A DNA stretch of 64,000 nt from Pontiella agarivorans. Lineage in GTDB: Bacteria > Verrucomicrobiota > Kiritimatiellia > Kiritimatiellales > Pontiellaceae. The number at the start of each line of letters is the position of its first letter. Position 1 is the stretch's first letter. A program made the position numbers and the translations under genes. Shown piece after piece: positions 1 to 64,000 of the stretch. The notes beneath the pieces were generated by a model, which saw nothing but the letters and a program-made list of their open reading frames with translations, was not told where the DNA came from and ran no database searches. The stretch spans positions 434,001 through 498,000 of the forward strand of contig NZ_JARVCO010000012.1 in assembly GCF_034531395.1 (NCBI RefSeq), read 5' to 3'.

Positions 1-1123
1 TATCCACAAGAATTTCAATGACGGCTTCCGGGGAGCGCGATTTTCGGCCGTTGTAAAACCAGCCGCCCAGCGGTGTATCCGTCAGCCATGGATCTTCGCG
101 AATAACGGTGGAGCGCCCTTTTTCATAGTCCAGAATTCCGGCCTTCGGCGGAATGCAGACATCAAATTTAATCTTGTAGCACAGTCCGATGTCCTGATTG
201 TTCTCTTCGGCATTATTCAGCAGTCGGGCAAAGGCTTTCTTGCGGATATTGTCGCTCAGCAGTTCCAGTCCCATATCGAACCAGATCAGGTCGGGATCAT
301 ACTTCACACAGGCCTCCTCCAGTTTTTTAAACCACAGCTCCTCATATTCCGCATCGGGATATTCTGCAAAACTGTCGTTGTCCGATGAAAATTCGTGCGG
401 TCGGCAGTAAAGATCCTCATTGCCGGGCTGTCCACCGTCGAAGGCGTAGGAATGATAGAAAAACCACCAGGTGAAGGCATGGTGGAAGGTCATGACATAT
501 TTCATATCCCGCTTTCGGATTTCCTTTTCCAGCTCAGCGCACATATCGAATCCGACGGTGTCCATAATATCCCAGCGGGTGTATTCGGAATCCCAGAGAT
601 AGTAGTTGTCGTGATGCACTCCCATCGGACCGCTGAATTTAGCGCCGGATTTTTCAAACAGATCCGCCCAGGCTGCTGCGTTAAAGTTGGTTGGCTGGAA
701 CAGCTGGATAAAATCCTTATAGCCGAATTCATGCTGATCACCGAATTTTTCACGATGCAGATTAAACACCTGTGCGGGATCCCATTTGAAATTATGATTC
801 GGCGCATTATTCCAATAGATCGCATTGGTGTTATACATCGCCCAGCCATACCATTCCGTGGTGCCGTACTGCGTAGCGACCGTGGCAGGTGCCAGGCAGG
901 TGTAAATGCCGAATTTGGCATCACGGAACCATTCAGGGGTCCGGTGCTGCGCAATGGAAGGCCACTCCTCTTTGAAAATGCGGCGGTTTGCGGCGGGTTT
1001 CGCAGAGGATGTTGTGACGCTGATGCCCCCATCCTGCACGTTGTTATCCGCATGGGTCTGTGCTGAAGAGCCCAGGCCTGCAATCATCAGAGCGGCTGAA
1101 AGTCGGTATGTTACTTTTTTCAT
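1..1123 (-). CDS. alpha-L-fucosidase, glycoside hydrolase family 29 (partial)
   Basis: The frame opens at the ATG complementary to 1121-1123, behind a strong GGAGGTGA ribosome-binding site (about 1127-1134), and runs off the left edge after about 374 codons. The first ~20 residues are a signal peptide, so the enzyme acts in the periplasm or outside the cell. GH29 landmarks are visible: KFGIYTCLAP near residue 60, followed by EWYGWAMYN; a GVHHDNYYLWDS segment matching the family's HHDGF..W substrate-binding stretch; and DPDLIWFDMG, where the WFD aspartate fits the catalytic nucleophile. The family removes terminal alpha-L-fucose from glycans with retention of configuration. It is transcribed divergently from an AraC regulator 97 bp away, so local sugar-dependent control is likely. 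The C-terminal part, including any carbohydrate-binding module, is outside the window. GH29 identity is confident; the substrate is unknown. Confidence 0.88.
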   Translation of the reverse strand, partial: MKKVTYRLSAALMIAGLGSSAQTHADNNVQDGGISVTTSSAKPAANRRIFKEEWPSIAQHRTPEWFRDAKFGIYTCLAPATVATQYGTTEWYGWAMYNTNAIYWNNAPNHNFKWDPAQVFNLHREKFGDQHEFGYKDFIQLFQPTNFNAAAWADLFEKSGAKFSGPMGVHHDNYYLWDSEYTRWDIMDTVGFDMCAELEKEIRKRDMKYVMTFHHAFTWWFFYHSYAFDGGQPGNEDLYCRPHEFSSDNDSFAEYPDAEYEELWFKKLEEACVKYDPDLIWFDMGLELLSDNIRKKAFARLLNNAEENNQDIGLCYKIKFDVCIPPKAGILDYEKGRSTVIREDPWLTDTPLGGWFYNGRKSRSPEAVIEILVD

Positions 1124-1220
1124 CGGTCACCTCCGGTAGATGGATGCGAAACAGTGAACGGAATTTCGCCGAAAAACGCCATGGACATATTTCAGATAAA
1201 TCTGGACTATATTACGGTAT

Positions 1221-2189
1221 ATGAATTCCGTACGGTTAAGATCTGAGGCTGCTGTATTAGAATTTCTTCATGATAGGGGAATTCATGCTGGACAATTATC
1301 CGATCTAAGTACGGCCGAGATCCGGTATGCGCAGCGCGGGGCGGTTCCCGGTATGCGGGTGACTCATCTCTCAGATGAACTGAAGGCTGAATACCTGAAA
1401 CGGCCGATTACTGAAGGGTTGCTGTGTCTGCGCGCAGGACACCACCAGGCGCCGCCCACGCATTATCTCCCGCGGCCGGAGGGCAGCGAGGATACCATCT
1501 TTATTTTCTGCACAGACGGGCGGGGCTGGCTCGAGGTTTCCGGAAAAACACATGTCATTGAGAAACATACCGGTTTTCTCATTCCAGCCCATATTCCGCA
1601 TGCCTATGGAGCGGATCCGGATTGTCCCTGGAGCACCTACTGGACGCATTTTCAGGGAAGGCAGGCTGCGGATTATATGCGGATGATTACACCGGACCCC
1701 GAAAATCCGGTCTTGCATCTTCCGGAACCGCAAGCGGTTCGAAATGGATTTGAACAGCTGTATCAGCAGATGAATGATGTTCACACCTATACGGCAGTCA
1801 TTGCGGCAAGCGGGGTGCTGAGTCACCTGCTGGTCACTGTAATGCAGAACAGGCAGGCGGTGGAGGTCCGGTTGCGCGGTGCCGAAGAAGGTCTTTCCAA
1901 AACCGTTGAATTCATGCAGCGCAATCTCGGTCGCCGGCTCACACTGAAGGATTTGTCGGCTGTAGCAGGCATCAGTCCGAACCATTATGCAACGATGTTT
2001 CACCGGTGCTATGGCCATCCGCCGATTGATTATTTCAACCGGCTGAAAATTCAACGGGCCTGCGAACTGCTGGCGGCGACCCGGCTGCGGATCAGCGAAG
2101 TGGGGGAGCTGCTCGGTTTCGAGGATGCCTTCTATTTTTCGCGCCTGTTTAAAAAAATCATGGGGGTTTCACCACGAGGTTATCGTTAA
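1221..2189 (+). CDS. AraC/XylS family transcriptional regulator
   Basis: A 322-residue protein with the two-part AraC architecture. Residues ~80-160 form a cupin-like ligand-binding domain (hydrophobic strands ending in a LIPAHIPHAYG turn and a WTHF strand). Residues ~225-322 form two helix-turn-helix motifs: first LKDLSAVAGISPNHYATMF, then the family signature around ISEVGELLGFEDAFYFSRLF, ending in the usual FKKIMGVSPRGYR. It starts at the only good upstream ATG; no clear Shine-Dalgarno precedes it, so the exact start is less certain. The gene is divergent from the GH29 fucosidase and probably activates it in response to a sugar; that partnership is inferred from position only. The following HAD gene lies 52 bp downstream on the same strand and may be co-transcribed. 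Confidence 0.93.
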   Translation: MNSVRLRSEAAVLEFLHDRGIHAGQLSDLSTAEIRYAQRGAVPGMRVTHLSDELKAEYLKRPITEGLLCLRAGHHQAPPTHYLPRPEGSEDTIFIFCTDGRGWLEVSGKTHVIEKHTGFLIPAHIPHAYGADPDCPWSTYWTHFQGRQAADYMRMITPDPENPVLHLPEPQAVRNGFEQLYQQMNDVHTYTAVIAASGVLSHLLVTVMQNRQAVEVRLRGAEEGLSKTVEFMQRNLGRRLTLKDLSAVAGISPNHYATMFHRCYGHPPIDYFNRLKIQRACELLAATRLRISEVGELLGFEDAFYFSRLFKKIMGVSPRGYR

Positions 2190-2241
2190 TTCCTCTCAAA
2201 TTGAGATTGCGGAATGTTCCGGGGTCTGGAAGCGTGATTGC

Positions 2242-2844
2242 ATGAAAACTTTTTTATTCGATATCGGAAACGTACTCACCAATTTTGATTTCCAAAAACT
2301 GCTGCAGGCCTATTCGGACCACTCCGGCCGTTCGTTGGAGCCGCAGTCCGACCGGGATGAAGAAATGTATGTGAGTGTGGAAAAAGGACTGCTGAGCGAA
2401 GCGGATTATGTGGCCTATTTGAATGAAGCCAAAGGGCTCAATTGGACGACAGATAATCTACATCTGATCTGGCAGGAGATTTTCAGCCTGAATGAAACGG
2501 GGAACCGGCTGTTTGATAAGGCGAAGAGATCGGATGCCCGGGTTTATACGCTGAGCAATATTGCCGACTATCATATTCGAGCCATTGAAAACAACTGGAA
2601 CGGTTTTTTTGAGGGCACCACCGGGTTGTTCATGTCCTACCGCATGGGCGTGCGTAAACCTGATCCGCGGATTTATGAAATGGTGCTGAAGGAACTCGGC
2701 GTCTCCGGCAGCCAGTGTTTCTTTATTGATGATCTCGCGGAAAATGTCGCCACGGCCCGGGAGCAGGGAATTGAGGCCCACCAGTTCATTCCCGAAAATT
2801 ACGAAGAAATCGAACGCAAGGCGCACGATTTCTTTGGATGGTGA
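2242..2844 (+). CDS. HAD-superfamily phosphatase, YihX-like
   Basis: A 200-residue haloacid-dehalogenase-like hydrolase. Motif I is FDIGNVLTNFD at residues 4-14, the DxGNV form typical of YihX-type sugar-phosphate phosphatases rather than the commoner DxDGT. Motif II is the LSNIADYH strand. Motif III/IV lies in GVRKPDPRIYEMVL followed by CFFIDDLAENVATA, where the paired aspartates bind Mg2+. An open frame continues upstream to 2125, but that part overlaps the AraC gene and the HAD fold begins at the ATG at 2242, so I chose that start. E. coli YihX hydrolyses alpha-glucose-1-phosphate; substrate here is not predictable. It probably follows the AraC regulator in one transcript and is convergent with the cytochrome gene at 2901. 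Confidence 0.88.
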   Translation: MKTFLFDIGNVLTNFDFQKLLQAYSDHSGRSLEPQSDRDEEMYVSVEKGLLSEADYVAYLNEAKGLNWTTDNLHLIWQEIFSLNETGNRLFDKAKRSDARVYTLSNIADYHIRAIENNWNGFFEGTTGLFMSYRMGVRKPDPRIYEMVLKELGVSGSQCFFIDDLAENVATAREQGIEAHQFIPENYEEIERKAHDFFGW

Positions 2845-2860
2845 TTAACCGCTGCGGGAA

Positions 2861-2879
2861 ACACCGGCGAAACCGGTGT
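2861..2879. terminator. hairpin between convergent genes
   Basis: ACACCGG-CGAAA-CCGGTGT forms a perfect 7-bp stem with a 5-nt loop, midway between convergent genes ending at 2844 and 2901. There is no T tract, so a bidirectional terminator is suggested by position more than by sequence. Confidence 0.45.
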
Positions 2880-2900
2880 CCATCCTAAACCGGATGTTCA

Positions 2901-3281
2901 TCAGTTGTCTTTCGCGCCGGCGTTGATCCAGGCTTTGATCTTTTCAATTTCCTCTTTGCTGAAGGCCGGAACGCCGGATTTCGGCGGCGGCATAACGAGT
3001 GCTCTTTTGCCGAATGTCACTTCCTGGGCAAGTACCTTAACCAGTCCGCTTTTCTCGGGGTTTCCTGCCACGACCGCTCCGCCGACTTTCCCCAGGAGGT
3101 CCTTTTTTTCATTGAAATAGGCGCCGTTTTTAATGGCCCCGCGAATCCCGCTGTCCGGCGCGTGGCAGGTCCCGCAGGAACGCTGGAACAGCGGCATCAG
3201 GTCTTTTTCGAGGGATACTTCGGCGGCCGAGGCGGAAAGCACCGCGAGGCCGAATACAACAGCACTGATTTTTCCAATCAT
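2901..3281 (-). CDS. small secreted c-type cytochrome (Planctomycete-type)
   Basis: A 126-residue protein with an N-terminal signal peptide (about 19 residues ending at ASAAE) and a single heme-binding CGTCH motif at about residues 36-40. A later VMPPP segment provides the probable axial methionine, and the C-terminal helix EEIEKIKAWINAGA is typical of the cytochrome C domain family common in Planctomycetes and Verrucomicrobia (PSCyt1-like). In those bacteria the domain is often fused to DUF1549/DUF1553 proteins; here it is a stand-alone periplasmic electron carrier, and the DUF1549/DUF1553 protein at 26.3 kb lacks it. It is monocistronic, convergent with the HAD gene. Redox partner unknown. 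Confidence 0.88.
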   Translation of the reverse strand: MIGKISAVVFGLAVLSASAAEVSLEKDLMPLFQRSCGTCHAPDSGIRGAIKNGAYFNEKKDLLGKVGGAVVAGNPEKSGLVKVLAQEVTFGKRALVMPPPKSGVPAFSKEEIEKIKAWINAGAKDN

Positions 3282-3346
3282 GGGAAGCTCCTTGGTTGAT
3301 TATTACGGTGAATTCTCAACAGGAGGATGAAAACTTACAAGCAAAT

Positions 3347-3361
3347 TTCCAGGGATTGGAA
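3347..3361. repeat. dispersed 15-bp element TTCCA-N5-TGGAA
   Basis: Perfect copy with centre GGGAT, in the spacer between the cytochrome and htpG genes. It is one of two copies in this 226-bp spacer. Confidence 0.8.
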
Positions 3362-3453
3362 CGCGCGGTCCAGCAGATTCCGGACTCCGGAATTCCGATC
3401 CCTGAAAAGTAAACGTTCCGGGATCGGTTCACTGCATAACATGTTTTATACGG

Positions 3454-3486
3454 AAAAACCGCCCGCGAAAAATGCGGGCGGTTTTC
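3454..3486 (-). terminator. intrinsic terminator of htpG (bidirectional)
   Basis: AAAAACCGCCCGC and GCGGGCGGTTTT pair around a 7-nt loop (3467-3473). Read on the minus strand the stem is followed by a U-rich tract, placing it 22 bp past the htpG stop. Flanking A and T runs on both sides would let it work in either direction. Confidence 0.85.
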
Positions 3487-3489
3487 CAT

Positions 3490-3504
3490 TTCCAATCATT
3501 GGAA
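3490..3504. repeat. dispersed 15-bp element TTCCA-N5-TGGAA
   Basis: Perfect copy with centre ATCAT, lying between the htpG stop and its terminator. The same 15-mer recurs exactly at 53598, inside an unrelated coding sequence. Confidence 0.8.
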
Positions 3505-3507
3505 ATT

Positions 3508-5364
3508 TCAGTCTGCCAATACTTCGTTGAGGCGGGCGGCGAAGCCGGCCGGATCGTCGAGCTTGGCGCCGGAGGCAATTACGGCCTGATCGTGCAGGAG
3601 CTTGGTGAGGGTTTCAACCTTCGGATCTTTTTCATTCGCATTGTAGAGCGCCTGTACCTTTTTCACCACGGTGTGCTCCGGGTTGAGTTCCAGCACACTT
3701 TCGCGCGGCGGAACGTCCTGACCCATGCGGCGCATCATTTCTTCGATATGCGGGCTCATGGACATTTCGTCGCCCACGAGCACGGCCGCGGAATCTTTGA
3801 GGCGGGAGGTGAGCTTCACCTCTTTGACGCCGTTGAGCAGATCCTTGGCGTAGCCGATGTAGCCTTCGAATTCCTTTTCCTCTTCCTTCAGATCATCGCC
3901 GTCGATGTCGCCTTTGTTGACCGCTTTGAGTTTTTTACCTTTGTATTCCATCAGCTGCGGAATCACAAAGTCGTCGATCGGGTCGATCATCAGCAAAACT
4001 TCTTTGCCGTCGGCTTTGAATTTTTCGAGGTAGGGGGAGTTTTCAATGGATGCACGGTTTTCACCGGCGAGGTAGAGAATCTCTTCCTGGTCGTCGGACA
4101 TATTTTCCACATAATCCGCAAAGCAGGTTTTTTCGCCGGCTTCTTTGTTCGTGGATTCGAACAGCAGGAGATCGGCGATTTTCTCTTTGTTTTCCCAGTC
4201 GGACTGCAGACCTTCTTTGAGGATGGTGCTGAAGTTTTCGTGGAAGATCTCGAATTCCTTGTAGTCCGTTTTCTTCAGGTTCGCGAGCGTTTTGAGCACG
4301 CGGGATGTCAGGTTTTTACGGATTTTGTCGAGCATCGGGTTTTCCTGCAGAATTTCGCGGGAAACATTGAGCGGCAGATCGGAGGAATCGACCACGCCCT
4401 TCACGAAGCGCAGATAGCCCGGCAACAGATTTTCGAAGTCGTTTCCGATGAAGACGCGCTGCACATAGAGGTTCAGGTGCGATTTGGGGTCGTTGTTCAT
4501 CATCATGTCGAACGGTTTGTGTTCGGGGATGAAGAGCAGGGCCTTGAATTCAATCGCGCCTTCGGCGTTGTAGTGGATGGTTTCCGCCGGCGAGTTGGTG
4601 TCGTGTGAAATATGTTTGTAGAATTCACCGTATTCTTCATCGGTGATTTCGCTTTTCGGACGCAGCCAGATCGCTTTCTGCGAGTTGATCTGTTCTTCGA
4701 CCTCTTCCTCCACTTCGGTTTCTTCGTCTTTTTTGGTGGTCAGCAAAACGACCGGATGTTCGAGGAAGTCGGAGAATTTTTTAACGGTGGATTTGATGGT
4801 CCATTCGTTCAGATATTCCGTGGCGTCTTCTTTCAGGTGCAAGGTGATTTCGGTACCGCGCTCCGTTTTGTCCGCATCGGACAGGGTGAATTCGCCGGTG
4901 CCGTTGGATTCCCATTTCACCGCATCGGCGCCATGGGCCTTGGTGACGACGGTGACGTCGTCGGCGACCATGAAGGAGGCGTAGAAACCAACGCCGAACT
5001 GGCCGATCAGTTCCGGGTTGTTTTCCAGGTCCGCTTCTTTCGCCTTTGCCAGGAACGCTTTGGTGCCGGAGTGGGCGATGGTGCCGAGGTTTTCGATGAC
5101 CTGCTCGCGCGACATGCCGATACCGTTATCGGAAATGGTCAGGGTTTTGGCCTCTTCGTCGGCTTTCAGGGTGATTTTCCAGTCGGAATGTCCTTCGAGG
5201 ATTTCCTCGTTGTTAAGGCCTTCGAATCGTACCTTGTCGATCGCGTCGGCCGCATTGGAAATCAGTTCGCGCAGGAACACTTCGCGGTGGGAATAGAGTG
5301 AGTGGGTGATGAGATGCAGCAGCTGCTCCAACTCAGTCTTGAATTGCATGGTTTCTTCAGCCAT
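3508..5364 (-). CDS. htpG: molecular chaperone HtpG (bacterial Hsp90)
   Basis: A 618-residue Hsp90, close to the E. coli length of 624. The N-terminal GHKL ATPase is complete: the NAADAID helix (~36-42), DNGIGM (~80-85), the lid LGTIAHSGTKAF, and GQFGVGFYASFMV (~122-134). The middle domain carries the conserved LPLNVSRE stretch with the catalytic arginine, and the C-terminal dimerisation domain is intact. An acidic E/K-rich linker near residue 225 separates the N and middle domains. The start ATG has an AAGGAGAG ribosome-binding site. HtpG is a cytosolic ATP-dependent folding factor, usually induced by heat. The gene is monocistronic with its own terminator at 3454-3486. Confidence 0.98.
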   Translation of the reverse strand: MAEETMQFKTELEQLLHLITHSLYSHREVFLRELISNAADAIDKVRFEGLNNEEILEGHSDWKITLKADEEAKTLTISDNGIGMSREQVIENLGTIAHSGTKAFLAKAKEADLENNPELIGQFGVGFYASFMVADDVTVVTKAHGADAVKWESNGTGEFTLSDADKTERGTEITLHLKEDATEYLNEWTIKSTVKKFSDFLEHPVVLLTTKKDEETEVEEEVEEQINSQKAIWLRPKSEITDEEYGEFYKHISHDTNSPAETIHYNAEGAIEFKALLFIPEHKPFDMMMNNDPKSHLNLYVQRVFIGNDFENLLPGYLRFVKGVVDSSDLPLNVSREILQENPMLDKIRKNLTSRVLKTLANLKKTDYKEFEIFHENFSTILKEGLQSDWENKEKIADLLLFESTNKEAGEKTCFADYVENMSDDQEEILYLAGENRASIENSPYLEKFKADGKEVLLMIDPIDDFVIPQLMEYKGKKLKAVNKGDIDGDDLKEEEKEFEGYIGYAKDLLNGVKEVKLTSRLKDSAAVLVGDEMSMSPHIEEMMRRMGQDVPPRESVLELNPEHTVVKKVQALYNANEKDPKVETLTKLLHDQAVIASGAKLDDPAGFAARLNEVLAD

Positions 5365-5831
5365 TTATATCTCTCCTTGTTACAGTTTAGTGCGAAATCA
5401 GTCGCGCAAAATACGAAAGCAGGGGGTGGGATTCAAGCCTGCGCTCAAATATTTTAAAGCTGAAATGGGCGCGGCTCATACCCTTTTTTCTTCTTTCAGC
5501 GTTCGGAAGAACACGCAGTCTATTTCCGGTTGGGGCGGGGTGACTCCGAAGTGGCATTCGGCGATCCGCTTAATGCAGCCTCATAAGGGTAAATTTCCAG
5601 GGTTTGGAATCCGGCGACAGGACTGAATGCGGTTGACAATCTTCCGGCGAACTCTTACCTATCATCGCCTTAACGGCGGGGTAACGCTTTGATGTTGAAA
5701 TGGCTGTGTAACGTCTTCCGCCATCGATTACACCTTTAATATGGGGAAAGACTGTGTCCCCGTGCATCATTTTTACAACCCTGAACGCCGCAGGTTGAAA
5801 TAAACGACGTTTAAAAAGAAGGTAGATCAAT
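5365..5831. other. 467-bp intergenic region and putative cytX leader
   Basis: Holds the divergent control region of htpG and cytX. One dispersed 15-bp element lies at 5595-5609. A TTGACA box at 5633-5638 is a possible -35 for cytX, but no well-spaced -10 follows (TATCAT at 5660 is 21 bp away). Between there and the start codon, two hairpins can form: GGGGA/TCCCC around 5740-5765 and CAACC/GGTTG around 5775-5800. cytX genes are often under thi-box control, but the conserved CUGAGA and ACCUGA elements of the TPP riboswitch are absent, so I do not call a riboswitch. Confidence 0.4.
5595..5609. repeat. dispersed 15-bp element TTCCA-N5-TGGAA
   Basis: Perfect copy with centre GGGTT, in the htpG-cytX spacer just upstream of the TTGACA box at 5633. 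Confidence 0.8.
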
Positions 5832-7043
5832 ATGTCCACGGAACCCCCTAAATTATCTTCCGTCAACCTGCTCGGCATCTGGTTCGGCGCCGCCGTCTCC
5901 ATCGCGGAAATCCTGACCGGCTCGTTTCTTGCGCCGCTGGGACTGGCCAAAGGCATCGCCACCATTCTGGTCGGCCACCTTATCGGTGCGCTGATCCTGT
6001 TTCTCGCCGGAGTCATCGGGGCGCAGAAAAACCTGACCTCCATGGAATCCACCCGGCTTTCGTTCGGCATATACGGGTCCTATGGATTCTCGCTGCTGAA
6101 CATCATTCAGCTCCTCGGATGGACCGCCATCATGATTGCCAGCGGCGCGGCGGTTTTCGACGAAGCCGCAACGCAGCTCTTTGCCTACAGCAACCCGACG
6201 CTGTGGAGCATCGGCATCGGACTCTTCATCTGTTTCTGGATTGCTGTCGGCCTGAAAAACCTGGCGAAAATAAACGCCGTCGTCGTCAGCCTGCTCTTCA
6301 TCTTCTGTGTCGTGCTTGGATTTGTCATTTTCCGCGACGCCGCGGCCATGGGGCCGCTGGCGGAAGGTTCCATGAGTTTCGGCGGCGGGGTGGAACTCAG
6401 CGTCGCCATGAGTCTTTCGTGGCTTCCGCTCATCGCCGATTACACACGCTCCGCCCGCCGTCCAATCCGCGGAACTGCTTTCGGCGTAATCGGCTATGCC
6501 GTCGGAAGCTCCTTCATGTTTATCATCGGCCTGGGTGCCGCGCTCTATTCCGGCACCTCCGATATCGGTCAGATCCTCATGGCCGCCGGTCTCGGTATTC
6601 CCGCGCTCTTCGTCGTCTTTTTCTCCACCACAACCACCACGTTTCTCGACGTTCTTTCGGCCGGCATCAGCTGCACCAATCTTTTTCCGCGTGCCGGAGA
6701 AAAGAGCGTCGCCCTCCTCGTCTGCATCGCCGGAGTGGCGCTGGCCCTGCTGGCACCGCTGGCGCAGTTCGAAAACTTTCTCTACTTCATCGGCTCCGTC
6801 TTTGCACCGCTCTACGCCGTGTTGTTTACCGACTATTTCATCCTCCGCCGTGCAGACAGCCTGACCCGGAACCTCAACCTGAAAAACGGACTGCTCTGGC
6901 TCATCGGATTTGTTCTGTACCGCCTGCTGCTCCCGTACAACACGCCCGTCGGCACCACCACCGTCGTCATCATTCTGACCGGAATCATCTGCGTTCTGTT
7001 TTACAAAGCAGAACAGAAATGGCTTTCCGCCAAAACCAAATAG
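5832..7043 (+). CDS. cytX: hydroxymethylpyrimidine permease CytX (NCS1 family)
   Basis: A 403-residue, strongly hydrophobic protein with about 12 membrane helices, the length and topology of NCS1 purine/pyrimidine transporters. The N-terminal GIWFGAAVSIAEILTGSFLA and the following PLGLAKG, GHLIGA and SMESTRLSFGIYGSY segments match the CytX subgroup, which imports the thiamin precursor HMP. The ribosome-binding site is AAGAAGG at about 5816-5822. Context agrees: the HMP(-P) kinase ThiD is encoded next to it on the opposite strand, so imported HMP could be phosphorylated straight into thiamin synthesis. A cytosine permease (CodB) is the alternative, but the neighbouring thiD favours CytX. Confidence 0.85.
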   Translation: MSTEPPKLSSVNLLGIWFGAAVSIAEILTGSFLAPLGLAKGIATILVGHLIGALILFLAGVIGAQKNLTSMESTRLSFGIYGSYGFSLLNIIQLLGWTAIMIASGAAVFDEAATQLFAYSNPTLWSIGIGLFICFWIAVGLKNLAKINAVVVSLLFIFCVVLGFVIFRDAAAMGPLAEGSMSFGGGVELSVAMSLSWLPLIADYTRSARRPIRGTAFGVIGYAVGSSFMFIIGLGAALYSGTSDIGQILMAAGLGIPALFVVFFSTTTTTFLDVLSAGISCTNLFPRAGEKSVALLVCIAGVALALLAPLAQFENFLYFIGSVFAPLYAVLFTDYFILRRADSLTRNLNLKNGLLWLIGFVLYRLLLPYNTPVGTTTVVIILTGIICVLFYKAEQKWLSAKTK

Positions 7044-7123
7044 CTGACGTGCGAGGCTTCCTTCCAGCGTGAAAGGGATAGGGCGCGGAATCTGCAGGGT
7101 GGGCTTTTGAGCCGGAAGTGAGA

Positions 7124-7299
7124 TCGGGGACCTCGGCTGCAGTGGCGGCTGCGGTTTGCGGAATGGTGCGGGCTTTGTCTTCTGAGCGATGAGCAAGCGG
7201 GACGCTTACTCTACTTTCACGGGTTTGATCTTTCCAAGGGTTGGAAGGTGTAGGGCGGGTTCCCTGGGCCCGCCTGCGAGGTCGGGGACCTCGGCTGCA
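7124..7299. repeat. pair of 18-bp direct repeats in cytX-thiD spacer
   Basis: TCGGGGACCTCGGCTGCA occurs at 7124-7141 and again at 7282-7299, each followed by a G/C-rich TTGCGG-like stretch. Between them lies a dispersed 15-bp element (7232-7246) and the GGGCGGG/CCCGCC arms around 7255-7275. The 269-bp spacer between the convergent genes contains no credible coding frame and looks like a patchwork of repeats. Confidence 0.6.
7232..7246. repeat. dispersed 15-bp element TTCCA-N5-TGGAA
   Basis: Perfect copy with centre AGGGT, between the two 18-bp repeats of the cytX-thiD spacer. Confidence 0.8.
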
Positions 7300-7312
7300 T
7301 TTGCGGAGCATT

Positions 7313-8128
7313 TTATTCGCCGGCGGGGGGCATTTCGTGGAAATGTTTGACGGGGCCGTGGCCGCTGCCGATCTCGTAGGCCGCGCCACCGATGATGGCG
7401 TGGCTGATGTACGCTTTGGCGCGTTGGACCGCGTCCTGCAGATCGAAGCCGCGGGCGAGGAAGGCGGCGAGCGATGACGAGAGGGTGCATCCGGTGCCGT
7501 GGGTGTTCCGGGTGCGGATGCGTTCCGACTGAAGCAGCAGGTTTTCCTTTTTTTCAAAATCGTACAGCACATCGGTCAGCGTATCGCCGTCGAGGTGGCC
7601 GGCTTTGAGCAGGACGGAAACCTGATAGCGGTCGGCCAGCTCAGCGGCGCAGCGGGGCAGATCATCGTCGGCAGCGATCGGGGCATCGAGCAGGATTTCG
7701 GCTTCGGGAATATTCGGCGTAATGATGCGGGCTTTGGGAATGAGTTTTTCCCGCAGTGCGGTGAGGGCCTCGTTCTGCAGCAGGATGTCGCCGGACGTGG
7801 CGACCATGACGGGATCGAGCACCACATTTTCGATAGCGTACCGGTCCAGTGCACGGCAGACGACGTCGATAATTTCCGCAGAATGCAACATGCCGATTTT
7901 GATGGCGTTCGCGCCGATATCACTCAGTACGGCCTCAATCTGTTCTTCGAGGATCTGTGGAGGAATCGGGTGCACGTTACTGACGCCGACGGTGTTCTGA
8001 ACCGTAATGGCGGTGATGGCCGTTGCGGCATAGCCGCCGCAGGCGGAGATGGCTTTGATGTCGGCCTGGATGCCGGCGCCTCCGCCGGAATCGCTGCCGG
8101 CAATGCTCAGTACGGTGCTGTATTTCAT
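7313..8128 (-). CDS. thiD: HMP kinase / HMP-phosphate kinase ThiD
   Basis: A 271-residue ribokinase-superfamily enzyme of the usual length. The N-terminus carries SIAGSDSGGGAGIQADIK, the substrate-binding signature of ThiD, followed by TAITVQNT. The C-terminal TRNTHGTGCTLSSSLAA has the GTGC anion hole with its catalytic cysteine. ThiD phosphorylates 4-amino-5-hydroxymethyl-2-methylpyrimidine twice to give HMP-PP for thiamin phosphate synthesis in the cytosol. Its ATG overlaps the nudC stop codon (ATGA at 8125-8128), so the two genes form a translationally coupled operon. It faces the HMP transporter cytX. No thiE or thiC is seen in the window. Confidence 0.96.
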   Translation of the reverse strand: MKYSTVLSIAGSDSGGGAGIQADIKAISACGGYAATAITAITVQNTVGVSNVHPIPPQILEEQIEAVLSDIGANAIKIGMLHSAEIIDVVCRALDRYAIENVVLDPVMVATSGDILLQNEALTALREKLIPKARIITPNIPEAEILLDAPIAADDDLPRCAAELADRYQVSVLLKAGHLDGDTLTDVLYDFEKKENLLLQSERIRTRNTHGTGCTLSSSLAAFLARGFDLQDAVQRAKAYISHAIIGGAAYEIGSGHGPVKHFHEMPPAGE

Positions 8129-8946
8129 GATGTAACTCCGGTGCGGTTCAGATAATCATCGATCAGAGCGCGGGCGATTGTGGATTTTGACGGAATTTTT
8201 TCGGGCAGGTTTTCTGCAGTGTACCAGCCGGCGTCTTCGATTTCTTTGGGGTCTATCCGGATTTCGCCGCCGGCATAGTCGGCCGTGAAGCCGACCATCA
8301 GCGAGTGGGGGAAGGGCCAGGGCTGGCTGGAGTGGTATTGGATATTTTTAATTTCCAGGCCCGTCTCTTCCATGACTTCCCGGGCAACGCACTGTTCGAG
8401 GCTTTCACCCGGCTCCACAAATCCGGCAACGACGCTGTAGAGCCCTTCCGGAAAGTGGTGACCGCGCGCCATCAGCAGTTCGTCGCCGCGCGTGACCGCC
8501 ACAATCATGCTGGGCGAAATACGCGGATAGTTCTGAAGCCCGCATGCCGGACAGATCATAGCCCGTTCTTTTTCGGAAGGCTCGGCTTTGGTACCGCATC
8601 GGGAACAGAACTGATGATTTTCACGCCAGGTTAGAATCTGCGAGGCGTAGCCGATCAAAGCATAGAGTTCTGTCTCAAGCTGGCTGTGAAGCGAGCGGAT
8701 ATCGCTCAATTCATATCCTTTGGGTACATCGGCGGATTCGTTCAGGCGGGCCGTATAACACGGCTCAACGCCATACCGTCCCAGATAAACCGCATTTTTA
8801 AGTAAAGGGCTGTCGGGATTCAGAATAGGGACGGATGCTCCGTCGGTCAGAATATCTTTTCCGTTGCGGAAGAGGAATGCCCGAACTGCGGCGGGGTTGG
8901 TCTCTTCCGGAAGAATGGCTGGGTAAAAGTTCATCCAGTTCAGCAT
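8125..8946 (-). CDS. nudC: NADH pyrophosphatase / RNA-decapping Nudix enzyme NudC
   Basis: A 273-residue Nudix hydrolase with the full NudC layout. The zinc ribbon consists of CSRCG and CPACG about 18 residues apart (near residues 110-130). The Nudix box GFVEPGESLEQCVAREVMEE matches GX5EX7REUXEEXGU. The NudC-specific SQPWPFPHSLM follows and distinguishes it from generic Nudix proteins. NudC hydrolyses NADH to NMNH and AMP and removes NAD caps from RNA in the cytosol. It is the first gene of the nudC-thiD pair, with a 4-bp overlap. The coupling of an NAD-turnover gene with thiD is not a standard operon. The start at 8946 is followed by a second possible Met at residue 5. Confidence 0.95.
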   Translation of the reverse strand: MLNWMNFYPAILPEETNPAAVRAFLFRNGKDILTDGASVPILNPDSPLLKNAVYLGRYGVEPCYTARLNESADVPKGYELSDIRSLHSQLETELYALIGYASQILTWRENHQFCSRCGTKAEPSEKERAMICPACGLQNYPRISPSMIVAVTRGDELLMARGHHFPEGLYSVVAGFVEPGESLEQCVAREVMEETGLEIKNIQYHSSQPWPFPHSLMVGFTADYAGGEIRIDPKEIEDAGWYTAENLPEKIPSKSTIARALIDDYLNRTGVTS

Positions 8947-9227
8947 AAATTATTTAATCGGCAAGGCACGTATAATCTGTCCCGAAATAAAGTCGGAGTT
9001 CGGGGGCTGGTAATTCTGCGGCCCATTGGAAGGGTGGCGGGGAAGACTCGCCTGGATTCACGGCCTGCAAAGCCGGGCAGGTTTATTATTCCTTTTTGTT
9101 TTTTGACAAAATAATGACCACTGAATTTAGGTATATCAATTCTTGAAACTGCTTTGAAATTATTTTTGGGGTGCGGGGCCCCAATCAAAGAGAAGCCGTT
9201 CGACTAAAAGGGGCCGCATTAATCATT
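8947..9227. other. 281-bp divergent intergenic region
   Basis: Separates nudC and a large secreted protein gene. A TTGACA at 9103-9108 points rightward but lacks a well-spaced -10 (the TATATC at 9132 is 23 bp away). No gene or clear terminator is visible. Confidence 0.35.
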
Positions 9228-12200
9228 ATGAAAACATTCGTACTGTCTTTTCTTCTGTTGTTTTTCGTTTCCATTTCACATGCCACGTTGCCGCCGGGGG
9301 TGACGCCGACGCCGGCACCCGCCACCGCAAGTGGTTTGTCGGGAGGGCCCTTTTACTACGAAGTAACGGGGTCAACCGTGGGGTTCGTTTATGGTACGGA
9401 CTTTTATGCTGGGAACTCCTCAATTGCCACAGCGGCGGTTCATGACGGACTTCTTGCCGATGGTGAAACGGGAGTGATTGAACTTACACTGGTTGGAAGG
9501 CTAAAACCCGTCGGTTCGACGCAAAACGGGATCACTTCATATGGTTACAATTTTTCTCTCCCTTGTTTTGAGATGGAATTATGTGTCGTAGCGGATTTTT
9601 CGATTATCTCACAGCCGCAGGGGGGCGTTCTGGCGGCGGGCACTCCGATTACGCTATCGGTCGGCGTTGATGGAACGGGGCATACGTTTCAATGGTATAT
9701 CGGCGAGCCGGGGGATATCACCCAGCCGGTGCCCGCGAATAATTCATCGAACCTGACCGTCACGGCGGCAAACCCTCCGTCGACGTATTGGGTGGAGATC
9801 TCCAATGCCTCTGGTTCCGTTTCAAGCTTAGGAGCCACGGTTGCGGCTTTTGTAACGGAACCGTCGAACGACTGGCAGGACATCACCGTCAATGTTCAGG
9901 GCGCTTTATCACCCGATAATGAGATTGGTCCGCTTCTGGCGACGGGCTCTGAGCTCTATGTGCTCGGCGACACCGGGATTTTCCGAACATCGGATAATGG
10001 AAATAGTTTTAGCACGCTGAATACGGTCAGTGGGGCGGGCTATGATTTGGGCCTTACCGCGCTGCGTTTTGTGGAGCGGGCCGGCGATTATATTTATGTC
10101 GGCACCGATCCGGGAAGCTACACGGCGACACTCGGCTACACGGCCATGCACCGCCTGCAGCCGGGCGATACGGTCTGGGAGCAGGCCGCGCAGCCGGGGC
10201 TGACCGGTCCGATTAATGTTTCGGTGGACGATGTAAGTTATGATCCCGGTTCGGACATGTATTATGCGGCCAGCGCATTTGCCGGCTGCTATGTTTCCAG
10301 CAACGGGCTCCACTGGACCGAACGCCGGAACGGGCTGCCGGAGACCGGACTGCCCTATGGCGCTTTTGTGAATGCCCGGAGTGTGGATGCGCATGAAGGC
10401 AAGGTGTTTCTCAACCTCTACAGTGTTCTCGCCGAGAATAACGGCGGTGTGTATGTATCGGAAGACCACGGCCTGAGCTGGACCCGATCGGGGGGCGTGG
10501 GCGGTACGCCGGGCGGACTGGTGCGGTTCGGCAGCCGTCTGCTGTATGCTACCAGCGGGCCCGCTACCCCGGACGACGGTGTTTATTACACCGATGATGG
10601 CGGGAACTGGAAGTATAGCCCGTTTCTCGGCCACGGGTTTAATATCCGTGCAAATTCAACGCATCTGTTTACGGCCCGGGAGCGGCAGCTGCTGTTTTCC
10701 GCCACAGACGGGCTGACGTGGGATGCGCTCGATGACCTGAATCTGCCGGCTGATTTTTACGCAGATTGGATCGAGCCGTCGGAAACCCATCTTTTCCTTT
10801 ACGGAACGGACAGCCAGGGTCCACGTCTATACCGCCGCACGCTGGCTTCGCTGAATCTCAGCCCGGCGACCCAGTTTGTGGTTGATCCGTCCGAGGCGGG
10901 ATCGACGGTGTACGCGAACCCGGGACAGACGCTCTTTTTCAGCGGTCTGGCCGGCGGGGCGAATATCAGCTATCAATGGAAAATCGGTGGTGTAGATATC
11001 CCCGGTGCAACGGCGCCCGATTTAAATCTTGAAGTCACCGACGAAACCGAAGGAAATCTTACGCTGGAAGTGAGCGGTGATGGCGGAACCATTGAAAGCC
11101 AGCCGATATTGATTACACGGATTCCGGCAGAACCGGGATTTCAGGATATGCGTTTTGTGCAGCCGCCGCTTCCCATGCAGGGTTCGCTGGTGCTTTATGA
11201 TGACTATCGTGTGCTGCAGATTGAGGCCCCGCGCATGCAGCTGCTCAGCACGAACGGTCAGGTGCTGGTCCGCAATGAACTCATTGGCGATTCCCGGATC
11301 CGCCGCGGCTTCATTGATTCGCAGGGCCGGCTGGTCGGGTTCGGCGAATTTTCCGTGGTGCGCCTCGATCCGGATACGTTGACGCCTGATCCGTCGTTTA
11401 CCAATGTCGCTTTTTCGGGAGTCGGCGGGACAACCAATACGACCATCCGGCTGAACGATGTGATTGAGCTTCCGGGCCAGGGGTACCTGTGCGCGGTGAA
11501 TAATAACACCACCTTGAATGGGGTTGGGGTTCCATCGCTCGTTCTGCTGGATTACGACGGTGTCCAGGTGCCCGGTTTTATAAATCCGTTTATTAATTAT
11601 TCACCGAGCTACGCCCCGAGCGCCCTGCAGCTCGAGTTGACGCCCGCCGGAAAAATTCTCGTGCAGGTTGCGTCGGCAAAATGGGCAAACGGGGATAGTA
11701 TCCCGAGTATGGGGCTGGTTCGCCTCGAGAGCAGTGGTGCACGGGATCTGAGTTTTTCCCAGAATAACGATAATATTCCGATTGCCAACCGGACCCTGCG
11801 TTTCTTCACCCAGCAGCCGGACGGGAAGATTCTTTATTCGGTGGACAACAGCCGCTACCGGCCGAAGCGTCTCAATGCGGATGGAACGTACGATGCCGGG
11901 TTCAACGGGGACGATACCGATTTTGAGCGGACCATTTTCGGTTTTATCACGGAGCCATCGGGCAAAGTGGTGGTCTACGGCGAGTTCGAGGCCTATGGAG
12001 CCCAACGGGCAATCGGCCATGCGCGCCTGCTGAGCAACGGGGATTTTGATCCGACCTACAACGCGGAAGAAGGCTTCAAGTTCTATAATACACAGAAGGC
12101 CGTCGGTGATGCGGTTTATGATGATCGCGGCTTTGTCTATTACGTCTCCTCCGATGGCGGCGGATATCGCGTAAGCGGGCAGACCGGCGTGGTCCGTGTG

Positions 12201-12674
12201 TTTGTCGGGGAAGAGTCGGAACCCAGCGTGCTGGATCTCTATCTGGAACCCTTTGGCCTGCCCGCCGGGCAGCAGGGCGAAGAGGATGATCCGGATGGCG
12301 ACGGATTTAAAAATATCTTTGAACTGGCCTACCAAACCGATCCTTCCGCCGGGAACGATGCCGTCGAGCTGTTGCCTGGGGCGGGCAGCGAATCCGGAGC
12401 CGTTTTAAACGGAATTCTGGGAAGTGCTGTGCTGGATCCGGCGAAAACATATTACACGCAGACGGTCCGCCTGCCGAAAAATCCGCCGGCCGGGGTGACC
12501 GTGCGGCCCGTCTCCACCGACACGTTGCCGCTCTTCGGAAACGGATCATCGACACTCGTGGCCTATGGAGCGCCGATTGATGAAGGCGATACGATTTTGC
12601 AGACCTATTACCAGGCCGAAGATATGAGTGTCGCACCCAGAGGCTACTTCACGGTTGAAGCCTTTCTGGATTAA
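9228..12674 (+). CDS. large secreted protein with Ig-like, propeller and delta-60 repeats
   Basis: A 1148-residue extracellular protein. I start it at the ATG at 9228, where a clean signal peptide (hydrophobic core, cleavage after HA near residue 19) begins; the frame stays open to 9171 but that part does not resemble coding. Order of parts: an N-terminal beta domain; an Ig-like domain (~125-210, with FQWYIGEPG and TYWVEISNASG); a beta-propeller region with BNR/photosynthesis-factor-like turns such as GIFRTSDNGNSF and GVYVSEDHGLSWT (~230-560); a second Ig-like domain (YQWKIGGVDIPGA); delta-60-type repeats (e.g. NGDFDPTYN) to ~1000; and a calcium-binding DDPDGDGFKNIFELA loop. No PEP-CTERM or other C-terminal anchor is seen. 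Function unknown; adhesion or polysaccharide binding would fit. Confidence 0.85.
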   Translation: MKTFVLSFLLLFFVSISHATLPPGVTPTPAPATASGLSGGPFYYEVTGSTVGFVYGTDFYAGNSSIATAAVHDGLLADGETGVIELTLVGRLKPVGSTQNGITSYGYNFSLPCFEMELCVVADFSIISQPQGGVLAAGTPITLSVGVDGTGHTFQWYIGEPGDITQPVPANNSSNLTVTAANPPSTYWVEISNASGSVSSLGATVAAFVTEPSNDWQDITVNVQGALSPDNEIGPLLATGSELYVLGDTGIFRTSDNGNSFSTLNTVSGAGYDLGLTALRFVERAGDYIYVGTDPGSYTATLGYTAMHRLQPGDTVWEQAAQPGLTGPINVSVDDVSYDPGSDMYYAASAFAGCYVSSNGLHWTERRNGLPETGLPYGAFVNARSVDAHEGKVFLNLYSVLAENNGGVYVSEDHGLSWTRSGGVGGTPGGLVRFGSRLLYATSGPATPDDGVYYTDDGGNWKYSPFLGHGFNIRANSTHLFTARERQLLFSATDGLTWDALDDLNLPADFYADWIEPSETHLFLYGTDSQGPRLYRRTLASLNLSPATQFVVDPSEAGSTVYANPGQTLFFSGLAGGANISYQWKIGGVDIPGATAPDLNLEVTDETEGNLTLEVSGDGGTIESQPILITRIPAEPGFQDMRFVQPPLPMQGSLVLYDDYRVLQIEAPRMQLLSTNGQVLVRNELIGDSRIRRGFIDSQGRLVGFGEFSVVRLDPDTLTPDPSFTNVAFSGVGGTTNTTIRLNDVIELPGQGYLCAVNNNTTLNGVGVPSLVLLDYDGVQVPGFINPFINYSPSYAPSALQLELTPAGKILVQVASAKWANGDSIPSMGLVRLESSGARDLSFSQNNDNIPIANRTLRFFTQQPDGKILYSVDNSRYRPKRLNADGTYDAGFNGDDTDFERTIFGFITEPSGKVVVYGEFEAYGAQRAIGHARLLSNGDFDPTYNAEEGFKFYNTQKAVGDAVYDDRGFVYYVSSDGGGYRVSGQTGVVRVFVGEESEPSVLDLYLEPFGLPAGQQGEEDDPDGDGFKNIFELAYQTDPSAGNDAVELLPGAGSESGAVLNGILGSAVLDPAKTYYTQTVRLPKNPPAGVTVRPVSTDTLPLFGNGSSTLVAYGAPIDEGDTILQTYYQAEDMSVAPRGYFTVEAFLD

Positions 12675-12727
12675 CTGTGGTTCCCGGTCTCAACCGGCGG
12701 GCACCGGCGGCGGTGCCCGATCCGCGA

Positions 12728-13759
12728 TCAGAGAATCAGCATGCAGTCGCCGTAGCTGAAGAAGCGGTACTTTTCGGCGACGGCGGTTTTGTAGGCTTTG
12801 AGCATGAGGTCGCGGCCGGCGAAGGCCGACATCATCATGAGCAGCGTGGATTTGGGCAGGTGGAAGTTGGTGAGAATGGCGTCGACGTGCTTGAAGTCGT
12901 AGGGCGGGTAGATGAAAATGTTGGTGGAGCCTTCGGCACTTCCAATGTTTGGAAGTGATTCGAGGGTTCGGACGCTGGTGGAGCCGACGGCGACGACGCG
13001 GCCGCCCGTTTTCCGGGCATTGGAAATTTTTGCGGCGGCGGTTTCGGAGACTTCGTAGCGCTCGTGGTGCATTTCATGATCGGTGATGATTTCGGCGGAG
13101 ACGGGGCGGAAGGTGCCGAGGCCGACGTGCAGGGTGAGCTCGGCTTTGCTGACGCCCTGTTTTTCCAGGGTCTGGAAAAGTTCCGGCGTGAAGTGCAGTC
13201 CGGCGGTCGGCGCGGCGGCGGAACCGGGGGTTTTGGCGAAGACGGTCTGATATCGGTTTTTGTCTTCGGCGATCTGTTCAGGCGTTTGCTCTTTTCGGGC
13301 GATGTAGGGCGGGAGCGGCGGCACGCCTTCTTCGTCGAGAATTTCCATAAGCGGCCGGTCGGAGCGGATGTTGAGGACGGCTTCGCCCTGTTCGCCGTCG
13401 TAGAGCATTTCAGCGGAGGCCTTGCCGGAGCAGAGCGTGAGGGTATCCCCGACTTTTGGACGGCGGGAGGCTTTCATGAGCACTTTCCAGACCTTGGAAT
13501 CGGTTTCCTCGAGCAGCAGCAACTCCACTTTTCCACCGGAGGCTTTGTGGCCGAAGATGCGGGCGGGGATGACTTTGGTGTTGTTGACGACGACGACATC
13601 GGGCTCGCGGAGATAGTCGACGATGTCGCTGATCTGCCGGTGTTCGATGGTTCCGGTGTCGCGGTGCAGCACCATCATACGCGCCAGCTCGCGCCGTTCG
13701 GGCGGGTGCTGGGCAATGAGCTCAGGCGGCAGATCATAGTTGAACAGGTCGGTTTTCAT
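12728..13759 (-). CDS. queA: S-adenosylmethionine:tRNA ribosyltransferase-isomerase QueA
   Basis: A 343-residue protein, the standard QueA length. The N-terminus MKTDLFNYDLPPELIAQHP is the family hallmark; a 12-residue upstream extension is in frame but outside the family, so I use the ATG at 13757-13759. Further signatures are NNTKVIPAR, PPYI followed by RYQTVFA, the GSAAAPTAGLHF loop and HVGLGTFRPV. QueA transfers the ribosyl moiety of SAM to 7-aminomethyl-7-deazaguanine in tRNA, giving epoxyqueuosine. tgt and queG are not in the window. Unusually, three perfect copies of the dispersed TTCCA-N5-TGGAA element lie within its coding sequence, at 12940, 13163 and 13485. Confidence 0.97.
   Translation of the reverse strand: MKTDLFNYDLPPELIAQHPPERRELARMMVLHRDTGTIEHRQISDIVDYLREPDVVVVNNTKVIPARIFGHKASGGKVELLLLEETDSKVWKVLMKASRRPKVGDTLTLCSGKASAEMLYDGEQGEAVLNIRSDRPLMEILDEEGVPPLPPYIARKEQTPEQIAEDKNRYQTVFAKTPGSAAAPTAGLHFTPELFQTLEKQGVSKAELTLHVGLGTFRPVSAEIITDHEMHHERYEVSETAAAKISNARKTGGRVVAVGSTSVRTLESLPNIGSAEGSTNIFIYPPYDFKHVDAILTNFHLPKSTLLMMMSAFAGRDLMLKAYKTAVAEKYRFFSYGDCMLIL
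12940..12954. repeat. dispersed 15-bp element inside queA
   Basis: Perfect TTCCA-N5-TGGAA with centre ATGTT, near the 3' end of queA; the arms extend to CACTTCCA/TGGAAGTG, giving an 8-bp inverted repeat. Confidence 0.8.
13163..13177. repeat. dispersed 15-bp element inside queA
   Basis: Perfect copy with centre GGGTC. The identical 15-mer is found at 55209 in an intergenic spacer. Confidence 0.8.
13485..13499. repeat. dispersed 15-bp element inside queA
   Basis: Perfect copy with centre GACCT, the third inside this gene. Confidence 0.8.
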
Positions 13760-13813
13760 TTGATAGCTTCCCAAAAACCGCAGAAGGATACGCATCCCCC
13801 GAGGAAAATAAAG

Positions 13814-14419
13814 ATGAAACGATCCACGACTTTCATGCGCCGGCAGGCGTTTACGCTCATCGAACTTATGGTGGTGATTGCTATCATCGGGATTCTTTTC
13901 ACGCTGGTGTCTCCACAGATCGGCAAAGCGCGGTTACGGGGAAAATTGACGCAGCAGGCGCATCGTGCAAAATCGATTGTGGAAGCCATTACGGCGAAAG
14001 AGGCGGCGAGTCGGTTCAGTCAAGGCTGGCCCCAGGCGGCGGAGTATAATTCTTCCACCGCTTTTCTGAAATCACTGGTGGAAGAGGGCTATCTGGATGT
14101 GGATTATGCTTTTTTTGCGGCACCGGGGATGACGCCGGCGCGCAGTGCGACGGATTTTTCGCCGGAAAACAATGCCTGGTGTATCCTGAAAGGGGTAAAT
14201 GATACGACCCCGGGCCATACGCCGGTCGTGTTTCTCCGGAATATGAATGCCGGCAGCGGTTTTCTCGCGGATGAAGAGCCGTTTGGAGATAAAGGGTTTG
14301 CCTATGCCACGAAAAACGGGGAAGCGGTCATTATCAGTGAAGGGGAAATCTCCAACGGGGACTGGGGATCGATTTTTGTGTTTCCGGATGGGGTGACGGT
14401 GGATGTGCTTTCACCCTGA
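13814..14419 (+). CDS. type II secretion / type IV pilus-like pseudopilin
   Basis: A 201-residue protein with a prepilin leader: a short basic stretch, then FTLIELMVVIAIIGILFTLV with glutamate at +5, where prepilin peptidase would cleave before the phenylalanine. The hydrophobic helix is followed by a polar globular domain of about 150 residues with no further motif I can assign. I start at the ATG at 13814; the frame is open far upstream only because it runs antisense to queA. Such proteins polymerise in the inner membrane for secretion or pilus assembly. It stands alone, 54 bp from the divergent queA, and ends at a good terminator. PVC genomes carry many such orphan pseudopilins, so its machine cannot be named. 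Confidence 0.88.
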   Translation: MKRSTTFMRRQAFTLIELMVVIAIIGILFTLVSPQIGKARLRGKLTQQAHRAKSIVEAITAKEAASRFSQGWPQAAEYNSSTAFLKSLVEEGYLDVDYAFFAAPGMTPARSATDFSPENNAWCILKGVNDTTPGHTPVVFLRNMNAGSGFLADEEPFGDKGFAYATKNGEAVIISEGEISNGDWGSIFVFPDGVTVDVLSP

Positions 14420-14440
14420 GTGAGAAAGTGTTTTGCAATG

Positions 14441-14477
14441 AAAGCTCCGTTGGGTATGTTCCGCGGAGCTTTTTTTG
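14441..14477 (+). terminator. intrinsic terminator after pseudopilin gene
   Basis: AAAGCTCCG and CGCGGAGCTTTTTTT pair around an ~11-nt loop and end in seven T residues, 22 bp after the stop and just before purD. Confidence 0.85.
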
Positions 14478-14498
14478 AACTGAATTAGGAGAGATTGA

Positions 14499-15803
14499 AT
14501 GAAGATTCTGGTGGTCGGCAACGGCGGACGTGAACATGCACTGGCCTGGAAATTGGCGAATGACAGTGCGAAACCCGAACTTTTCTGTACACCGGGCAAT
14601 GCCGGCACCGCTGAGCTGGGAACGAATTTGGGTTTCGGGGCCACCGATCTTGATGGGATCAAGGGCTGGTGCCTTGAGAATGAGCCCGATCTGGTGGTGA
14701 TCGGTCCGGAAGCACCGCTCTGTGCCGGGCTTGCGGATATTCTGGAAGCGGAAGGACTCCGCGTGTTCGGGCCGAATAAAGCCGCAGCTGAGCTGGAAGG
14801 CTCTAAACAGTTTGCCAAGGAAATCATGAAGGCGGCCGGCGTGCCGACCTCGGCCTATGAAACCTTCACCGATCCGGACGAAGCATGTGCCTATGTCCGG
14901 GAACGCGGGGCGCCGATTGTCATCAAGGCCGACGGCCTGGCGGCGGGTAAGGGTGTTACGGTGGCCGAAACGGTCGAACAGGCCGAAGCGGCAATCAAAG
15001 ATGCGCTCGAAGGCAATGCGTTCGGCGAGGCCGGATCGCGCGTGGTGATCGAAGATTTTCTCGTCGGTGAAGAGGCGTCGATTCTGGCGCTGATCGACGG
15101 TGAAAACGTGGTGATGCTTGCGTCGTCGCAGGACCATAAACGCATTTTTGAAAAAGATGAGGGACCGAATACCGGTGGCATGGGCGCGTATTCGCCGGCT
15201 TCGATTGTGAATGAAACGGTGCTGAAAAAGGTGAAAGAAGAGGTCTATGACCGCACACTGGCCGAGCTGAAAAAGCGCGGCATCACCTATAAAGGCGTAC
15301 TGTATGCCGGCCTGATGATCGAAAATGATCAGCCGAGCGTGGTGGAATTCAACTGCCGCTTCGGCGATCCGGAAACGCAGGCGGTGCTGGCGCGCTGGGA
15401 CGGCGATATGCTGCCGGCGATCAACGGGGTGATTGACGGCACGCTCTCTGAAGACCTGATTTCGTGGAAAGACGAGCACAGTGTCTGCGTGGTGATGGTG
15501 GCCGGCGGCTATCCGGGCAGCTATGCCAAGGGTAATGAAATCCAGAATCTCGATAAAGCCAACGCCGTGGATGATACGGTGGTTTTCCATGCGGGCACCG
15601 CGCAGGACGACGATAAGGTGGTGACGGCCGGCGGGCGCGTTCTCGGCATTACTTCGCTGGGACATGATTTGCTGGATGCGCTTTCGAAGGCCTACATCTC
15701 GGTGGAAACCATCAGTTTTAAGGATTACTTTTACCGCAACGACATTGGTCACCGTGAACTGAAGCGTCTGGGTATTGATCTAAATAACGAAACGAGAGGG
15801 TAA
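14499..15803 (+). CDS. purD: phosphoribosylamine-glycine ligase PurD
   Basis: A 434-residue ATP-grasp enzyme, the normal GARS length. The N-terminus MKILVVGNGGREHALAWKL is diagnostic, followed by PDLVVIGPEAPL, the P-loop-like IVIKADGLAAGKGVTVA of the ATP-grasp B domain, GMGAYSP, and VVEFNCRFGDPETQ with the Mg2+-binding glutamate and asparagine. The ribosome-binding site is AGGAGAGA. PurD makes glycinamide ribonucleotide, the second step of purine synthesis. purE follows after only 4 bp, so the two are co-transcribed; other pur genes are elsewhere. Confidence 0.98.
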   Translation: MKILVVGNGGREHALAWKLANDSAKPELFCTPGNAGTAELGTNLGFGATDLDGIKGWCLENEPDLVVIGPEAPLCAGLADILEAEGLRVFGPNKAAAELEGSKQFAKEIMKAAGVPTSAYETFTDPDEACAYVRERGAPIVIKADGLAAGKGVTVAETVEQAEAAIKDALEGNAFGEAGSRVVIEDFLVGEEASILALIDGENVVMLASSQDHKRIFEKDEGPNTGGMGAYSPASIVNETVLKKVKEEVYDRTLAELKKRGITYKGVLYAGLMIENDQPSVVEFNCRFGDPETQAVLARWDGDMLPAINGVIDGTLSEDLISWKDEHSVCVVMVAGGYPGSYAKGNEIQNLDKANAVDDTVVFHAGTAQDDDKVVTAGGRVLGITSLGHDLLDALSKAYISVETISFKDYFYRNDIGHRELKRLGIDLNNETRG

Positions 15804-15807
15804 GAAG

Positions 15808-16323
15808 ATGGAAGCAACAAAAAAGCCTGCTGTGGCCATTGTGATGGGCAGTCAAACGGACTGGCCGGTGATGGAATTCACGCGCAATACGCTGAAGAAA
15901 TTCGGCATTGAAAGTACGGTGAAAGTGATGTCGGCGCACCGTACCCCGCATGAAGCGGTGGAATTCGCGGAAAGCGCGGCGGATAACGGATATGAAGTCA
16001 TTATCGGTGCGGCCGGCGGCGCGGCGCATCTGTGCGGTGTGCTGGCGGGTCATACGGTGCTGCCGGTGATCGGCGTGCCGGTTAAGGGCTGGTCGCTCGA
16101 CGGGCTGGATTCCCTGCTCTCCACCGTTCAGATGCCCAAGGGCGTTCCGGTGGCGACGGTGGCGATCGGTAAAGCCGGTGCCATCAACGCAGCGATCCTG
16201 GCGGTCCAGATTATGGGCGGAGCCGATGCGGAGCTGCGCGCTAAAATGGTTGAATACAAAAAGACCATGGCCGAAGAGGTTATTGCGGCCGACGCCGCGC
16301 TTCAGGCTGAAATTAACGGCTGA
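15808..16323 (+). CDS. purE: N5-carboxyaminoimidazole ribonucleotide mutase PurE
   Basis: A 171-residue protein of class I PurE size. The N-terminal VAIVMGSQTDWPVME contains the GS-D phosphate-binding motif, followed by MSAHRTPHEAVEFA with the catalytic histidine and IIGAAGGAAHLCGVLAGHT. The later GVPVATVAIGKAGAINAAILA completes the family pattern. PurE interconverts N5-CAIR and CAIR in purine synthesis and normally works with PurK; no purK is nearby. It is the second gene of the purDE operon and is followed by a terminator made from two dispersed 15-bp elements (16368-16404). Confidence 0.97.
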   Translation: MEATKKPAVAIVMGSQTDWPVMEFTRNTLKKFGIESTVKVMSAHRTPHEAVEFAESAADNGYEVIIGAAGGAAHLCGVLAGHTVLPVIGVPVKGWSLDGLDSLLSTVQMPKGVPVATVAIGKAGAINAAILAVQIMGGADAELRAKMVEYKKTMAEEVIAADAALQAEING

Positions 16324-16367
16324 TTGAGTATTCGCAGTCCGTGACTCGTAACGATCGGGTCAAGAAG

Positions 16368-16404
16368 ATCCAGGGGTTGGAAATTTCCAGCCTTTGGATT
16401 TTTT
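16368..16404 (+). terminator. terminator built from two dispersed 15-bp elements
   Basis: ATCCAGGGGTTGGAA (16368-16382) and TTCCAGCCTTTGGAT (16385-16399) lie back to back. As RNA they fold into one long hairpin, allowing G-U pairs, followed by six U residues. It sits 44 bp past the purE stop, where a terminator is expected. Confidence 0.75.
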
Positions 16405-16434
16405 GTGTCTGAACCGCAAGGGTTTAGGCTTGTA

Positions 16435-16448
16435 ATAACATAAGTTAT
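16435..16448. promoter_or_regulatory. possible autoregulatory operator of the AbrB-Doc module
   Basis: The inverted repeat ATAAC-ATAA-GTTAT lies 15 bp before the antitoxin start in an AT-rich promoter-like stretch. Toxin-antitoxin operons are usually repressed by their antitoxin at such a palindrome. No experimental site is known to me. Confidence 0.4.
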
Positions 16449-16463
16449 AACTAGGGTGCCGGT

Positions 16464-16694
16464 ATGGCTTATAAAACAAAAGTACGGAAGATCGGCAATT
16501 CACTGGGCATCGTGCTGCCGAAAGAAGCGCTGCAGGCGATGAAGGTGGAAGAGGGCGCAACGCTTTATATTACGGAAGCTGCTGAAGGTGCGGTTCAGGT
16601 GACGCCTGAAGATAAGGACTTTCAGGACATGATGGAAATTGCTGAAAAGGGTATGCGCGACTACAGGAATGCCCTGCGGGAACTGGCTAAGTGA
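16464..16694 (+). CDS. AbrB/MazE-type antitoxin
   Basis: A 76-residue protein whose first 45 residues form a SpoVT/AbrB swapped-hairpin DNA-binding domain: KVRKIGNSLGIVLPKEALQAMKVEEGATLYI. The C-terminal part (from ~50) is charged and probably wraps the toxin. The stop codon overlaps the GTG start of the next gene (GTGA at 16691-16694), so antitoxin and toxin are translationally coupled. The antitoxin should both neutralise the Doc-like protein and repress its own promoter. AbrB-type antitoxins paired with Doc rather than with a PIN or MazF toxin are a known but less common combination. Confidence 0.9.
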   Translation: MAYKTKVRKIGNSLGIVLPKEALQAMKVEEGATLYITEAAEGAVQVTPEDKDFQDMMEIAEKGMRDYRNALRELAK

Positions 16695-17080
16695 ATCAAC
16701 CGCGATGGATTTCTGCCCGTGTAATCCATGCGGTGCATGAGGAGTTGCTTGCGCGGTTCGGTGGGTTGTCCGGCGTTCGCGACCAAGCTATGCTGGAGTC
16801 GGCCTTGGATCGTCCCAAAAATTCGTTTCATTATAGTGAGCCGACGATTTATTCGATGGCTTCGGATTATGCGGTTGGCATTGTGAAGAATCATCCCTTT
16901 GTTGATGGGAACAAGCGTACCGGCTTCATGGCAGCCTATATCTTTCTTATGGCAAATGGAAAAAAGTTTCAGGCCTCGGAAGAAAGTACGGTGTTACAGA
17001 CTCTGGCCCTGGCGGCCGGGGAGATCGACGGAACACCATATGCCGCGTGGCTGGAAGCCTCATGCGAGGCTCCCGAATAG
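16691..17080 (+). CDS. doc: Doc-type toxin (Fic/Doc, death on curing)
   Basis: A 129-residue protein beginning with GTG in a 4-bp overlap with the antitoxin gene. The Fic/Doc active site HPFVDGNKRTGF is at residues 68-79 and matches Doc's HxFxDANKR consensus, with the glycine variant seen in many chromosomal homologues. The N-terminal GLSGVRDQAMLESALDRP is also characteristic. Doc of phage P1 phosphorylates elongation factor Tu and stops translation. All catalytic residues are present, so the toxin should be active when the AbrB-type partner is lost. A cytosolic protein. Confidence 0.93.
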   Translation: MNQPRWISARVIHAVHEELLARFGGLSGVRDQAMLESALDRPKNSFHYSEPTIYSMASDYAVGIVKNHPFVDGNKRTGFMAAYIFLMANGKKFQASEESTVLQTLALAAGEIDGTPYAAWLEASCEAPE

Positions 17081-17086
17081 CACCGG

Positions 17087-17274
17087 CTATTTCTCTACGC
17101 CGATTCGGGAGAGAATGCTTTCCATCAGACACCATTTGGTGATGCCGGACTGTAGCAGGTTGGCACCGACAAAGACCGTGAACCAAAGCCACCTGGGGCT
17201 GATGAAGTGGGCGAGAGCCAGCGAGATCAAAATGAATGAGCCGCAATGATGCGGATGTAGTTTTCCATCTTCAT
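17087..17274 (-). pseudogene. DUF2892 (YgaP-like) inner-membrane protein, one-base frameshift
   Basis: From the ATG at 17272-17274 (behind a GGAG ribosome-binding site) the first 12 codons match the DUF2892 start, then a stop follows. Shifting one frame near 17238-17244 restores the rest: a helix beginning ILISLALAHFISP, a second helix TVFVGANLLQSG, then the conserved CLME segment and a short tail ending at 17087. A single G missing from GCGG(G)CTC would explain it and would give a normal 62-residue, two-helix protein. These small membrane proteins often accompany rhodanese domains. Either a real loss-of-function mutation or a sequencing error; the rest of the frame is undamaged, so any inactivation is recent. 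Confidence 0.75.
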
Positions 17275-17351
17275 ATTTATCTCCTTCAATATTTAAAAAT
17301 GATAATATTTTAATGTGAAGTCTTCAAGACGCGCCCTTTTCTGAACGAAAT

Positions 17352-18308
17352 CTATTCGGCGATTTTATTCCAGAAGCCGAGGGGTTCCTGGGAGATGCGC
17401 CAGAAGGCGATGCCCTGCGTGGGGCGCGAGGCATAGAGGTCCATCTTGGCATTGAGCGACGGCATGGATTCAAAATGGACGTTAATGGTTACGTTGGTGG
17501 AGTAGGAATAACTTCCCCCGTTTTCGGAAGTGCTGGTGAGTTCGACGCCGCGTTTGCGAAGATCAGTCCAAACTTCGGGATTCCGCATGGCGGCGGTGGT
17601 TTTTTCTTTCTGCCAGGAGCGGCCGTAGAGCGGAATGCCCATGATCAGCTTTTCACCGGGGATGGTTGACGAGGCATAGTTGTAGATCCGGGTACACCAG
17701 GGCAGTGAGGCAATCGGGCCTGCGGATCCTCCGCGGTAGTGTTCGTCATAGGCCATCACGATGACGCGGTCGGCCACTTTCCCGATGAAGGAGTAATCGA
17801 ATGCATCCTGTGGATTTTTCTTTTTGTGATCGGCCCAGCGGGCCATGACGGCGACGCTGAAAAGTTTGTCTTCCGGTAAGGCCTTTTTGACGGCGACGAG
17901 GAATTTGAAATAGTTGGCGCGGTCTTTGGAGCTGATGGCCTCGAAGTCGATCTGCAGTCCGTCGAACGGTTGGCAGCGTTCCGTGATTCCATCGATGATG
18001 CGCTGTCGGAAGGGGAGTTCCGGGTCGAGATAGAGATGGGAAAGGGTGGTGCTCCAGGGCATGGTGATGACGAGGTGGTAGCGCGTTCCGGGATTTGCTC
18101 CGGAAAGACGGGGCGGTGTCTGGTGACCGCCGGTCAGGTTTCCATCCGGATCCACTGATGCACTGAAACAGCCGATATCGGTGATCGGAGAGGTGACAGG
18201 GAAATATTTTTCTTCGCCTTTCATCAGATAGGCCCAGGTTTCATTGAACCGGGCAGATGAGTTGGCGGCGATGCAGAGGGTGAGCAGTGTGAGTCTGATA
18301 ATATTCAT
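17352..18308 (-). CDS. secreted glycoside hydrolase family 18 protein
   Basis: A 318-residue protein with an N-terminal signal peptide (cleavage near NSSA, residue ~19) and a (beta/alpha)8 GH18 domain. The catalytic DxxDxDxE-type motif appears as FDGLQIDFEAIS at about residues 137-148, with the proton-donor glutamate. A later VIVMAYDEHYRGG strand and a final GIAFWRISQEP strand match the YaaH/SpoVG-linked subgroup of GH18, which acts on peptidoglycan or chitin-like glycans. No LysM or carbohydrate-binding domain is present. Monocistronic; the substrate could be the cell's own wall or external chitin. Confidence 0.85.
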   Translation of the reverse strand: MNIIRLTLLTLCIAANSSARFNETWAYLMKGEEKYFPVTSPITDIGCFSASVDPDGNLTGGHQTPPRLSGANPGTRYHLVITMPWSTTLSHLYLDPELPFRQRIIDGITERCQPFDGLQIDFEAISSKDRANYFKFLVAVKKALPEDKLFSVAVMARWADHKKKNPQDAFDYSFIGKVADRVIVMAYDEHYRGGSAGPIASLPWCTRIYNYASSTIPGEKLIMGIPLYGRSWQKEKTTAAMRNPEVWTDLRKRGVELTSTSENGGSYSYSTNVTINVHFESMPSLNAKMDLYASRPTQGIAFWRISQEPLGFWNKIAE

Positions 18309-18353
18309 ACACCCACGGTATGCGGGTGCATGAAACCTGTCAAGAATGCGTGT

Positions 18354-21300
18354 TTATGCTGCGCCTGCTTTGGAGTTTTCATCGCCATTAGGGATAATGA
18401 TTTCGGACTTGGCCCGTTTGAAGGGGAAGGTCAGTGTGATGGCACTGATGCCGGCATCCCGCTGTTCGGTGCTGCATGAACCGCCGAGCATGGAGATATA
18501 TTTGCGGGCAAGCGTCAGACCATGTTTTATATCAACTGCACCTTCGGATTCTTTAGCGAAAATGCCGTCCAGCAGTTCATCGTTTACCTCTTCGGGCGTG
18601 TAGGCCAGCTCGAAGACAATGCTGAAGTTCTCCGAGTCGGAAGAGGTCCGGGTTACATGCAGGCCCATCCGGCCTTTACGGGTTTTCTTCAGTGCATAAC
18701 CCAGTAGAATCATGAGGATTTTCCGCATCTTTTCTTTATCCGTTACAACATGTTTCGGCACATTGTTGGAGGCCTGATATTGAGCGAAACTCAACGCGAA
18801 AAACAGTTTTTGCGCTTCTGCACGTGCCGTGTATTGCTGGTCGATTTCATTCAGCAGGGAGTGCAGGTCCAGATGATCCTCGTTAATCCGGCTGTCGCCA
18901 TGACTTAAAAGGTTGAGTTCGGCACGGTAGTTTAATGAATCAATCAGGCCGCGGCAGTTGCGGCCGGCATCGGCGATCTGATGCCGTTGTGCTTCGGAAA
19001 GGTTATTTGATTTTTCCAGTTGCTCGGCAGTTTCAACCACCGGTTCAAGTGAATCGTGAACCATGCCACTGAGTTCGTTGATCAGTCTTCCGTTGGTCTG
19101 GCTGACGGCCTTTATCTCTCCCCGCGATTTGTTGAGTTTCGTCTGATAGGTTTGTTCTGCATCGGCCAGTTTCTGTTTGGCCTCTTTCAGCCGTTCGGCA
19201 ATGTTGTGCTGTTCCTTATTCAGGGTATCGAGGGCTGTGTCGCGATTTTTAACGGTGGCTTCAGCCAGCTTCAGTTCCGTAATCAGGCCGACTTCTTTCT
19301 GTTTGGCATGTTCGACCTCTTGTTTAAGAGCATCGGTCTGTTTTTTAAGGAGTTCATCGCTGTCCTGTAAAGTGGCGCGCAAGGTGACCTCCAGCTCGCG
19401 CAGTTTCTTTTCGGCTTCATAACGGTGGTCGGTTTCCTCACGCAGGGCAGTGTTAAGTTTTTCAAATTCATCCTCGTGAGCTTTGATCCGGCCCTGAAGT
19501 TCTGTTTCGCGCTGGCGAAGCATCTGCTCGGACCGCTGAAGCCGTTTAATCTCGGCTTTGAGATCTCCGGTCTGCTGGGCAACAAGCCCTTTCTGGCTGT
19601 CATATATTTGCTGCATCTGGCTTTGTGCGGCTTTATAGGCGTCGACCACTTTTCGGTATTCTCTGGCGGCTTTTTTCAGTTCGCTGTTCCGGGTCTCCAG
19701 ATTTTTACCCAGCTCATTTTTCTCCACCATCAGACCTTCGATTTTCACCTTCATGTCCTGTGCGGCTTTTTCCATTTTCTCCAGCTGTTTCCGGAGGGCG
19801 GAGGTTTCGGAGGCCACCATTTTGGAACGGCTTCCCGAGAGCTGTTGCACTTCGGCCTGAGCTTCGTTCAGTTCCGCTTCGAGTTTCTGCTGTTGCCGGC
19901 GGGCTTTTTCCAAACTGTCATCACGCACATGAATCTGCTCTTCGAGTCGGGCTTTTTCCGCTTCGAGTTCATTTGCTTTTCTGCGGATTTTCACCTCACC
20001 CAGACGGATGTCGGCGATGGTCAGGTTCATTTTTTCACGTTCCTGATTCATCAGCTTCTGCTGTTGTTGAGAGAGCTGTTCCATCTTTTGCTCAATCTCA
20101 TTTTTCTCGCTTTCGGCTCCCTCGCGCGCCTGGAGCTGCTCCGCATAATCTTTGCTATTCTGGTTCAGCGTCCGTTCCAGCTCTTTGATCCGTTTTTCCT
20201 GGTCCTTTTCATGTTTCCGCATGGCTTTTTCGCGAATCTGCTTCTGGGCCAGTTCCTGTTTAATGGCCCGGGTCTCTTCTTCGAGTCGCTGGCCGAACTC
20301 TTTGCGCAGGGATTCCAGCTCGTTCATACTGTTGAGCAGTTTATTGGCCGCAGCCTTACGTTCAGTGACCTCTTCTTCGAGCTCCTGCGTGTGCTGTTCG
20401 GTCATGCGTTTCACCTGCTCCTGTGTGCTCTCGAGAAATTCCCGGGTGCGGGACAGCTGGTTTTCGGCTTTTTTCCGTCCGCTCTGCTCTGCTTCGAGCC
20501 CGGTCTGGTGCTGTGCATTCAGCTTTTCCAGCTCGCGTTCGTGCTGTTCTTCAATCTCCGCAAGCTGTCCGCGGAGTTTACTCAGTTGGGTCTGCATACT
20601 GCGCAGTTGATTTTCGCTGTCTTCGCGACGGGCGGTTTCCTGGGTATAGTGCTCTTTAATTTCGGCCAAGTTCTCTTCGATTTTTCGTAATTCATCTTCT
20701 TTGATCTGCAGCAGTTCCTCCCATTTCTTACGCTTATCGGTTTCGGTGTTCAGATCGTTCAGGCGTTTGGAAAGCTGTTCTTCGAGTTGCTGCTGCCGGG
20801 TAAGCAATCCCTGTTCACTGCGGCGGAGGCTTTCCTCCACTTTTCTGGTCTCGGCCAGCATGTGTTCAAACTCCTGTTCTCTGGAAGCCCGGCTGGTTTC
20901 AAATGTGTCCAGTCGGCTCTGTAGCTCTGCCAACTCAGTCGAATGCCGAGCATTCTGTTCTTTTTCATCGGCGAGCTCGTTCTGTGTATTGACGAGCCGG
21001 GTTTCCATGTTCATCCGCTCGTTCAGGGCATCTTCTTCACGGTTTTTATGGTCTGTGATACTGAAGGAGAGGCTGATCACGCCTTCAACCAGGCCGTCTT
21101 TGGAGACCAGCGGAATTTGGTTGTTTTCCATCCAGCCCTTCTGGCCCTGTGCATTAAACTGACGTTCGCACCGTTGCAGGGTTCCGGTTTTCATGGCCTT
21201 GATAGCCAGCACATCATAGTCTCTTGGAGCCCCCGGCATAATCTCGTATATGGTTTTGCCAACCCATTCCTCCTGGGAAATTCCGGTGCGTTCAGCCAGT

Positions 21301-22532
21301 TTTTTACTGGCATAGAGATACTGGCAGCGGGTGTCCTTGACCTGTACATCGGCTGGCAGTGAATCAATAATCCGTTGCAAAAACCGAATTCTGCTGTTGC
21401 GTTCGGCCAGCTCGCGTTTGCGGGAACTGATATCTCGCTGCATGCCCCAGATTCCCACCAGCTTTCCCGCCTCAACAATGCCTTTCACTTCATGGACGAG
21501 GTTGACGCGCGTGCCATTGGCGTCGAGGTGGACCGATTCAATGTTGACGGCCCTGAAATTATTACGCGCAAATTCTCTCAGCACATCCAGGGAGCGGAAC
21601 AGTCCGCAGCCATCCTTCATTTCGCCGATGGTTTTTCCCATCAGCTGATCCGGTGTGACACCGTAGAGTCCGGCAAAGGTTTGGTTACAGTCGCCCAGCA
21701 CCATGGTTTTCATGATTTTTTCAGCAATCCGGTCCGGATTGGAACCCATCGAAACAGGAGACTCCGGCACAAGGCGGTAGAATCCGGCGGAAGATGATAA
21801 CATAAAGTTTGCCATCCGGCGGGCTTCGGCCTCGCTGTCCTGGACCCTTTCCTGGAACGGTGTGATGTCGGTGACCCAGAAAATATAACTTTCAACATCC
21901 TTTCGTACATTACGTACCCGGCGGCCGCGACAGACAACGTGCGAGATGCGGTCGCGCGAGTGCCGGAAACGGAAACGATGTTCGAAGTCGGTTTCGTCCT
22001 GCTCGGCAAAGAGCTGCCAAGCTTCAATAAATTCGTCTTTGTCTTCCGGATGCACGGCGCTGTGGATACCTTCTTTCAGCGCTTTCTGGGGATACAGGCC
22101 CGACATCTCCTGCAGGGCCTGATTGATGTAAATGCATTTTCCGGAGTGATCGAGCTGGAACATGCCCGTGCCGGCCTCAAAGAGTATATCGGTGAAGCGG
22201 GAGTTCGTGGCCTTATGGCTGTTGATTTCCGCTTCAAGCTTTTCGTTGGATTCTGTGAGTCGGGTTCGGGTCACCGTCAATTCTTCAGTCAAACCGTCCA
22301 GTTCACGTTTTGTCGTTTTATAGCGCCGTTGAAACAACAGAAACATGGTCACTGCAATGATCAGCAGAACGCCGATAAAGAGATAGGATATAATGTTCAT
22401 CTGAAGGGGAATGATCAAAGCATCCACCTGCTGGGCCAGTCCCGTGCGGGGAAACAGCAGTATGCTGAACATCAGGGCTGCTCCGGTATGTCTCAATACT
22501 GTAGACCGCATTTGTGCTGAAAAAAGTTTCAT
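18354..22532 (-). CDS. membrane PAS/coiled-coil protein with degenerate histidine-kinase core
   Basis: A 1392-residue protein. The N-terminus has a signal-like helix and a second helix (around residues 45-65), then three PAS domains (~110-230, ~235-375, ~385-490). About 650 residues of nearly uninterrupted E/K/Q/R/L-rich coiled coil follow (~500-1150). The C-terminal ~230 residues resemble a histidine kinase: a DHp-like helix with NELSGMVHDSLEP, then an ATPase-like fold. Key residues are missing: the N-box reads LLGYALKKT where LLGNAxxFT is expected, the DxGxGI G1 box is absent, and only a GLTLARKYISMLGG remnant of the G2 region remains. ATP binding is therefore doubtful; it may be a pseudokinase or scaffold. 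A sigma-54-like promoter lies at 22577-22593. Confidence 0.8.
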   Translation of the reverse strand: MKLFSAQMRSTVLRHTGAALMFSILLFPRTGLAQQVDALIIPLQMNIISYLFIGVLLIIAVTMFLLFQRRYKTTKRELDGLTEELTVTRTRLTESNEKLEAEINSHKATNSRFTDILFEAGTGMFQLDHSGKCIYINQALQEMSGLYPQKALKEGIHSAVHPEDKDEFIEAWQLFAEQDETDFEHRFRFRHSRDRISHVVCRGRRVRNVRKDVESYIFWVTDITPFQERVQDSEAEARRMANFMLSSSAGFYRLVPESPVSMGSNPDRIAEKIMKTMVLGDCNQTFAGLYGVTPDQLMGKTIGEMKDGCGLFRSLDVLREFARNNFRAVNIESVHLDANGTRVNLVHEVKGIVEAGKLVGIWGMQRDISSRKRELAERNSRIRFLQRIIDSLPADVQVKDTRCQYLYASKKLAERTGISQEEWVGKTIYEIMPGAPRDYDVLAIKAMKTGTLQRCERQFNAQGQKGWMENNQIPLVSKDGLVEGVISLSFSITDHKNREEDALNERMNMETRLVNTQNELADEKEQNARHSTELAELQSRLDTFETSRASREQEFEHMLAETRKVEESLRRSEQGLLTRQQQLEEQLSKRLNDLNTETDKRKKWEELLQIKEDELRKIEENLAEIKEHYTQETARREDSENQLRSMQTQLSKLRGQLAEIEEQHERELEKLNAQHQTGLEAEQSGRKKAENQLSRTREFLESTQEQVKRMTEQHTQELEEEVTERKAAANKLLNSMNELESLRKEFGQRLEEETRAIKQELAQKQIREKAMRKHEKDQEKRIKELERTLNQNSKDYAEQLQAREGAESEKNEIEQKMEQLSQQQQKLMNQEREKMNLTIADIRLGEVKIRRKANELEAEKARLEEQIHVRDDSLEKARRQQQKLEAELNEAQAEVQQLSGSRSKMVASETSALRKQLEKMEKAAQDMKVKIEGLMVEKNELGKNLETRNSELKKAAREYRKVVDAYKAAQSQMQQIYDSQKGLVAQQTGDLKAEIKRLQRSEQMLRQRETELQGRIKAHEDEFEKLNTALREETDHRYEAEKKLRELEVTLRATLQDSDELLKKQTDALKQEVEHAKQKEVGLITELKLAEATVKNRDTALDTLNKEQHNIAERLKEAKQKLADAEQTYQTKLNKSRGEIKAVSQTNGRLINELSGMVHDSLEPVVETAEQLEKSNNLSEAQRHQIADAGRNCRGLIDSLNYRAELNLLSHGDSRINEDHLDLHSLLNEIDQQYTARAEAQKLFFALSFAQYQASNNVPKHVVTDKEKMRKILMILLGYALKKTRKGRMGLHVTRTSSDSENFSIVFELAYTPEEVNDELLDGIFAKESEGAVDIKHGLTLARKYISMLGGSCSTEQRDAGISAITLTFPFKRAKSEIIIPNGDENSKAGAA

Positions 22533-22576
22533 GATTCCGCCTTTATAAAATCCAACTGTAAAACCGGAAACAATTT

Positions 22577-22593
22577 AGCAGATCATGTGCCAA
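22577..22593 (-). promoter_or_regulatory. sigma-54 (-24/-12) promoter candidate
   Basis: Read leftward, TTGGCAC-ATGAT-CTGC has GG and GC separated by exactly 10 bp, as RpoN requires; only the first T of the -12 TTGC is changed. It lies about 45 bp before the start of the PAS/coiled-coil gene. Confidence 0.6.
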
Positions 22594-22654
22594 TGACGTC
22601 TCGTGGCGGTTAGTCTATAAAAGAGCCCGTATAACCGGGGGGTGAACAGAAAAA

Positions 22655-22685
22655 CGGCATGCTGTAAAGCATGCCGCTTGGCTTT
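22655..22685 (-). terminator. intrinsic terminator of the 22734-24005 gene
   Basis: On the minus strand CGGCATGC-(loop)-GCATGCCG is followed by TTTTCTGTT, about 60 bp after the stop codon at 22734. Confidence 0.75.
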
Positions 22686-22733
22686 CAGAGTGAGAAACTC
22701 TTTCCGGATCTGGAAAGTGCCGGGGCCCGGAAC

Positions 22734-24005
22734 TTATCTGCGTTTCTTTTTTTTGCTTGTTTTCAGTGTCTTTGTTTTTTCCTGCGGGGAGGACTGCTCC
22801 GCGACTTCCCCGGTTTCAGGGACCGCCGGGTTGCGGCGCAGAATGAGCATGGCTGCCCCGACGAAAGCGATATAGCCGGCAACGGATCGGGTTGCGGGAG
22901 TGTTGTCATCCGGCGTTTCCGCGGAAACCCCTTTCTGCTGCATGATCAATGCAAGAGAAGAATTCCCTCCGGCAGTCGGTACTGGAACCGGGGTGGAGTT
23001 CGCAGTGGGGGCCGGAGCCGCCGCGACGTTGCGGCTATTACTGCGCATATTCTTCAGCAGCGATTCCAGTTTTTGGGGCTGTGTGCCGCTTGACGCGACT
23101 GTGGAAGCGGCGGAAATACGGTCAATAGCCGCTAGAAGTTGTTTCTTGGTTTTCACGGCGGAATCGTTCCGTTCGTCTTCTGCGCGCACAATCACCAGTT
23201 TTTCCTGAATGATCGGCGTTTTGAGGCGGCAGCCGGGGGCGGCTACGAGCCGGTTGTTTTTGATCATCGCTTTAATGGCTTCTTTTTTGTGGGCCACGGG
23301 CATGGTGTATTCAAAGCGCACTGTGCCTGTGGAGCCGAGAATAATTCTGCGGCTGGGGTCGGCGTTAAAGGTCTCGAACGGGTCGTTCTGGGTTTCAATG
23401 CGCACGGTGCCGCTGAGAATATGAATTTCAGCAGAGCCGCCGGATTTGGCTTCAGTTCCGATTTCGAGCCCGGTGATCCGGTATGTGGAGTGATCTTTCA
23501 GAAAAACCTGGCCGGTGCCGGTTCCTGCTTTGCCGATGCACAGCTCGCCGGTGACGTTGGAACGATCTCTGAGTGTAACTGATCCTTTGGAGGCCGAGGT
23601 TCCGAAGCCTTTAGCTGAAAGGGCCAGTCGTCCGTTGATTGAGATATTATCATGAAGGGTCAGGCTGGCAAATCCATCGCCGGAGGCCGGAATATTGACC
23701 GTGCGCTGATGCGGAACCTGACTCCAAAGATTAATGTTGCCGTTGCCGAGCAGCGACAGTTCCTGACCATAAAGGTGCATGCCATGACTGAGCTGAACCG
23801 TGCTGTTGACATTAATAACGCTGATCGGTTCGCGAAAATGGGCGGATTCGCCTTCATTCGGGGTATGGTTCTGTTTCCATTTATATTTATCCGTCCAGTT
23901 CTCGGCGGTTTCGCCGCCGCGCCACTGATTGACCTGCTGTGCAATGACCGGGGTTCCTCCCAGAACCACGGCTGCCGCTATTCCCATTATTCTCAGTTTC
24001 TTCAT
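22734..24005 (-). CDS. cell-surface beta-helix protein with C-terminal membrane anchor
   Basis: A 423-residue protein of unrecognised family. A signal peptide (cleavage after VIAQQ, ~23) is followed by a beta-rich region (~25-225) that begins like autotransporter passengers (WRGG..ENW) and has repeated short strands such as GSVTLRDRSNV and GQVFLKDHSTY. A middle helical part (~235-330) and an A/P/T-rich linker (~330-385) lead to one hydrophobic helix near the C-terminus (AGYIAFVGAAMLILRR), then a very basic tail ending KKKKRR. That tripartite end (polar linker, helix, basic tail) resembles a sorting signal, but there is no PEP motif. It shares the strand with, and lies upstream of, the PAS/coiled-coil gene; a terminator separates them. 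Function unknown. Confidence 0.7.
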   Translation of the reverse strand: MKKLRIMGIAAAVVLGGTPVIAQQVNQWRGGETAENWTDKYKWKQNHTPNEGESAHFREPISVINVNSTVQLSHGMHLYGQELSLLGNGNINLWSQVPHQRTVNIPASGDGFASLTLHDNISINGRLALSAKGFGTSASKGSVTLRDRSNVTGELCIGKAGTGTGQVFLKDHSTYRITGLEIGTEAKSGGSAEIHILSGTVRIETQNDPFETFNADPSRRIILGSTGTVRFEYTMPVAHKKEAIKAMIKNNRLVAAPGCRLKTPIIQEKLVIVRAEDERNDSAVKTKKQLLAAIDRISAASTVASSGTQPQKLESLLKNMRSNSRNVAAAPAPTANSTPVPVPTAGGNSSLALIMQQKGVSAETPDDNTPATRSVAGYIAFVGAAMLILRRNPAVPETGEVAEQSSPQEKTKTLKTSKKKKRR

Positions 24006-24123
24006 CGTTTACCTCACTTCTTCCCTAACCGGGGTTGCCTTGGATATAGCAGGTTGCATGCCTATTGTTTGATACTCCGGAAATTGTTTTTATTTGAAAG
24101 GAAATCAGGGCGTGACAAATATG

Positions 24124-24140
24124 TGGCACGCGGTTTGCTT
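24124..24140 (+). promoter_or_regulatory. sigma-54 (-24/-12) promoter
   Basis: TGGCAC-GCGGT-TTGC at 24124-24138 is a perfect RpoN consensus with GG-N10-GC spacing. Transcription would start around 24150, some 35 bp before the first gene of the three-gene operon at 24186. An upstream enhancer-binding protein would be required; none is encoded in the window. Confidence 0.8.
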
Positions 24141-24185
24141 CTTATCGACCCGTAATTTCACACATGAAAGTGAAGGTCAGAGTCG

Positions 24186-24914
24186 ATGAGCAGTGCAGAT
24201 AAAATTATGGTCTCCAAAGAAAACGGTCGTTTGCAACTTCCTTATAAGGATTATGTAGCGATCATGGAGAAGGTCAAAGAAGGCCGGCGGATGCGTGAGG
24301 TGAAGAATACTGTAATGGCCGATTTGAGGCAGGTGCTGGGGGGGGCCGTGGCTGCCGTCGAGGTTCAGAAGAAAGTCGCAGCAGCACGGAAGGATGTTTC
24401 GGCACAAGAACCGCAGAGCGATAAAGCGGCCGAAGCAGTTTCGGTTGAAGCCGATTCCGGTACACCGGCTGTCCGTCCGGGAGGCAGAGCCGCATCCGAG
24501 CGGGGGGGGATTCCGGAAGGTATGGCCGTACCGCCCATCAAAAAAGATATTTCTGTACACTTTAATAAACTCGATGAATCCGGCCGTCTGTTCAGTGTTT
24601 TTAAACAGTATTATGCTTTTCTTAATGATGCCTGCGGCGGAACCGTCCGGGTGACACTGAAAGACGGTATCTGCAGTCTGTGGAACTATGATGAGTGGGA
24701 AGAGTTTGCCTTTATCGATATTTATGAGAGGCAGCTGAGAATCTCGCTTGATCAGCGGTACACCGATGCACTGCAGTCGCTCAATCTGTGCGAAGTGCCG
24801 CGTCTGCTTTCAAGTCGATTGAATCTGGTCTGTGTCCAGGTCAACGACCTGAATGACACGATGCTCAAAGTCATGGCTAAAGCCTTCGAGGAGGTCGGCC
24901 TGACAGCAAGTTAG
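24186..24914 (+). CDS. unknown protein, first gene of sigma-54 operon
   Basis: A 242-residue soluble protein I do not recognise. Residues 1-50 contain a LQLPYKDYVAIMEKVKEG motif that resembles the short third protein of the operon. Residues ~55-115 are a low-complexity A/K/E/P/G linker. Residues ~120-242 look like a compact alpha/beta domain (SVHFNKLDESGRLFSVFKQY, then several strands and a C-terminal helix). Two runs of eight G residues lie in the coding sequence, at 24338-24345 and 24502-24509, both in the linker, where slippage would change the reading frame. The membrane-protein gene follows after 16 bp. No enzyme motif or signal peptide is visible. Confidence 0.75.
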   Translation: MSSADKIMVSKENGRLQLPYKDYVAIMEKVKEGRRMREVKNTVMADLRQVLGGAVAAVEVQKKVAAARKDVSAQEPQSDKAAEAVSVEADSGTPAVRPGGRAASERGGIPEGMAVPPIKKDISVHFNKLDESGRLFSVFKQYYAFLNDACGGTVRVTLKDGICSLWNYDEWEEFAFIDIYERQLRISLDQRYTDALQSLNLCEVPRLLSSRLNLVCVQVNDLNDTMLKVMAKAFEEVGLTAS

Positions 24915-24930
24915 GAATAGGGAGAAAAAC

Positions 24931-25977
24931 ATGAATAAGAAAACAAACATCATAACGATTGTGGCTGCGGCCATAGTACTTGTGGCACTGAACGTGGGAG
25001 TGTTCATGGCTGCAGGAAGCGGTGCTGTTTCTCCGATCAACAACATTTTGTTGTGGGGCGGATTTGCGGTGCTGAATGTGGCGTCCATCCTCTGGGCCAT
25101 CACCTTGCTGGGTCTGCAGCCGCTCGTGGTAACATGCTCCTATGTTGCCGGCGGAGCGCTGGCCTACTTCGGCGTCCGGAATATGACGGAAATCAGCGTG
25201 GCAGAGATTACAACAGCCGGGGCAACCTACGGCGCGTTTGGAGCGCTGGCCGTTGGCAACGCCACAACAAAGGTGCGGCTGGCCTTTTTCAACAAGGGAC
25301 AGGTTCCGTTTATTTTTGTGATCATCGGTCTTTTGGTAATTGATGCCGGATTAAACAGCCAGGTTTCAAGGGCAGGTGTTTCGGTATTGCTCAATGTTGT
25401 TGCGCTACCGTTCATCGGGGCCGGTGTGGCCGTCGGTGCGGTATGGAGCATCATGAATAAATTCGGCATCGGGAAACGCGCAGCCGAAGTGCTGGTTGAA
25501 CGCGATGCTGCAATGGCGCAGGGGGCAACAGCTACAGGCGAAGATCAGATCGTCATCCCGATGCCTGAAACAGTACAGGCAGCGCCCGTCGAAAAGGTTG
25601 AACAAAAGCCGGTGATTGTTCCGGCCGTTCAAACCGCACCTAAGCGTAAAGCGAAGCCGGAGCCTGTTCGGGCCGAAACCGCTCCGGTTGAACCGAAAAA
25701 AGAAGAACCCTTTTTTCCGCTTGAACTTGATAAAGACGGGGAACCCAATCCCTCCGGGAAGGTTGACCCGCCGGAATTCGACATCCCCGTATTCGATGAT
25801 GCGCTTTATGCCTCCGGGTCGCAGGACGACAATGATATGGGCGGAGTTCTGGTCCAGGAGCCGGTGGTTGCAGAAAAGACTGTGGCAGCAGAATCCAAAA
25901 CCGAATCTGAAGAGGAAAAATTCGACATGGATGATTTCCTCGGGGGACACCTCGACCTGCTGAGCAAATTGAAATAA
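24931..25977 (+). CDS. unknown inner-membrane protein with acidic cytoplasmic tail
   Basis: A 348-residue protein with about six hydrophobic helices in the first ~185 residues (for example IITIVAAAIVLVALNVGVF and VPFIFVIIGLLVIDAG). A long hydrophilic tail rich in P, E, K and V (~190-348) ends in EEEKFDMDDFLGGHLDLLSKLK, which looks like a short amphipathic interaction peptide. The ribosome-binding site is AGGGAG at about 24919. It is the middle gene of the sigma-54-linked operon and presumably anchors the partner proteins at the membrane; that role is inferred from order only. I recognise no family. Confidence 0.75.
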   Translation: MNKKTNIITIVAAAIVLVALNVGVFMAAGSGAVSPINNILLWGGFAVLNVASILWAITLLGLQPLVVTCSYVAGGALAYFGVRNMTEISVAEITTAGATYGAFGALAVGNATTKVRLAFFNKGQVPFIFVIIGLLVIDAGLNSQVSRAGVSVLLNVVALPFIGAGVAVGAVWSIMNKFGIGKRAAEVLVERDAAMAQGATATGEDQIVIPMPETVQAAPVEKVEQKPVIVPAVQTAPKRKAKPEPVRAETAPVEPKKEEPFFPLELDKDGEPNPSGKVDPPEFDIPVFDDALYASGSQDDNDMGGVLVQEPVVAEKTVAAESKTESEEEKFDMDDFLGGHLDLLSKLK

Positions 25978-26016
25978 ATGAAATTACATAGAACGGATAA
26001 AAATAAGGAGTAAGCC

Positions 26017-26181
26017 ATGGATAACGATAATGTACAGATCTTCTACGATGGAAACGGAAATGCTGTTGCAGTTCAGATGCCGATCTCAGACTACGAGAAA
26101 ATCATCAAGAGCGCCAAAGATGCGGTTGAAGCCAAGGATGCCATCGCCAAGGCCGTAGACGCCCTTCAGGGCGTTCTCTAA
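26017..26181 (+). CDS. unknown 54-residue protein, third gene of sigma-54 operon
   Basis: A short gene with an excellent AAGGAG ribosome-binding site (26005-26010) and a stop at 26179-26181. Its centre, AVAVQMPISDYEKIIKSAKD, resembles both the N-terminus of the 24186 protein and the PVAVLVPLEDYE strand-helix of Phd/YefM-type antitoxins, but the DNA-binding N-terminus of those antitoxins is absent. The rest is an alanine-rich helix. It lies 39 bp after the membrane-protein gene and just before a strong terminator (26211-26252), closing the operon. Likely a small partner or regulator of the two larger proteins; unproven. Confidence 0.7.
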   Translation: MDNDNVQIFYDGNGNAVAVQMPISDYEKIIKSAKDAVEAKDAIAKAVDALQGVL

Positions 26182-26210
26182 AATCGGGCCTATACCCTCC
26201 GATTAAAGTT

Positions 26211-26252
26211 TTCCAATGCCTGGAGATTCCAGAGGTTGGAAAACTTTTTTTT
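26211..26252 (+). terminator. terminator built from two dispersed 15-bp elements
   Basis: TTCCAATGCCTGGAG (26211-26225) and TTCCAGAGGTTGGAA (26227-26241) form a hairpin whose outer arms, AGTTTTCCAA and TTGGAAAACT, are perfectly complementary. Eight T residues follow (26245-26252). It ends the three-gene operon. Confidence 0.85.
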
Positions 26253-26333
26253 GATATTTTGTTTAAATACCGGAAGGGCGTCCATGTTTTGAATGCGGTC
26301 AACGTCTATTAGAAAACAGGGGACCATTAGCGT

Positions 26334-27950
26334 GTGAGTGGGATACAGACCATAAGCAGAGTGACAAAGGGTCGGGGCCTTCTGGCCGCCGTCGCTGTGC
26401 TCCTGACGGCCGGAAGTATGACCTCCGGGGCGGTCCCGCGGCTGGCCTGTGCCCGGATTGACCGTTTGGTCCAAGATAAACTGGTTGAACTCGATATCCC
26501 GCAGTCGGAAATCTGCACCGATGAAGTTTTTCTTCGACGTGTTTATCTCGACATGATCGGCACGCTTCCGACCGTGAAAGAGGCGGAACAGTTCCTGGCC
26601 AGCAACGCACAGAGTAAGCGTGAAGCCTTAATTGAAGAGTTGTTTGAACGTCCGGAATTTGCCGATTACCGGGCCATGAAGTGGTGCGATCTGCTCCGCG
26701 TGAAGGCCGAATTTCCCAGCAAACTCTGGCCGAATGCCGTACAGGCCTACTATCGTTTTGTCCGTACCGCGCTTTGGAAAAATATGCCCTACGACGAATT
26801 TGCGCGGCTGATGCTCACTTCCAGCGGAAGTAACTTCCGTGCGGCGCCGGTTAATTTCTACCGCGCCATGCCGCAGCGCGAACCCGAACCGATTGCCGGC
26901 ATTGTTGCGCTGACTTTTATGGGCATGCGAACCGATGCCTGGGAGGAAGAGAAACTCAAGGGGATGGCCGCCTTTTTCGGGAAGATCGGATACAAAGGTA
27001 CGGCGGAATGGAAAGAGGAGATTGTATTTCATGATCCCTCCAAAACTTATTGCTATACCGGCACTGCAAAGCCGGTGCCCTGTGTGCTGCCCAATGGAAC
27101 CGCAGTTGAAGTGGGAGACTATGAGGATCCGCGCGTGGCCTTTGCGGACTGGCTGGTCGGTAGTCGCGTGTTTGCAGATAATATGGTCAACCGCATTTGG
27201 TACTGGCTGCTGGGGCGGGGCATCATTCATGAGCCCGATGATATCCGTGCCGGAAATCCGCCGCAGAATCCGGAACTGCTGGCTTTTCTCAGTCAGGAGC
27301 TGGTTTCGAGCGGATATGATCTGCGGCATATTTACCGGATTATTCTGAATTCAAAAACCTATCAGCGCTCATCCATTCACACCGCCGGGAATCTCAATGA
27401 TGAAGAAAATTTTTCGCACTATTCCATTCGGCGGCTCGATGCGGAGGTGCTGATTGACGCCATCTGTCAGATCACGAAAACAACGGAGTCCTATTCTTCC
27501 GATATTCCCGAGCCGTTTACGTTTATTCCGGAAAATGAACGGTCGGTTCGAATTTCCGACGGCAGCATCACCAGTCCTTTTCTGGATCTGTACGGTCGCC
27601 CGTCCCGGGACACGGGATATGTATCTGAACGAAACAACACTCCGTCCGCCGCGCAGAAACTGCACCTGTTGAACTCCTCCCATATTCAGAACAAAATTCT
27701 GAATAATAAAGGACTGTTGGGTATGGAGTACAAAAGGGTCAAAGGAAAAAAGAAACCGCAGGTTCAGTGGAAAAAGCCGGAAGAGGCCATAGAAACTATG
27801 TATCTCACCATTCTTTCACGCTACCCGACGGCAAAGGAAACCAATACGGCAATTGCCTATATTCGGGAAAGCGGACTCAACCGTTATGACGCTTCGGTGG
27901 ATCTGGTCTGGGGGCTGCTCAACAGCAAAGAATTTATTTTCAAGCACTGA
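26334..27950 (+). CDS. DUF1549/DUF1553 secreted protein
   Basis: A 538-residue protein starting at GTG. A signal peptide (~1-32) precedes a DUF1549 domain (~35-240; DEVFLRRVYLDMIGTLPT is its signature) and a DUF1553 domain (~270-525; RVAFADWLV, NRIWYWLLGRGI, PPQNPELLAFLS, and NSKTYQRSS). These domains are abundant in Planctomycetes and Verrucomicrobia but biochemically uncharacterised. Homologues usually carry an N-terminal cytochrome (PSCyt1); this one does not. DUF1501 follows after 18 bp and a PPC protein after that, the standard PVC trio, so the three presumably work together outside the inner membrane. Confidence 0.93.
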   Translation: MSGIQTISRVTKGRGLLAAVAVLLTAGSMTSGAVPRLACARIDRLVQDKLVELDIPQSEICTDEVFLRRVYLDMIGTLPTVKEAEQFLASNAQSKREALIEELFERPEFADYRAMKWCDLLRVKAEFPSKLWPNAVQAYYRFVRTALWKNMPYDEFARLMLTSSGSNFRAAPVNFYRAMPQREPEPIAGIVALTFMGMRTDAWEEEKLKGMAAFFGKIGYKGTAEWKEEIVFHDPSKTYCYTGTAKPVPCVLPNGTAVEVGDYEDPRVAFADWLVGSRVFADNMVNRIWYWLLGRGIIHEPDDIRAGNPPQNPELLAFLSQELVSSGYDLRHIYRIILNSKTYQRSSIHTAGNLNDEENFSHYSIRRLDAEVLIDAICQITKTTESYSSDIPEPFTFIPENERSVRISDGSITSPFLDLYGRPSRDTGYVSERNNTPSAAQKLHLLNSSHIQNKILNNKGLLGMEYKRVKGKKKPQVQWKKPEEAIETMYLTILSRYPTAKETNTAIAYIRESGLNRYDASVDLVWGLLNSKEFIFKH

Positions 27951-27968
27951 GCTTGAAGGAGGCGGGCA

Positions 27969-29300
27969 ATGAAAATGAGAAACGGGTTGGATGCGACACG
28001 TCGCGAAGCCATGGCTCTTGCTGCCACAGGAATGGGCGGTCTGATGCTCGGGGCCCCGTTGGAGGCTTCCGCAATGAAAGACGGCAAGGCAAAAGCTGTC
28101 ATTCAGATCTGGATGTGGGGCGGTCCTTCGCATTTGGATACGTTTGATCCCAAACCGGACGCCGGGGCCGATTACTGCGGGCCCTACACGGCCCCCATCG
28201 AAACCAATGTCAGCGGAATCCGCATCTGTCAGGCGCTGCCGGAATTGGCGAAACACGCGGATAAATATGCCATTATTCGAAGCATGACGCATGGGATTAA
28301 TGCCCATGAAACCGCATCCTACGTCACGCAGACCGGGCGTCCGGTCGGCGGCGATACCTTTCCCTGTGCCGGTGCTGTGGTTTCGCGCTTCAAAGGAGTC
28401 GATGCCGGGTATAAAGGGCTGTTGCCGCCTTACATTGTTCTGACCAAACCTCAAGGCCGTTTCTCGGAGTCGGGCTTTATGGGGCTGCGCTATAAACCGT
28501 TTGCCACCGGCGGCCGGCCGAGCCAGACGCCTTTTACCGTTGAAGGCATTATTCAGAAGGGCATCACTCAGGCACGTCAGGAAAGCCGTCGCGATCTGCT
28601 TGCCGCACTGGATACCTTCGGACGGAGAACTGCGGATAATCCACAGATCAGACACATGAATCTGTGCACTGATCAGGCTTACGAACTGATTCTCGGTGAC
28701 GCCGGGAAAGTGTTCGATATAAAAGATGAGGATCCGAAGCTGCGCGAACGGTATGGCCGCAGCGACTTCGGCGCATCCTGCCTGATTGCCCGCCGGCTTG
28801 TGGAGCAGGGCGTGAAATACATCACCATTAATTATAATTATTCGCCCAATTGGGATTCGCATAAAAAACATTTCGAGGTGATGCGCACCCGTCTGCCGGA
28901 ATTTGATCGCGGTATGGCCACGCTGCTGGATGATCTGCATCAGCGCGGTCTGCTCGATTCCACCATTGTGTGGGCCGGTGGTGAATTCGGTCGCGGTCCG
29001 AAAATTCAGTGGGAAGCCCCGTGGAACGGAGGACGCAGTCACTATGGAAAATGCTTCAGCCACGTGGTCGCCGGCGGCGGATTTCAAGGAGGGCAGGTGG
29101 TTGGCGCCTCGGATGAGACCGGTTCAGAAGTAACGGATCGTCCGGTTTATCCGTGGGATTTGATCGGCAGCATCTATGAACAGCTGGGCATTGACCCGAA
29201 TGCAAAACTGCCGCATCCGCAGGGGATCGATGTCCGTGTGTGTGCAACCGAGGCCGACGGCATTACCATCGGCGGCCGGCTCCGGGAAATCATGTCATGA
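27969..29300 (+). CDS. DUF1501 protein with Tat signal
   Basis: A 443-residue protein whose N-terminus TRREAMALAATGMGGLMLG has the twin arginines, hydrophobic core and A-x-A end of a Tat signal, so it is probably exported folded. The body is a DUF1501 domain of the alkaline-phosphatase/sulfatase superfamily: IQIWMWGGPSHLDTFDPKPDA near residue 40, SMTHGINAHETASYVTQTG, and WAGGEFGRGPKIQ near 335. Family members are widespread in PVC bacteria without an established reaction. The ribosome-binding site is GGAGG at 27958-27962. Its stop codon overlaps the next start (ATGA at 29297-29300), giving a tight operon with DUF1553 and the PPC protein. Confidence 0.93.
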   Translation: MKMRNGLDATRREAMALAATGMGGLMLGAPLEASAMKDGKAKAVIQIWMWGGPSHLDTFDPKPDAGADYCGPYTAPIETNVSGIRICQALPELAKHADKYAIIRSMTHGINAHETASYVTQTGRPVGGDTFPCAGAVVSRFKGVDAGYKGLLPPYIVLTKPQGRFSESGFMGLRYKPFATGGRPSQTPFTVEGIIQKGITQARQESRRDLLAALDTFGRRTADNPQIRHMNLCTDQAYELILGDAGKVFDIKDEDPKLRERYGRSDFGASCLIARRLVEQGVKYITINYNYSPNWDSHKKHFEVMRTRLPEFDRGMATLLDDLHQRGLLDSTIVWAGGEFGRGPKIQWEAPWNGGRSHYGKCFSHVVAGGGFQGGQVVGASDETGSEVTDRPVYPWDLIGSIYEQLGIDPNAKLPHPQGIDVRVCATEADGITIGGRLREIMS

Positions 29301-31630
29301 GCGCCGTTTCCAAAGGTTGGAAAATCGGGTTGGTCCTGCTGTTGGCTGTAGCGGCACAGGCATCGAATGAACCGCACATCGGTTTTGCCTATCCGGCCGG
29401 TGCACAGCAGGGTACTTCCTTTGAGATGCTGATCGGCGGTCAGTATTTCAAGGGAGCAACCAATGTGTTTGTCAGCGGCGAAGGCGTCTCTGTTGAGATT
29501 CAGCAGTTTTCGGTCCGCTATGAGCCGCGGCGGATCAATAATCTTTTCAATAACTATGAAAACACCCGGGCCTCCCTTAAAGAGGCCAGAGAAAAGGGGG
29601 ATGCGGAACAGATCAAAAAACTCCAACAGCGTTTCGATCGGGCGGAGGAGCAGCTGCGGGTGGCCGATGCCCCGCCCGGTGTAGACCGTTTCGACCGCAA
29701 GGCGATGCGGAAGTTTTATGGCTACAATAAGAAGGAACAGTTTAATCCGCAGCTTCAGGACCGTCTGCGCGTACGGGTAACCGTTGCGGAAAATGCACCG
29801 TCCGGCGAGCGCGAGCTGCGCGTTTATACGCCGTCGGGGCTTTCCAATCCGTTCTGCTTTCAGGTCGGTACGCTGGAGGAAGTGAGAGAACACGAACCCA
29901 ACGACGATCACATGAAACCGAATCTCCAGACCGTTCCCGTTCCGTCGGTCATCAATGGTCAGGTGCGGCCCGGCGATATGGACCACTTCCGGTTTCAGGC
30001 GCAAAAAGGCGATTCCATTGTCGTCGATGTAAACGCCCGGCGGATTATTCCCTATCTGGCCGACGCGGTGCCCGGCTGGTTCCAGGCAGTGGTTGCGCTG
30101 TACGACGAGGACGGTAACGAAGTGGCCTATCAGGACGACTATAAATTCAATCCGGACCCGGTGCTGTTTTTTGATGTTCCGGAGACGGGTACCTACACCC
30201 TGTCGATCCGGGATTCGATCTACCGCGGCCGCGAGGATTTTATCTACCGCATCGCCATCGGTGAACTGCCGTTTATCACCTCGATTTTTCCGCTGGGTGC
30301 CCGGAAAGGCGAACGGGTGGATATTGCGCTCACCGGACGTAATCTTCCGAAATCGCGGCTGACTGGAAAACTGCCGGACGACGGAACCGACCTGCGCCAT
30401 GTCTCCGTCCGGAAAGAGGGGTACCGCTCCAACCCGATGCCTTTTGCCATCGGGGAGCTGCCCGAAGCTTTTGAAGCGGAACCGAACAGTTCACCGGCCG
30501 AGGGGGAACCCGTGGAACGGCCGCTGCTGATCAACGGGCGGATTCAGCAGCAGGGCGACCGCGACGTCTACCGTTTTTATGCCGAAGCCGGCGATTCGGT
30601 ATCCGTTGAAGTCATTGCACGCCGCTTGAACTCCCCGCTGGATTCCGTCATCAGTCTCTCGGGACCCGGGCTCGAAAAACCGGTTCGGAACGACGATTAT
30701 GTGGTCAAAGACAAAAGCCACCTCTATCTCGGTGCGGGCCTGGTTACGCACCACGCCGATTCCTATCTCACGCAGAACCTTCCGGAATCCGGAACCTACT
30801 ATGTTGAGATTGCCGATGCTCAGGGTAACGGCGGCCACGATTACGGCTACCGCCTGCGCATCAGCAAAGCCAGCCCCGACTTTTCGTTGCGCATGGAACC
30901 TTCCGGCATGCATATCGGCCCCGGCGGAACCGCCGTTTTCACCGTCAGGGCAAGCCGCAAAGACGGTTTCAGGGAACAGATCACACTTTCGGCGGACGAG
31001 CTTCCCGAAGGATTTGTGATGAGCCGGGCCGAGATTGCAGCCGGTTCGGATCTCGCCCGTTTCACCATCACCGCACCGAAAAAGATGGCCGGAAAACTGG
31101 TCAGTCCGCAGATCATCGGAACCGCGATGATCAACGGCGAAGCCATCGTGCATACGGCGGTTCCTGTCGATGACCAGATGCAGGCCTATCTCTATCGTCA
31201 TCTCGTTCCGGCCCGCGAGCTGGTGCTGGCTCCGGTAGAAAAACGCCCGCCCGTTCTTTTTCATGCAAAAGTCCCCAAATCCGGAATCATTGAGTTGGTC
31301 GCCGGCCGTGAAACCCGCATCAGTTTCGAAGGCACCATTATCGGGAAACAGCGCGGTTACAGCGTCAAACTCGATCATCCGCCCGAAGGATTCTCCACCG
31401 CGAAAAACGGATGGATCGGAAAAAAACGCATCAAAACCAAAAAGAAAGACGGCCGGGATGAATGGCATAAACACGAGGCCTGGGGCTCTATCATGATTGC
31501 GGTCGATGAATCCATCGAACCCGGCACCGAACTCAGTCTCGTGGTCTCCGCCGAAGTTAAACGCGGCCAGGAAAAAATCTACTACCCCGCGCCTGCGATC
31601 CCGGTCAAAGTCGTCGAATCCCGCGACTGA
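29297..31630 (+). CDS. secreted protein with PPC (pre-peptidase C-terminal) domains
   Basis: A 777-residue protein. I start it at 29297, in a 4-bp overlap with the DUF1501 stop and directly at the signal peptide; the frame is open upstream but inside DUF1501. Cleavage is likely after AAQASN (~23). An IPT/Ig-like beta domain (FAYPAGAQQGTSFEMLIGG) is followed by a helical insert (~75-130) and two PPC domains, recognisable by NGQVRPGDMDHFRFQAQKGD (~230) and NGRIQQQGDRDVYRFYA (~415). C-terminal beta domains follow. PPC domains are beta-sandwiches that help secretion or substrate binding. It is the third member of the DUF1553-DUF1501-PPC trio. A copy of the dispersed 15-bp element (29308-29322) lies within its signal-peptide codons. 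Confidence 0.9.
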   Translation: MSAVSKGWKIGLVLLLAVAAQASNEPHIGFAYPAGAQQGTSFEMLIGGQYFKGATNVFVSGEGVSVEIQQFSVRYEPRRINNLFNNYENTRASLKEAREKGDAEQIKKLQQRFDRAEEQLRVADAPPGVDRFDRKAMRKFYGYNKKEQFNPQLQDRLRVRVTVAENAPSGERELRVYTPSGLSNPFCFQVGTLEEVREHEPNDDHMKPNLQTVPVPSVINGQVRPGDMDHFRFQAQKGDSIVVDVNARRIIPYLADAVPGWFQAVVALYDEDGNEVAYQDDYKFNPDPVLFFDVPETGTYTLSIRDSIYRGREDFIYRIAIGELPFITSIFPLGARKGERVDIALTGRNLPKSRLTGKLPDDGTDLRHVSVRKEGYRSNPMPFAIGELPEAFEAEPNSSPAEGEPVERPLLINGRIQQQGDRDVYRFYAEAGDSVSVEVIARRLNSPLDSVISLSGPGLEKPVRNDDYVVKDKSHLYLGAGLVTHHADSYLTQNLPESGTYYVEIADAQGNGGHDYGYRLRISKASPDFSLRMEPSGMHIGPGGTAVFTVRASRKDGFREQITLSADELPEGFVMSRAEIAAGSDLARFTITAPKKMAGKLVSPQIIGTAMINGEAIVHTAVPVDDQMQAYLYRHLVPARELVLAPVEKRPPVLFHAKVPKSGIIELVAGRETRISFEGTIIGKQRGYSVKLDHPPEGFSTAKNGWIGKKRIKTKKKDGRDEWHKHEAWGSIMIAVDESIEPGTELSLVVSAEVKRGQEKIYYPAPAIPVKVVESRD
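29308..29322. repeat. dispersed 15-bp element in signal-peptide codons
   Basis: Perfect copy with centre AAGGT, encoding SKGWK just after the start codon; identical to the copy at 41134 in topB. Confidence 0.8.
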
Positions 31631-32019
31631 ACAGCGCGTATGAGACGCGCTGATCTGTGCTGAAGCGCTCGATAACCGCGTGCCGCTGGAAAGGGGCAAC
31701 GTCCCCGTTGACCGGTGTCCGTTTAGCTTTTATCGTTTCGGACATGGCGGTTCATGTCTCTTCGGTAAATTTCAGAACGGCCTGTGGCTTACAGTAATAC
31801 CATTTACTAAAACATTCCGGTCTTAACGACAGAGTTATTCCGCGCAGAGACGCAAAGCCATTTATGACTGAATTTCTCTGCGTCCTCAGCGCCTCTGCGC
31901 GGGATCAAATTTATACCGGATAGTTTTAACGTTTGGTATAATTTATTCGATAGTGAAAACGCAGGTTTGATGATTTCTTACTGCTGACTGTTGCCGGAAA
32001 TGCTTTATAGTGGAGCCCT
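31631..32019. other. 389-bp intergenic region
   Basis: No gene is visible. It holds the GCAGAG-type inverted repeat at 31840-31902 and otherwise unremarkable sequence before the methyltransferase start. No clear terminator for the PPC operon is seen. Confidence 0.5.
31840..31902. repeat. inverted repeat of the 'gcgcagagacgc' type
   Basis: CCGCGCAGAGACGCAAAG (31840-31857) is followed, after 15 bp, by an inverted and longer version (31873-31902) containing CTCTGCGTCCTCAGCGCCTC. Near-identical strings of this type (GCAGAGGCGCAGAGACGCAGAG) are scattered as non-coding repeats in many unrelated bacterial genomes, to my knowledge without an assigned function. Confidence 0.7.
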
Positions 32020-34749
32020 ATGAATGCAGTAGAAATTGAACAGGCGATCAGTGAACTGGCGGAGCTCCCTTTTGATGCGGCGGAGTTTCCGTATGCGTTT
32101 TTGACGGCCTTTGGAAACAAGGCGACGACGATTAAGCGGCTGCGGGCGGGTTCGACCAATAAATCCGATATCGGCGGGGTACTGCAGACGAATAACATCC
32201 ATTTGAAAATCTGCGAAAACGGGGCGGTTGATGAAACGCTGAAGGCCCTGCGCGAAAGTCCGGCCACGAAAAATGGCAAGGTGAAGTTTATTCTCGCCAC
32301 GGACGGCGAACTGTTCGCGGCGGAAGACCTTAATTCCGGGGATGTGATTTCCTGTGATTATAAAAAATTTCCGGATCATTTCGGCTTTTTTCTGTCGCTG
32401 GCGGGCATCAGCACGGTCCAGCAGATCCGCGAAAGTGCGTTCGATATCAAAGCCACGGGTCGTCTGAACCGCCTGTATGTTCAGTTGCTGAAAGACAACC
32501 CCGACTGGGGCGCGGCGGACAAGCGGACCGAAATGAACCATTTTATGGCGCGGCTGATTTTCTGTTTTTTCGCGGAAGATACCGATATTTTCAGACGCCC
32601 CGACCTGTTTACCGACACGGTGGAGCGCATGAGTGCGTCGGACGCCTCGAACACCCATGAGATTATCCAGGAATTGTTCCGCGCCATGAACACAAAATTT
32701 GAGGAACGCGAGATCGCCGGAATTGCGCGCTGGGCCAGGGAGCTGCCCTATGTCAACGGCGGGCTGTTTTCCGGCAGTATGGCCGTGCCGAAATTCACGC
32801 GCATTGCGCGTTCCTATCTGCTGCACATCGGAAGCCTGAACTGGAAAAAGATCAATCCCGATATTTTCGGGTCGATGATTCAGGCGGTGGCGGACGATGA
32901 AGAGCGCGGACAACTGGGGATGCACTACACCTCGGTGCCGAATATCCTCAAAGTGCTGAATCCGCTCTTTCTGGATGAGCTGCGCGAACAGCTGGCGGCG
33001 GCGGGCGACAATCCCCGTAAACTGATCAATCTGCGTAAAAGACTTGCTAAAATCCGCGTGTTCGATCCCGCCTGCGGCTCCGGTAACTTTCTGGTGATTG
33101 CCTATAAACAGATGCGCGAAATCGAGGCCGAAATCAATCGGCGGCGAAAAGAGCCTGAAAACCGCAGTGTGATTCCGCTCACCAACTTCCGCGGCATTGA
33201 GATCCGCGATTTTTCGGCGGAGATTGCGCGGCTGGCGCTGATTATTGCCGAATACCAATGCGACGTGCTTTATCGCGGCCAGAAAGAGGCCATTCAGGAT
33301 TTTCTGCCGCTGCGACGCGACAACTGGATCACCTGTGCCAATGCGCTGCAGGTTGATTGGTTGAGCATCTGCCCGCCGACCGGAACCGGCGTAAAACACC
33401 GCGCCGACGATTTGTTCCAAACTCCGCTCGATCAGGCCGAAATCGATTTTGAAAACGAGGGCGGTGAAACCTATATCTGCGGCAATCCGCCTTATATTGG
33501 AAGAAGGAATCAAGATAAGAAACAGAAGGCGGATCTAAAAGCGTTGTTAGCTTCCAAAGTTCGTTCGAGCGCGTCCTTGGATTACGTTTTTGGATGGCTG
33601 GAAAAGGCTTCGGACTTCATTGTCCAGCAGGGTGGAGAATTTGCTTTTGTAACAACAAATTCAGTAACACAAGGTACTCAAATTCCAATATATTGGCCGC
33701 ATCTTTTCTCAAAAGGACTCGAAATCACTTTTGCCCATCGCTCGTTTAAATGGTCAAACAACGCTGCTCATAATGCAGGCGTTACGGTTGTTGTTATCGG
33801 AGTTGGTACAACCAGGAAGGCTAAAAAAATATACGATGGAGAACTTGTTCAGGAAGTGGCAGAAATAAATCCGTACCTGTTGTCTGGCTCTGCCGTTGTT
33901 GTAACAACCGCAAGCAAACCAATTTCTCAAGTCCACAGAATGAACTATGGCAATCTACCTGGTGATGGCAATCATCTGTCTTTGTCTCAAAGAGAAAAGG
34001 ATGATCTTCTGCGACAGCATCCTGAGGTTGCAAAGCTTATTCTTCCTCTTTATGGTGCCCAAGAATTCATAAAAGGTCTAAAACGCTATTGCATATGGAT
34101 CGACGATGATGATCTGGAAATGGCACTTCGTGTGCCTGAAATTGCATCCAGAATTGAGAGAGTGAAGCAAACTCGTAAGGACAGCAAAGATCCAAGCTAC
34201 AATGCATTGGCTTCCCGGCCTCATCAATATCGAGACCGTAATCTTGCCGAAAGGCTTACCATTTTAGCACCTCAAGTTTCCTCTGAGTCTCGTGACTATC
34301 TTCCCACAACGGTAATAGAGGGACGAACAGGAACGACGAATCAAGCATTCGCCCTCTACGACGCGCCGCTGTGGAATATGGCGCTGATTGCCTCGCGCAT
34401 TCATCTGGTTTGGATCGCTACCGTTTGCGGGAAAATGAAAACCGATTTTCGCTATTCCAACACGTTGGGGTGGAACACGTTTCCTGTTCCGCCGCTGACG
34501 GAGAAGAACAAGGCGGATCTGACGCGCTGTGCGGAAAATATTCTGTTGGCGCGGGAAGCGCATTTTCCGGCGACGATTGCGGATTTGTATGCGCCCGACA
34601 AAATGCCCGAAAACCTGCGGGCGGCGCATGAGCAGAATGATGAGGTGCTGGAGCGCATCTACATCGGCCGGCGCTTCCGGAATGATACCGAGCGGCTGGA
34701 AAAGCTGTTTGAGCTCTACACGAAGATGACGGAGGGGAAGGATGGGTAA
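32020..34749 (+). CDS. class I SAM-dependent DNA methyltransferase (large, MmeI-like architecture)
   Basis: A 909-residue protein. The SAM-binding motif I, VFDPACGSGNFLVIAY, is at about residues 347-362, and the catalytic NPPY motif of an N6-adenine (gamma-type) methyltransferase is at 488-491. A helical region (~150-345) precedes the catalytic domain, and the part after NPPY should contain target recognition. I see no PD-(D/E)XK motif in the N-terminal 150 residues, so this copy probably only methylates. Codons ~495-775 (33500-34350) are roughly 40-47% GC in most 60-base blocks I counted, against about 60% on either side, suggesting an exchanged recognition domain. It is the first gene of a defence-type cluster with a helicase and a GIY-YIG nuclease downstream. 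Target sequence unknown. Confidence 0.92.
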   Translation: MNAVEIEQAISELAELPFDAAEFPYAFLTAFGNKATTIKRLRAGSTNKSDIGGVLQTNNIHLKICENGAVDETLKALRESPATKNGKVKFILATDGELFAAEDLNSGDVISCDYKKFPDHFGFFLSLAGISTVQQIRESAFDIKATGRLNRLYVQLLKDNPDWGAADKRTEMNHFMARLIFCFFAEDTDIFRRPDLFTDTVERMSASDASNTHEIIQELFRAMNTKFEEREIAGIARWARELPYVNGGLFSGSMAVPKFTRIARSYLLHIGSLNWKKINPDIFGSMIQAVADDEERGQLGMHYTSVPNILKVLNPLFLDELREQLAAAGDNPRKLINLRKRLAKIRVFDPACGSGNFLVIAYKQMREIEAEINRRRKEPENRSVIPLTNFRGIEIRDFSAEIARLALIIAEYQCDVLYRGQKEAIQDFLPLRRDNWITCANALQVDWLSICPPTGTGVKHRADDLFQTPLDQAEIDFENEGGETYICGNPPYIGRRNQDKKQKADLKALLASKVRSSASLDYVFGWLEKASDFIVQQGGEFAFVTTNSVTQGTQIPIYWPHLFSKGLEITFAHRSFKWSNNAAHNAGVTVVVIGVGTTRKAKKIYDGELVQEVAEINPYLLSGSAVVVTTASKPISQVHRMNYGNLPGDGNHLSLSQREKDDLLRQHPEVAKLILPLYGAQEFIKGLKRYCIWIDDDDLEMALRVPEIASRIERVKQTRKDSKDPSYNALASRPHQYRDRNLAERLTILAPQVSSESRDYLPTTVIEGRTGTTNQAFALYDAPLWNMALIASRIHLVWIATVCGKMKTDFRYSNTLGWNTFPVPPLTEKNKADLTRCAENILLAREAHFPATIADLYAPDKMPENLRAAHEQNDEVLERIYIGRRFRNDTERLEKLFELYTKMTEGKDG

Positions 34750-34771
34750 TGCGGAAATCCTGTTCGGCGGG

Positions 34772-34821
34772 GCAGGCTGGAAACCTGCGGTACGATTGCC
34801 GTACCGCCCGCATCCTGCGGG
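34772..34821. repeat. three tandem perfect hairpins
   Basis: Stems of 5, 6 and 6 bp with loops of 7, 7 and 3 nt directly adjoin (34772-34788, 34788-34806, 34807-34821). They could terminate the methyltransferase transcript or be a REP-like element; there is no T tract. Confidence 0.55.
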
Positions 34822-35001
34822 CCCTCGAAACTGCCATGATGGCGGCGACACGTGCGTTTCTCAGGGTTGCCATTCTCTTCGGTCATTGCTTTCGTTTCGA
34901 ACGCCTCGCTGCGCGTCCAGCCTGTTACGCGCAGGGACACAACCCCACTTTAATCTAACGGAATCCGGTACCATTGGATCGTGCAGATCATATAATTCCG
35001 T

Positions 35002-35033
35002 TTTTAATTATGGCGAATTCGCCGTAATTAAAA
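35002..35033. promoter_or_regulatory. 32-bp near-perfect palindrome before KilA-N gene
   Basis: TTTTAATTATGGCGAA and TTCGCCGTAATTAAAA are complementary except for one pair. It lies 18 bp before the KilA-N start codon, between it and the hairpin series, and is a natural operator candidate for a KilA-N or RhuM DNA-binding protein. With a GGCGAA stem it could also fold as RNA. Confidence 0.5.
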
Positions 35034-35051
35034 TCCGGAAAGGAGGGGAGC

Positions 35052-35879
35052 ATGCCTGCAAATAAGAAAATCAATGTGTTGAGCACCGAGGTCAAAGTAA
35101 AAACCACAGACCAAAGTGATTTCATCTGTCTAACCGACATTGCAAAATCAAAAAATCCGGATCATCCCGACGACTTGATTAGAAACTGGCTTAGGAACCG
35201 CAACACGCTGGAACTGCTGGGGATTTGGGAGCAGCTGCATAATCCCGATTTTAACCCCGTCGAATTCGACGGGATTAGAAAACAGGCCGGACTGAACAGT
35301 TTTACACTGACGCCCAAACAATGGATCTCGCTAACGGGTGCGGTTGGGTTATCTTCCAAAGCGGGGCGTTATGGCGGGACCTATGCCCATCAGGATATCG
35401 CCTTTGAGTTTGCATCGTGGGTTTCGGTTGAGTTTAAGCTGTACCTCATTAAAGAATTCCAGCGGCTGAAAGAAGAGGAGCAAAAACAGCTGGGCTGGGA
35501 CGTTAAGCGCCAGCTTACGAAAATCAATTACCGGATTCACACGGATGCGGTGAAGGAAAACCTGATTCCGCCGGAACTGACCGGACAGCAGGTGAGTTTT
35601 GTGTATGCCTCGGAAGCGGATTTGCTGAATATGGCGCTGTTCGGTAAAACGGCGCAGCAGTGGCGGGAAGAACAGCCGGACAAAAAAGGGAATATCCGGG
35701 ACTATGCCAATGTTTCGCAGCTGGTCTGTCTGGCGAATCTTGAAACGCTGAATGCCCATCTGATTCAGCAGGCGTTGCCGCAAGCGGAACGATTAAGGCT
35801 GTTGAACCGCACCGCCATTCAGCAGATGCGGATTCTCACCGGTGATCCTCGCATCAATAAGCTGGAGGGAGAGGCATGA
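35052..35879 (+). CDS. KilA-N domain protein
   Basis: A 275-residue protein with a KilA-N domain in the first ~140 residues (FICLTDIAKSKNPDHPDDLI, NWLRNRNTLELLGIWE, and the GRYGGTYAHQDIAFEFASWVS signature). A helical C-terminal half (~150-275) contains LTGQQVSFVYASEADLLNMALFGKTA. KilA-N is a DNA-binding module first known from phage P1 and common in phage and defence loci. The ribosome-binding site is AGGAGGGGAG at 35041-35050. Its stop codon overlaps the start of a 46-codon gene (ATGA at 35876-35879). A regulatory role in the cluster is plausible but unproven. Confidence 0.88.
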   Translation: MPANKKINVLSTEVKVKTTDQSDFICLTDIAKSKNPDHPDDLIRNWLRNRNTLELLGIWEQLHNPDFNPVEFDGIRKQAGLNSFTLTPKQWISLTGAVGLSSKAGRYGGTYAHQDIAFEFASWVSVEFKLYLIKEFQRLKEEEQKQLGWDVKRQLTKINYRIHTDAVKENLIPPELTGQQVSFVYASEADLLNMALFGKTAQQWREEQPDKKGNIRDYANVSQLVCLANLETLNAHLIQQALPQAERLRLLNRTAIQQMRILTGDPRINKLEGEA

Positions 35880-36016
35880 TGGAGGGGGCGATGGCTGAAT
35901 GGATTCCGGCCGGCTTGAACACGGTACGGAACGTGCGGGGTACGCAGATTGCGGGCGATACATTATGCCTTTTCGACCGCTTCTTCGAAGGACAACGGGG
36001 GTGCGGCAGATTATGA
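35876..36016 (+). CDS. small unknown protein between KilA-N and RhuM genes
   Basis: A 46-residue frame that begins at ATG in a 4-bp ATGA overlap with the KilA-N stop and ends in another ATGA overlap with the RhuM start (36013-36016). Being joined on both sides by coupling overlaps is good evidence that it is translated or that it descends from a translated gene. The peptide has Trp-9 in MAEWIPAGLNTVRNVRG, one basic stretch and a FDRFFEG segment; I recognise no domain. It may be a short protein of its own or only a coupling bridge between its neighbours. Confidence 0.55.
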   Translation: MMEGAMAEWIPAGLNTVRNVRGTQIAGDTLCLFDRFFEGQRGCGRL

Positions 36017-37032
36017 GTGAGTTGATTTTATATACTTCGGATGACGGCGAAACGCGGCTTGATCTGCGGGTTGAAAACGGAACGGTATGGCTGCATCAGC
36101 TTGAAGTTGCCGATTTGTTTCAGACCACGAAGCAGAATGTCAGCCTCCATGCACGGAACATTCTCGAAGAGGGTGAGTTGGAGCCGGAGGCAACTGTCAA
36201 GGAATCCTTGACAGTTCAACAGGAGGGAGCGCGGCAGGTCAAAAGAGTACGCGTTTTCTATAATTTGGATATGATTTTGGCCATTGGGTACCGGGTCCGC
36301 TCATCGCGCGGTACGCAGTTTCGGCAGTGGGCGACGCGTCATTTACGCGAATATTTGGTCAAGGGTTTCGTGATGGATGACGAGCGCCTGAAGAATCCGG
36401 GCGGCTGGGATTATTTTGATGAGCTGCTGGAACGGATTCGGGAAATCCGGGCGTCGGAAAAGCGGTTTTATCAGAAGGTTCGGGATCTGTTTGCGCTGAG
36501 TTCGGATTACCGGATTCGAGAAGAGGAGACGCATTTGTTTTTTGCAGAGGTTCAGAATAAGCTGCTGTATGCCGTGACGGGACATACCGCGGCGGAGCTG
36601 GTTGTTGAACGGGCCGATCCGACTCAGCCGAATATGGCGCTGACGAACTGGAGCGGCTCTCGAGTCCGCAAGCAGGATGTGATTGTGGCTAAGAATTATC
36701 TGTCGGCCGATGAGGTGGATACTCTCAATCGGCTGGTGGTGATTTTTCTGGAACAGGCGGAGCTGCGGGTGAAACAGCAGCAGGAGCTGACACTTGATTT
36801 CTGGCGGGAGAATGTGGATCGCCTGTTGGAGTTTAACGGTCGAGCTGTTCTTGAGGGGACCGGAAAAATCAGCCATGACGATATGAAACGTATTGTGCAC
36901 CGCCGCTATGAATCATTTGATGAAAACCGCCGGTTGGCCGAAGCTAAAGCGGCCGATCTGGACGATTTGAAGGAACTCGAAAAACTGGAACAGCAGCTAA
37001 AGGATAAAGGAAGCAGCGATGAGCACGATTAA
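36013..37032 (+). CDS. RhuM family protein
   Basis: A 339-residue protein of the usual RhuM length. The start at 36013 (MSELILYTSDDG) matches the family start; the frame is open further upstream but there it overlaps the small gene. Signatures are VENGTVWLHQLEVADLFQTTKQNVSLH, YNLDMILAIGYRVRSSRGTQFRQWAT, and YFDELLERIREIRASEKRFYQKVRDLFA. RhuM was named in Salmonella pathogenicity island 3; members are common as passengers of restriction-modification loci and probably bind DNA or nucleic acid through the N-terminal winged region. The last 14 bases overlap the helicase gene, so expression is coupled. Role in this cluster unknown. Confidence 0.9.
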   Translation: MSELILYTSDDGETRLDLRVENGTVWLHQLEVADLFQTTKQNVSLHARNILEEGELEPEATVKESLTVQQEGARQVKRVRVFYNLDMILAIGYRVRSSRGTQFRQWATRHLREYLVKGFVMDDERLKNPGGWDYFDELLERIREIRASEKRFYQKVRDLFALSSDYRIREEETHLFFAEVQNKLLYAVTGHTAAELVVERADPTQPNMALTNWSGSRVRKQDVIVAKNYLSADEVDTLNRLVVIFLEQAELRVKQQQELTLDFWRENVDRLLEFNGRAVLEGTGKISHDDMKRIVHRRYESFDENRRLAEAKAADLDDLKELEKLEQQLKDKGSSDEHD

Positions 37033-39076
37033 AACCGTCCCGTCTGTATCGGTAAATTATGCGAGGACCGGTGCGTCGACGCGTTCCAACGAGCTGGGCA
37101 TGCGGGCGATGCAGGAGCGGGCATATGAAAAGCGCGGGGAGCAGTATCTGCTGATCAAATCGCCGCCGGCTTCGGGCAAGAGCCGGGCGCTGATGTTCAT
37201 TGCGCTCGATAAGCTGCATCATCAGGGGCTGAAAAAGGCGATTATTGCGGTTCCGGAAAAATCGATCGGGGCCAGTTTTGCCAATGAACCGTTGAGTGAG
37301 TTTGGATTCTGGGCGGATTGGGAGGTGGAGCCGAAGTGGAATCTGTGCAATGCACCGACGTCGGAGCAGGGAAAAGTGAAATCGGTCGGGGAATTTCTGG
37401 AGGGCCCGGACCGGGTACTGGTCTGTACGCATGCGACGTTCCGCTTTGCGGTGGATGAATTGGGGTATGAGGCGTTCGATGACTGCCTGCTGGCGATTGA
37501 TGAATTTCATCATGTTTCGGCTAATCCGGACAATAAACTGGGGGCGCATCTGTCGGAGTTTATTATCCGCGATAAGGTGCATATTGTGGCGATGACGGGT
37601 TCCTATTTCCGGGGGGATGCGGTGCCGGTGCTGCTGCCGGAAGATGAAGCGAAATTTGAAACGGCGACCTATACGTATTACGAGCAGCTGAACGGGTATG
37701 AGCATCTGAAAACACTCGATATCGGCTATTATTTTTATTCAGGGGCCTACACGGACGAAATCATGTCGGTTTTGGATCCGGCTGAAAAGACCATCATCCA
37801 TATTCCTAATGTAAATTCCCGGGAGAGCACGAAGGATAAGCATAAAGAGGTGGAACACATTATCGGGGAACTCGGGGAGTGGCTGGGCGAAGATCCGGAG
37901 ACGGGATTCCAACGGGTTAAAACGGCCCGTGGCCGGATATTGAAAATTGCGGAGCTGGTTGATCAGGATAATCAGGCACGGATTCAGCAGAGTCTGCGAA
38001 ATCCGAAAATAAAAACGGACCGGGATTATGTGGATATCATCATTGCGCTGGGCATGGCCAAGGAGGGGTTTGACTGGATCTGGTGTGAACATGCGCTGAC
38101 GGTGGGCTATCGGGCGAGTTTAACCGAAGTGGTTCAGATTATCGGTCGAACCACGCGCGATGCCGAAGGTAAAACGCGGGCGCGGTTCACCAATCTGATT
38201 GCGGAGCCGGATGCTTCTGAGCTGGCGGTGGCGGAAGCGGTGAATGATACGCTTAAAGCGATTGCGGCGAGCCTGCTGATGGAGCAGGTGTTAGCTCCGC
38301 GATTCAATTTCAAGCCGAAAAATCCGGGCAATGGTCCGGAAGAGGGTTTTGATTACGGAGAAGGCGGTTATAAATCCGGAGAGTGTAATGCCGGATATAA
38401 TAAGAATACCGGTGAAATGCAGATCGAAATCAAGGGGCTGGCCGAACCGAAGAGCGAGGAGGCCCAGCGGATTTGCAAAGACGATTTAAACGAGGTCATC
38501 ACGGCGGTCGTTCAGGATAAGCAGACGATTGAACGCGGTCTTTTTGATGAAGAAATGGTTCCGGAAGAGATTACGCAGCTTCGGGTCGGTAAAATTGTCA
38601 GCGAAAAATATCCCGAGCTGGATGCGGAGGATCAGGAGGCCGTGCGACAGCATGCGGTGGCGGCATTGAACCTGACGCAACAGGCAAAGAAAGCGCTTAC
38701 AGATGTGCTGGGAGGGGGGGGCGGTCAGGAGGAGTCGCCCAATACCGCGCTCATTGACGGGGTGCGGAAGTTTGCCATGGATGTTCGTGAGCTGGATGTG
38801 GATTTGATTGACCGGATTAATCCGTTCAGCGAGGCCTATGCCATTATGGCCAAGACCATGAATGAAACGCGTCTAAAAGAGCTCAAGGCCATTATTGCGG
38901 CGAAAAAAATCAATCTTTCAATGGATGAGGCCAGAGAATTAGCCAAACGGGCTCTGAAATTTAAGGTTGAACGGGGCCGCCTGCCGAGCATCACGTCGGC
39001 TGATCCGTGGGAAAAGCGAATGGCAGAGGGAATTGCCTTTTTAGCGAAGAAAAAGGCGGAGGCGGTAAATGGCTAA
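37019..39076 (+). CDS. DEAD/DEAH-like superfamily 2 helicase of defence cluster
   Basis: A 685-residue protein. Motif I is SPPASGKS at residues 48-55, an unusual P-loop with PPAS before GKS; motif II is DEFH at 161-164; motif III is AMTGS near 188; and motif VI is QIIGRTTRDAEGKTRARF near 370. C-terminal to the two RecA folds is a ~280-residue helical region with no nuclease motif. The start overlaps RhuM by 14 bases and the end overlaps the GIY-YIG gene by 8. A run of eight G residues (38714-38721) encodes part of a glycine stretch, a possible slippage site. It most likely moves along or opens DNA for the adjacent nuclease. Confidence 0.92.
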   Translation: MSTIKTVPSVSVNYARTGASTRSNELGMRAMQERAYEKRGEQYLLIKSPPASGKSRALMFIALDKLHHQGLKKAIIAVPEKSIGASFANEPLSEFGFWADWEVEPKWNLCNAPTSEQGKVKSVGEFLEGPDRVLVCTHATFRFAVDELGYEAFDDCLLAIDEFHHVSANPDNKLGAHLSEFIIRDKVHIVAMTGSYFRGDAVPVLLPEDEAKFETATYTYYEQLNGYEHLKTLDIGYYFYSGAYTDEIMSVLDPAEKTIIHIPNVNSRESTKDKHKEVEHIIGELGEWLGEDPETGFQRVKTARGRILKIAELVDQDNQARIQQSLRNPKIKTDRDYVDIIIALGMAKEGFDWIWCEHALTVGYRASLTEVVQIIGRTTRDAEGKTRARFTNLIAEPDASELAVAEAVNDTLKAIAASLLMEQVLAPRFNFKPKNPGNGPEEGFDYGEGGYKSGECNAGYNKNTGEMQIEIKGLAEPKSEEAQRICKDDLNEVITAVVQDKQTIERGLFDEEMVPEEITQLRVGKIVSEKYPELDAEDQEAVRQHAVAALNLTQQAKKALTDVLGGGGGQEESPNTALIDGVRKFAMDVRELDVDLIDRINPFSEAYAIMAKTMNETRLKELKAIIAAKKINLSMDEARELAKRALKFKVERGRLPSITSADPWEKRMAEGIAFLAKKKAEAVNG

Positions 39077-40271
39077 AACGAATAAAAATCAGTTTACCGA
39101 AGAAGATGATGCGTTGCTCGGGGCCTTGGGGGTCGATGTTGAGGCAAAGAAAAAGACCAGGTACACCAAGGAGGAGGAGCGGGTTATTGCGGGATTTGAG
39201 GAAATTCAGCGTTTTGTGGAAGAGTCCGGGCATCCTCCTCAGCATGGAGAAGATCGGGATATTTTCGAACGCCTCTATGCCGTGCGGCTGGATCGTATGA
39301 AGGAGCTGAAAAAATTTCATACACTGCTTTTGCCGATGGATCATCAGGGACTTTTAAGTGCAAAAAAAGAGTGTCCAGAGGAGCCGTTGGATAAACTGAA
39401 CGATGACGAACTGCTCGAGGCATTAGGGGTGGAAACGCCGGTGGGTTCTATTCAGCAGCTGAAGCATGTTCGTTCGAGCAGGGAGATCCGTGCGGCCGAG
39501 GAGATTGCCGGCCGGGAAAAATGTGAAGAGTTTGATGCGTTCAAGCCGCTCTTTGAACAGGTTCGGGAAGAGCTGAAAGCGGATATGCGGCAGATGATCC
39601 GATGCAATGATAAAACGGATGTGAAAGTTGGGGATTGGTTTGTCGTGGATGGACTGACGGCCTATATCGTGAGCGAAGGTGAGGCATTTACTACCGGAGA
39701 GGGCCGGGAAGATCGGCGTTTGCGGGTGATTTTCAGCAATGGAACCGAAAGCGGGATGCTGCGACGTTCGTTTCAGAAACTTTTATGGGAGGATGATACC
39801 GCCCGGCGCATCGTGATTCCTGCCGATATGGGGCCGTTATTCGGAGATCGTGTATGCGAAGAAGATCAGGCTTCAGGTGTAATCTACGTACTTCGCAGCC
39901 AATCAGAACTTCCATACATTGTCGAAAACCGGGAGCTGATTCATAAAATCGGATTCACGACAGGAAGTGTGGAAAAACGGATTGCGAATGCGGTAAATCA
40001 GGCAACCTATCTATTGGCTGAGGTGGAAGTGGTTGCGAGTTTTGAACTTTATAATGTGAATGCGGGCAAACTGGAAAATGTGTTTCATAAACTGTTTTCA
40101 CCCGCCCGCCTTGATATCGAAATCAAAGACCGGTTCGGAAAACCGTTCCGGCCTCGGGAATGGTTTTTAGTGCCTCTTCATATCATTAGAGAAGCCGTGG
40201 ATAAGGTGATTGATGGAACTGTTGCGGATTATAAGTATGATCCCCGAAAGGCCGAATTAATTAAGAGTTAA
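39069..40271 (+). CDS. GIY-YIG nuclease (T5orf172/MUG113-like) of defence cluster
   Basis: A 400-residue protein. The C-terminal third is a GIY-YIG fold of the T5orf172 type: GVIYVLRSQ supplies the GIY strand, HKIGFTTGSVEKRIANA the YIG strand with its arginine, and KLENVFHKLFSPARLDIEI the catalytic glutamate helix. The N-terminal ~270 residues are helical and acidic (FTEEDDALLGALGV; PQHGEDRDIFERLYAVRL) and are probably for protein contacts. The gene overlaps the helicase stop by 8 bases, so the two proteins are made together. With the methyltransferase at 32 kb it would supply the cutting activity of a restriction-like system. Confidence 0.9.
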   Translation: MAKTNKNQFTEEDDALLGALGVDVEAKKKTRYTKEEERVIAGFEEIQRFVEESGHPPQHGEDRDIFERLYAVRLDRMKELKKFHTLLLPMDHQGLLSAKKECPEEPLDKLNDDELLEALGVETPVGSIQQLKHVRSSREIRAAEEIAGREKCEEFDAFKPLFEQVREELKADMRQMIRCNDKTDVKVGDWFVVDGLTAYIVSEGEAFTTGEGREDRRLRVIFSNGTESGMLRRSFQKLLWEDDTARRIVIPADMGPLFGDRVCEEDQASGVIYVLRSQSELPYIVENRELIHKIGFTTGSVEKRIANAVNQATYLLAEVEVVASFELYNVNAGKLENVFHKLFSPARLDIEIKDRFGKPFRPREWFLVPLHIIREAVDKVIDGTVADYKYDPRKAELIKS

Positions 40272-40358
40272 TTGTATAGTCCGCATGGACACAAAGTATG
40301 CAGCATGCGGTTTCCGGTTGGGAACCGTCTTATCGGTCGCTATAAGTCGGCCGTTATT

Positions 40359-40378
40359 CCGCTTGCCGGAACAAGCGG
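40359..40378. terminator. hairpin between convergent genes
   Basis: CCGCTTG-CCGGAA-CAAGCGG is a perfect 7-bp stem lying between the ends of the GIY-YIG and topoisomerase genes. No T tract follows. Confidence 0.45.
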
Positions 40379-40387
40379 GACACAGTT

Positions 40388-42505
40388 TTACTTTTTCGCC
40401 GGCTTTTTGGCGGGGCGGGCTTCTTCTTTTCTGGATTGCTGGCGGTCGGCGGAGGGGAGGTCGATGTCCATGATGAAGCCCTGTTTGCTGAGGATGAGCA
40501 GGCGCTGTTCGTTTTCGATGCGGACGGAGTAGGGCAGCATGTGCATCTGCAGGAGGACCTGAATCTGGTTGGGGGAAAGTGTTAACTCTTTGTATTCGAC
40601 GGGCAGCACAAAGTCGCAGCCTTCTTTCCAGCCGGAGCAGCCATAGGCGGTTTTTCCGCGAATAACGGGTTTGCCGCAGACGGGACAGTCGCCCAGGCGG
40701 TCGACGTCGATTTTTTTGGCGGTGCTGGATTCAATCAGTCCGCGGGTGTAGCCGACGATGCCGTCCATGAAATCGCCGGGCTGTGCTTCGCCGCGTTCGA
40801 TCTGCTTGAGTTTTTCCTCCCATTCGCCGGTCATTTCGGGCGATTTGAGCAGCGGGTCCTGAATGAGGGCGATGAGGCAGCGGCCCATGTCGGTGGCGCG
40901 GATCTGTTTTTTGTCGCGCCGGATATAGTTGCGGCGCAGGAGGGTTTCGATAATAGCGGCGCGGGTGGCGGGGGTGCCGATGCCGCGTTCTTTGAGGGCT
41001 TCGCGCAGGGTGTCGTCGTCAACCCATTTGCCGGCGGCTTCCATGGCGCCGAGCAGGGAGTTTTCGTTGAAGGCTTTGGGCGGCTTGGTTTTGCCTTCGC
41101 GTGTGGAGGGTTCGTGAGGACCGGTTTCGCCTTTTCCAAAGGTTGGAAGCTGCTGGTCGTCATCGTCGCCGGCCTCCGGATCCTTTTTCTTCTTTTTCTT
41201 TTTGGGGAAGAGGACGGTCCAGCCGGGATCGACCACGACGGTGCCTTTGGCCTGGAAGGGGACTTCGGCGCTTTCGCCGTCGACGGTGGTGATTTTTTTG
41301 ATGCAGACGGGATAAAACGCGGCGATAAACTGGGTGACGACGGCGTTGTAGACGATCTGTTCGTTGGAGCCGAGCGATCCGGGCATCATGCCGGTGGGAA
41401 TAATGGCGTGGTGGTCGGTGACTTTTTTGTCGTCAACAATGCGTTTGGTGAAGGGCAGTTTGGAAAGGTCGAGTGTTTCGATCTGTTCTTTCCGCAGCCC
41501 TTTCAGTTTTTCAAAAATCCCGGGAATCCGCGGTTTCATGTCGGCACTGAGATAGCGCGAGTCGGTTCGCGGATAGGTGACAAGTTTTGACTCATACAAA
41601 TTCTGCGTGGCGGCCAGGGTGTCGGCGGCGGAGAGGCCGTGGCTTTTATTGATTTCGCGCTGCAGCGTGGTGAGGTCGAAGAGCTGGGGCGGCTGTTCTT
41701 TTTTCTGGCGACCGGCGACTTTGGTGATGACGAAAGGCTGGCCGGTAATCTTTTCGAGCAGGGCCTGGGCTTCGTTTTTCTTATCGAACCGTTCGCCGGT
41801 AAATTTGAAGGTGGTTTCGCGGTATTTTGTAGTGAGTTCCCAGAAGGGTTTGGGACGGAATTTCATGATTTCGTCGTCGCGCTGTACGATCATGGCGAGG
41901 ACGGGGGTCTGTACGCGGCCGATGCTCCAGAGGACGCGGTCGTCGCCGGCGGAGAGGCGGCCGTGTTTGACGGTGAAATAGCGCGTGGCATTAAGGCCGA
42001 CAATCCAGTCGGATTCGGAGCGGCAGCGGGCGGCTTCGTAGAGCGGATCGTAGTCGTGGCCGTCTTTGAGGTCTTTGAAGGCTTCCTGAATGGCATCGGG
42101 CGTAAGCGAGCTGAGCCAGAGGCGTTTGATGGGTTTGTCTTCGCATTCGCTCAGCGCGAGGATGTAGCGGAAGATCAGTTCGCCTTCGCGCCCGGCGTCG
42201 GTGGCGCAGACAATTTCGTCGGCTTCGGTGCAGAGTTTTTTAATGACTTCGAATTGTTCCGGAACTCCGGGGTTTTCGATGAGTTTAAGTTTAAAGGTGT
42301 CCGGAATGAAGGGGAGGGCATCGAGGCGCCATTTGCGCAGTTCGGGATCGTATTCACCGGGATCGAGCAGGGTGACGAGATGGCCGAAGGCCCAGGTGAT
42401 GGCGCAGCCGCGGCCTTCGATATAGCCGTTTTTTTTGTCGGTGATTTTGAGCACCGATGCAATGTCGCGAGCGACTGAGGGTTTTTCTGTGATGACAACT
42501 TTCAT
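40388..42505 (-). CDS. topB: DNA topoisomerase III (type IA)
   Basis: A 705-residue type IA topoisomerase. I start at MKVVITEKPSVARDIA; three upstream codons are in frame but outside the family. The Toprim domain carries ITEKPS and ATDAGREGELIFRYI. The catalytic tyrosine is in KLVTYPRTDSRYLS (~residues 310-325), and the TopB-type decatenation region follows. A lysine-rich insert, seven consecutive K, followed by an acidic stretch (DDDDQ) lies near residue 445-460. The C-terminus ends with a zinc-finger-like CPVCGKP...CSGW.EGC segment and a basic tail. Topoisomerase III separates precatenanes and recombination intermediates in the cytosol. Convergent with the defence cluster; monocistronic. 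It contains one dispersed 15-bp element at 41134. Confidence 0.95.
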   Translation of the reverse strand: MKVVITEKPSVARDIASVLKITDKKNGYIEGRGCAITWAFGHLVTLLDPGEYDPELRKWRLDALPFIPDTFKLKLIENPGVPEQFEVIKKLCTEADEIVCATDAGREGELIFRYILALSECEDKPIKRLWLSSLTPDAIQEAFKDLKDGHDYDPLYEAARCRSESDWIVGLNATRYFTVKHGRLSAGDDRVLWSIGRVQTPVLAMIVQRDDEIMKFRPKPFWELTTKYRETTFKFTGERFDKKNEAQALLEKITGQPFVITKVAGRQKKEQPPQLFDLTTLQREINKSHGLSAADTLAATQNLYESKLVTYPRTDSRYLSADMKPRIPGIFEKLKGLRKEQIETLDLSKLPFTKRIVDDKKVTDHHAIIPTGMMPGSLGSNEQIVYNAVVTQFIAAFYPVCIKKITTVDGESAEVPFQAKGTVVVDPGWTVLFPKKKKKKKDPEAGDDDDQQLPTFGKGETGPHEPSTREGKTKPPKAFNENSLLGAMEAAGKWVDDDTLREALKERGIGTPATRAAIIETLLRRNYIRRDKKQIRATDMGRCLIALIQDPLLKSPEMTGEWEEKLKQIERGEAQPGDFMDGIVGYTRGLIESSTAKKIDVDRLGDCPVCGKPVIRGKTAYGCSGWKEGCDFVLPVEYKELTLSPNQIQVLLQMHMLPYSVRIENEQRLLILSKQGFIMDIDLPSADRQQSRKEEARPAKKPAKK
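41134..41148. repeat. dispersed 15-bp element inside topB
   Basis: Perfect copy with centre AAGGT in the variable linker of topB, identical to the copy at 29308. Confidence 0.8.
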
Positions 42506-42587
42506 GAGAAGCAAGGGGTATTCCGTAAAGCGTAATGGGCTCGAAACTGCATATCTTGTACATTGGGAGCGGTCTGTTCAATCAATT

Positions 42588-42771
42588 ATGGCGTCCGGTA
42601 TGGTGCGAAAGCTGTTAGTTGTTCCCGTGGCCGTCTTTTCGGCGATGCCATGGGTGCAGGCTTCGGGCATTACGGTACTGACGGAGGAGCCGGCGGCGGA
42701 GTTTTCGCTGCCGGATCAGGCGTGACCGGCTGATCCGGGAGCTCGACGCATATTACCGCGAGCAGCTTTAA
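42588..42771 (+). pseudogene. remnant of a secreted-protein gene (internal deletion)
   Basis: From 42588 (or the inner ATG at 42600) a signal peptide is encoded, followed by SGITVLTEEPAAEFSLPDQA and a stop at 42723-42725. One frame over, with no gap, the sequence continues DRLIRELDAYYREQL and stops at 42771. The first part looks like the front of an exported protein and the second like the tail of a sulfatase- or hydrolase-type protein, so a large deletion has probably fused the two ends. No ribosome-binding site is clear. The alternative is a true 41- to 45-residue secreted peptide; I favour the remnant. Confidence 0.45.
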
Positions 42772-42798
42772 TAAGAAGAAGCGCTCTGCATGTCCCGT

Positions 42799-43170
42799 TT
42801 ATTTCGGCATGTTGCGCTGCATGTTGCCGATGCTGCCGGCATCAATCACGTTGGTGTACCCCGCATTGATCAGGTCCCGTTTTGCGTGGGCCGAGCGATT
42901 TCCGCTACGGCAGTACACGATGATCGGAGCTGCTTTGTCGGTGGTGTGCTGATCGATGACGCCGGCAATGGTATCGTGGGGAATGTTGATTGCGCCTTTC
43001 ACATGCCCGCGCTGGAATTCACCCGCAGTGCGGGTATCGATGAGCAGCGCCCCGTCTTCCACCAAGGCGGAAAGTCCGTCCCGTTTGTCCCCTTTTCCGC
43101 CGTACAGCAGGTTGACGGCAAGGATGCCCACCACAATGGCGAGGAGCATTTTTCCAAGGGTGCGGATCAT
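42799..43170 (-). CDS. membrane-anchored rhodanese-domain protein
   Basis: A 123-residue protein: one N-terminal membrane helix (~7-24), then a single rhodanese domain. LLIDTRTAGEFQRGHVKGAINIP is the first conserved block and IIVYCRSGNRSAHAKRDL the active-site loop, with the persulfide-forming cysteine of CRSGNR. Such domains transfer sulfur to cyanide or other thiophiles; the anchor suggests a periplasm-facing or membrane-surface role. The DUF2892 membrane protein often linked to rhodaneses occurs in the window (17.1 kb) but not next to it. The gene is upstream of nothing on its strand and follows the transglutaminase-like gene by 65 bp. Confidence 0.9.
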   Translation of the reverse strand: MIRTLGKMLLAIVVGILAVNLLYGGKGDKRDGLSALVEDGALLIDTRTAGEFQRGHVKGAINIPHDTIAGVIDQHTTDKAAPIIVYCRSGNRSAHAKRDLINAGYTNVIDAGSIGNMQRNMPK

Positions 43171-43235
43171 GAATTCACTTTCTTCCGGCGACTGAATGCC
43201 CGGTGGTTTCCGGTGTGGGTTGCGGATGTGATCAT

Positions 43236-44963
43236 CTAAAGTTCCAGCACTTTTTCGAGTCCTTTGGCGGACTCAAAGCTGACGTGGCGACCGTCGAGAT
43301 CAAGCTGAACGGCGGATCCGTCGGCGGTGAGTTTTACTGCGGAATCCGGATGCCGTTTTTTCCAGACATTGGAAAGAGCGAAAGCACGTTCGAGCCCGTC
43401 GCCGCGCTGGAAGTTCCACACTTCGTCGGGCTGGGCGATACGGGAGCCGTTATAGATGGATTCATTTTCCAGATTTTCCAACGTCTGGATGAGCTCGTCG
43501 TCGGAAAGTTCAGCCGTGGCTTCGACCACAACCGGATTGCGTTCGAGGCCGGCTTTGATAAAGGGCTCCCAGTGGGCGATGGAAAGGTCGCGGCTGGCAT
43601 AAAAAGCGAGATCGGCTACCGGGTGGGTGTTGCGCAGACTGCGGATATATTCGATGATTTCTTCGCGGCCGGTGCCGACGGGGAGGTCGATCGGGCCGGG
43701 GCTTTCAAAGGTTTTCGTTGCATCATCCGGAAGTTCGGGTTCGAGGTGAACAAAGTCGATGAGGCCTTCGATGACCGACATTTTTCGGTTCATGTCGCGT
43801 GTGCATTCAATTTTTTCCGCGAGGGCTTTCATGCTCTCCTGATCGAAATGCGAGATGGGGTTGCCTTTTAGGAAATCCGCCAGTTTGGTCAGCTGGATGC
43901 GGTCTTCGATGGGTTCGGTGTAGAAATCGTATTCATCGATCTGCTCGAGCAGTTTGTTGCGCGTGGCGTTATCGGAAACCTTATAGGGGCTGCCGTGCTC
44001 GTAGGCATAGGCACGCTCGATCGGAAGATACTGCTCTTTTCCGTGGCGGAGATATTTGATCTGGAAACATTTCTGGAACTCGGAACGTTCGCGCAGGAAA
44101 TTGGCCAGGATTTCGAAGGTGATGTCCGAGGTGGTGAAGGCATCGAGTTTTTGTTTAAAGCGTTCGAAGCTTTGTTTCGAGATTGTGGCGTTATCGTAGA
44201 CCGTGTGGATATAGCCGGTATTGTTGGCCACGATGGTTACCTGTTCGTTGCGCAGGGCCCGTTGCGCCTTGGCGGTGAGGTCGGTTCCGTTGAACCACAT
44301 GTTTTTGGTGACGAGTCGGCGGTTGTTGGTCAGTACGCCGTCGTTCACATGAATAAAATTCTGGGAGTGCAGCGGCGTGGCGATCAGGAAGATATCCTCC
44401 AGCGGAATATCGCAGATGATGTAGAGGGCTGCGGCGTAGAGGGTGGAGAGGGAAACGCATTCGCCGGCACCGACGCGGTAGTTTTCTTTGTGACGAAACG
44501 CATCCATGGCCTCGAGGGTTTCGGTTTTCCAAAAGGGGATGACGTTGGAGTTGTATTTATCGAGACCGAAGTGTTTGCGGATATCGAGCGAGAAATAGTG
44601 TTTATCGCCTTCGTAGCCGAAGAGGGCGTTGGAGCGTCCAATGGTTTTCTCGTCGATGTACGGCTTGAAGCGCTCAAGTTCTTCTTCTTTGGTGGTGAGG
44701 CCCCAGGTGTCGAGGTCGAGATTGAATTCGTAGTTATCGATGATGAACTGTTTGAGCCGCTGGATTTTTTTGTAGGGCTTCATTTTATCCAGTTTGGCAA
44801 ACCATTCGTGCTCTTTCCATTTCCAGATTCTGGGCGACATGATATTGGCCAGTACCAGACTGTAGAGCAGTTCCGGGAAAACAAAAATTTCCATGTCGGA
44901 CAGGGAGATGGCGGAGGAATATTTTTCCAGCTGATCTTTCGGGATTTCGGGATATGTGTTCAT
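43236..44963 (-). CDS. unknown protein with transglutaminase-like domain
   Basis: A 575-residue soluble protein. Residues ~160-225 have the sequence logic of a transglutaminase/papain-like core: GAGECVSLSTLYAAALYIICDIP places a cysteine (C169) at the head of a helix, followed by ATPLHSQNFIHVNDG with histidines at 199 and 205 as candidates for the second catalytic residue. The N-terminal ~150 and C-terminal ~350 residues match nothing I know; the latter are mostly helical and acidic. The start ATG is followed by TYPEIPKDQLEKY; there is no signal peptide. It and the rhodanese gene lie on one strand, 65 bp apart. Enzyme activity is a suggestion only. One dispersed 15-bp element is at 43360, with a degraded second at 43476. 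Confidence 0.8.
   Translation of the reverse strand: MNTYPEIPKDQLEKYSSAISLSDMEIFVFPELLYSLVLANIMSPRIWKWKEHEWFAKLDKMKPYKKIQRLKQFIIDNYEFNLDLDTWGLTTKEEELERFKPYIDEKTIGRSNALFGYEGDKHYFSLDIRKHFGLDKYNSNVIPFWKTETLEAMDAFRHKENYRVGAGECVSLSTLYAAALYIICDIPLEDIFLIATPLHSQNFIHVNDGVLTNNRRLVTKNMWFNGTDLTAKAQRALRNEQVTIVANNTGYIHTVYDNATISKQSFERFKQKLDAFTTSDITFEILANFLRERSEFQKCFQIKYLRHGKEQYLPIERAYAYEHGSPYKVSDNATRNKLLEQIDEYDFYTEPIEDRIQLTKLADFLKGNPISHFDQESMKALAEKIECTRDMNRKMSVIEGLIDFVHLEPELPDDATKTFESPGPIDLPVGTGREEIIEYIRSLRNTHPVADLAFYASRDLSIAHWEPFIKAGLERNPVVVEATAELSDDELIQTLENLENESIYNGSRIAQPDEVWNFQRGDGLERAFALSNVWKKRHPDSAVKLTADGSAVQLDLDGRHVSFESAKGLEKVLEL
43360..43374. repeat. dispersed 15-bp element inside transglutaminase-like gene
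   Basis: Perfect copy with centre GACAT near the 3' end of the gene. Confidence 0.8.
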
Positions 44964-45123
44964 GGGGGGGCATTCTATGGCGTGAAAACAGGTTGAAAAG
45001 GAAACAATGCGACGAAAATGATGATCTTTTTCGAAAGGAAATGTTCCCGTGATATTGCTCTTTGCGCCGTATTCGGTTTATTCCGTTGCTTAAAAATCGA
45101 AGAATGTCCTGTTGCAGGAAATG

Positions 45124-45151
45124 AAAAAGACGCCGTGGCGGCGCCTTTTTT
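45124..45151 (-). terminator. intrinsic terminator (bidirectional)
   Basis: AAAAAGACGCCG and CGGCGCCTTTTT pair around a 3-nt loop with one mismatch; A and T tracts flank both sides. It lies about 165 bp beyond the small membrane-protein gene at 45318. In that gap a 12- to 14-codon frame at 45197-45239 on the minus strand has a good AAAGGAGA site but is too short to judge. Confidence 0.75.
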
Positions 45152-45317
45152 CATATTTTTGCGGGCTTGAAGCTCCGCGCACCCGAACAGGGTGTCTATT
45201 GTTTATCGGGGTTTTGTTTTTCGGTTTGCTGCATAGGCATTCTCCTTTGTCAGATCAAGGAACCGTGTCTGATCCGCCGGGGCTCAAATATCAGCCGCAC
45301 CTGGCGGATGCAGATAC

Positions 45318-45665
45318 TCAGGCCGCATGTTTTGTCCGGACTTTTCTCGCTTCCAGCGGCGGTACAAAATGCACCAGCTTCGGAAGCGGATCTTTACGAT
45401 CGCCCAGACGTTTGAGTCTTTTCCGTTTACTGAACACGGCCCAGCCTGCGGCTTCTGCCGCCATGCAGACCGGAGACAGGAGCAACAGCGCCTTCATCAG
45501 CACTTCGCTGAATGGAGTGGCTGTTGACGGATTTTCCGCCGTCAGCATGTAGCTGACGGCGGCGGCTCCGACCGAGTACAGCGGAGCCCAGAGCAGAGCA
45601 CCTCGTGCGAGGGCGTCGCTCAGATTTCGTTCTGTTTCCCGTTCCATCAGTATTTTCGTATTCAT
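45318..45665 (-). CDS. unknown small membrane protein
   Basis: A 115-residue protein. I start at the ATG complementary to 45663-45665, behind an AAGGAAAG ribosome-binding site; the frame is open another 17 codons upstream without a site. Two hydrophobic helices are evident, GALLWAPLYSVGAAAVSYML (~19-38) and SEVLMKALLLLSPVCMAAEAAGWAVF (~50-75 in part), followed by a strongly basic stretch (SKRKRLKRLGDRK) that should stay in the cytoplasm. No family recognised. It has no close partner gene on its strand. Confidence 0.65.
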   Translation of the reverse strand: MNTKILMERETERNLSDALARGALLWAPLYSVGAAAVSYMLTAENPSTATPFSEVLMKALLLLSPVCMAAEAAGWAVFSKRKRLKRLGDRKDPLPKLVHFVPPLEARKVRTKHAA

Positions 45666-46371
45666 TTTTCTTTCCTTATTTAACAGGGGTGCAGGTTGTT
45701 TCGGGATACAGTCCACCGGTGTGAACTGTTATTTTAGTCGGAGGGGTGCGATGCGGTTTGTTCAGTGGTCACACTGCGTATGACCCTCCGGGTTCGGATT
45801 TTCCGATCGCTGGAAACGCGTTTAGCGTTGTTGATCCGGAGAATGGAAGGTTGAGGTTTGTTTTGAAGCGCTGTTCTGTACAGGACAGATCGTCAGGCCC
45901 ATGTTATTCCACATGGGCATCCAGGATGCTGTTGCGTTCAGAGTTTCCGCTGCCGGTTTTTTCAGGTTGCGGATAGATTTCATGATGCCCGTCAAGGGGC
46001 TTTTCGTTTTCATGATGGATCTCGCTTCGTTCATTATCACTTTTAAATATGACCATATTGGTCAAATATGGGATGTTGTTATGCATCAGCTGTGCCAGAG
46101 TATTCTTGATAGTCGTAAGTATAATATTATCAAATAAATAGGTTTATATCGGTAAAATTTAATGATGCATTAAATGTTCATTAGTGTAGTATTGTAAATT
46201 TAATAATACAAAAATGAATTCATATATTCAGACGATGATGCTGTACGAGAGGGGAATATATCTGAGCCGTGCAATCTGCTCTTTTATACAAAAAATGAGA
46301 GATGAATACCTGTTTAGAATTTAAACGGCGCAATGTGTCGTCGACATGTTGCTTGACGGCAGTCTTCTATA
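45666..46371. other. ~700-bp region without a supported gene
   Basis: Frames are open here on both strands for 70-odd codons but lack ribosome-binding sites and family features, so none is called. 45801-45815 carries a TTCCG variant of the dispersed element. From about 46020 to 46320 the sequence becomes strongly AT-rich (runs such as TAATATTATCAAATAAATA), unlike the rest of the window. It may be control DNA for the LuxR region or decayed foreign sequence. Confidence 0.4.
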
Positions 46372-46539
46372 TCAGCTGAGTGGATAGACTTTCGTGACGA
46401 TGACTAGAAAAGGTTCGGATTCGTAGAAGCCGGTACTGAAATGAATATTACTGAGCGAATATTTCAGCGGATCGTAAATATGATTGTCGCGGATTTCATG
46501 AGATAGGTTGCTGAAAGATACGCCGGAAACCGCGGCCAT
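46372..46539 (-). CDS. possible 55-residue protein or gene fragment
   Basis: A frame from the ATG at 46537-46539 to the stop at 46372-46374 encodes 55 residues with a natural composition (SFSNLSHEIRDNHIYDPLKY, then FLVIVTKVYPLS). It lies 21 bp after the LuxR-type gene on the same strand. No ribosome-binding site precedes it and the preceding frame is closed by a stop, so it may be the surviving C-terminus of a lost gene. Weakly supported. Confidence 0.3.
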   Translation of the reverse strand: MAAVSGVSFSNLSHEIRDNHIYDPLKYSLSNIHFSTGFYESEPFLVIVTKVYPLS

Positions 46540-46560
46540 TTTTGCCAAACATGTTGCGGA

Positions 46561-47400
46561 TTAATAAATTGAGATGGAATGCGCCTGATGCCATTTTGCA
46601 GCCAGCTGGGTGCGATGACGGACTTCCAGGGATAGGAAAATCGCTTGCAAATGTTTCTTAACTGTCAGGACGGAGATCTTCAGTTCATCGGCAATTTGCT
46701 GGTTGTCTTTGCCGGAGGCCACCTGTTCAACCACTTCGCGCTGGCGGGCGGTTAATGATTCAATGCTGCTGCGGATGAGTGCGGCCTCTATTTCCTGTTC
46801 CGGAGTTTGGAAAACGCTTCCTTTCAGCGAGTCGAGTTCCTGTTTAAACGAGCGCATTCTGCTCCAGTTTTTCCAGGCGGACTCCACATGTGGATGGATA
46901 ATGCTGGCCATGGACAGTTCACGTTCATTGAATTCGGCCTCCCTCAGAAAGACACAGCTTAATAAGTTGGTATCATTTCGGTAGGCCAGCCAAAGATGGT
47001 TCTGCCCCTGCACTTTGTCATAAAACTCATTATAGAGAGCCGTCTTCTTGAATGATTCCAGATTCTTTTCCTGTTGAACGGCTTCCAGATGGCTGGGTTG
47101 CCCGCTGAGCATGCGTGATACATAGGGATGCTCATGCATATGCTGATTGAAAACGTCAAGCCAATGACCGTTTATCGTTGGATTTTCCAGTTCGGAAAGG
47201 GCGAACGGTGTCAGGGTATACAGTTCGGTTGAGTGGTGAACGCAGGCGAAAATACCATCCAGTGTGGCTTGGCAATGGGGGAGGAACGACTGCTCCGGCT
47301 CGAACTGATGAAGCAGTTCGCAGGTCAGCAGAATGTGCTGTAAATCCGCGTGAGACAGATTTCTGAAACTATTTGAATTAACCAACGCCTTCTCCTGCAT
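46561..47400 (-). CDS. LuxR-family transcriptional regulator
   Basis: A protein of about 279 residues if it starts at MQEKALVNS (47398-47400); the frame is open 33 codons further, to 47499, and no ribosome-binding site decides the matter. The N-terminal ~190 residues are a sensor domain of no recognised type, in which I see no receiver aspartate. The C-terminal ~65 residues are a LuxR/GerE helix-turn-helix: SLTARQREVVEQVASGKDNQQIADELKIS, then VLTVKKHLQAIFLSL. The HTH is complete. A 16-bp palindrome at 47528-47543 upstream of the gene may be its operator. Targets may include the divergent outer-membrane gene at 47838. Confidence 0.85.
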   Translation of the reverse strand: MQEKALVNSNSFRNLSHADLQHILLTCELLHQFEPEQSFLPHCQATLDGIFACVHHSTELYTLTPFALSELENPTINGHWLDVFNQHMHEHPYVSRMLSGQPSHLEAVQQEKNLESFKKTALYNEFYDKVQGQNHLWLAYRNDTNLLSCVFLREAEFNERELSMASIIHPHVESAWKNWSRMRSFKQELDSLKGSVFQTPEQEIEAALIRSSIESLTARQREVVEQVASGKDNQQIADELKISVLTVKKHLQAIFLSLEVRHRTQLAAKWHQAHSISIY

Positions 47401-47837
47401 TTTAAACCAACGAGTAAATTTTACCGGTGAACAGTGGTTGTCATTGAGTTTCTTTCTTCGGACAGAAATATGAATAGAACGTATGCGTCTTTTGGGCAAA
47501 CAAAATAAGAGTAAAGTGGTAATGTATTACCTCTAAAGAGGTATATACGTCCGCAACTGCAGCCTGATAGCCTTCATTTACGGAATAAACATGGAATTTC
47601 CCGGTTTCTTTGATTTCGCCGAAAAAAGTGGATTTGCAGATAGGATTCTTTTTTCCGGTGCCGTTCATGTACATGAAATGCGTAAAAGCGGATCGGAATA
47701 GGGAATAAATACCTTGGGGTCCATGGACGGAACGTCGTTAAAGGCAGAGAGATCACCGATTGGAAAGTTGAATGAGGGAATGAAGAGGTCGGGCAGGATC
47801 GCCGAGCTCGCCGTCCCGTATGAAAAGGAGGAAAAAG
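47401..47837. other. 437-bp divergent control region
   Basis: Lies between the LuxR regulator and the outer-membrane protein gene. It contains the palindrome at 47528-47543. A 77-codon frame on the minus strand (47441-47674) is open but has no ribosome-binding site or recognisable family; I do not call it. Confidence 0.4.
47528..47543. promoter_or_regulatory. palindrome, candidate LuxR-type operator
   Basis: TACCTC-TAAA-GAGGTA is a perfect inverted repeat, extended by ATTACC/GGTATA, about 130 bp upstream of the regulator start. LuxR-family dimers bind such dyads. Assignment rests on position and symmetry only. Confidence 0.4.
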
Positions 47838-48896
47838 ATGAAAAAGAAAAGTTATCTGTGGATTATGATTGCGGCGTCGGCCGGTTTGGTTACGTCGATC
47901 AGGGCTGGTGAGAGAGCTCTCTCTTCTGCGGAAAAAATCAGTCGGAATTGGGCCGATCAGGACACCGTTGCCAAGCTGAATATGGTGATTGAAACCATAC
48001 CTACGAATAATCTGGGAGGGGTTACTAATGAAATTACTGAAATTCAGAGACTGGTCACCCAAACCCGGTTGGATCTCGAAGAGGCACGGTCGTATGAAAA
48101 TTCAGTGACCAAAGTGAAGGTCGGCTATGTCTCCTTTGCGCCGTATACCATCAAAGACGATCCCGCGAATCCGGGCGAGTTATTGCTTGATGAATCGAGT
48201 ACGGACGGGTCCGCCTTTGTTGAGGTGGCCTTTGCTGATCGGTATGCCTGGCGGTCTTCATTTCCTGATGATGAATCTGAAAAGTGGCGTATCAATCCAT
48301 GGGTGGGGCTGAATCCATTTAGCAGGCACCACCGCCCGTGGGACTGGGAGGCGAAGCTGGGTTTTGTGCTGGGCAACAGCAGCGGGGATGGGGAAGCGAA
48401 CGGGAGCACGATCGCAGCCGGCGGGGATATGTATGCCGAAGTGGCTGCCGGAAATCCCGTCTATTTCAATCGGCAGAGCAATGCCGTCCAGGTGAGTGTA
48501 GGACCGGAAGTGGTGGCCACATTGGTTACGCAGAAAAAGAATTTTGATATTGCGGGGAACTATAAAGCGGTCATGGCTTTTGTTGCGCAGGGCCGCGATA
48601 CGGAAACCAAGCGGTCGTGGCGCATGCTGGCGCGGATTGGCGTCGGCTGGGTGGAAATCCCTGAGCTGAAGGGGACGAATAACTGGGTGGAGGCGGATTC
48701 AAACGGGCGGCCTGTTTACCATACCGAGTTCGGAACCTACACGCAGGTGCTGTTTGATCTGCCGGTATTCGAAACCAGTACCCTCAGCCTCAGCGGAGAG
48801 TTCTGGAACGGCCTGGATGTGAACCCATGGAGTACCTACATCTCCTATTCCATGTCTTTTTCCGGGATTAAGGATTTTCTGAAATTAAATAAATAA
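47838..48896 (+). CDS. exported outer-membrane-like protein
   Basis: A 352-residue protein. AGGAGG at 47826-47831 fixes the start at 47838 rather than the in-frame ATG at 47820. A signal peptide (cleavage after SIRAG, ~22) is followed by a helical, coiled-coil-like segment (~35-90; VTNEITEIQRLVTQTRLDLEEA). From ~95 to the end the sequence alternates short aromatic-rich strands (KVKVGYVSFAPYTI; WEAKLGFVLGN; RWRMLARIGVGWVEI type), finishing in WSTYISYSMSFSGI, which suggests a small beta-barrel. No family recognised. It heads a group whose next two genes are decayed, so it may have worked with a PEP-CTERM protein and a C1q-like protein. Confidence 0.7.
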   Translation: MKKKSYLWIMIAASAGLVTSIRAGERALSSAEKISRNWADQDTVAKLNMVIETIPTNNLGGVTNEITEIQRLVTQTRLDLEEARSYENSVTKVKVGYVSFAPYTIKDDPANPGELLLDESSTDGSAFVEVAFADRYAWRSSFPDDESEKWRINPWVGLNPFSRHHRPWDWEAKLGFVLGNSSGDGEANGSTIAAGGDMYAEVAAGNPVYFNRQSNAVQVSVGPEVVATLVTQKKNFDIAGNYKAVMAFVAQGRDTETKRSWRMLARIGVGWVEIPELKGTNNWVEADSNGRPVYHTEFGTYTQVLFDLPVFETSTLSLSGEFWNGLDVNPWSTYISYSMSFSGIKDFLKLNK

Positions 48897-48908
48897 AGGG
48901 CGAAAATA

Positions 48909-49235
48909 ATGAACACCTATACGCAAACGGTACTGCGGGGACTGATGGCCGGTATGGTTATGGTGTCCATAGCATCAGCTCATGAACTGAGTGGGGAGGC
49001 AACCGGGTTCCCGACCAACGGTGCAGGTTTTGACCTGTTTAACTGGGATGGAGGGGTATCCGGCGTTTTGGCTGAGATAACATAATCCGGCCTTGCTGAA
49101 GGGCTTTCTTAGGACATCACTGATCTTTATGCCAACGGGTTTCTGACGGTGATTCCTGAGCCATCCTCCATGGCCTTTATTGCCGTTTTCGGTGCTGGCA
49201 TGTAGGCAGTACGTCGATCTTTACCGAGCGTTTAG
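48909..49235 (+). pseudogene. PEP-CTERM protein gene with three in-frame stops
   Basis: One reading frame runs from ATG 48909 to TAG 49233-49235. It encodes a signal peptide (to about SIASAHE), a short glycine-rich body, and a C-terminal PEP-CTERM sorting signal: VIPEPSSMAFIAVFGAGM, a stop, then AVRRSLPSV. The frame is never shifted, but premature stops interrupt it at 49083-49085 (TAA), 49110-49112 (TAG) and 49203-49205 (TAG, within the membrane helix of the signal). The body is also much shorter than in typical PEP-CTERM proteins. PEP-CTERM proteins are processed by an exosortase in bacteria that make exopolysaccharide. It follows the intact gene by 12 bp, so it was probably the second gene of an operon. 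Confidence 0.75.
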
Positions 49236-49288
49236 TTTATAGGTCCGGACCCCGAACGGGCGGGATTTGAAAAGGAGAAAAGGAAATA

Positions 49289-49826
49289 AAACTGAAAACC
49301 GGAACTGTGTTGGCGGTGACCATGGTGGTTGCGGCGGCTCTCGATGCGGCGGTGGTAACGGTCGATGACGGTGCGGTCCTGTCCGGCAGCGGCGTGTTGT
49401 CGGGAAGTCTTGTGCTTAAAGGAGCGTTGAGCCCAGGCAGCAACCAGCCTCTGGTGTTGACGAGTACAAGCTCGGATTATGATTTTGTGGCAGGCGGATG
49501 CGTGACGGTCAGCATGATTTCCCCGTCTTCATCGGGACGACGGTTGGATACTTTGAGGCACCTGTTACCGGCATTTACGCTTTTCAGGTAAAGTGTCATA
49601 TCACGGGAGGTTCGACGGCTCCTTCGACGCTTGAGTTGTGGAAACACACATTGCGGATCGACCGGCAATACTCGGTTTTGAGGAATGGTCACAATCCTTT
49701 GAACCTGAGCACCGCCATGCGGGCGACAAGGTGATGCCCGGTGTATATTCGGCCAGCAGCGGTAACAGCATTAATGCCCATGCTGAGTACACGTCATTCT
49801 CCGGGTTCCTTGTGAAGCCGCTTTAG
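49289..49826 (+). pseudogene. exported C1q-like domain protein gene with two frameshifts
   Basis: AAGGAG at about 49271 precedes CTG AAA ACC at 49289, probably a former ATG. Frame 1 gives a signal peptide and a glycine/serine-rich stretch (LSGSGVLSGSLVLKG) to about 49495. Frame 2 then gives VGYFEAPVTGIYAFQV, a clear C1q/TNF-like strand pair, to about 49720. Frame 3 gives GDKVMPGVYSASSGNS...YTSFSGFLVKPL, the C1q C-terminal strand, ending at 49826. The three pieces make one continuous C1q domain, so two indels have broken an otherwise recognisable gene. Together with the preceding PEP-CTERM pseudogene this marks a decaying segment. Confidence 0.7.
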
Positions 49827-49936
49827 CCGGAGGCCATGATGCGGGGCCGGAGCGCGGTTGAGTTTGTGAAAGATGTTGCACGAGGCGGGGCGGGGCATAA
49901 ACTTGGGTTCAGTCAAAACAACAAAAGGGAGTTTTC

Positions 49937-51799
49937 ATGAAAAAGCTAGGAGCATGGTTGGTTGTCGGTTGGGTTGCCTGTGTTCAGGTTTCGGTTGCGG
50001 AGCGGTATTCGTTTGTGGGGCACCGGGCGCAGGGTATAGGAGGTGCAGGTGTGGCGACCGCGAATGATTCTTCGGCGCAGTGGCACAATCCGGCGGCGTT
50101 CGGTTTCTTCAACCGCGAGGCGGATGAAGTGCCGGGCCTGCAGACGAATGTGGTCTCTAATCTTGTGGTTGAGGTTGAGCAGTCCGCGGTCACGAATGAA
50201 GTCCCGACGAATGTGGTTGAGACCGTGATGGTGACCAATGAGGTGCCGTCGGAAGTGGTGGAGACCGGAACAAACGGGGTGACGGTGACCAATGCGGTGA
50301 TGGAGACGCAGGTGGCGGAGCTTTCGGTGACGAATGCGGCCGCGGATTATCAGGTGGTGATGCTGAATATTACCAACTCCTATTATACCTACACCAATGA
50401 GGTGGTGGATATCACGGTGGTGCCGGACCGGGCGCGCGTGGATAACATGAAGCTTGAGGAAAATGACTGGGGCTGGAATATGCTGGGAGTCGGCGTCGGT
50501 TACACCATGACCGAGGACATGCCGGAATATGTCACGGCGCTGGCGGAGATCGATTTTGATAATTTTGATGGAGGCGGCCTGGATGGCGCGATGGCTGAGT
50601 TGCCGGGGCAGGTGGAGACACTGCTGCAGCTGAGCAGTGTGCTTTACGGGCTGGGATCGGATCCGGACAATTCATTTTATGTGGATGCTACGGCCGGCAT
50701 GAATTTCCGGTTCGGCAACTTCGGCGTGGGCATCCGGGGCTTTGCGGAAGCAGCGGGCTTCATTGATTATCTGGATACGCAGCGGTTCGGGGTTGAGCAG
50801 TCGCTCGCGGAGTTTAACACCGCCCTTGATGATGCCGCACTGGAGGATGGTTTCTCTGCGGTCGGCTATACCTATACCTCGATCAACCCGGGTGATCTGG
50901 CGGCCAGCGGTATTGCCGGTGCGCAGGAAGCGTATGTGGATTTTAAACTGACCCAGCTGAAAAACGACGGCTATCTGACGGATGATCTGGTCGATGATGC
51001 TGTGGAGATGGTCAACCTGATCAAGTTCGGGGAGGATCCTAATAATGTGAACAGCGACAGTTTTGAAAACAACCAGAGCACGGTAACGGCCCGGGGGTTC
51101 GGCTTGATGGAGGTGCCGTTCAGCTATGGCCACGCCTTTAACGACAACCTTTCCATCGGGATTACGGCCAAGGCGATGTACGGCACCGTGACCGGAACCA
51201 AAATCCGGTTTGCCAACGGGGATGCCTTCGAGGATTCGCTCGATAATATGGAGGACAATACGGAGGCCTCGTTCAACGTCGGTCTGGACCTGGGGGTGCT
51301 GTACCGTATGAAGATGCTGCAGTTCGGCGCGGTTGCGCATAACATCAACGCACCGAAGTTTGACGGATTTTCCGACCAGATCCAGCTGACCGATGAAGAC
51401 GGTAATCCGGTGGGTGCTCCAATTGATATCACGGTTCCGGACTATACGATCGATCCGCAGGTGACGCTGGGCGCGGCGTTTGTGCCGTCGAAGCGGTTCA
51501 TGGTTGAAATAAGTTATGACCTGCTGGAGACCGGAACGCTGATGGATAATTATGATATTCAGCGCCTCTCCTTCGGTGCCGAGCTGGATCTCTGGATGCT
51601 GGCGGTCCGTCTGGGGGCGTATAACAATCTGGCGGCGGACTGGCAGGACTGGATTGCCACCGGAGGCCTGGGGATCAATCTCTGGGCGATGCGGTTCGAT
51701 GTCGGCGGCGCTTATTCCATCGGTGCCAATGCGGAGTATGAAGGAACGGAAATTCCGGAAGAAGCGCGGCTCTATGCGGCGATCTCGATGGAGTTCTAG
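49937..51799 (+). CDS. outer-membrane beta-barrel protein, TraF_2/FadL-like
   Basis: A 620-residue exported protein with an AAGGGAG ribosome-binding site. After the signal peptide (cleavage near VSVAE, ~22) comes HRAQGIGGAGVATANDSSAQWHNPAAF, the N-terminal hallmark of the TraF_2/UPF0164 group of FadL-like barrels. A low-complexity insert rich in T, N, V and E (~75-165; repeated VVETVMVTNEVPS-type units) follows, probably a surface loop. From ~180 to the C-terminus are beta strands with aromatic girdles, ending in RLYAAISMEF, a terminal Phe as outer-membrane barrels require. Despite the name, these proteins are not tied to conjugation. Role likely transport or structural. Confidence 0.82.
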   Translation: MKKLGAWLVVGWVACVQVSVAERYSFVGHRAQGIGGAGVATANDSSAQWHNPAAFGFFNREADEVPGLQTNVVSNLVVEVEQSAVTNEVPTNVVETVMVTNEVPSEVVETGTNGVTVTNAVMETQVAELSVTNAAADYQVVMLNITNSYYTYTNEVVDITVVPDRARVDNMKLEENDWGWNMLGVGVGYTMTEDMPEYVTALAEIDFDNFDGGGLDGAMAELPGQVETLLQLSSVLYGLGSDPDNSFYVDATAGMNFRFGNFGVGIRGFAEAAGFIDYLDTQRFGVEQSLAEFNTALDDAALEDGFSAVGYTYTSINPGDLAASGIAGAQEAYVDFKLTQLKNDGYLTDDLVDDAVEMVNLIKFGEDPNNVNSDSFENNQSTVTARGFGLMEVPFSYGHAFNDNLSIGITAKAMYGTVTGTKIRFANGDAFEDSLDNMEDNTEASFNVGLDLGVLYRMKMLQFGAVAHNINAPKFDGFSDQIQLTDEDGNPVGAPIDITVPDYTIDPQVTLGAAFVPSKRFMVEISYDLLETGTLMDNYDIQRLSFGAELDLWMLAVRLGAYNNLAADWQDWIATGGLGINLWAMRFDVGGAYSIGANAEYEGTEIPEEARLYAAISMEF

Positions 51800-51845
51800 G
51801 AGATATATGTAAGGTCGGTGGTGTGCCGGTTTGCGGACCGAGGTT

Positions 51846-51881
51846 TTCCAGACCCTGGAAGTTCCAGGGGGTGGATTTTTT
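51846..51881 (+). terminator. terminator built from two dispersed 15-bp elements
   Basis: TTCCAGACCCTGGAA (51846-51860) and TTCCAGGGGGTGGAT (51862-51876) fold into a hairpin with 11 of 13 pairs, followed by six T residues. It is 46 bp past the barrel-protein stop. Confidence 0.8.
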
Positions 51882-51935
51882 CTCATGCATGCTGCACTCG
51901 CATAGCAGGCACTCCCGGTTCAGAAGGAGGTTGTT

Positions 51936-53699
51936 ATGAAACTGTCTGAAGCTGTTGCTTTTGTGGTGTGCATAGGGCCTGCAGCCGAGGCGCAGTTTGT
52001 GCTGAGCAATGAGGTTGCGATGATGCAGGTCGAGTATGCTCACGACTTTGCCGAACCGGGTGAGACGGGCGACGATCTCTATTGGTATACGCTCGATTTT
52101 CAAACCACCACCAATGTGGTTTCGGTTCGGATGCAGACGCCGGGCGGGCTGGATGTCTTTTCCACCAACGCGGTCGCCGGAGATGAGGCCCTTTTTTGGC
52201 GTATTGAACAAACGGATACCCAGCCTTTCGACGCGCGGCTGGACGGCTTGCTGACTATGACCTTCGGGTTTAATGACGCCAGTTTTCAATCCACGGTTTA
52301 TCCCTACACCCATGACGACGGCTTTACACCCATCCCCGCATTCAGCGAGGAGCCGCAGCTGGGGTGGCCTGAACCGCTGCACGGATCCTATCGGCTCCGC
52401 CGCAACACCGCGTTGGCGTGGCCGCCTGCTTTTTCGAATGCAAATTACCATACGCTGAAAGAAAAAGTGGATAATCCGACCGATGAAATTTTTGCCATCT
52501 ATTCCTCCGGTGCCATCATCAACCTGCCCGGCGCACCTCCGATTGACGGCCCGCTCTCCACCGCGCAAACCGATCCCTTTGAATTTCGGGAGGGCATTCG
52601 CAGTATGGCTCAGTTTCAGGGATATATCCGGGGGGACTATAACGCAGACCATGTGCCGTATGTGGTCATCAAGCAGGCGGAAACGACGCACGATTATTTC
52701 GTGTTTGGCCCGACCGCCCGCTATGACGATTTTAATGATAATACCCTGCGTGCCGCACATTGGACGTTGTGGAACCCGGCGCCGGATGCGGGGCTGACGA
52801 ATATCAACGGCCGGCTGGAGTATCGCTCGGATGGCGGTGCCTCGGCTGCGGGATGGCAGTGGATGCGCAGCTCGCTGAGTGCCACGCAAAACTGGTCCGT
52901 GGCGGTGGATGTCGGTTTTCTGCTGCCGCTCAACGGGATTGCCCCTGCTTTGCGCGTGGAGGCGGATGGCGCGGCCGTGAAAATGAAACTGTCCCATGCC
53001 GGGGCGGGGGAATTCGAAGTTCAGACCGAAGCTTTCGATGGGCTCGTTCCCGCGCCGTTCTTTGCTGCTTCTTCGCTGCTTGGCCCGGTCAGCAACACGA
53101 CCCTTTGGATTGAATATGATGCAGCGGTTCCTGCGTTTCGCACGATGTTTTATTTCCGGGGGCGACCGTCTTCTCCGGTGGAAATCGATGCTTCCGCACT
53201 GGGCTTCGGTGCGGCAACGATGTTCGATGCTCTTTTGCTGGTGGAAAATGAAGGCACCGCTGTTTCACCGGGGCAGGTGTTTGCGGATGACTTCAGGGCA
53301 TGGCGCGGCGATGGACTTGATTATGCCGGCGATCTGGATCACGACGGTCTTCCCGATGCCTGGGAAGTTCAATATTTCGGGGACCCCGACCATCCTCTTG
53401 CTTATGCTGATGCCGACGCGGATGGAGACCTGCGGGACAATTGGGCCGAACGCATCATGGGCACCGATCCAACTCACACTTCTTCCGTATTGAAAATTTC
53501 CAACCCCTGGGACACACCTTCCGGACAGGTGCTGCAATGGGATGCGGTGCCGGGGCGTGTATATTCCATCGCGTGGACGGATCATCTTACAAATGCGTTC
53601 CAATCATTGGAAAATGAGATGGTTTTCCCCCGAAACAGTTATACGGATTCGGTGGAGGCGGTCGGAGGGTACTACCACCTCCATGTGGAGATGGAATAG
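51936..53699 (+). CDS. large secreted protein with calcium-binding repeats
   Basis: A 587-residue exported protein with an AAGGAGG ribosome-binding site (51924-51930). After a signal peptide (~20 residues, ending EAQ) the first ~250 residues are beta-rich without a known signature. A lectin-like beta-sandwich follows (~265-455; YDDFNDNTLRAAHWTLWNP is typical of concanavalin/DUF1349-type domains). Then come thrombospondin type-3-like calcium loops, LDHDGLPDAWE and DADADGDLRDNWAERIMGTDP (~465-505), and a final ~75-residue beta domain. No C-terminal anchor is visible. A perfect 15-bp element lies at 53598. Probably a surface or matrix protein; ligand unknown. Confidence 0.8.
   Translation: MKLSEAVAFVVCIGPAAEAQFVLSNEVAMMQVEYAHDFAEPGETGDDLYWYTLDFQTTTNVVSVRMQTPGGLDVFSTNAVAGDEALFWRIEQTDTQPFDARLDGLLTMTFGFNDASFQSTVYPYTHDDGFTPIPAFSEEPQLGWPEPLHGSYRLRRNTALAWPPAFSNANYHTLKEKVDNPTDEIFAIYSSGAIINLPGAPPIDGPLSTAQTDPFEFREGIRSMAQFQGYIRGDYNADHVPYVVIKQAETTHDYFVFGPTARYDDFNDNTLRAAHWTLWNPAPDAGLTNINGRLEYRSDGGASAAGWQWMRSSLSATQNWSVAVDVGFLLPLNGIAPALRVEADGAAVKMKLSHAGAGEFEVQTEAFDGLVPAPFFAASSLLGPVSNTTLWIEYDAAVPAFRTMFYFRGRPSSPVEIDASALGFGAATMFDALLLVENEGTAVSPGQVFADDFRAWRGDGLDYAGDLDHDGLPDAWEVQYFGDPDHPLAYADADADGDLRDNWAERIMGTDPTHTSSVLKISNPWDTPSGQVLQWDAVPGRVYSIAWTDHLTNAFQSLENEMVFPRNSYTDSVEAVGGYYHLHVEME
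53598..53612. repeat. dispersed 15-bp element inside secreted-protein gene
   Basis: Perfect copy with centre ATCAT, encoding FQSLE; identical to the intergenic copy at 3490. Confidence 0.8.
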
Positions 53700-53735
53700 A
53701 GGGTATTCGTGCCGCTGAATGCCCGGGAGACCGTT

Positions 53736-54332
53736 TTATGCAACAAATCCGTGTTCCCGGAACGTCAGATAAATCTTACGCCCGAGCCAGGCATCGGTGG
53801 CCGCATAGGTCTGCTGCGATTTTGTCAGCTCCTGTCGTGCCCAGTTGGATACCTGTTCCTTTTTGGAGATGCGGAAGCTGAAGAGAATGGCCGTGAGGCC
53901 GCGCAGACCGAGGTTTTTAATGCCGGCGCTTTTGGCCGGCGTGGCCAGTTCAACAAAGCCGGCGGGGGGGAATGGTTCCATTGCCTGGAGTTCCGCCACG
54001 TCGCGTTCGATGGCCACACCGGCTTTAACAATGTTGGGCGAGGAGAGCACCTTGATCAGGTTCGGGGTGAGGCCGCACTGCTGAATCTGAAACAGGTAGA
54101 CGTCGCTCCCTGTGGCCAGCTGGAGCAGGGACGGGTCATAGCTTTCGCCTTTTCGAAAGGCCGGCCGGGTTTCTGTGTCGAACCCGAGCAGGGTTTCTTT
54201 TAACAGTTTACCGGCGGCTTCGTCGGCCTCGGCTTCGGTATTGAAAAGATGGATCGGACCGTCATATGAACGCATAGGCAGTTCATTGATGGCGGCTTTG
54301 GTCATATGTTTTTTCGCTGGAAAATCGTTCAT
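53736..54332 (-). CDS. RNase D-like 3'-5' exonuclease
   Basis: A 198-residue DEDD-family exonuclease. Exo I is LGFDTETRPAF (D and E bind the metal), Exo II is in VKAGVAIERDVAEL, and Exo III is the C-terminal QQTYAATDAWLGRKIY with the Y...D pair of the DEDDy group. RNase D's HRDC domain is missing, so this is a single-domain protein like many plant WEX/bacterial relatives. It should trim RNA (or DNA) 3' ends in the cytosol. A run of seven C residues on the coding strand (53964-53970) encodes FPP. Monocistronic, between the secreted gene and the TrmJ-like gene. Confidence 0.9.
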   Translation of the reverse strand: MNDFPAKKHMTKAAINELPMRSYDGPIHLFNTEAEADEAAGKLLKETLLGFDTETRPAFRKGESYDPSLLQLATGSDVYLFQIQQCGLTPNLIKVLSSPNIVKAGVAIERDVAELQAMEPFPPAGFVELATPAKSAGIKNLGLRGLTAILFSFRISKKEQVSNWARQELTKSQQTYAATDAWLGRKIYLTFREHGFVA

Positions 54333-54350
54333 GTGTTCCTAACTGCTCAT

Positions 54351-54419
54351 TTGCACTAATCAACACTAATTTTCGGTAACTGGGAAACTGATTAGTGAAA
54401 ATAAGTGAAAATCAGTGCA
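54351..54419. repeat. 'ttagtg' inverted repeat
   Basis: The left arm 54351-54373 (two CACTAAT units) and the right arm 54390-54419 (ATTAGTG, AAGTG and CAGTG units) are roughly complementary around a 16-nt loop. The right arm runs into the 3' end of the TrmJ-like gene and supplies its stop codon. Non-coding ATTAGTG-type repeats like this are found in many unrelated genomes. Confidence 0.6.
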
Positions 54420-55170
54420 TTTTTTTGTCCTTGTTCTGTTCTTTACGCCATTGATCAGCAACCCACATGGACTGCTTGGCGAGGCCCATGAGGATTTTAC
54501 AATCGGGCACGGTCAGTTTGCCGCGGTTGAAAATTCGGCGCAGGCCCATCATCATATGGTCGAGTTTCTGATCGTGCACAAACTGGGTTTCAGTCATCAT
54601 TTCGCGCCACAGATCAAACATGCGTTCGCGCAGGTCGGAGTTCGCTTCTTCCGCAGATTCTTCCGAAGGCTGGAAAATACCGAGCGCGGTGTAGATTTCG
54701 TAGCAACAGATGTAGACGGCATGCGACAGGTTGAGAGAGCGGTAAAGTTCATCCGTCGGAATCTGAATGATGTGGGAGCAGAGCGCCAGCTCTTCATTAA
54801 AGAGGCCTTTGTCCTCGCGCCCGAAAACCAGTGCAATTTTGTGCTCCTTCGCACTCTCGAGAGCGATCGGCGCAAAATCGCGGACCGGATAGGAGGTGTC
54901 GCGGTAAAAGCCGGTGCGGGCCGATGTGCCGGCGACGACGGTGCAGTCGGCCACAGCTTCACGCAGGGTATCAAACTTTTTGATGGCCTCGAACTGCTCA
55001 CGTGCATTGCACGCCAGTTTACGGGCTTCGTTCCAGTCGGTTTCCGGGCGTTCGTCCACCACGGCGAGGTCGGTGATGCCGTTATTATTAATGGCCCGGC
55101 ATACCGCGCCGATGTTTCCCCCGTGCATCGGGTTGACAAGAACGACTCTGATGTTATCTAGAATATTCAT
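54412..55170 (-). CDS. trmJ: TrmJ-like tRNA/rRNA methyltransferase (SPOUT family)
   Basis: A 252-residue SPOUT methyltransferase. I start at MNILDNIRVVL (55168-55170); a GTG five codons earlier is possible. Motif 1 is RVVLVNPMHGGNIGAVCRAINN, motif 2 IALVFGREDKGLFNEEL, and motif 3 IPTDELYRSLNLSHAVYICCYEIY, which forms the SAM-binding knot. The C-terminal ~80 residues are the TrmJ-type helical extension. TrmJ 2'-O-methylates position 32 of some tRNAs. The last residues and the stop codon lie inside the 'ttagtg' repeat at 54351-54419, so the natural C-terminus may have been altered. Confidence 0.9.
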   Translation of the reverse strand: MNILDNIRVVLVNPMHGGNIGAVCRAINNNGITDLAVVDERPETDWNEARKLACNAREQFEAIKKFDTLREAVADCTVVAGTSARTGFYRDTSYPVRDFAPIALESAKEHKIALVFGREDKGLFNEELALCSHIIQIPTDELYRSLNLSHAVYICCYEIYTALGIFQPSEESAEEANSDLRERMFDLWREMMTETQFVHDQKLDHMMMGLRRIFNRGKLTVPDCKILMGLAKQSMWVADQWRKEQNKDKKMH

Positions 55171-55208
55171 ATTTTCTTTTATCACTGATTTTTACTCTGC
55201 AGCACTTG

Positions 55209-55223
55209 TTCCAGGGTCTGGAA
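55209..55223. repeat. dispersed 15-bp element TTCCA-N5-TGGAA
   Basis: Perfect copy with centre GGGTC in the trmJ-nfo spacer; a one-base variant lies at 55519 inside nfo. Confidence 0.8.
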
Positions 55224-55257
55224 AAGTGATGTGTGAGCATCCGTGATGATTCTCAGT

Positions 55258-56100
55258 TCAATTTTCAAAGCTCCGGAGTAATTCAATTTCCTTGTTCCAA
55301 ATGGTTTCGTCGATGGTTTCGAGGATCATCGGGATGCCATCGAAGCGGGGGTCGGTCATGATGAATTTAAAAACGTCGAGGCCCAGAAACCCCTGCTCGA
55401 GGGAATGATGACGGTCGACGCGGCTGCCGAGCTCTTTGTTTGAGCCGTTGAGATGCATGCCTTTCAGATAGTTGAACCCCACGATGGATTCAAAATCGCT
55501 GAACACGGCCTGACTGCTTTCCAGGGTCTGGAGATCGTAGCCGGCCACAAAGGCGTGGCAGGTATCGATGCAGACGCCGATGCGGGATTGGTCTTCCACC
55601 TGATCGATGATCTCCGCGAGGTGCTCAAATTTAAAGCCGAGGTTGGTGCCCTGACCGGCCGTGTTTTCCAGAACGGCGGTAACGCCGCTGGTCTGATCGA
55701 GGGCCAGATTGATGGATTCCGCAATGGTGGCCAGACATTCCGATTCGGACACCTGTTTGAGGTGGCTTCCGGGATGAAAGTTGAGCCGGTCGAGGCCGAG
55801 CCGTTCGCAGCGGCGCATTTCGTCGATGAAAGCCGTACGCGATTTAGCCAGCTTTTCGGCCTCGGGGTGGCCGAGGTTGATGAGGTAGGAGTCGTGCGGC
55901 AGGATCTGGTGCGGCTCAAAGCCGTGCTCGGCGCAGTGGGTTTTGAAGGCGGCAATATTTTCTTCGGAGAGGGGTTTTGCAACCCACTGGCGCTGATTCT
56001 TGGTGAACAGGGCAAAGGCGTTGGCCCCGATTCCGACCGCATTGAGCACCGCGTTTTCCACCCCGCCGCTGGCGCTTACATGGGCTCCGACATATTTCAT
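55258..56100 (-). CDS. nfo: endonuclease IV
   Basis: A 280-residue AP endonuclease of the usual length. The start [13 protein letters not shown] at 56098-56100 is the family N-terminus; 12 upstream in-frame codons do not belong. Zinc-ligand motifs are all present: [50 protein letters not shown], and [23 protein letters not shown]. Nfo cleaves DNA 5' to abasic sites during base-excision repair without needing added Mg2+. Monocistronic, upstream of the TrmJ-like gene on the same strand. Confidence 0.97.
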
Positions 56101-56428
56101 GGCTTTCTGCTTTCTGTTAAAAAGAGCAAAGATCAAACCATATTAAGGGCCGTGCGAAAAGCTTCCATCGAAACGGATCCTTCCGGAGTTTGTATTTTTC
56201 GGATTTTATAAAAAAGTAGGGCTTTTGACCGGTTTCGGTATTCCTTGAATTTCGTGAAATTGCAACAAAATGATATAAATGGGCCTCTTTTGGGGGTTGG
56301 AAAATACGAAAATATGACCTAAATGCCGAAAATGTGAGGGTTGTTGCCGCGTTTTTTGAGTTTTTTTAATTGTGTACTGGTTCGGTCATATTTACATTTT
56401 GGCGATTATTAACGAGGAACTGATAACT
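56101..56428. other. 328-bp promoter region of aceEF
   Basis: AT-rich divergent spacer between nfo and aceE with several homopolymer T and A runs. I cannot choose between weak -35/-10 pairs. A half copy of the dispersed element (GGGGTTGGAA) is at 56290-56305. No gene or riboswitch is visible. Confidence 0.4.
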
Positions 56429-59083
56429 ATGGATACAAGTAATTCGAATAGTGAGAAGATCGATTACGATAAACAGGACTGGCTCGATGCGCTTCACGAG
56501 ATGCTCGAGAACGAGGGTGCAGACCGCGTAAAGGACATTCTCCACGACCTTCAGGTCGAAGCTCATCGCAAAGGCGTCCGCCTCCCGTTTTCCGCCAACA
56601 CCCCGTATATTAACACGATCCCGATGGATGAACAGCCGGCCTACCCGGGTGACCGTGAAATGGAACGCCGCATTAAGTCGCTGATCCGCTGGAATGCGAT
56701 GGCGATGGTGGTGCGTGCCAACCGCGAGGAAGACGGCATCGGCGGTCATATTTCGAGTTATCAGTCCATTGCCGCGATGTACGAAGTCGGTTTTAACCAC
56801 TTTTTCCGCGGACGCACCGATTCGTTTCCGGGGGATATGGTTTATTTTCAGGGGCACTCTTCCCCGGGCGTCTACGCGCGCGCCTATCTTGAAGGCCGCC
56901 TGAATGATGACCATCTGAAAAACTTTCGTCATGAGTTGCATGATAAGCCGGGACTGTCCTCGTACCCGCACCCGTGGCTAATGCCCGATTTCTGGCAGTT
57001 CCCGACTGTATCCATGGGCCTGGGACCGATTACGGCGATTTATCACGCCCGTTATATTAAATATCTTGAAGACCGCGGTCTGCGCGAGCCGACCGATCAG
57101 CATGTCTGGGCGTTTTTGGGCGACGGAGAAACCGATGAGCCGGAATCGCTGGGTGCGCTGAAGCTTGCGGCACGCGAAAAACTCGACAATCTGACTTTTG
57201 TGGTCAACTGCAACCTGCAGCGTCTCGACGGTCCGGTTTCCGGCAACAGCAAGATTATTCAGGAACTCGAAGCCGCGTTCCGGGGTGCCGGCTGGAACGT
57301 GATCAAAGTGATCTGGGGCGACAGCTGGGATCCGCTGCTGGAAAAAGATGAAAGCGGTATGCTTGTGAAGCGTATGGGGGAAGTCGTTGACGGGCAGTAT
57401 CAGAAATATACCGTTGAAGACGCCGAATATGTCCGCGAACATTTCTTCGGAGCCTATCCTGAAACCGCCGAGCTCGCGGCCAATCTGTCGGATTCCGAAA
57501 TCAAACGTATGCGCCGCGGCGGCCACGATCCGGCCAAAATTTATGCGGCCTACAAGAAGGCGGTTGAAACCAAAGGACGGCCGACCGTAATCCTTGCTAA
57601 AACCGTTAAAGGCTATGGTCTGGGTACTGCGGGCGAAGGCCAGAATATCACCCATTCCCAGAAAAAGATGGGCGAAGAATCGCTGCGTGAATTCCGCACC
57701 CGCTTCGGTCTGCCGATTTCCGATGAAGAGATTGATGACGTGCCGTTCTATCGTCCGGACGATGACAGTCCGGAAATGGAATATCTGCGCCAGCGCCGTG
57801 CGGCACTGGGCGGTCATGTGCCGACCCGTCTGACTGACTTCAACCCGATTGATATGCCGGCCGATAAAATTTTCCAGGAATTTGATGCCGGCTCCGACCG
57901 CGCGGTTTCCACCACGATGGTCTTTGTGCGCGTGCTTTCGAAACTGCTGTCCGATAAAAATATCGGGAAGCTTGTGGTTCCGATTATTCCGGACGAAGCC
58001 CGTACTTTCGGTATGGATGCCCTGTTCCGTCAGGTCGGTATTTATGCCCACTCCGGTCAGTTGTACGAGCCGGTGGATGCAGACAACCTGCTGTATTATA
58101 AGGAAGCCAAGGACGGCCAGATTCTCGAAGAGGGGATCACGGAGGCCGGGGCGTTTTCTTCGTTTGTCGCAGCGGGTACGGCATATGCCAACCACGGCAT
58201 AAACACGATTCCGTTTTACACCTACTACTCGATGTTCGGGTTCCAGCGTATCGGCGATTCCGCCTGGCTGGCCGGTGATTCCCGCTGCAAAGGCTTCCTG
58301 CTTGGAGCCACTGCAGGGCGTACCACGCTGGCGGGTGAAGGCCTGCAGCATCAGGACGGGCACAGCCTTGCTCTGGCGCTGACCTATCCGAATATGGTGG
58401 CGTACGACCCGGCGTTTGCCTACGAGCTGGCGCTGATCATCAAGGACGGTATCCGCCGCATGTATGTGGATAACGAGCAGATCTTCTATTACATCACGCT
58501 GATGAATGATAACTATGAGCAGCCGGCCAAACCGGAAGGCAGCGACGAGGGAATTCTGAAGGGGATGTATAAGTTCCAGTCTTCGGAAAAAGCCCAGGCG
58601 CAGATTCTCGGTTCCGGAGCCATCCTGCCCGAGGCCGTCAAAGCCGCTGAGCAGCTGAAGAAAAAATATAAAATTGAAACCAACGTCTGGTCCGTCACCA
58701 GTTATAAAAACCTGATCAACGATGCGCTCGACGTTGAACGTGAACAGGTGCGTAACGGAAATAAAGATGCGAAGGCCTATATCACGGAATGTCTGGAAGG
58801 GGAAAACGGGCCGGTTGTGGCGGCTTCCGACTACATGAAACTGCTGCCGAATGCATTGAATAAAGCGGTTCCGGGAGGACTTGTTTCGCTGGGTACCGAT
58901 GGTTTCGGCCGTTCCGATGGTCGCTGTGCGCTGCGGAAGCACTTTGAAGTGGATGCCAACGCCATTACCTTTACTGTACTTTCCGAGCTGGAAGCAAAAG
59001 GCGAATTTGATAAGAAGAAACTCGATAAAGCCCGCAAGGATCTGGGCATCGATCTCGATAAACCGAATCCGGTAGGAGAATAA
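56429..59083 (+). CDS. aceE: pyruvate dehydrogenase E1 component (homodimeric)
   Basis: An 884-residue protein, almost the E. coli AceE length (887). I start at MDTSNSNSE, behind GAGGAAC; 19 upstream codons in frame lack coding character. The family signatures are all present: IRWNAMAMVVRAN, HISSYQSIAAMYEVGFNHFF, the thiamin-diphosphate motif GDGETDEPES followed by CNLQRLDGPV (~230-280), and the second-domain GLQHQDGHSLALALTYPN. E1 decarboxylates pyruvate and transfers the acetyl group to the lipoyl arm of E2. aceF follows after 5 bp. No lpd (E3) gene is in the window. The single-chain E1 type is normally found with the multi-lipoyl E2 encoded here. Confidence 0.98.
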   Translation: MDTSNSNSEKIDYDKQDWLDALHEMLENEGADRVKDILHDLQVEAHRKGVRLPFSANTPYINTIPMDEQPAYPGDREMERRIKSLIRWNAMAMVVRANREEDGIGGHISSYQSIAAMYEVGFNHFFRGRTDSFPGDMVYFQGHSSPGVYARAYLEGRLNDDHLKNFRHELHDKPGLSSYPHPWLMPDFWQFPTVSMGLGPITAIYHARYIKYLEDRGLREPTDQHVWAFLGDGETDEPESLGALKLAAREKLDNLTFVVNCNLQRLDGPVSGNSKIIQELEAAFRGAGWNVIKVIWGDSWDPLLEKDESGMLVKRMGEVVDGQYQKYTVEDAEYVREHFFGAYPETAELAANLSDSEIKRMRRGGHDPAKIYAAYKKAVETKGRPTVILAKTVKGYGLGTAGEGQNITHSQKKMGEESLREFRTRFGLPISDEEIDDVPFYRPDDDSPEMEYLRQRRAALGGHVPTRLTDFNPIDMPADKIFQEFDAGSDRAVSTTMVFVRVLSKLLSDKNIGKLVVPIIPDEARTFGMDALFRQVGIYAHSGQLYEPVDADNLLYYKEAKDGQILEEGITEAGAFSSFVAAGTAYANHGINTIPFYTYYSMFGFQRIGDSAWLAGDSRCKGFLLGATAGRTTLAGEGLQHQDGHSLALALTYPNMVAYDPAFAYELALIIKDGIRRMYVDNEQIFYYITLMNDNYEQPAKPEGSDEGILKGMYKFQSSEKAQAQILGSGAILPEAVKAAEQLKKKYKIETNVWSVTSYKNLINDALDVEREQVRNGNKDAKAYITECLEGENGPVVAASDYMKLLPNALNKAVPGGLVSLGTDGFGRSDGRCALRKHFEVDANAITFTVLSELEAKGEFDKKKLDKARKDLGIDLDKPNPVGE

Positions 59084-59088
59084 GAATC

Positions 59089-60693
59089 ATGGCACTTGAA
59101 TTTAAACTTCCAGAGCTTGGAGAAAATATTGAATCCGGAGACGTGGTCAACGTTCTCGTTGAGGTCGGCGAGGCCGTAACTGAAGGCCAGTCGCTGGTGG
59201 AAATTGAAGCGGGTAAGGCGAGTATGGAAATTCCGGCTCCGGCTGCCGGGACCATTTCGGCCATTCATGTGGCCACCGGCGATACCGTTGAGGTGGGCCA
59301 GCTGGCATTCACCATTGATGATGGCGGCGCTGCGGCGCCCGCTGCTGATGAGGTTCCGGCTGAGGAGCCGGCCCCTGTAGCGGAAGCTGCACCCGCGGAA
59401 GAAGCTCCGGCGGCGGCCGAGGAGGCTCCGGCTCCGGCCGGTGGCGGAGAAACGATTGAATTTAAACTTCCGGACCTTGGAGAAAATATTGAGTCCGGCG
59501 ATATCATCAACGTACTTGTCGCTGAAGGTGACAGCGTGGATGAAGGGCAGGGCCTGCTCGAAATCGAAGCGGGTAAGGCGAGTATGGAAATTCCAGCTCC
59601 GGCCGCCGGCGTGATCAAAGCTGTGCATGTGGCTCAGGGTGATACGGTAAGCATCGGTACGCTGGCCTTTACCATTGAATCATCAGGAGGCGCTGCTCCG
59701 GCAGCCGCTCCGGCCCCGGCCGCGAAGCCGGTTCCTGCCGCTCCCGCGCCGAAATCTGCTGCCCGTGAACCGGAACAGCCGGTTGTCGTGCGGCCGCCGG
59801 AACCGAAGAAACCGGAGCCGGTTAAGCATCAGCGGCCGGTTAATGCGGTTTCCGCTGCACCGAATGTCCGCCGTCTGGCCCGTGAACTGGGTGTGGATAT
59901 TCATATGGTCAAACCGTCCCGCGAGGGCGGCAGAATCAGTATGGAAGATGTGAAGAATCACGCGAAAGGCACCATTGAAAGCGGTGGCGGCGGAGGAAGC
60001 CGTCCGAGCGTTCAGGGGGCTGTCCGTGTTGAGAAAATGTCGGCCATCCGTAAGGCGACCATGAATCACATGACGCACTGCTGGACCACCATTCCGCATG
60101 TGACGCAGCAGGACTGGGCGGATATCACGCACCTCGATGAGCTGCGTAAGAAATTTGCGAAAAAGGCCGAGGTGCATGGGGCCAAGCTGACCGTTACGGC
60201 GATTCTTGTGAAAGTGGTGGCTTCTGCGCTGAAAGCATTCCCGAACTTTAACTGCAGTATTGATACGGATAACGCAGAGATCATTTACAAGGACTTCTAC
60301 AATATCGGCATTGCGGTCGATACGGAGAAAGGCCTGATGGTTCCGGTTATCCGCGATGCTGACCAGAAAAACATGATTCAGCTCGCAGGCGATCTCGGCA
60401 GCATTGCTCAGAAAACCCGTGAAGGTAAAATCGGCCTTGAGGATATGCAGGGCGGAACCTTTACGATTTCCAACCTCGGCGGTATCGGCGGAACGTTCTT
60501 TACGCCGATCGTGAATTCGCCGGAAGTGGCGATTCTCGGGGTTGGCCGGGCGGTCAAAAAAGACGGCCGCATGATGATGCCGCTGTCGCTGTCCTACGAC
60601 CACCGCATCATCGACGGTGCTGACGGAGCGCGCTTTATCCGCTGGATTGTGGATGCGCTCGAAGAGCCGCTGCTGCTTGCTCTGGAAGGCTAA
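59089..60693 (+). CDS. aceF: dihydrolipoamide acetyltransferase, pyruvate dehydrogenase E2
   Basis: A 534-residue E2. Two lipoyl domains (~1-78 and ~122-200) carry the modified lysines K43 and K163 in EIEAGKASMEIP. A/P/E-rich swinging linkers follow each. The E3-binding domain is at ~258-300 (NVRRLARELGVDIHMVKPSREGGRI). The acetyltransferase core (~310-534) ends with the catalytic SYDHRIIDGADGA, H505 and D509. E2 passes acetyl groups to CoA, yielding acetyl-CoA. The two lipoyl domains are nearly identical in DNA over parts of their length, including a 29-bp exact match (59206-59234 and 59566-59594), pointing to duplication or conversion. The operon ends in a terminator at 60725. Confidence 0.97.
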   Translation: MALEFKLPELGENIESGDVVNVLVEVGEAVTEGQSLVEIEAGKASMEIPAPAAGTISAIHVATGDTVEVGQLAFTIDDGGAAAPAADEVPAEEPAPVAEAAPAEEAPAAAEEAPAPAGGGETIEFKLPDLGENIESGDIINVLVAEGDSVDEGQGLLEIEAGKASMEIPAPAAGVIKAVHVAQGDTVSIGTLAFTIESSGGAAPAAAPAPAAKPVPAAPAPKSAAREPEQPVVVRPPEPKKPEPVKHQRPVNAVSAAPNVRRLARELGVDIHMVKPSREGGRISMEDVKNHAKGTIESGGGGGSRPSVQGAVRVEKMSAIRKATMNHMTHCWTTIPHVTQQDWADITHLDELRKKFAKKAEVHGAKLTVTAILVKVVASALKAFPNFNCSIDTDNAEIIYKDFYNIGIAVDTEKGLMVPVIRDADQKNMIQLAGDLGSIAQKTREGKIGLEDMQGGTFTISNLGGIGGTFFTPIVNSPEVAILGVGRAVKKDGRMMMPLSLSYDHRIIDGADGARFIRWIVDALEEPLLLALEG

Positions 60694-60724
60694 GTATTGC
60701 AATAGCCATCCTGATGTGGATGAT

Positions 60725-60755
60725 AATGGCCATGGATTCAACCATGGCCATTTTT
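60725..60755 (+). terminator. intrinsic terminator of aceEF overlapping next start codon
   Basis: AATGGCCATGG and CCATGGCCATT form an 11-bp stem with a 6-nt loop (60736-60741), followed by TTTT to 60755, 32 bp past the aceF stop. The 3' arm contains the ATG at 60744 that is the likely start of the next gene. Confidence 0.8.
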
Positions 60756-61325
60756 AATACCCGCATCACGGTGCTGGACTATGAAACCACGGGCTCGGTT
60801 CGGGGATTTCCGACGGAGCCCTGGCAGCTTGGTATGGTGACGCTTGAGGCGGGGAAGCTGGATCCGGATTCCATGTTTGAGAGCTGGCTGAAGGTTGATG
60901 CGGACCGGCCGTTTAATCCCCATGCACCGGGACGCCATGCCCGGTTACGCGCCGAGCTGGCCGAAGCGCCGACCCCGCAGGAACTCTGGCCGTCGGTGAA
61001 AGCGCGTCTGACCGATTTCCCGCTCTGTGCCCACAACGTAGGTACCGAGAAAAAATTTACACGGCAGATGGCTCCGATGCACCGTTTCGGTCTGTGGATT
61101 GATACGCTCCGTATTGCCCGCAAGGCATGGCCGGGCTGCACGTCCTATGCGCTGGATGATCTGATCGTCCTGCTGGATCTTAAACCCGAGATCGATGCTC
61201 TTTGCGTCGGGCGGGAGGCGCATGACGCGCTGTACGATGCCGTGGCCTCCGCCAAGCTGCTGGAATACCTGCTGAGCCAGCCGGGGTGGGGCGGGCTCAC
61301 TGTGGGCGAGCTGGCGGCCATGTGA
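60744..61325 (+). CDS. DnaQ-like 3'-5' exonuclease
   Basis: A 193-residue protein if it starts at MAIFNTRITVLDYETTG (60744). Earlier in-frame ATGs at 60714, 60720, 60726 and 60732 fall within or before the terminator hairpin. Exo I is VLDYETTG, Exo II is PLCAHNVGTEKKF, and Exo III is REAHDALYDAVASA with the H...D pair of DEDDh enzymes. It resembles the exonuclease domain of DNA polymerase III epsilon and related proofreading or repair enzymes but is a stand-alone domain. It either depends on readthrough of the aceEF terminator or has a promoter of its own within the hairpin region, which I cannot see. Confidence 0.87.
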   Translation: MAIFNTRITVLDYETTGSVRGFPTEPWQLGMVTLEAGKLDPDSMFESWLKVDADRPFNPHAPGRHARLRAELAEAPTPQELWPSVKARLTDFPLCAHNVGTEKKFTRQMAPMHRFGLWIDTLRIARKAWPGCTSYALDDLIVLLDLKPEIDALCVGREAHDALYDAVASAKLLEYLLSQPGWGGLTVGELAAM

Positions 61326-61383
61326 CCTATCCATGAATATTGTGATAATATAGATCATAAAAAACACATAAGTATATGATTTC

Positions 61384-61411
61384 TTGACAAATTATAGGAC
61401 CGCGATAGAGT
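61384..61411 (+). promoter_or_regulatory. sigma-70-type promoter candidate
   Basis: TTGACA (61384-61389) and TAGAGT (61406-61411) with a 16-bp spacer, about 95 bp before the adhesin start. The -35 is perfect, the -10 matches four of six positions. Confidence 0.4.
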
Positions 61412-61508
61412 ATCACCGGTTCGAAGGGAAGCCCCTTCCGATCGCGATCTTCCCGGGCGCGTGTCCGCACCGTGAACAAGAGGCTCCCTTCCAACGGGAG
61501 GGAAGACG

Positions 61509-64000
61509 ATGAAAACACGGTTGCCAGTGCATTTCTTCCGGGGCAGCCATCTTCTGCCGCTTGCAATCCTCATGGCGAGTCCCTGTATTCTGCAAGGCGC
61601 AACCCGTACCTGGCGGGGCGGCTACGGCAATTACTGGAGTACTGCGTTGAACTGGGAGGAAGCTGTCGTGCCGGTTGCCGGCGATGATCTGGTGTTCCGT
61701 TCCGGAGCCCTGAATCCGAATAATATCAACAACTTGGGAAACCTTACCTTCCACTCGATCACCTTTAACGGGGACGGTTGTGTCTTGAGCGGAATCGGCA
61801 ACGGAGAAACCATAGGCCTGATTGCCGGCATCAGATCCACGAGCAGCGGCAGCCTGAACCGGGTTGAGTTGAACATTGAACTGGCGGCGAGTCAGACCAA
61901 TACATGCAGCTCGGGCAGTACCCTGTATGTGGACGGGGATGTGAATCTTGGCACGCATCGGCTTTGTGTCGATGGAAACGGAGACATGCACCTGTGCGGC
62001 GTCATCAGCGGTACCGGGGGCGGTGTCGGCGGGAGTGGATTGTCAAAATACGGCTACGGCACGCTTTGGCTGGAAGGGAGCAATCCAAATAGCTATACCG
62101 GCGACACCTGGGTGGATGACGGGGAGATGGTGCTGGCCAAGGTTGGTGGGAATGCCATTCCCTATGGCACGCTTGAGATAGGGGGAGGGGGAGGATTCGC
62201 CGATACCGTCATCGTCCGGGAGGAGGCCGATTATCAGATCGGCACAATCCCCGTAAAGCTTTACTATCCCGGTTGGCTGGATGTGGACGACTACCGGGAC
62301 ACGATCGGCTCGCTTACGTTTGTTTCGGGTGGACACGCCGGCAGCAGCTCTTCCGGAAAACTGTCGGTTGGCGGAGACATCGGCGTCCAGAGTACCTCTA
62401 TCTCCTCTGCGCTCATCGACGGCAATCTGGGGCTTGGATCGCTGACGCGGACAATCGATGTCGAGAATGGCAGCGCGTCTCCCGACCTTGAGATCACGGC
62501 CAATATCAGCGGCAACGGGGGGATGATCAAGACCGGTAACGGCCAACTTCTGCTGAGCGGCAACAATACCTATGGCGGTACGACCGTGGTGAACGAGGGG
62601 TACGTTTATCTTGGGAGTGATACGGCACTGGGTTCTACGGCGTCCGGTACCACGGTTGGCGGATCGGCGGACATCTCAATACTTGTTTTGCTGGACAATG
62701 TCTCCATTGGCGAGGAGGAGCTTGTGTTGGAACGGGTATATACCGATCTAGACAGTGTGGCTCTTTATGCAAGGGATAATACCGGTTGGGCAGGCAATGT
62801 GATCCTCAATGAGAATTCGGCAATTTATGTCAGCGGCGCGTTCTCTTCGCAACCCGGCAATCTGGTGCTCAGCGGAGCCGTCGGTGGGCCGGGGTCGTTA
62901 ACCATTCTGGGCAATGAAATCAGCAGCCTCACGTTCTCCGGCAGCGCACCCAACACCTATGACGGGGACACCTATCTTCAGCTTGGAACGCTCTATCTTG
63001 ACAAGCAGGGGGCCGTCGATGGGGCTTTGCCCGGGCCGGGCGGCCTTTATGTGGGTTCGGGAAGCGGTGTTTGGGACAGTATCGTGGTGAGGTGGCTGCG
63101 AGATTTCCAGGTCAACGAGAATGTGGATGTCCATGTCGTCCCTCCGGGGCTCCTCGATCTGAACGGCTGCACCGATATCCTGGGGAACCTGTATCTGACC
63201 AGCGCCGGGGCGGAGACAGATGGCGGAATCCTTGCCCTCGGCGGTGCCATTGAGGCTGATGTCACAACCAACCGCAATGCTTTCATAAGCGGAAACCTGA
63301 CCTTGATGTCGGGAATGCATACCCTCGAGATTTCCGAGGGCGCGACGCTTTCGTTCGGAGGCGGGTGTGTCAATGGTTCCGGCGACATCTTGAAAACGGG
63401 GGAAGGGGAGCTTGCGCTGTATGGTTCCAATACATTCAGCGGAGCTGTCGTTATCAGCGAGGGCACGCTGTTTATCGCCAACGGGAACGCCCTGGGCAGC
63501 AGTGCCGGCATTACCGTTGTCCGGGACGGGGCCTATATCCGGCTGGGCGATGTGGAGGTTGCAGACGAACCTCTTACTCTCTACGGAAGCGGGAATGGGA
63601 ATGGGGCATTGCAGCACTACGGCTTCGGCGTCTCCAATTCCTGGGGCGGGGCGATCACTCTGGCCGGTGATGTCGAAATCGGGGTGCCATACCTAACCGC
63701 CTCGTGCATGACCCTGAACGGAACCATCAGCGGATCCGGCGGACTCACCAAGAGCGGAGAGGGCGTTCTGGTGCTGTCCGGTTACGGTAGTAATACGCAC
63801 GCCGGTGATACGACGGTTCTCGATGGAACCCTGATCCTCGGGAAAACCGGCACCTCCGTTCCTCATTCGCTTTCGATCGGCAGCGTTGTGCCGGGTGCTT
63901 CGTCGGCGGAGGTCCGGCATGCCGCCAACGATGAAATCACCGGATCCGTTGTGGTCAACGCTTTGAGCTTTTATGATCTGGATGGGTATTTCGAAACGAT
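61509..64000 (+). CDS. autotransporter-type surface protein with beta-strand repeats (partial)
   Basis: A frame from ATG 61509, behind GGGAGGGA, that runs off the right edge after about 830 codons. A signal peptide (to about ILQGA, ~37) leads into RTWRGGYGNYWSTALNWEE, the start of passenger domains that are common in PVC bacteria. From ~170 onward there are repeated beta-strand units with the pattern LTKSGxGTLxLSGxNTYxGxTxVxxGTL (for example LSKYGYGTLWLEGS; IKTGNGQLLLSGNNTYGG; LKTGEGELALYGSNTFSG), the autotransporter-associated repeat (PATR). These stack into a beta-helix on the cell surface. Any barrel or anchor lies beyond the window. Probably an adhesin or polysaccharide-binding protein. 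Confidence 0.88.
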   Translation, partial: MKTRLPVHFFRGSHLLPLAILMASPCILQGATRTWRGGYGNYWSTALNWEEAVVPVAGDDLVFRSGALNPNNINNLGNLTFHSITFNGDGCVLSGIGNGETIGLIAGIRSTSSGSLNRVELNIELAASQTNTCSSGSTLYVDGDVNLGTHRLCVDGNGDMHLCGVISGTGGGVGGSGLSKYGYGTLWLEGSNPNSYTGDTWVDDGEMVLAKVGGNAIPYGTLEIGGGGGFADTVIVREEADYQIGTIPVKLYYPGWLDVDDYRDTIGSLTFVSGGHAGSSSSGKLSVGGDIGVQSTSISSALIDGNLGLGSLTRTIDVENGSASPDLEITANISGNGGMIKTGNGQLLLSGNNTYGGTTVVNEGYVYLGSDTALGSTASGTTVGGSADISILVLLDNVSIGEEELVLERVYTDLDSVALYARDNTGWAGNVILNENSAIYVSGAFSSQPGNLVLSGAVGGPGSLTILGNEISSLTFSGSAPNTYDGDTYLQLGTLYLDKQGAVDGALPGPGGLYVGSGSGVWDSIVVRWLRDFQVNENVDVHVVPPGLLDLNGCTDILGNLYLTSAGAETDGGILALGGAIEADVTTNRNAFISGNLTLMSGMHTLEISEGATLSFGGGCVNGSGDILKTGEGELALYGSNTFSGAVVISEGTLFIANGNALGSSAGITVVRDGAYIRLGDVEVADEPLTLYGSGNGNGALQHYGFGVSNSWGGAITLAGDVEIGVPYLTASCMTLNGTISGSGGLTKSGEGVLVLSGYGSNTHAGDTTVLDGTLILGKTGTSVPHSLSIGSVVPGASSAEVRHAANDEITGSVVVNALSFYDLDGYFET

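Follow-up and report, generated by a model that had tools for sequence, protein, structure and literature searches.

The window, a 64,000-nucleotide stretch of the Pontiella agarivorans genome, encodes on its reverse strand a histidine kinase-like protein (P0001) in which a very regular coiled coil separates three PAS domains from a kinase fold that lacks the residues for catalysis. As judged from sequence comparison, the protein demonstrably combines PAS domains, a long regular coil, a catalysis-less kinase fold, a conserved length and an invariant tail; its action as a scaffold or ruler is what we infer from these features. On balance we favor the reading of P0001 as a membrane-anchored, probably dimeric sensor scaffold that carries a non-catalytic docking module of the DivL/RetS kind on a strut. 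It belongs to a whole family, from a little-studied phylum, that has lost all three catalytic signatures while selection maintains its fold as well as the length and the repeat of the rod.

The features of the locus are listed in Table 1. The P0001 frame is uninterrupted over 1392 codons. Its hydrophobic segment lies between a signal-peptide-like start and the sequence QRRYK, and the QRRYK side would be cytoplasmic. The three PAS domains that an earlier note had read from the letters were confirmed by Pfam, with PAS_4 matching three stretches (E=1.2e-24). No receiver domain was found in P0001 by the Pfam scan (E<=1), nor was the DivIVA family.

Table 1. Features of the P0001 locus (coordinates in the window; residues are those of P0001)
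Feature	Position	Strand	Basis or remark
Pseudo-histidine kinase gene P0001, 1392 aa	18354..22532	-	ORF call, orthologs
Hydrophobic segment, residues 46-68, likely transmembrane anchor	22329..22397	-	read from sequence
PAS domain 1, residues 119-223	21864..22178	-	PF00989
PAS domain 2, residues 276-369	21426..21707	-	PF13426
PAS domain 3, residues 390-495	21048..21365	-	PF08448; best conserved part of P0001
Coiled-coil rod, residues 500-1130 (631 aa)	19143..21035	-	periodicity, length, conservation
DHp-like helical hairpin without phosphoacceptor His, residues 1131-1215	18888..19142	-	alignment, profile search, model
CA-like domain, residues 1216-1375	18408..18887	-	alignment, model, structure comparison
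Invariant C-terminal Gly-Ala-Ala, residues 1390-1392	18357..18365	-	family alignment
GH18 family protein, 318 aa, conserved downstream neighbor	17352..18308	-	PF00704 E=1.5e-24, synteny
Promoter-like element TTGACA-N17-TACCGT, conserved, just ahead of GH18 start codon	18315..18343	-	alignment
Conserved upstream neighbor, 423 aa, secreted-looking, unknown family	22734..24005	-	Pfam, synteny

Fold and catalytic residues of the C-terminal domain

An AF2 model built for the last 264 aa (pLDDT 83.4) matched GacS (E 5.9e-14) and RetS (8.9e-14) in Foldseek. VIA-align gave Z scores of 20.4 for GacS (rmsd 4.2, 236 aligned), 18.5 for RetS (3.9, 214) and 18.4 for DivL (5.0, 221); both lists consist mostly of ordinary kinases, and the missing of other folds from them is uninformative. 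In a profile search with the C-terminal domain the best match was RetS (6.4e-23), and DivL was matched at 1.2e-10. The histidine-kinase shape noticed earlier is thus borne out as a DHp-CA fold. The HATPase_c score was 16.3 bits for P0001 and 18.9 for its C-terminal part, below the Pfam cut-off of 26.4; at E<=1, 19/20 family members matched this profile (best 3.1e-7). The genome of P. agarivorans has 58 HATPase_c matches at E<=0.001, and the P0001 gene is not among them. A conserved KLFFAVSFAQYQAANNVPK-like segment is present in the DHp-CA tip.

None of the 20 aligned family members has His at the acceptor column, which is occupied by Gly1156 in the window protein and mostly by Glu or Asp across the family. 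The sole nearby His of the window protein, H1159, comes three positions later, and the other members have Gln, Asn, Arg, Cys or Thr there. At the column of the N-box Asn, Tyr was found in 18/20 members (Tyr1279 in the window protein) and His in 2/20, and at that of the G1 Asp, Tyr in 19/20 (Tyr1311) and Phe in 1/20. GYALKK stands at the place of GNAxKF in the window protein and DxGxG is absent, in agreement with the earlier claims that the N-box Asn and the G1 box are lost. The label of a pseudo-histidine kinase is strengthened, since the acceptor His, which the earlier note had overlooked, is missing as well and the DHp-CA fold is kept. A G2-like GLTLAR motif is retained.

As alignment controls we used five ordinary kinases from P. 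agarivorans itself (L001-L004 and L007), all of which keep H, N, G1 and G2. When eight own-genome kinases were scanned on both strands with strict motif patterns, four boxes were detected in L001, L003, L004 and L007, two in L008 and none in L002, L005 and L006; L002 has all boxes in the alignment. Standing in for the pocket Asn and Asp, Tyr1279 and Tyr1311 probably exclude ATP and stabilize the empty fold. Weak nucleotide binding may occur, given the persisting GLTLAR motif and CA fold.

Repeat, length and conservation of the rod

The earlier note described a coiled coil of ~650 residues; the coil stands, and its stretch from one conserved anchor to the other comprises 631 residues and is free of proline. 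A single hydrophobic stripe runs along the rod with a period of 3.545 (39/11), i.e., a phase-locked repeat of 39 residues that can be written as 28+11 (four heptads and one hendecad). The periodicity power reached 57.2, compared with a maximum of 10.9 among 300 shuffles. SMC coils from the same genome, taken as a control, gave a period of 3.50 and a power of 1.1-1.2 at 39/11, which rules out the 39-residue signal as a property of any coil. A literature search for a "39-residue repeat" coiled coil found no description, and a search on 39-residue coiled coils and hendecads gave no mention of "39-residue" among the matches listed. The 39/11 periodicity offers a natural design example of coiled coils with little supercoil.

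A coil rises 0.1485 nm per residue, and 631 residues would span ~94 nm if straight; the straight rod of ~90 nm pointing off the membrane in the earlier note is an assumption. In the AF2 model of the rod alone, the helix is interrupted, at low confidence, at residues 727-810 and 942-957. Residues 721-870 are conserved to the same degree as the PAS domains, which suggests candidate binding sites on the rod.

Rod length was compared across relatives as the distance from PAS3 to CA in 14 sequences; L054 was omitted (assembly gaps), and L050, L059, L060, L061, L062 and L063 were left out as split or incomplete. This distance is exactly 777 residues in 9/9 measured sequences of one group, in which the rods share 38-65% identity (among 8). 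Two further lineages of the group are longer, one of them by tandem duplications; the extra length of L051 comes from stretches of 78 and 82 residues duplicated in tandem. In seven pairwise alignments of the window protein with orthologs, the 4391 aligned rod residues (47% identity) contain no gap opening, compared with 4 in PAS1-3 and 5 in DHp+CA of these pairs. Between clades the lengths are 777, 825, 858, 873 and 937. Members of the sister family lie outside the length set, the anchor used being absent from them, and their lengths are strongly different. Rod length is therefore kept while the sequence diverges within the 777-residue group, but not across clades (825-937). The earlier idea of a scaffold or length-measuring device gains from the 777 residues in nine sequences, the gapless rods and the 39-residue phase lock, and is weakened by a length that is not universal across clades or in the sister family. 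The exact rod length in diverged orthologs makes distance measurement by bacterial coils directly testable.

Distribution, selection and the C-terminal tail

The family occurs as one copy per genome in 25/43 Kiritimatiellales genomes, and no member was found outside this order in a 387-genome sample of the phylum. Orthologs with the same C-terminal domain number 22, one per genome. The family boundary is sharp, with 22 members at E<=3.3e-67 and the following matches at ~1e-30; L143 and L144, two further matches of the phylum search (1.0e-35 and 4.7e-33), proved to be hybrid kinases of the ordinary type in which every box is present. A contig scan with a single protein gave no match, and an alignment-based scan gave 13 loci. 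Open frames were found for 17 ortholog ORFs of 1369-1759 aa, two of which (L046 and L056) reach the contig end. In literature on Pontiella or Kiritimatiellales with a pseudokinase or coiled coil, P0001 was not described among the matches listed.

Comparison of the window protein with its closest relative gave dN/dS values of 0.09 for the rod, 0.10 for PAS3 and 0.20 for CA, the least constrained part, indicating purifying selection. No gene was detected in 8/28 genus genomes, one of them 94% complete, and L059 (genome G027) keeps the PAS domains and part of the rod without the C-terminal domain. Both the tip and the gene can therefore be dispensed with. Two orthologs, L039 and L050, are split by a frameshift; sequencing error is likely in both, because the sites lie near short homopolymers and queA is split too in the L039 assembly.

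The protein ends in Gly-Ala-Ala in 18/18 genus members, after a variable linker. All three codons vary synonymously, so a DNA-level constraint is ruled out. The possibility that such conservation is ordinary was rejected by comparison with ten neighbor genes, among which only queA has an invariant last triplet (LIL, 8/8); its last six residues are all invariant, unlike the variable linker here. The tmRNA tag of this genome ends in LAA, and Gly-Ala-Ala has Gly at the place of Leu. The C-terminal Ala-Ala expected of a ClpX degron is present throughout the genus members, and the tail would be a short linear signal, possibly a ClpX-type degron. The sister family lacks the Gly-Ala-Ala end.

Known systems and possible roles

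Well-studied bacterial histidine pseudokinases are, to our knowledge, few; DivL, which has a membrane anchor, is the main example. RetS combines a 7TM sensor with receiver domains that follow its kinase region. In FrzS/AglZ a pseudo-receiver is joined to a long coiled coil, and chemoreceptors occur in length classes. According to passages of one paper (PMC4211667), DivL of Caulobacter (PDB 4q20) carries Tyr at the acceptor site and retains the N, G1, F and G2 boxes; it resembles P0001 in its tandem PAS domains, in a DHp-CA fold without kinase activity, in the replaced acceptor His (same passages) and in the VIA-align score given above. In contrast, the Kiritimatiellales family lacks N and G1 and has mostly Glu/Asp at the acceptor column, and the rod of P0001 separates PAS from DHp. 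The combination that marks a DivL ortholog (Tyr or Ala acceptor with the N, G1, F and G2 boxes) was not found in the family. RetS of Pseudomonas (PDB 6dk7, 6dk8, 7n0e) is the best profile match to the P0001 C-terminus, and the title of entry 7n0e describes its kinase-like region complexed with the DHp of GacS. P0001 differs in having neither a 7TM sensor nor a receiver (Pfam scan) and in carrying Tyr at the N-box position, where RetS retains Asn in the profile alignment.

Other likenesses concern the rod. FrzS/AglZ of Myxococcus, as PMC1974792 describes them, have a pseudo-receiver that lost its phosphorylation site and serve the polar organization of motility; they are likened to P0001 by description alone, as a phospho-dead two-component domain with a long coiled coil, but have a receiver instead of a kinase and no PAS. 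Scy/FilP of actinobacteria form very long coiled-coil rods of non-heptad periodicity, Scy consisting nearly entirely of hendecads with Ala-rich cores (parts of PMC9858780), whereas P0001 has the 39-residue repeat and no DivIVA domain (Pfam scan). WbdD and ROCK are presented in portions of PMC5082667 as coiled-coil molecular rulers bearing active enzymes. The P0001 coil could likewise set the distance from the membrane to the kinase-like domain, although its end domain is dead.

In the docking scaffold that we favor, the N-terminus would fix the protein to the inner membrane, a cytoplasmic cue would be picked up by the three PAS domains, and the coiled coil would hold the dead DHp-CA at a set distance, with the PAS state passed along the rod via the continuous stripe. 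The tip, no longer phosphorylating, would dock a partner in the manner of DivL and RetS, either a response regulator or a second kinase, and a possible Gly-Ala-Ala degron would allow control of the P0001 amount. The rod may instead be the functional part, a fixed-length spacer that holds something at a constant distance from the membrane or builds up a layered array in the way of the chemoreceptor length classes, with a kinase fold that just caps and dimerizes it. The constant 777 residues, the gapless phase-locked rods, the duplications in L051, a rod constraint close to that of PAS3 and the tip-less L059 all speak for such a spacer. Still, we hold it to be only a tentative possibility: lengths differ between clades and strongly so in the sister family, a strictly phased coil resists indels in any case, and a pure spacer should drift, yet residues 721-870 do not. 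P0001 could also belong to a small envelope locus that includes the upstream secreted protein and GH18; it would be the cytoplasmic sensor there, and its docking tip would control the locus or its products. The order upstream protein - pseudokinase - GH18 is kept on one strand in most genus loci; against this, a promoter-like element of its own precedes GH18, which was not found by BLAST in the four sister-family loci. We see this as conceivable rather than likely, and it is compatible with, not exclusive of, the docking scaffold.

A divergent kinase or phosphatase working with other residues (a DHp-helix phosphatase, or tyrosines stacking on the base) would account for a CA fold and GLTLAR motif retained under purifying selection, and yet is improbable, given that all 20 members lack the acceptor His, the N-box Asn and the G1 Asp. 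The phosphatase motif places Thr/Asn four residues after the acceptor His, and this position is not conserved in the 20-member alignment. The split L039 and L050, the truncated L059 and the genus genomes without the gene might point to a former kinase being lost by neutral drift. This reading is very improbable and largely refuted by the dN/dS of 0.09-0.20; identical substitutions in two families and the 17 open ortholog frames, with frameshifts that are likely sequencing errors, argue against it too. Speculatively, the family might represent an undescribed class of cytoplasmic strut, a membrane-anchored dimer with a rod of 39-residue units that has a strictly fixed residue number and was lengthened at least once via duplication of two-unit blocks. 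With a tyrosine-plugged, permanently nucleotide-free docking tip and a C-terminal degron controlling its amount, it would serve as spacer of a membrane-associated assembly in Kiritimatiellales.

No partner of P0001 was found; among the neighbors scanned around it, a lone receiver or second kinase was not seen. The pattern TTGACA-N16-18-TACCGT occurs just twice across the 4.4 Mb genome, and a common promoter family of this genome was rejected on that count. Complementarity suggestive of an inverted repeat surrounds the promoter-like element in some loci and is absent in others, so no hairpin is claimed. In L059, the truncated frame is directly followed by an intact GH18 promoter element.

Domain layout and the kinase-like C-terminus

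The best reading of our analysis is that the window protein (P0001) may carry a non-catalytic kinase fold that tips a regular rod and serves docking, as such a fold does in DivL (PMC4211667). A Pfam search found three PAS sensor domains, whereas a HATPase_c match was below the cut-off. By reading the sequence, we found a signal-peptide-like start and a single hydrophobic segment (residues 46-68) followed by basic residues; the parts after this segment would be cytoplasmic. AF2 modeling of the C-terminus (last 264 residues) gave a DHp-CA fold (helical hairpin and CA domain) with a pLDDT of 83.4, and GacS, RetS, and DivL were among the closest matches to this domain. The earlier description of three PAS domains joined by a coil to a C-terminus shaped like a histidine kinase was confirmed and extended.

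Table. Features of the pseudo-histidine kinase locus (window positions)
Feature	Position	Strand	Remark
Pseudo-histidine kinase ORF	18354-22532	-	1392 residues
C-terminal Gly-Ala-Ala	18357-18365	-	Invariant in 18/18 genus orthologs
TTGACA-N17-TACCGT element	18315-18343	-	Conserved; stops a few nucleotides short of the GH18 start codon
GH18 protein	17352-18308		Downstream neighbor
Secreted-looking protein without family	22734-24005	-	Upstream neighbor, same strand as the pseudokinase gene
Two adjacent genes	24186-24914 and 24931-25977	+	Conserved in genus loci; orientation divergent to the pseudokinase cluster
Short Fic-domain gene	16691-17080	+	Between purE and GH18
MmeI-like restriction-modification protein	32020-34749	+	Methyltransferase, target recognition, and C-terminal domains

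Catalytic residues were compared in an alignment of 20 family members and kinases of the same genome, five of which were usable as controls. The acceptor His column contained Glu, Asp, Gly, Thr, or Arg, with His in 0/20 members. The N-box Asn and G1 box reported missing were indeed replaced in all 20: the Asn position is occupied by Tyr in 18 and His in two, and the G1 Asp position by Tyr in 19 and Phe in one. All boxes were kept in the five control kinases. A G2-like GLTLAR is retained in the family. Judging from their position, the replacement tyrosines may fill the nucleotide pocket. The consensus segment KLFFAVSFAQYQAANNVPK, N-terminal to the N-box, is strongly conserved within the genus and may serve as a surface for docking or oligomer formation. 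Comparison with the closest relative, which shares 80% identity across residues 360-1392, gave dN/dS estimates of 0.09 (rod), 0.10 (PAS3), 0.13 (DHp), and 0.20 (CA).

Named relatives place the host close to Pontiella in Kiritimatiellales. Across 58 genomes searched, orthologs turned up not only in the host's own genus but also in another genus of its family and in a sister family. The C-terminal-domain profile detected one member each in 22 of the 43 genomes of the order (E ≤ 3.3e-67; following matches near 1e-30). Only the N-terminal part was detected in three more (G002, G027, and G028), bringing the total to 25/43; the G028 gene is interrupted by a contig end, and that of G027 is truly shorter. 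No gene was detected in 8/28 genus genomes and 10/14 sister-family genomes. In a phylum sample of 387 genomes, all 10 strong matches were within the order, and four weaker ones ranked next (1e-35 to 7e-33); the two of these inspected were ordinary hybrid kinases. The G027 ortholog (locus L059, 8481-11573, minus strand) ends after ∼1031 aa with an unrelated tail, lacks the kinase fold and the final part of the rod, and is directly followed by the promoter-like element of GH18; it represents a natural truncation.

Periodicity and length of the rod

The rod spans 631 residues between conserved anchors and contains no proline. A single sharp period, 3.545 (39/11), characterizes its hydrophobic stripe, with a power of 57.2 vs. 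≤10.9 across 300 shuffles, and sequence self-similarity peaks at lags of 78, 156, 39, and 234; 39 residues equal four heptads plus one hendecad. The period was 3.539-3.548 in all 14 orthologs of the alignment and 3.536-3.549 in long Pro-free coil stretches of sister-family and second-genus members. In the control, SMC coils of the same genome gave 3.50 and nearly no power at 39/11. Between about residues 670 and 1130 the phase remains steady; over the first 170 residues it drifts, and parts of this stretch are nearer plain heptads. The 721-870 stretch matches the PAS domains in conservation. Four sister-family members (L055-L058) have extra PAS-like stretches beyond PAS3 and greatly varying rod lengths with the same 39/11 period.

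In the AF2 model of residues 480-1175, three helices (481-726, 811-941, and 958-1174) are separated by low-confidence breaks. We regard the first break as a probable artefact, since spuriously bent AlphaFold coil models are described in PMC11676326 and the stripe continues in phase across the break.

The distance from GWME (PAS3) to LFFA (before CA) is exactly 777 residues in 9/9 sequences (the window protein and loci L039-L046). Rod identity among eight of them (L039 left out) is 38-65%; the window rod shows no gap against any of the other seven (4391 aligned residues), and two gap openings occur in total over the full set of 28 pairs. Other members measured 858 (n = 3), 825 (n = 1), 873, and 937 residues, those with 858 and 825 carrying an additional PAS near the rod end; L054 was excluded because of assembly gaps. 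In the tree, L051 (937) falls inside the group containing the 777 members; the 160 residues it has in addition form blocks of 82 and 78 resembling tandem duplications. L052 (873) belongs to an unresolved group with L051 and the 777 members; L059 and L062 were placed there as well, but are incomplete, so no length was taken. Rod length is thus conserved by default and was altered by two-unit duplications in at least one lineage. The length-measuring device proposed earlier is favored by the nine identical lengths; the range of 825-937 elsewhere speaks against it, and strict phase by itself disfavors small indels, so that constant length is suggestive of a ruler but not proof. Pseudokinases and coils are each already known; the literature searched held no description of the two combined, of a 39-residue rod of this kind, or of the tyrosine replacements, all of which appear to be new.

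C-terminal tail and gene neighborhood

The linker preceding Gly-Ala-Ala varies in sequence and length, and all three codons show synonymous changes among genus members. None of the three sister-family members whose end is complete has this tail (in the fourth, the end lies beyond the contig). It resembles a ClpX-type C-terminal signal: C-terminal Ala-Ala is the core of SsrA-tag recognition by ClpX according to PMC9601184. The tmRNA tag of the same genome, however, ends in ALAA, with Leu rather than Gly in the third-last place. The genome also encodes an AAA_2 protein of 424 aa, which by its size is a candidate ClpX. We hypothesize that Gly-Ala-Ala is a degron.

The upstream neighbor was retained in 14 and GH18 in 16 of 25 fetched loci (L039-L063); several of these stop short of the neighbor position. 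A TTGACA-N17-TACCGT-like element occupies the corresponding position in L039-L046, L048, L049, L051, L052, L054, L059, and L063, and the exact TTGACA/TACCGT motif occurs only twice genome-wide. GH18 mRNA starting from it would be almost leaderless. An inverted repeat of changing sequence surrounds the -10 in several loci (11-13 bp arms in L039, L041, L042, and L043) and is weak or absent in others. The Fic-domain gene is found at the same place in L040 and L043, with no BLAST match in the other fetched loci. The two divergent genes gave no Pfam or NCBIfam family above cut-off; the product of the second has several hydrophobic segments at its start and a proline-rich part.

Follow-up and report, generated by a model that had tools for sequence, protein, structure and literature searches.

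The 64,000-nucleotide stretch of the Pontiella agarivorans genome analyzed here (the window) contains a gene for an MmeI-family DNA methyltransferase, which is followed by two accessory genes and by the genes for a helicase and a putative nuclease (Table 1). All five Pfam domains of MmeI were found in the methyltransferase above their gathering scores (E 7e-17 to 7e-112), and the sole relative in the PDB is the crystal structure of MmeI itself (5hr4, E 1e-131). The 5' part of the gene is conserved, with a mean identity of 69-80% across homologues and of about 90% to L084, the nearest homologue, which is the same gene as L008 and stems from a MAG that carries the same genus code and is labelled Lentisphaerae. 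The block comprising residues 493-778 spans the last part of the methyltransferase domain and the greater part of the target recognition domain (TRD). Upstream of the methyltransferase gene, positions 26334-31630 encode PSCyt2/PSD1 (DUF1549/DUF1553), DUF1501, and a PPC-domain protein, a gene set associated with genomes of the Planctomycetes-Verrucomicrobia group.

Table 1. Genes of the cassette and parts of the methyltransferase gene, with positions in the window
Feature	Position	Strand	Remarks
MmeI-family N6-adenine DNA methyltransferase/specificity protein, DnmA-type, without nuclease residues	32020..34749	+	909 aa
Conserved 5' part, residues 1-487 (N-terminal domain, helical spacer, start of methyltransferase domain)	32020..33480	+	
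Catalytic motif NPPY, residues 489-492	33484..33495	+	Conserved left edge of exchanged block
Exchanged AT-rich recognition block, residues 493-778	33496..34353	+	Breakpoints against L084, GC3, AU tests
Second small divergent patch, residues 804-811	34429..34452	+	Aligns to MmeI 805-810; specifies target positions 4 and 6
Conserved C-terminal domain, residues 828-905	34501..34734	+	PF20467; 92% identity to L084
KilA-N domain protein, accessory	35052..35879	+	PF04383, PADLOC PDC-S22; match in only 1/70 loci
RhuM family protein, accessory	35899..37032	+	PF13310; match in 11/70 loci
DEAD-like helicase/ATPase, YeeB-like, core	37019..39076	+	DEAD E 1e-5, slightly below gathering score
GIY-YIG/T5orf172 putative nuclease, YeeC-like, core	39069..40271	+	PF10544 E 2e-14

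The KilA-N and RhuM genes are optional cargo of the cassette. The distance between the methyltransferase and the helicase gene ranges from about 20 bases to more than 5 kb across loci, and this region therefore looks like a cargo site. In the window (34750-37018), about 300 bases and the RhuM gene separate the methyltransferase, KilA-N, and helicase genes; in L008, the KilA-N gene overlaps the methyltransferase gene, and there is no RhuM gene. A 32-base palindrome with 16-nt arms (94% complementary, no spacer) is located just 5' of the KilA-N gene at 35002-35033 and is a possible operator. The GIY-YIG proteins of the window and of L008 (6431-7621) share only 74% of their amino acids, far less than the 93% and 91% shared by the adjacent KilA-N and helicase proteins, respectively.

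In the original prediction, the gene had been compared with MmeI-like enzymes, but it does not encode a self-contained restriction enzyme of this kind. MmeI has the PD-(D/E)XK residues D70, E80, and K82, and a separate group of relatives keeps this D-E-K set, but equivalents of D70 and K82 are absent from all 107 close homologues. As the nuclease residues are absent and the system is continued by helicase and GIY-YIG genes, the protein is not a Type IIL enzyme. Two further assignments were rejected: the models for PglX of BREX systems scored 26-33 bits against cut-offs of 400-900, and the PADLOC match to DrmMI of DISARM systems was only partial (111 bits).

For DnmA of Bacillus subtilis, a role as an orphan or regulatory methyltransferase without restriction function has been proposed. 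The DnmA-YeeB-YeeC cassette of this organism is considered a restriction relic; it is the only one tested in the literature found and conferred no phage protection, as dnmA, yeeB, and yeeC mutants were unchanged in phage killing or production (PMC9973331). That the window gene is such an orphan is unlikely. Among the 70 loci having enough downstream sequence, the helicase gene has been kept downstream of the methyltransferase gene in all 70 and the GIY-YIG/T5orf172 gene in 68; constant exchange of the recognition segment, as described below, is expected of a defence gene; and homologues in Vibrio crassostreae affect phage sensitivity, as far as cited in PMC9973331.

Exchange of the recognition block in the window gene

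The window protein and its homologue L084 share about 92% of their amino acids in the N-terminal domain, the spacer, the early methyltransferase domain, and the C-terminal domain, but only 42% over residues 494-777, which equals the family average for unrelated alleles. At the DNA level, identity is 0.49 inside codons 493-778 and 0.85 outside, and the transition is abrupt (LLR 183). An alignment of close homologues had been proposed as a check for a sharp drop in identity confined to this segment, and exactly such a drop was found. The exact right edge of the block is not fixable because residues 779-803 are conserved throughout the family. Beyond these residues lies the small divergent patch 804-811, which reads M-K-x-D-x-R in the window protein and L-E-x-R-x-S in L084.

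Flanks and segment have different phylogenies. In the tree of the flanks, the window gene groups with L084 with a support of 100, while in the tree of the segment it groups, likewise with a support of 100, with homologues from Mariprofundus (L003) and Rhizobium (L004), and L084 is placed elsewhere. AU tests reject the grouping of the window gene with L084 on the segment (p 7e-58) as well as its grouping with L003 and L004 on the flanks (p 1e-45). An assembly error fusing two genes is unlikely, as the frame is open in two assemblies and the same pattern recurs in finished Escherichia coli genomes.

The exchanged positions are those expected to contact DNA. In an alignment with MmeI from Methylophilus methylotrophus, with base contacts taken from PMC4833311, the equivalents of the base-contacting residues are residues 495-497, 643, 646, 724, 738, 739, 752, 753, 774, 775, 806, 807, 809, and 811 of the window protein, all of which fall in block 493-778 or in patch 804-811. 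The predicted exchange of the recognition segment is thus strongly supported by an identity drop restricted to the segment, by conflicting flank and segment trees, and by the location of the DNA-contact positions inside the block; on these sequence comparisons, recognition-domain exchange in the window methyltransferase can be regarded as well supported. The exchange is assigned to the pair formed by the window gene and L084, and either member may be the changed gene. The nearest segment relatives share only 66% of their amino acids with the window segment and are too distant for naming a donor or dating the event.

Base composition of the recognition block

The GC content of the window gene, otherwise about 0.55, is only 0.43-0.45 from about 33450 to about 34300 and is back up by about 34450. 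This drop is confined to third codon positions, at which GC (GC3) decreases from 0.675 to 0.349 in the segment; positions 1 and 2 remain steady, which rules out amino-acid make-up as the cause. The best two-breakpoint fit of GC3 places the segment at codons 489-776 (nucleotides 33484-34347) with an LLR of 45.5, compared with at most 12.1 in 40 shuffles. The segment GC3 is below the minimum of 0.408 found in 284-codon windows of 182 other genes (each 300 aa or longer) from the window and a further 400 kb of its contig, and the within-gene drop of 0.326 compares with a largest value of 0.107 in the 42 genes that reach 600 aa or more. Sliding GC and the GC3 fit confirm the fall in GC after the NPPY motif that had been noticed by eye, and the limits proposed for it, 33500-34350, lie within 16 bases of the fitted breakpoints. 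The baseline of 60% given with them was slightly too high.

The AT-richness was originally taken as a sign of exchange; read in this way, the segment would have come recently from an AT-rich donor and would still lack adaptation to its new host. Some support for this comes from the window segment itself, whose GC3 is lower than expected for the family (z = -1.9, the third lowest value among 100), so that it may have arrived relatively recently. The family as a whole makes such an import unlikely: the GC3 dip is present in 99% of 101 homologues, and segment GC3 correlates with the GC3 of the host flanks (r = 0.73, slope about 0.6-0.7) but not with that of the closest segment relative from a different host (r = 0.09). 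Even where flank GC3 is below 0.45, the segment is still lower on average (mean -0.07). A fixed donor pool cannot produce a dip that persists in low-GC hosts, which rules out a common AT-rich pool; a single pool would also need a GC3 near 0.15 to yield the fitted line.

A dip that tracks the host throughout the family could also reflect the codon usage of the encoded domain and be independent of exchange, for instance if translation is slowed at a domain boundary. This is improbable in view of three observations. The edges of the dip match the exchange breakpoints. GC3 is low in conserved bins inside the block (541-600) but not in variable bins outside (61-90, 211-240), a comparison that likewise rules out that the dip is due to low conservation. 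Finally, the dip also occurs in the recognition domains of Type I HsdS proteins, at other places in another gene. These domains have a fold unrelated to that of the DnmA/MmeI segment, and in 25 of 27 loci from the same phylum (L189-L218) their GC3 is below that of neighbouring open frames. Slope and intercept are nearly the same, with 0.69 and 0.06 for HsdS and 0.67 and 0.05 for the DnmA/MmeI segment.

Low GC3 is therefore a standing property of such modules and no mark of fresh import, and recognition modules that can be exchanged may be AT-shifted in general. The exchange reading is right, but for reasons other than the composition by which it had been suggested: the dip occurs in nearly all homologues, follows the host, and appears in HsdS as well. 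The same AT-rich segment in all relatives had been named as an observation that would speak against exchange; an AT-rich segment does exist family-wide, but it is not the same segment. In general, an AT-rich recognition domain in a GC-richer gene is normal and neither dates nor proves an import.

As candidate causes of the AT shift, the modules may escape GC-biased gene conversion, codon selection on them may be relaxed, or new modules may flow in steadily and adapt in part. One specific and rather doubtful version is that exchanged modules settle below the synonymous GC of their flanks while tracking the host because divergent segments cannot pair and so escape the GC-biased gene conversion that lifts the flanks. 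If this were true, such genes would offer an experiment of nature, set within single genes, on how biased gene conversion acts in bacteria. The AT shift of the modules across hosts of every composition is a question that these genes make testable.

Exchange across the family

Among the 107 homologues (5671 pairs), there is almost no correlation between the identity of the flanks and that of the segment (r = 0.10). Mean segment identity stays near 0.475 over all flank bins up to 0.96, for flanks that are 60% alike as well as for those that are 95% alike, and only genes with near-identical flanks (>96%) tend to retain the same segment. The cassette is spread over many phyla and occurs in at least 89 of 5426 complete E. 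coli genomes. Several alleles in E. coli strains differ only in the segment, with downstream genes that are still 96-98% identical; in the pair L138 and L142, for instance, identity is 94.5% for the flanks, 48.6% for the segment, 97% for the helicase, and 96% for the GIY-YIG protein. Conversely, distant hosts have modules in common: a Xanthomonas/Stutzerimonas pair shares 80% in the segment and 77% in the flanks, and the respective values are 0.76 and 0.77 for Phenylobacterium L013 and E. coli L139 and 0.87 and 0.83 for the Bradyrhizobium-like pair L034/L037.

In 25 close pairs, nine left breakpoints are located at codons 491-496, just past the NPPY motif, five at 585-600 near the methyltransferase/TRD junction, and ten at 437-477. 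Right breakpoints are spread from 773 to about 832, with two beyond. That the segment merely evolves fast in place, by diversifying selection on a recognition domain that is variable by nature and in all comparisons the least conserved part of the gene, is extremely improbable, as segment identity would then rise with flank identity, which it does not below 96%, as segments of distant hosts are as similar as their flanks, and as the AU tests reject the vertical topology and the conflicting trees have sharp, shared breakpoints.

A close match to the donor segment was found neither in plasmids (best 49% aa) nor in 388 genomes of the phylum (best 45%), and the best matches in a wider search of genome contigs, from Mariprofundus and Rhizobium, reached about 65%. 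A phage search with the whole protein returned just eight distant records. No silent recognition cassettes were found in the same genome, which is 97% complete; its one other MmeI_TRD match is distant (48.6 bits, in a 1183-aa frame on a different contig). Without alternative recognition cassettes in the same genome, the locus does not fit a phase-variable shufflon or silent-cassette system. The same-genus genome G012 has at least three MmeI-family genes (contigs C117, C43, C72), two of which are DnmA-type with differing recognition segments. Two truncated methyltransferase copies from different genomes, L107 and G032:C39:5243-6163, both stop at about residue 303-315, before the catalytic motifs.

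Predicted targets, proposed working, and known systems

The contact residues form 66 combinations among 100 homologues. In the MmeI code (PMC4833311), a K/D pair as in K807/D809 specifies G:C at target position 6 and an E/R pair C:G. Applied to the two proteins by analogy, this code predicts G for the window enzyme and C for the E/R pair of L084 at position 6. At position 4, R811 together with the bulky Q775 in the window enzyme and the S/R combination in L084 likewise predict G and C, respectively, and the R/D pair of L084 points to G at position 3. With the methylated A between positions 4 and 6, the predicted m6A motif would end in G-A-G for the window enzyme, for which the assignment covers these last positions, and in C-A-C for L084. 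Because of these differing contact residues, the two enzymes are predicted to mark different sequences. By this code, which was established on MmeI itself, the exchange would very probably have altered the methylated site and hence which DNA counts as self.

Taken together, positions 33496-34353 and the patch at 34429-34452 very probably represent an exchangeable DNA-recognition module of a three-gene DnmA-YeeB-YeeC-type restriction or defence cassette, which is replaced by recombination between conserved flanks. Presumably, homologous recombination would take place between the strongly conserved flanks, on the left mostly just past the NPPY motif and on the right at about residues 775-830, and a module from another lineage would replace the resident one, while the catalytic core remains in place, as do the helicase and GIY-YIG partners. 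The methyltransferase is then expected to mark a short non-palindromic site on one of its strands; sites lacking the mark would be recognized via the same module and passed to the helicase and GIY-YIG partners. As one module sets the methylated site and presumably also the attacked site, a single recombination event would switch both.

In this way, a widespread and little-studied defence cassette would change its presumed target via one 860-base module with sharp breakpoints, while its enzymes remain fixed, and the exchange yields testable motif predictions. The principle of exchange is already known from Type I and Type III systems. The parts worth following are its family-wide quantification in a cassette of the DnmA type and the finding that exchanged recognition modules have a standing AT shift.

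With MmeI and other Type IIL enzymes (PMC4833311), the window protein shares the five-domain architecture and the alignable recognition residues, but it lacks the PD-(D/E)XK residues, and helicase and nuclease are encoded by separate genes. The likeness to DnmA-YeeB-YeeC of B. subtilis (PMC9973331, PMC7261158) is based on gene arrangement and on domains as described for the B. subtilis proteins: a nuclease-less MmeI-like methyltransferase comes first, genes for a superfamily II helicase and for a T5orf172/GIY-YIG protein follow, and the cassette is located on mobile DNA. In contrast to B. subtilis, KilA-N and RhuM genes are inserted in the window. A description of recognition-module exchange in DnmA-YeeB-YeeC was found in neither of these two publications. 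Exchange or movement of recognition domains is well known for HsdS of Type I and Mod of Type III systems (PMC3077401, PMC3983042), where conserved flanks also recombine, the recognition domain is swapped, and the methylome changes. In contrast to these systems, a single recognition domain within a fused methyltransferase/specificity protein is concerned here, the block often starts within the catalytic domain at the NPPY motif, and the exchange occurs between unrelated genomes and not between two sites within one gene.
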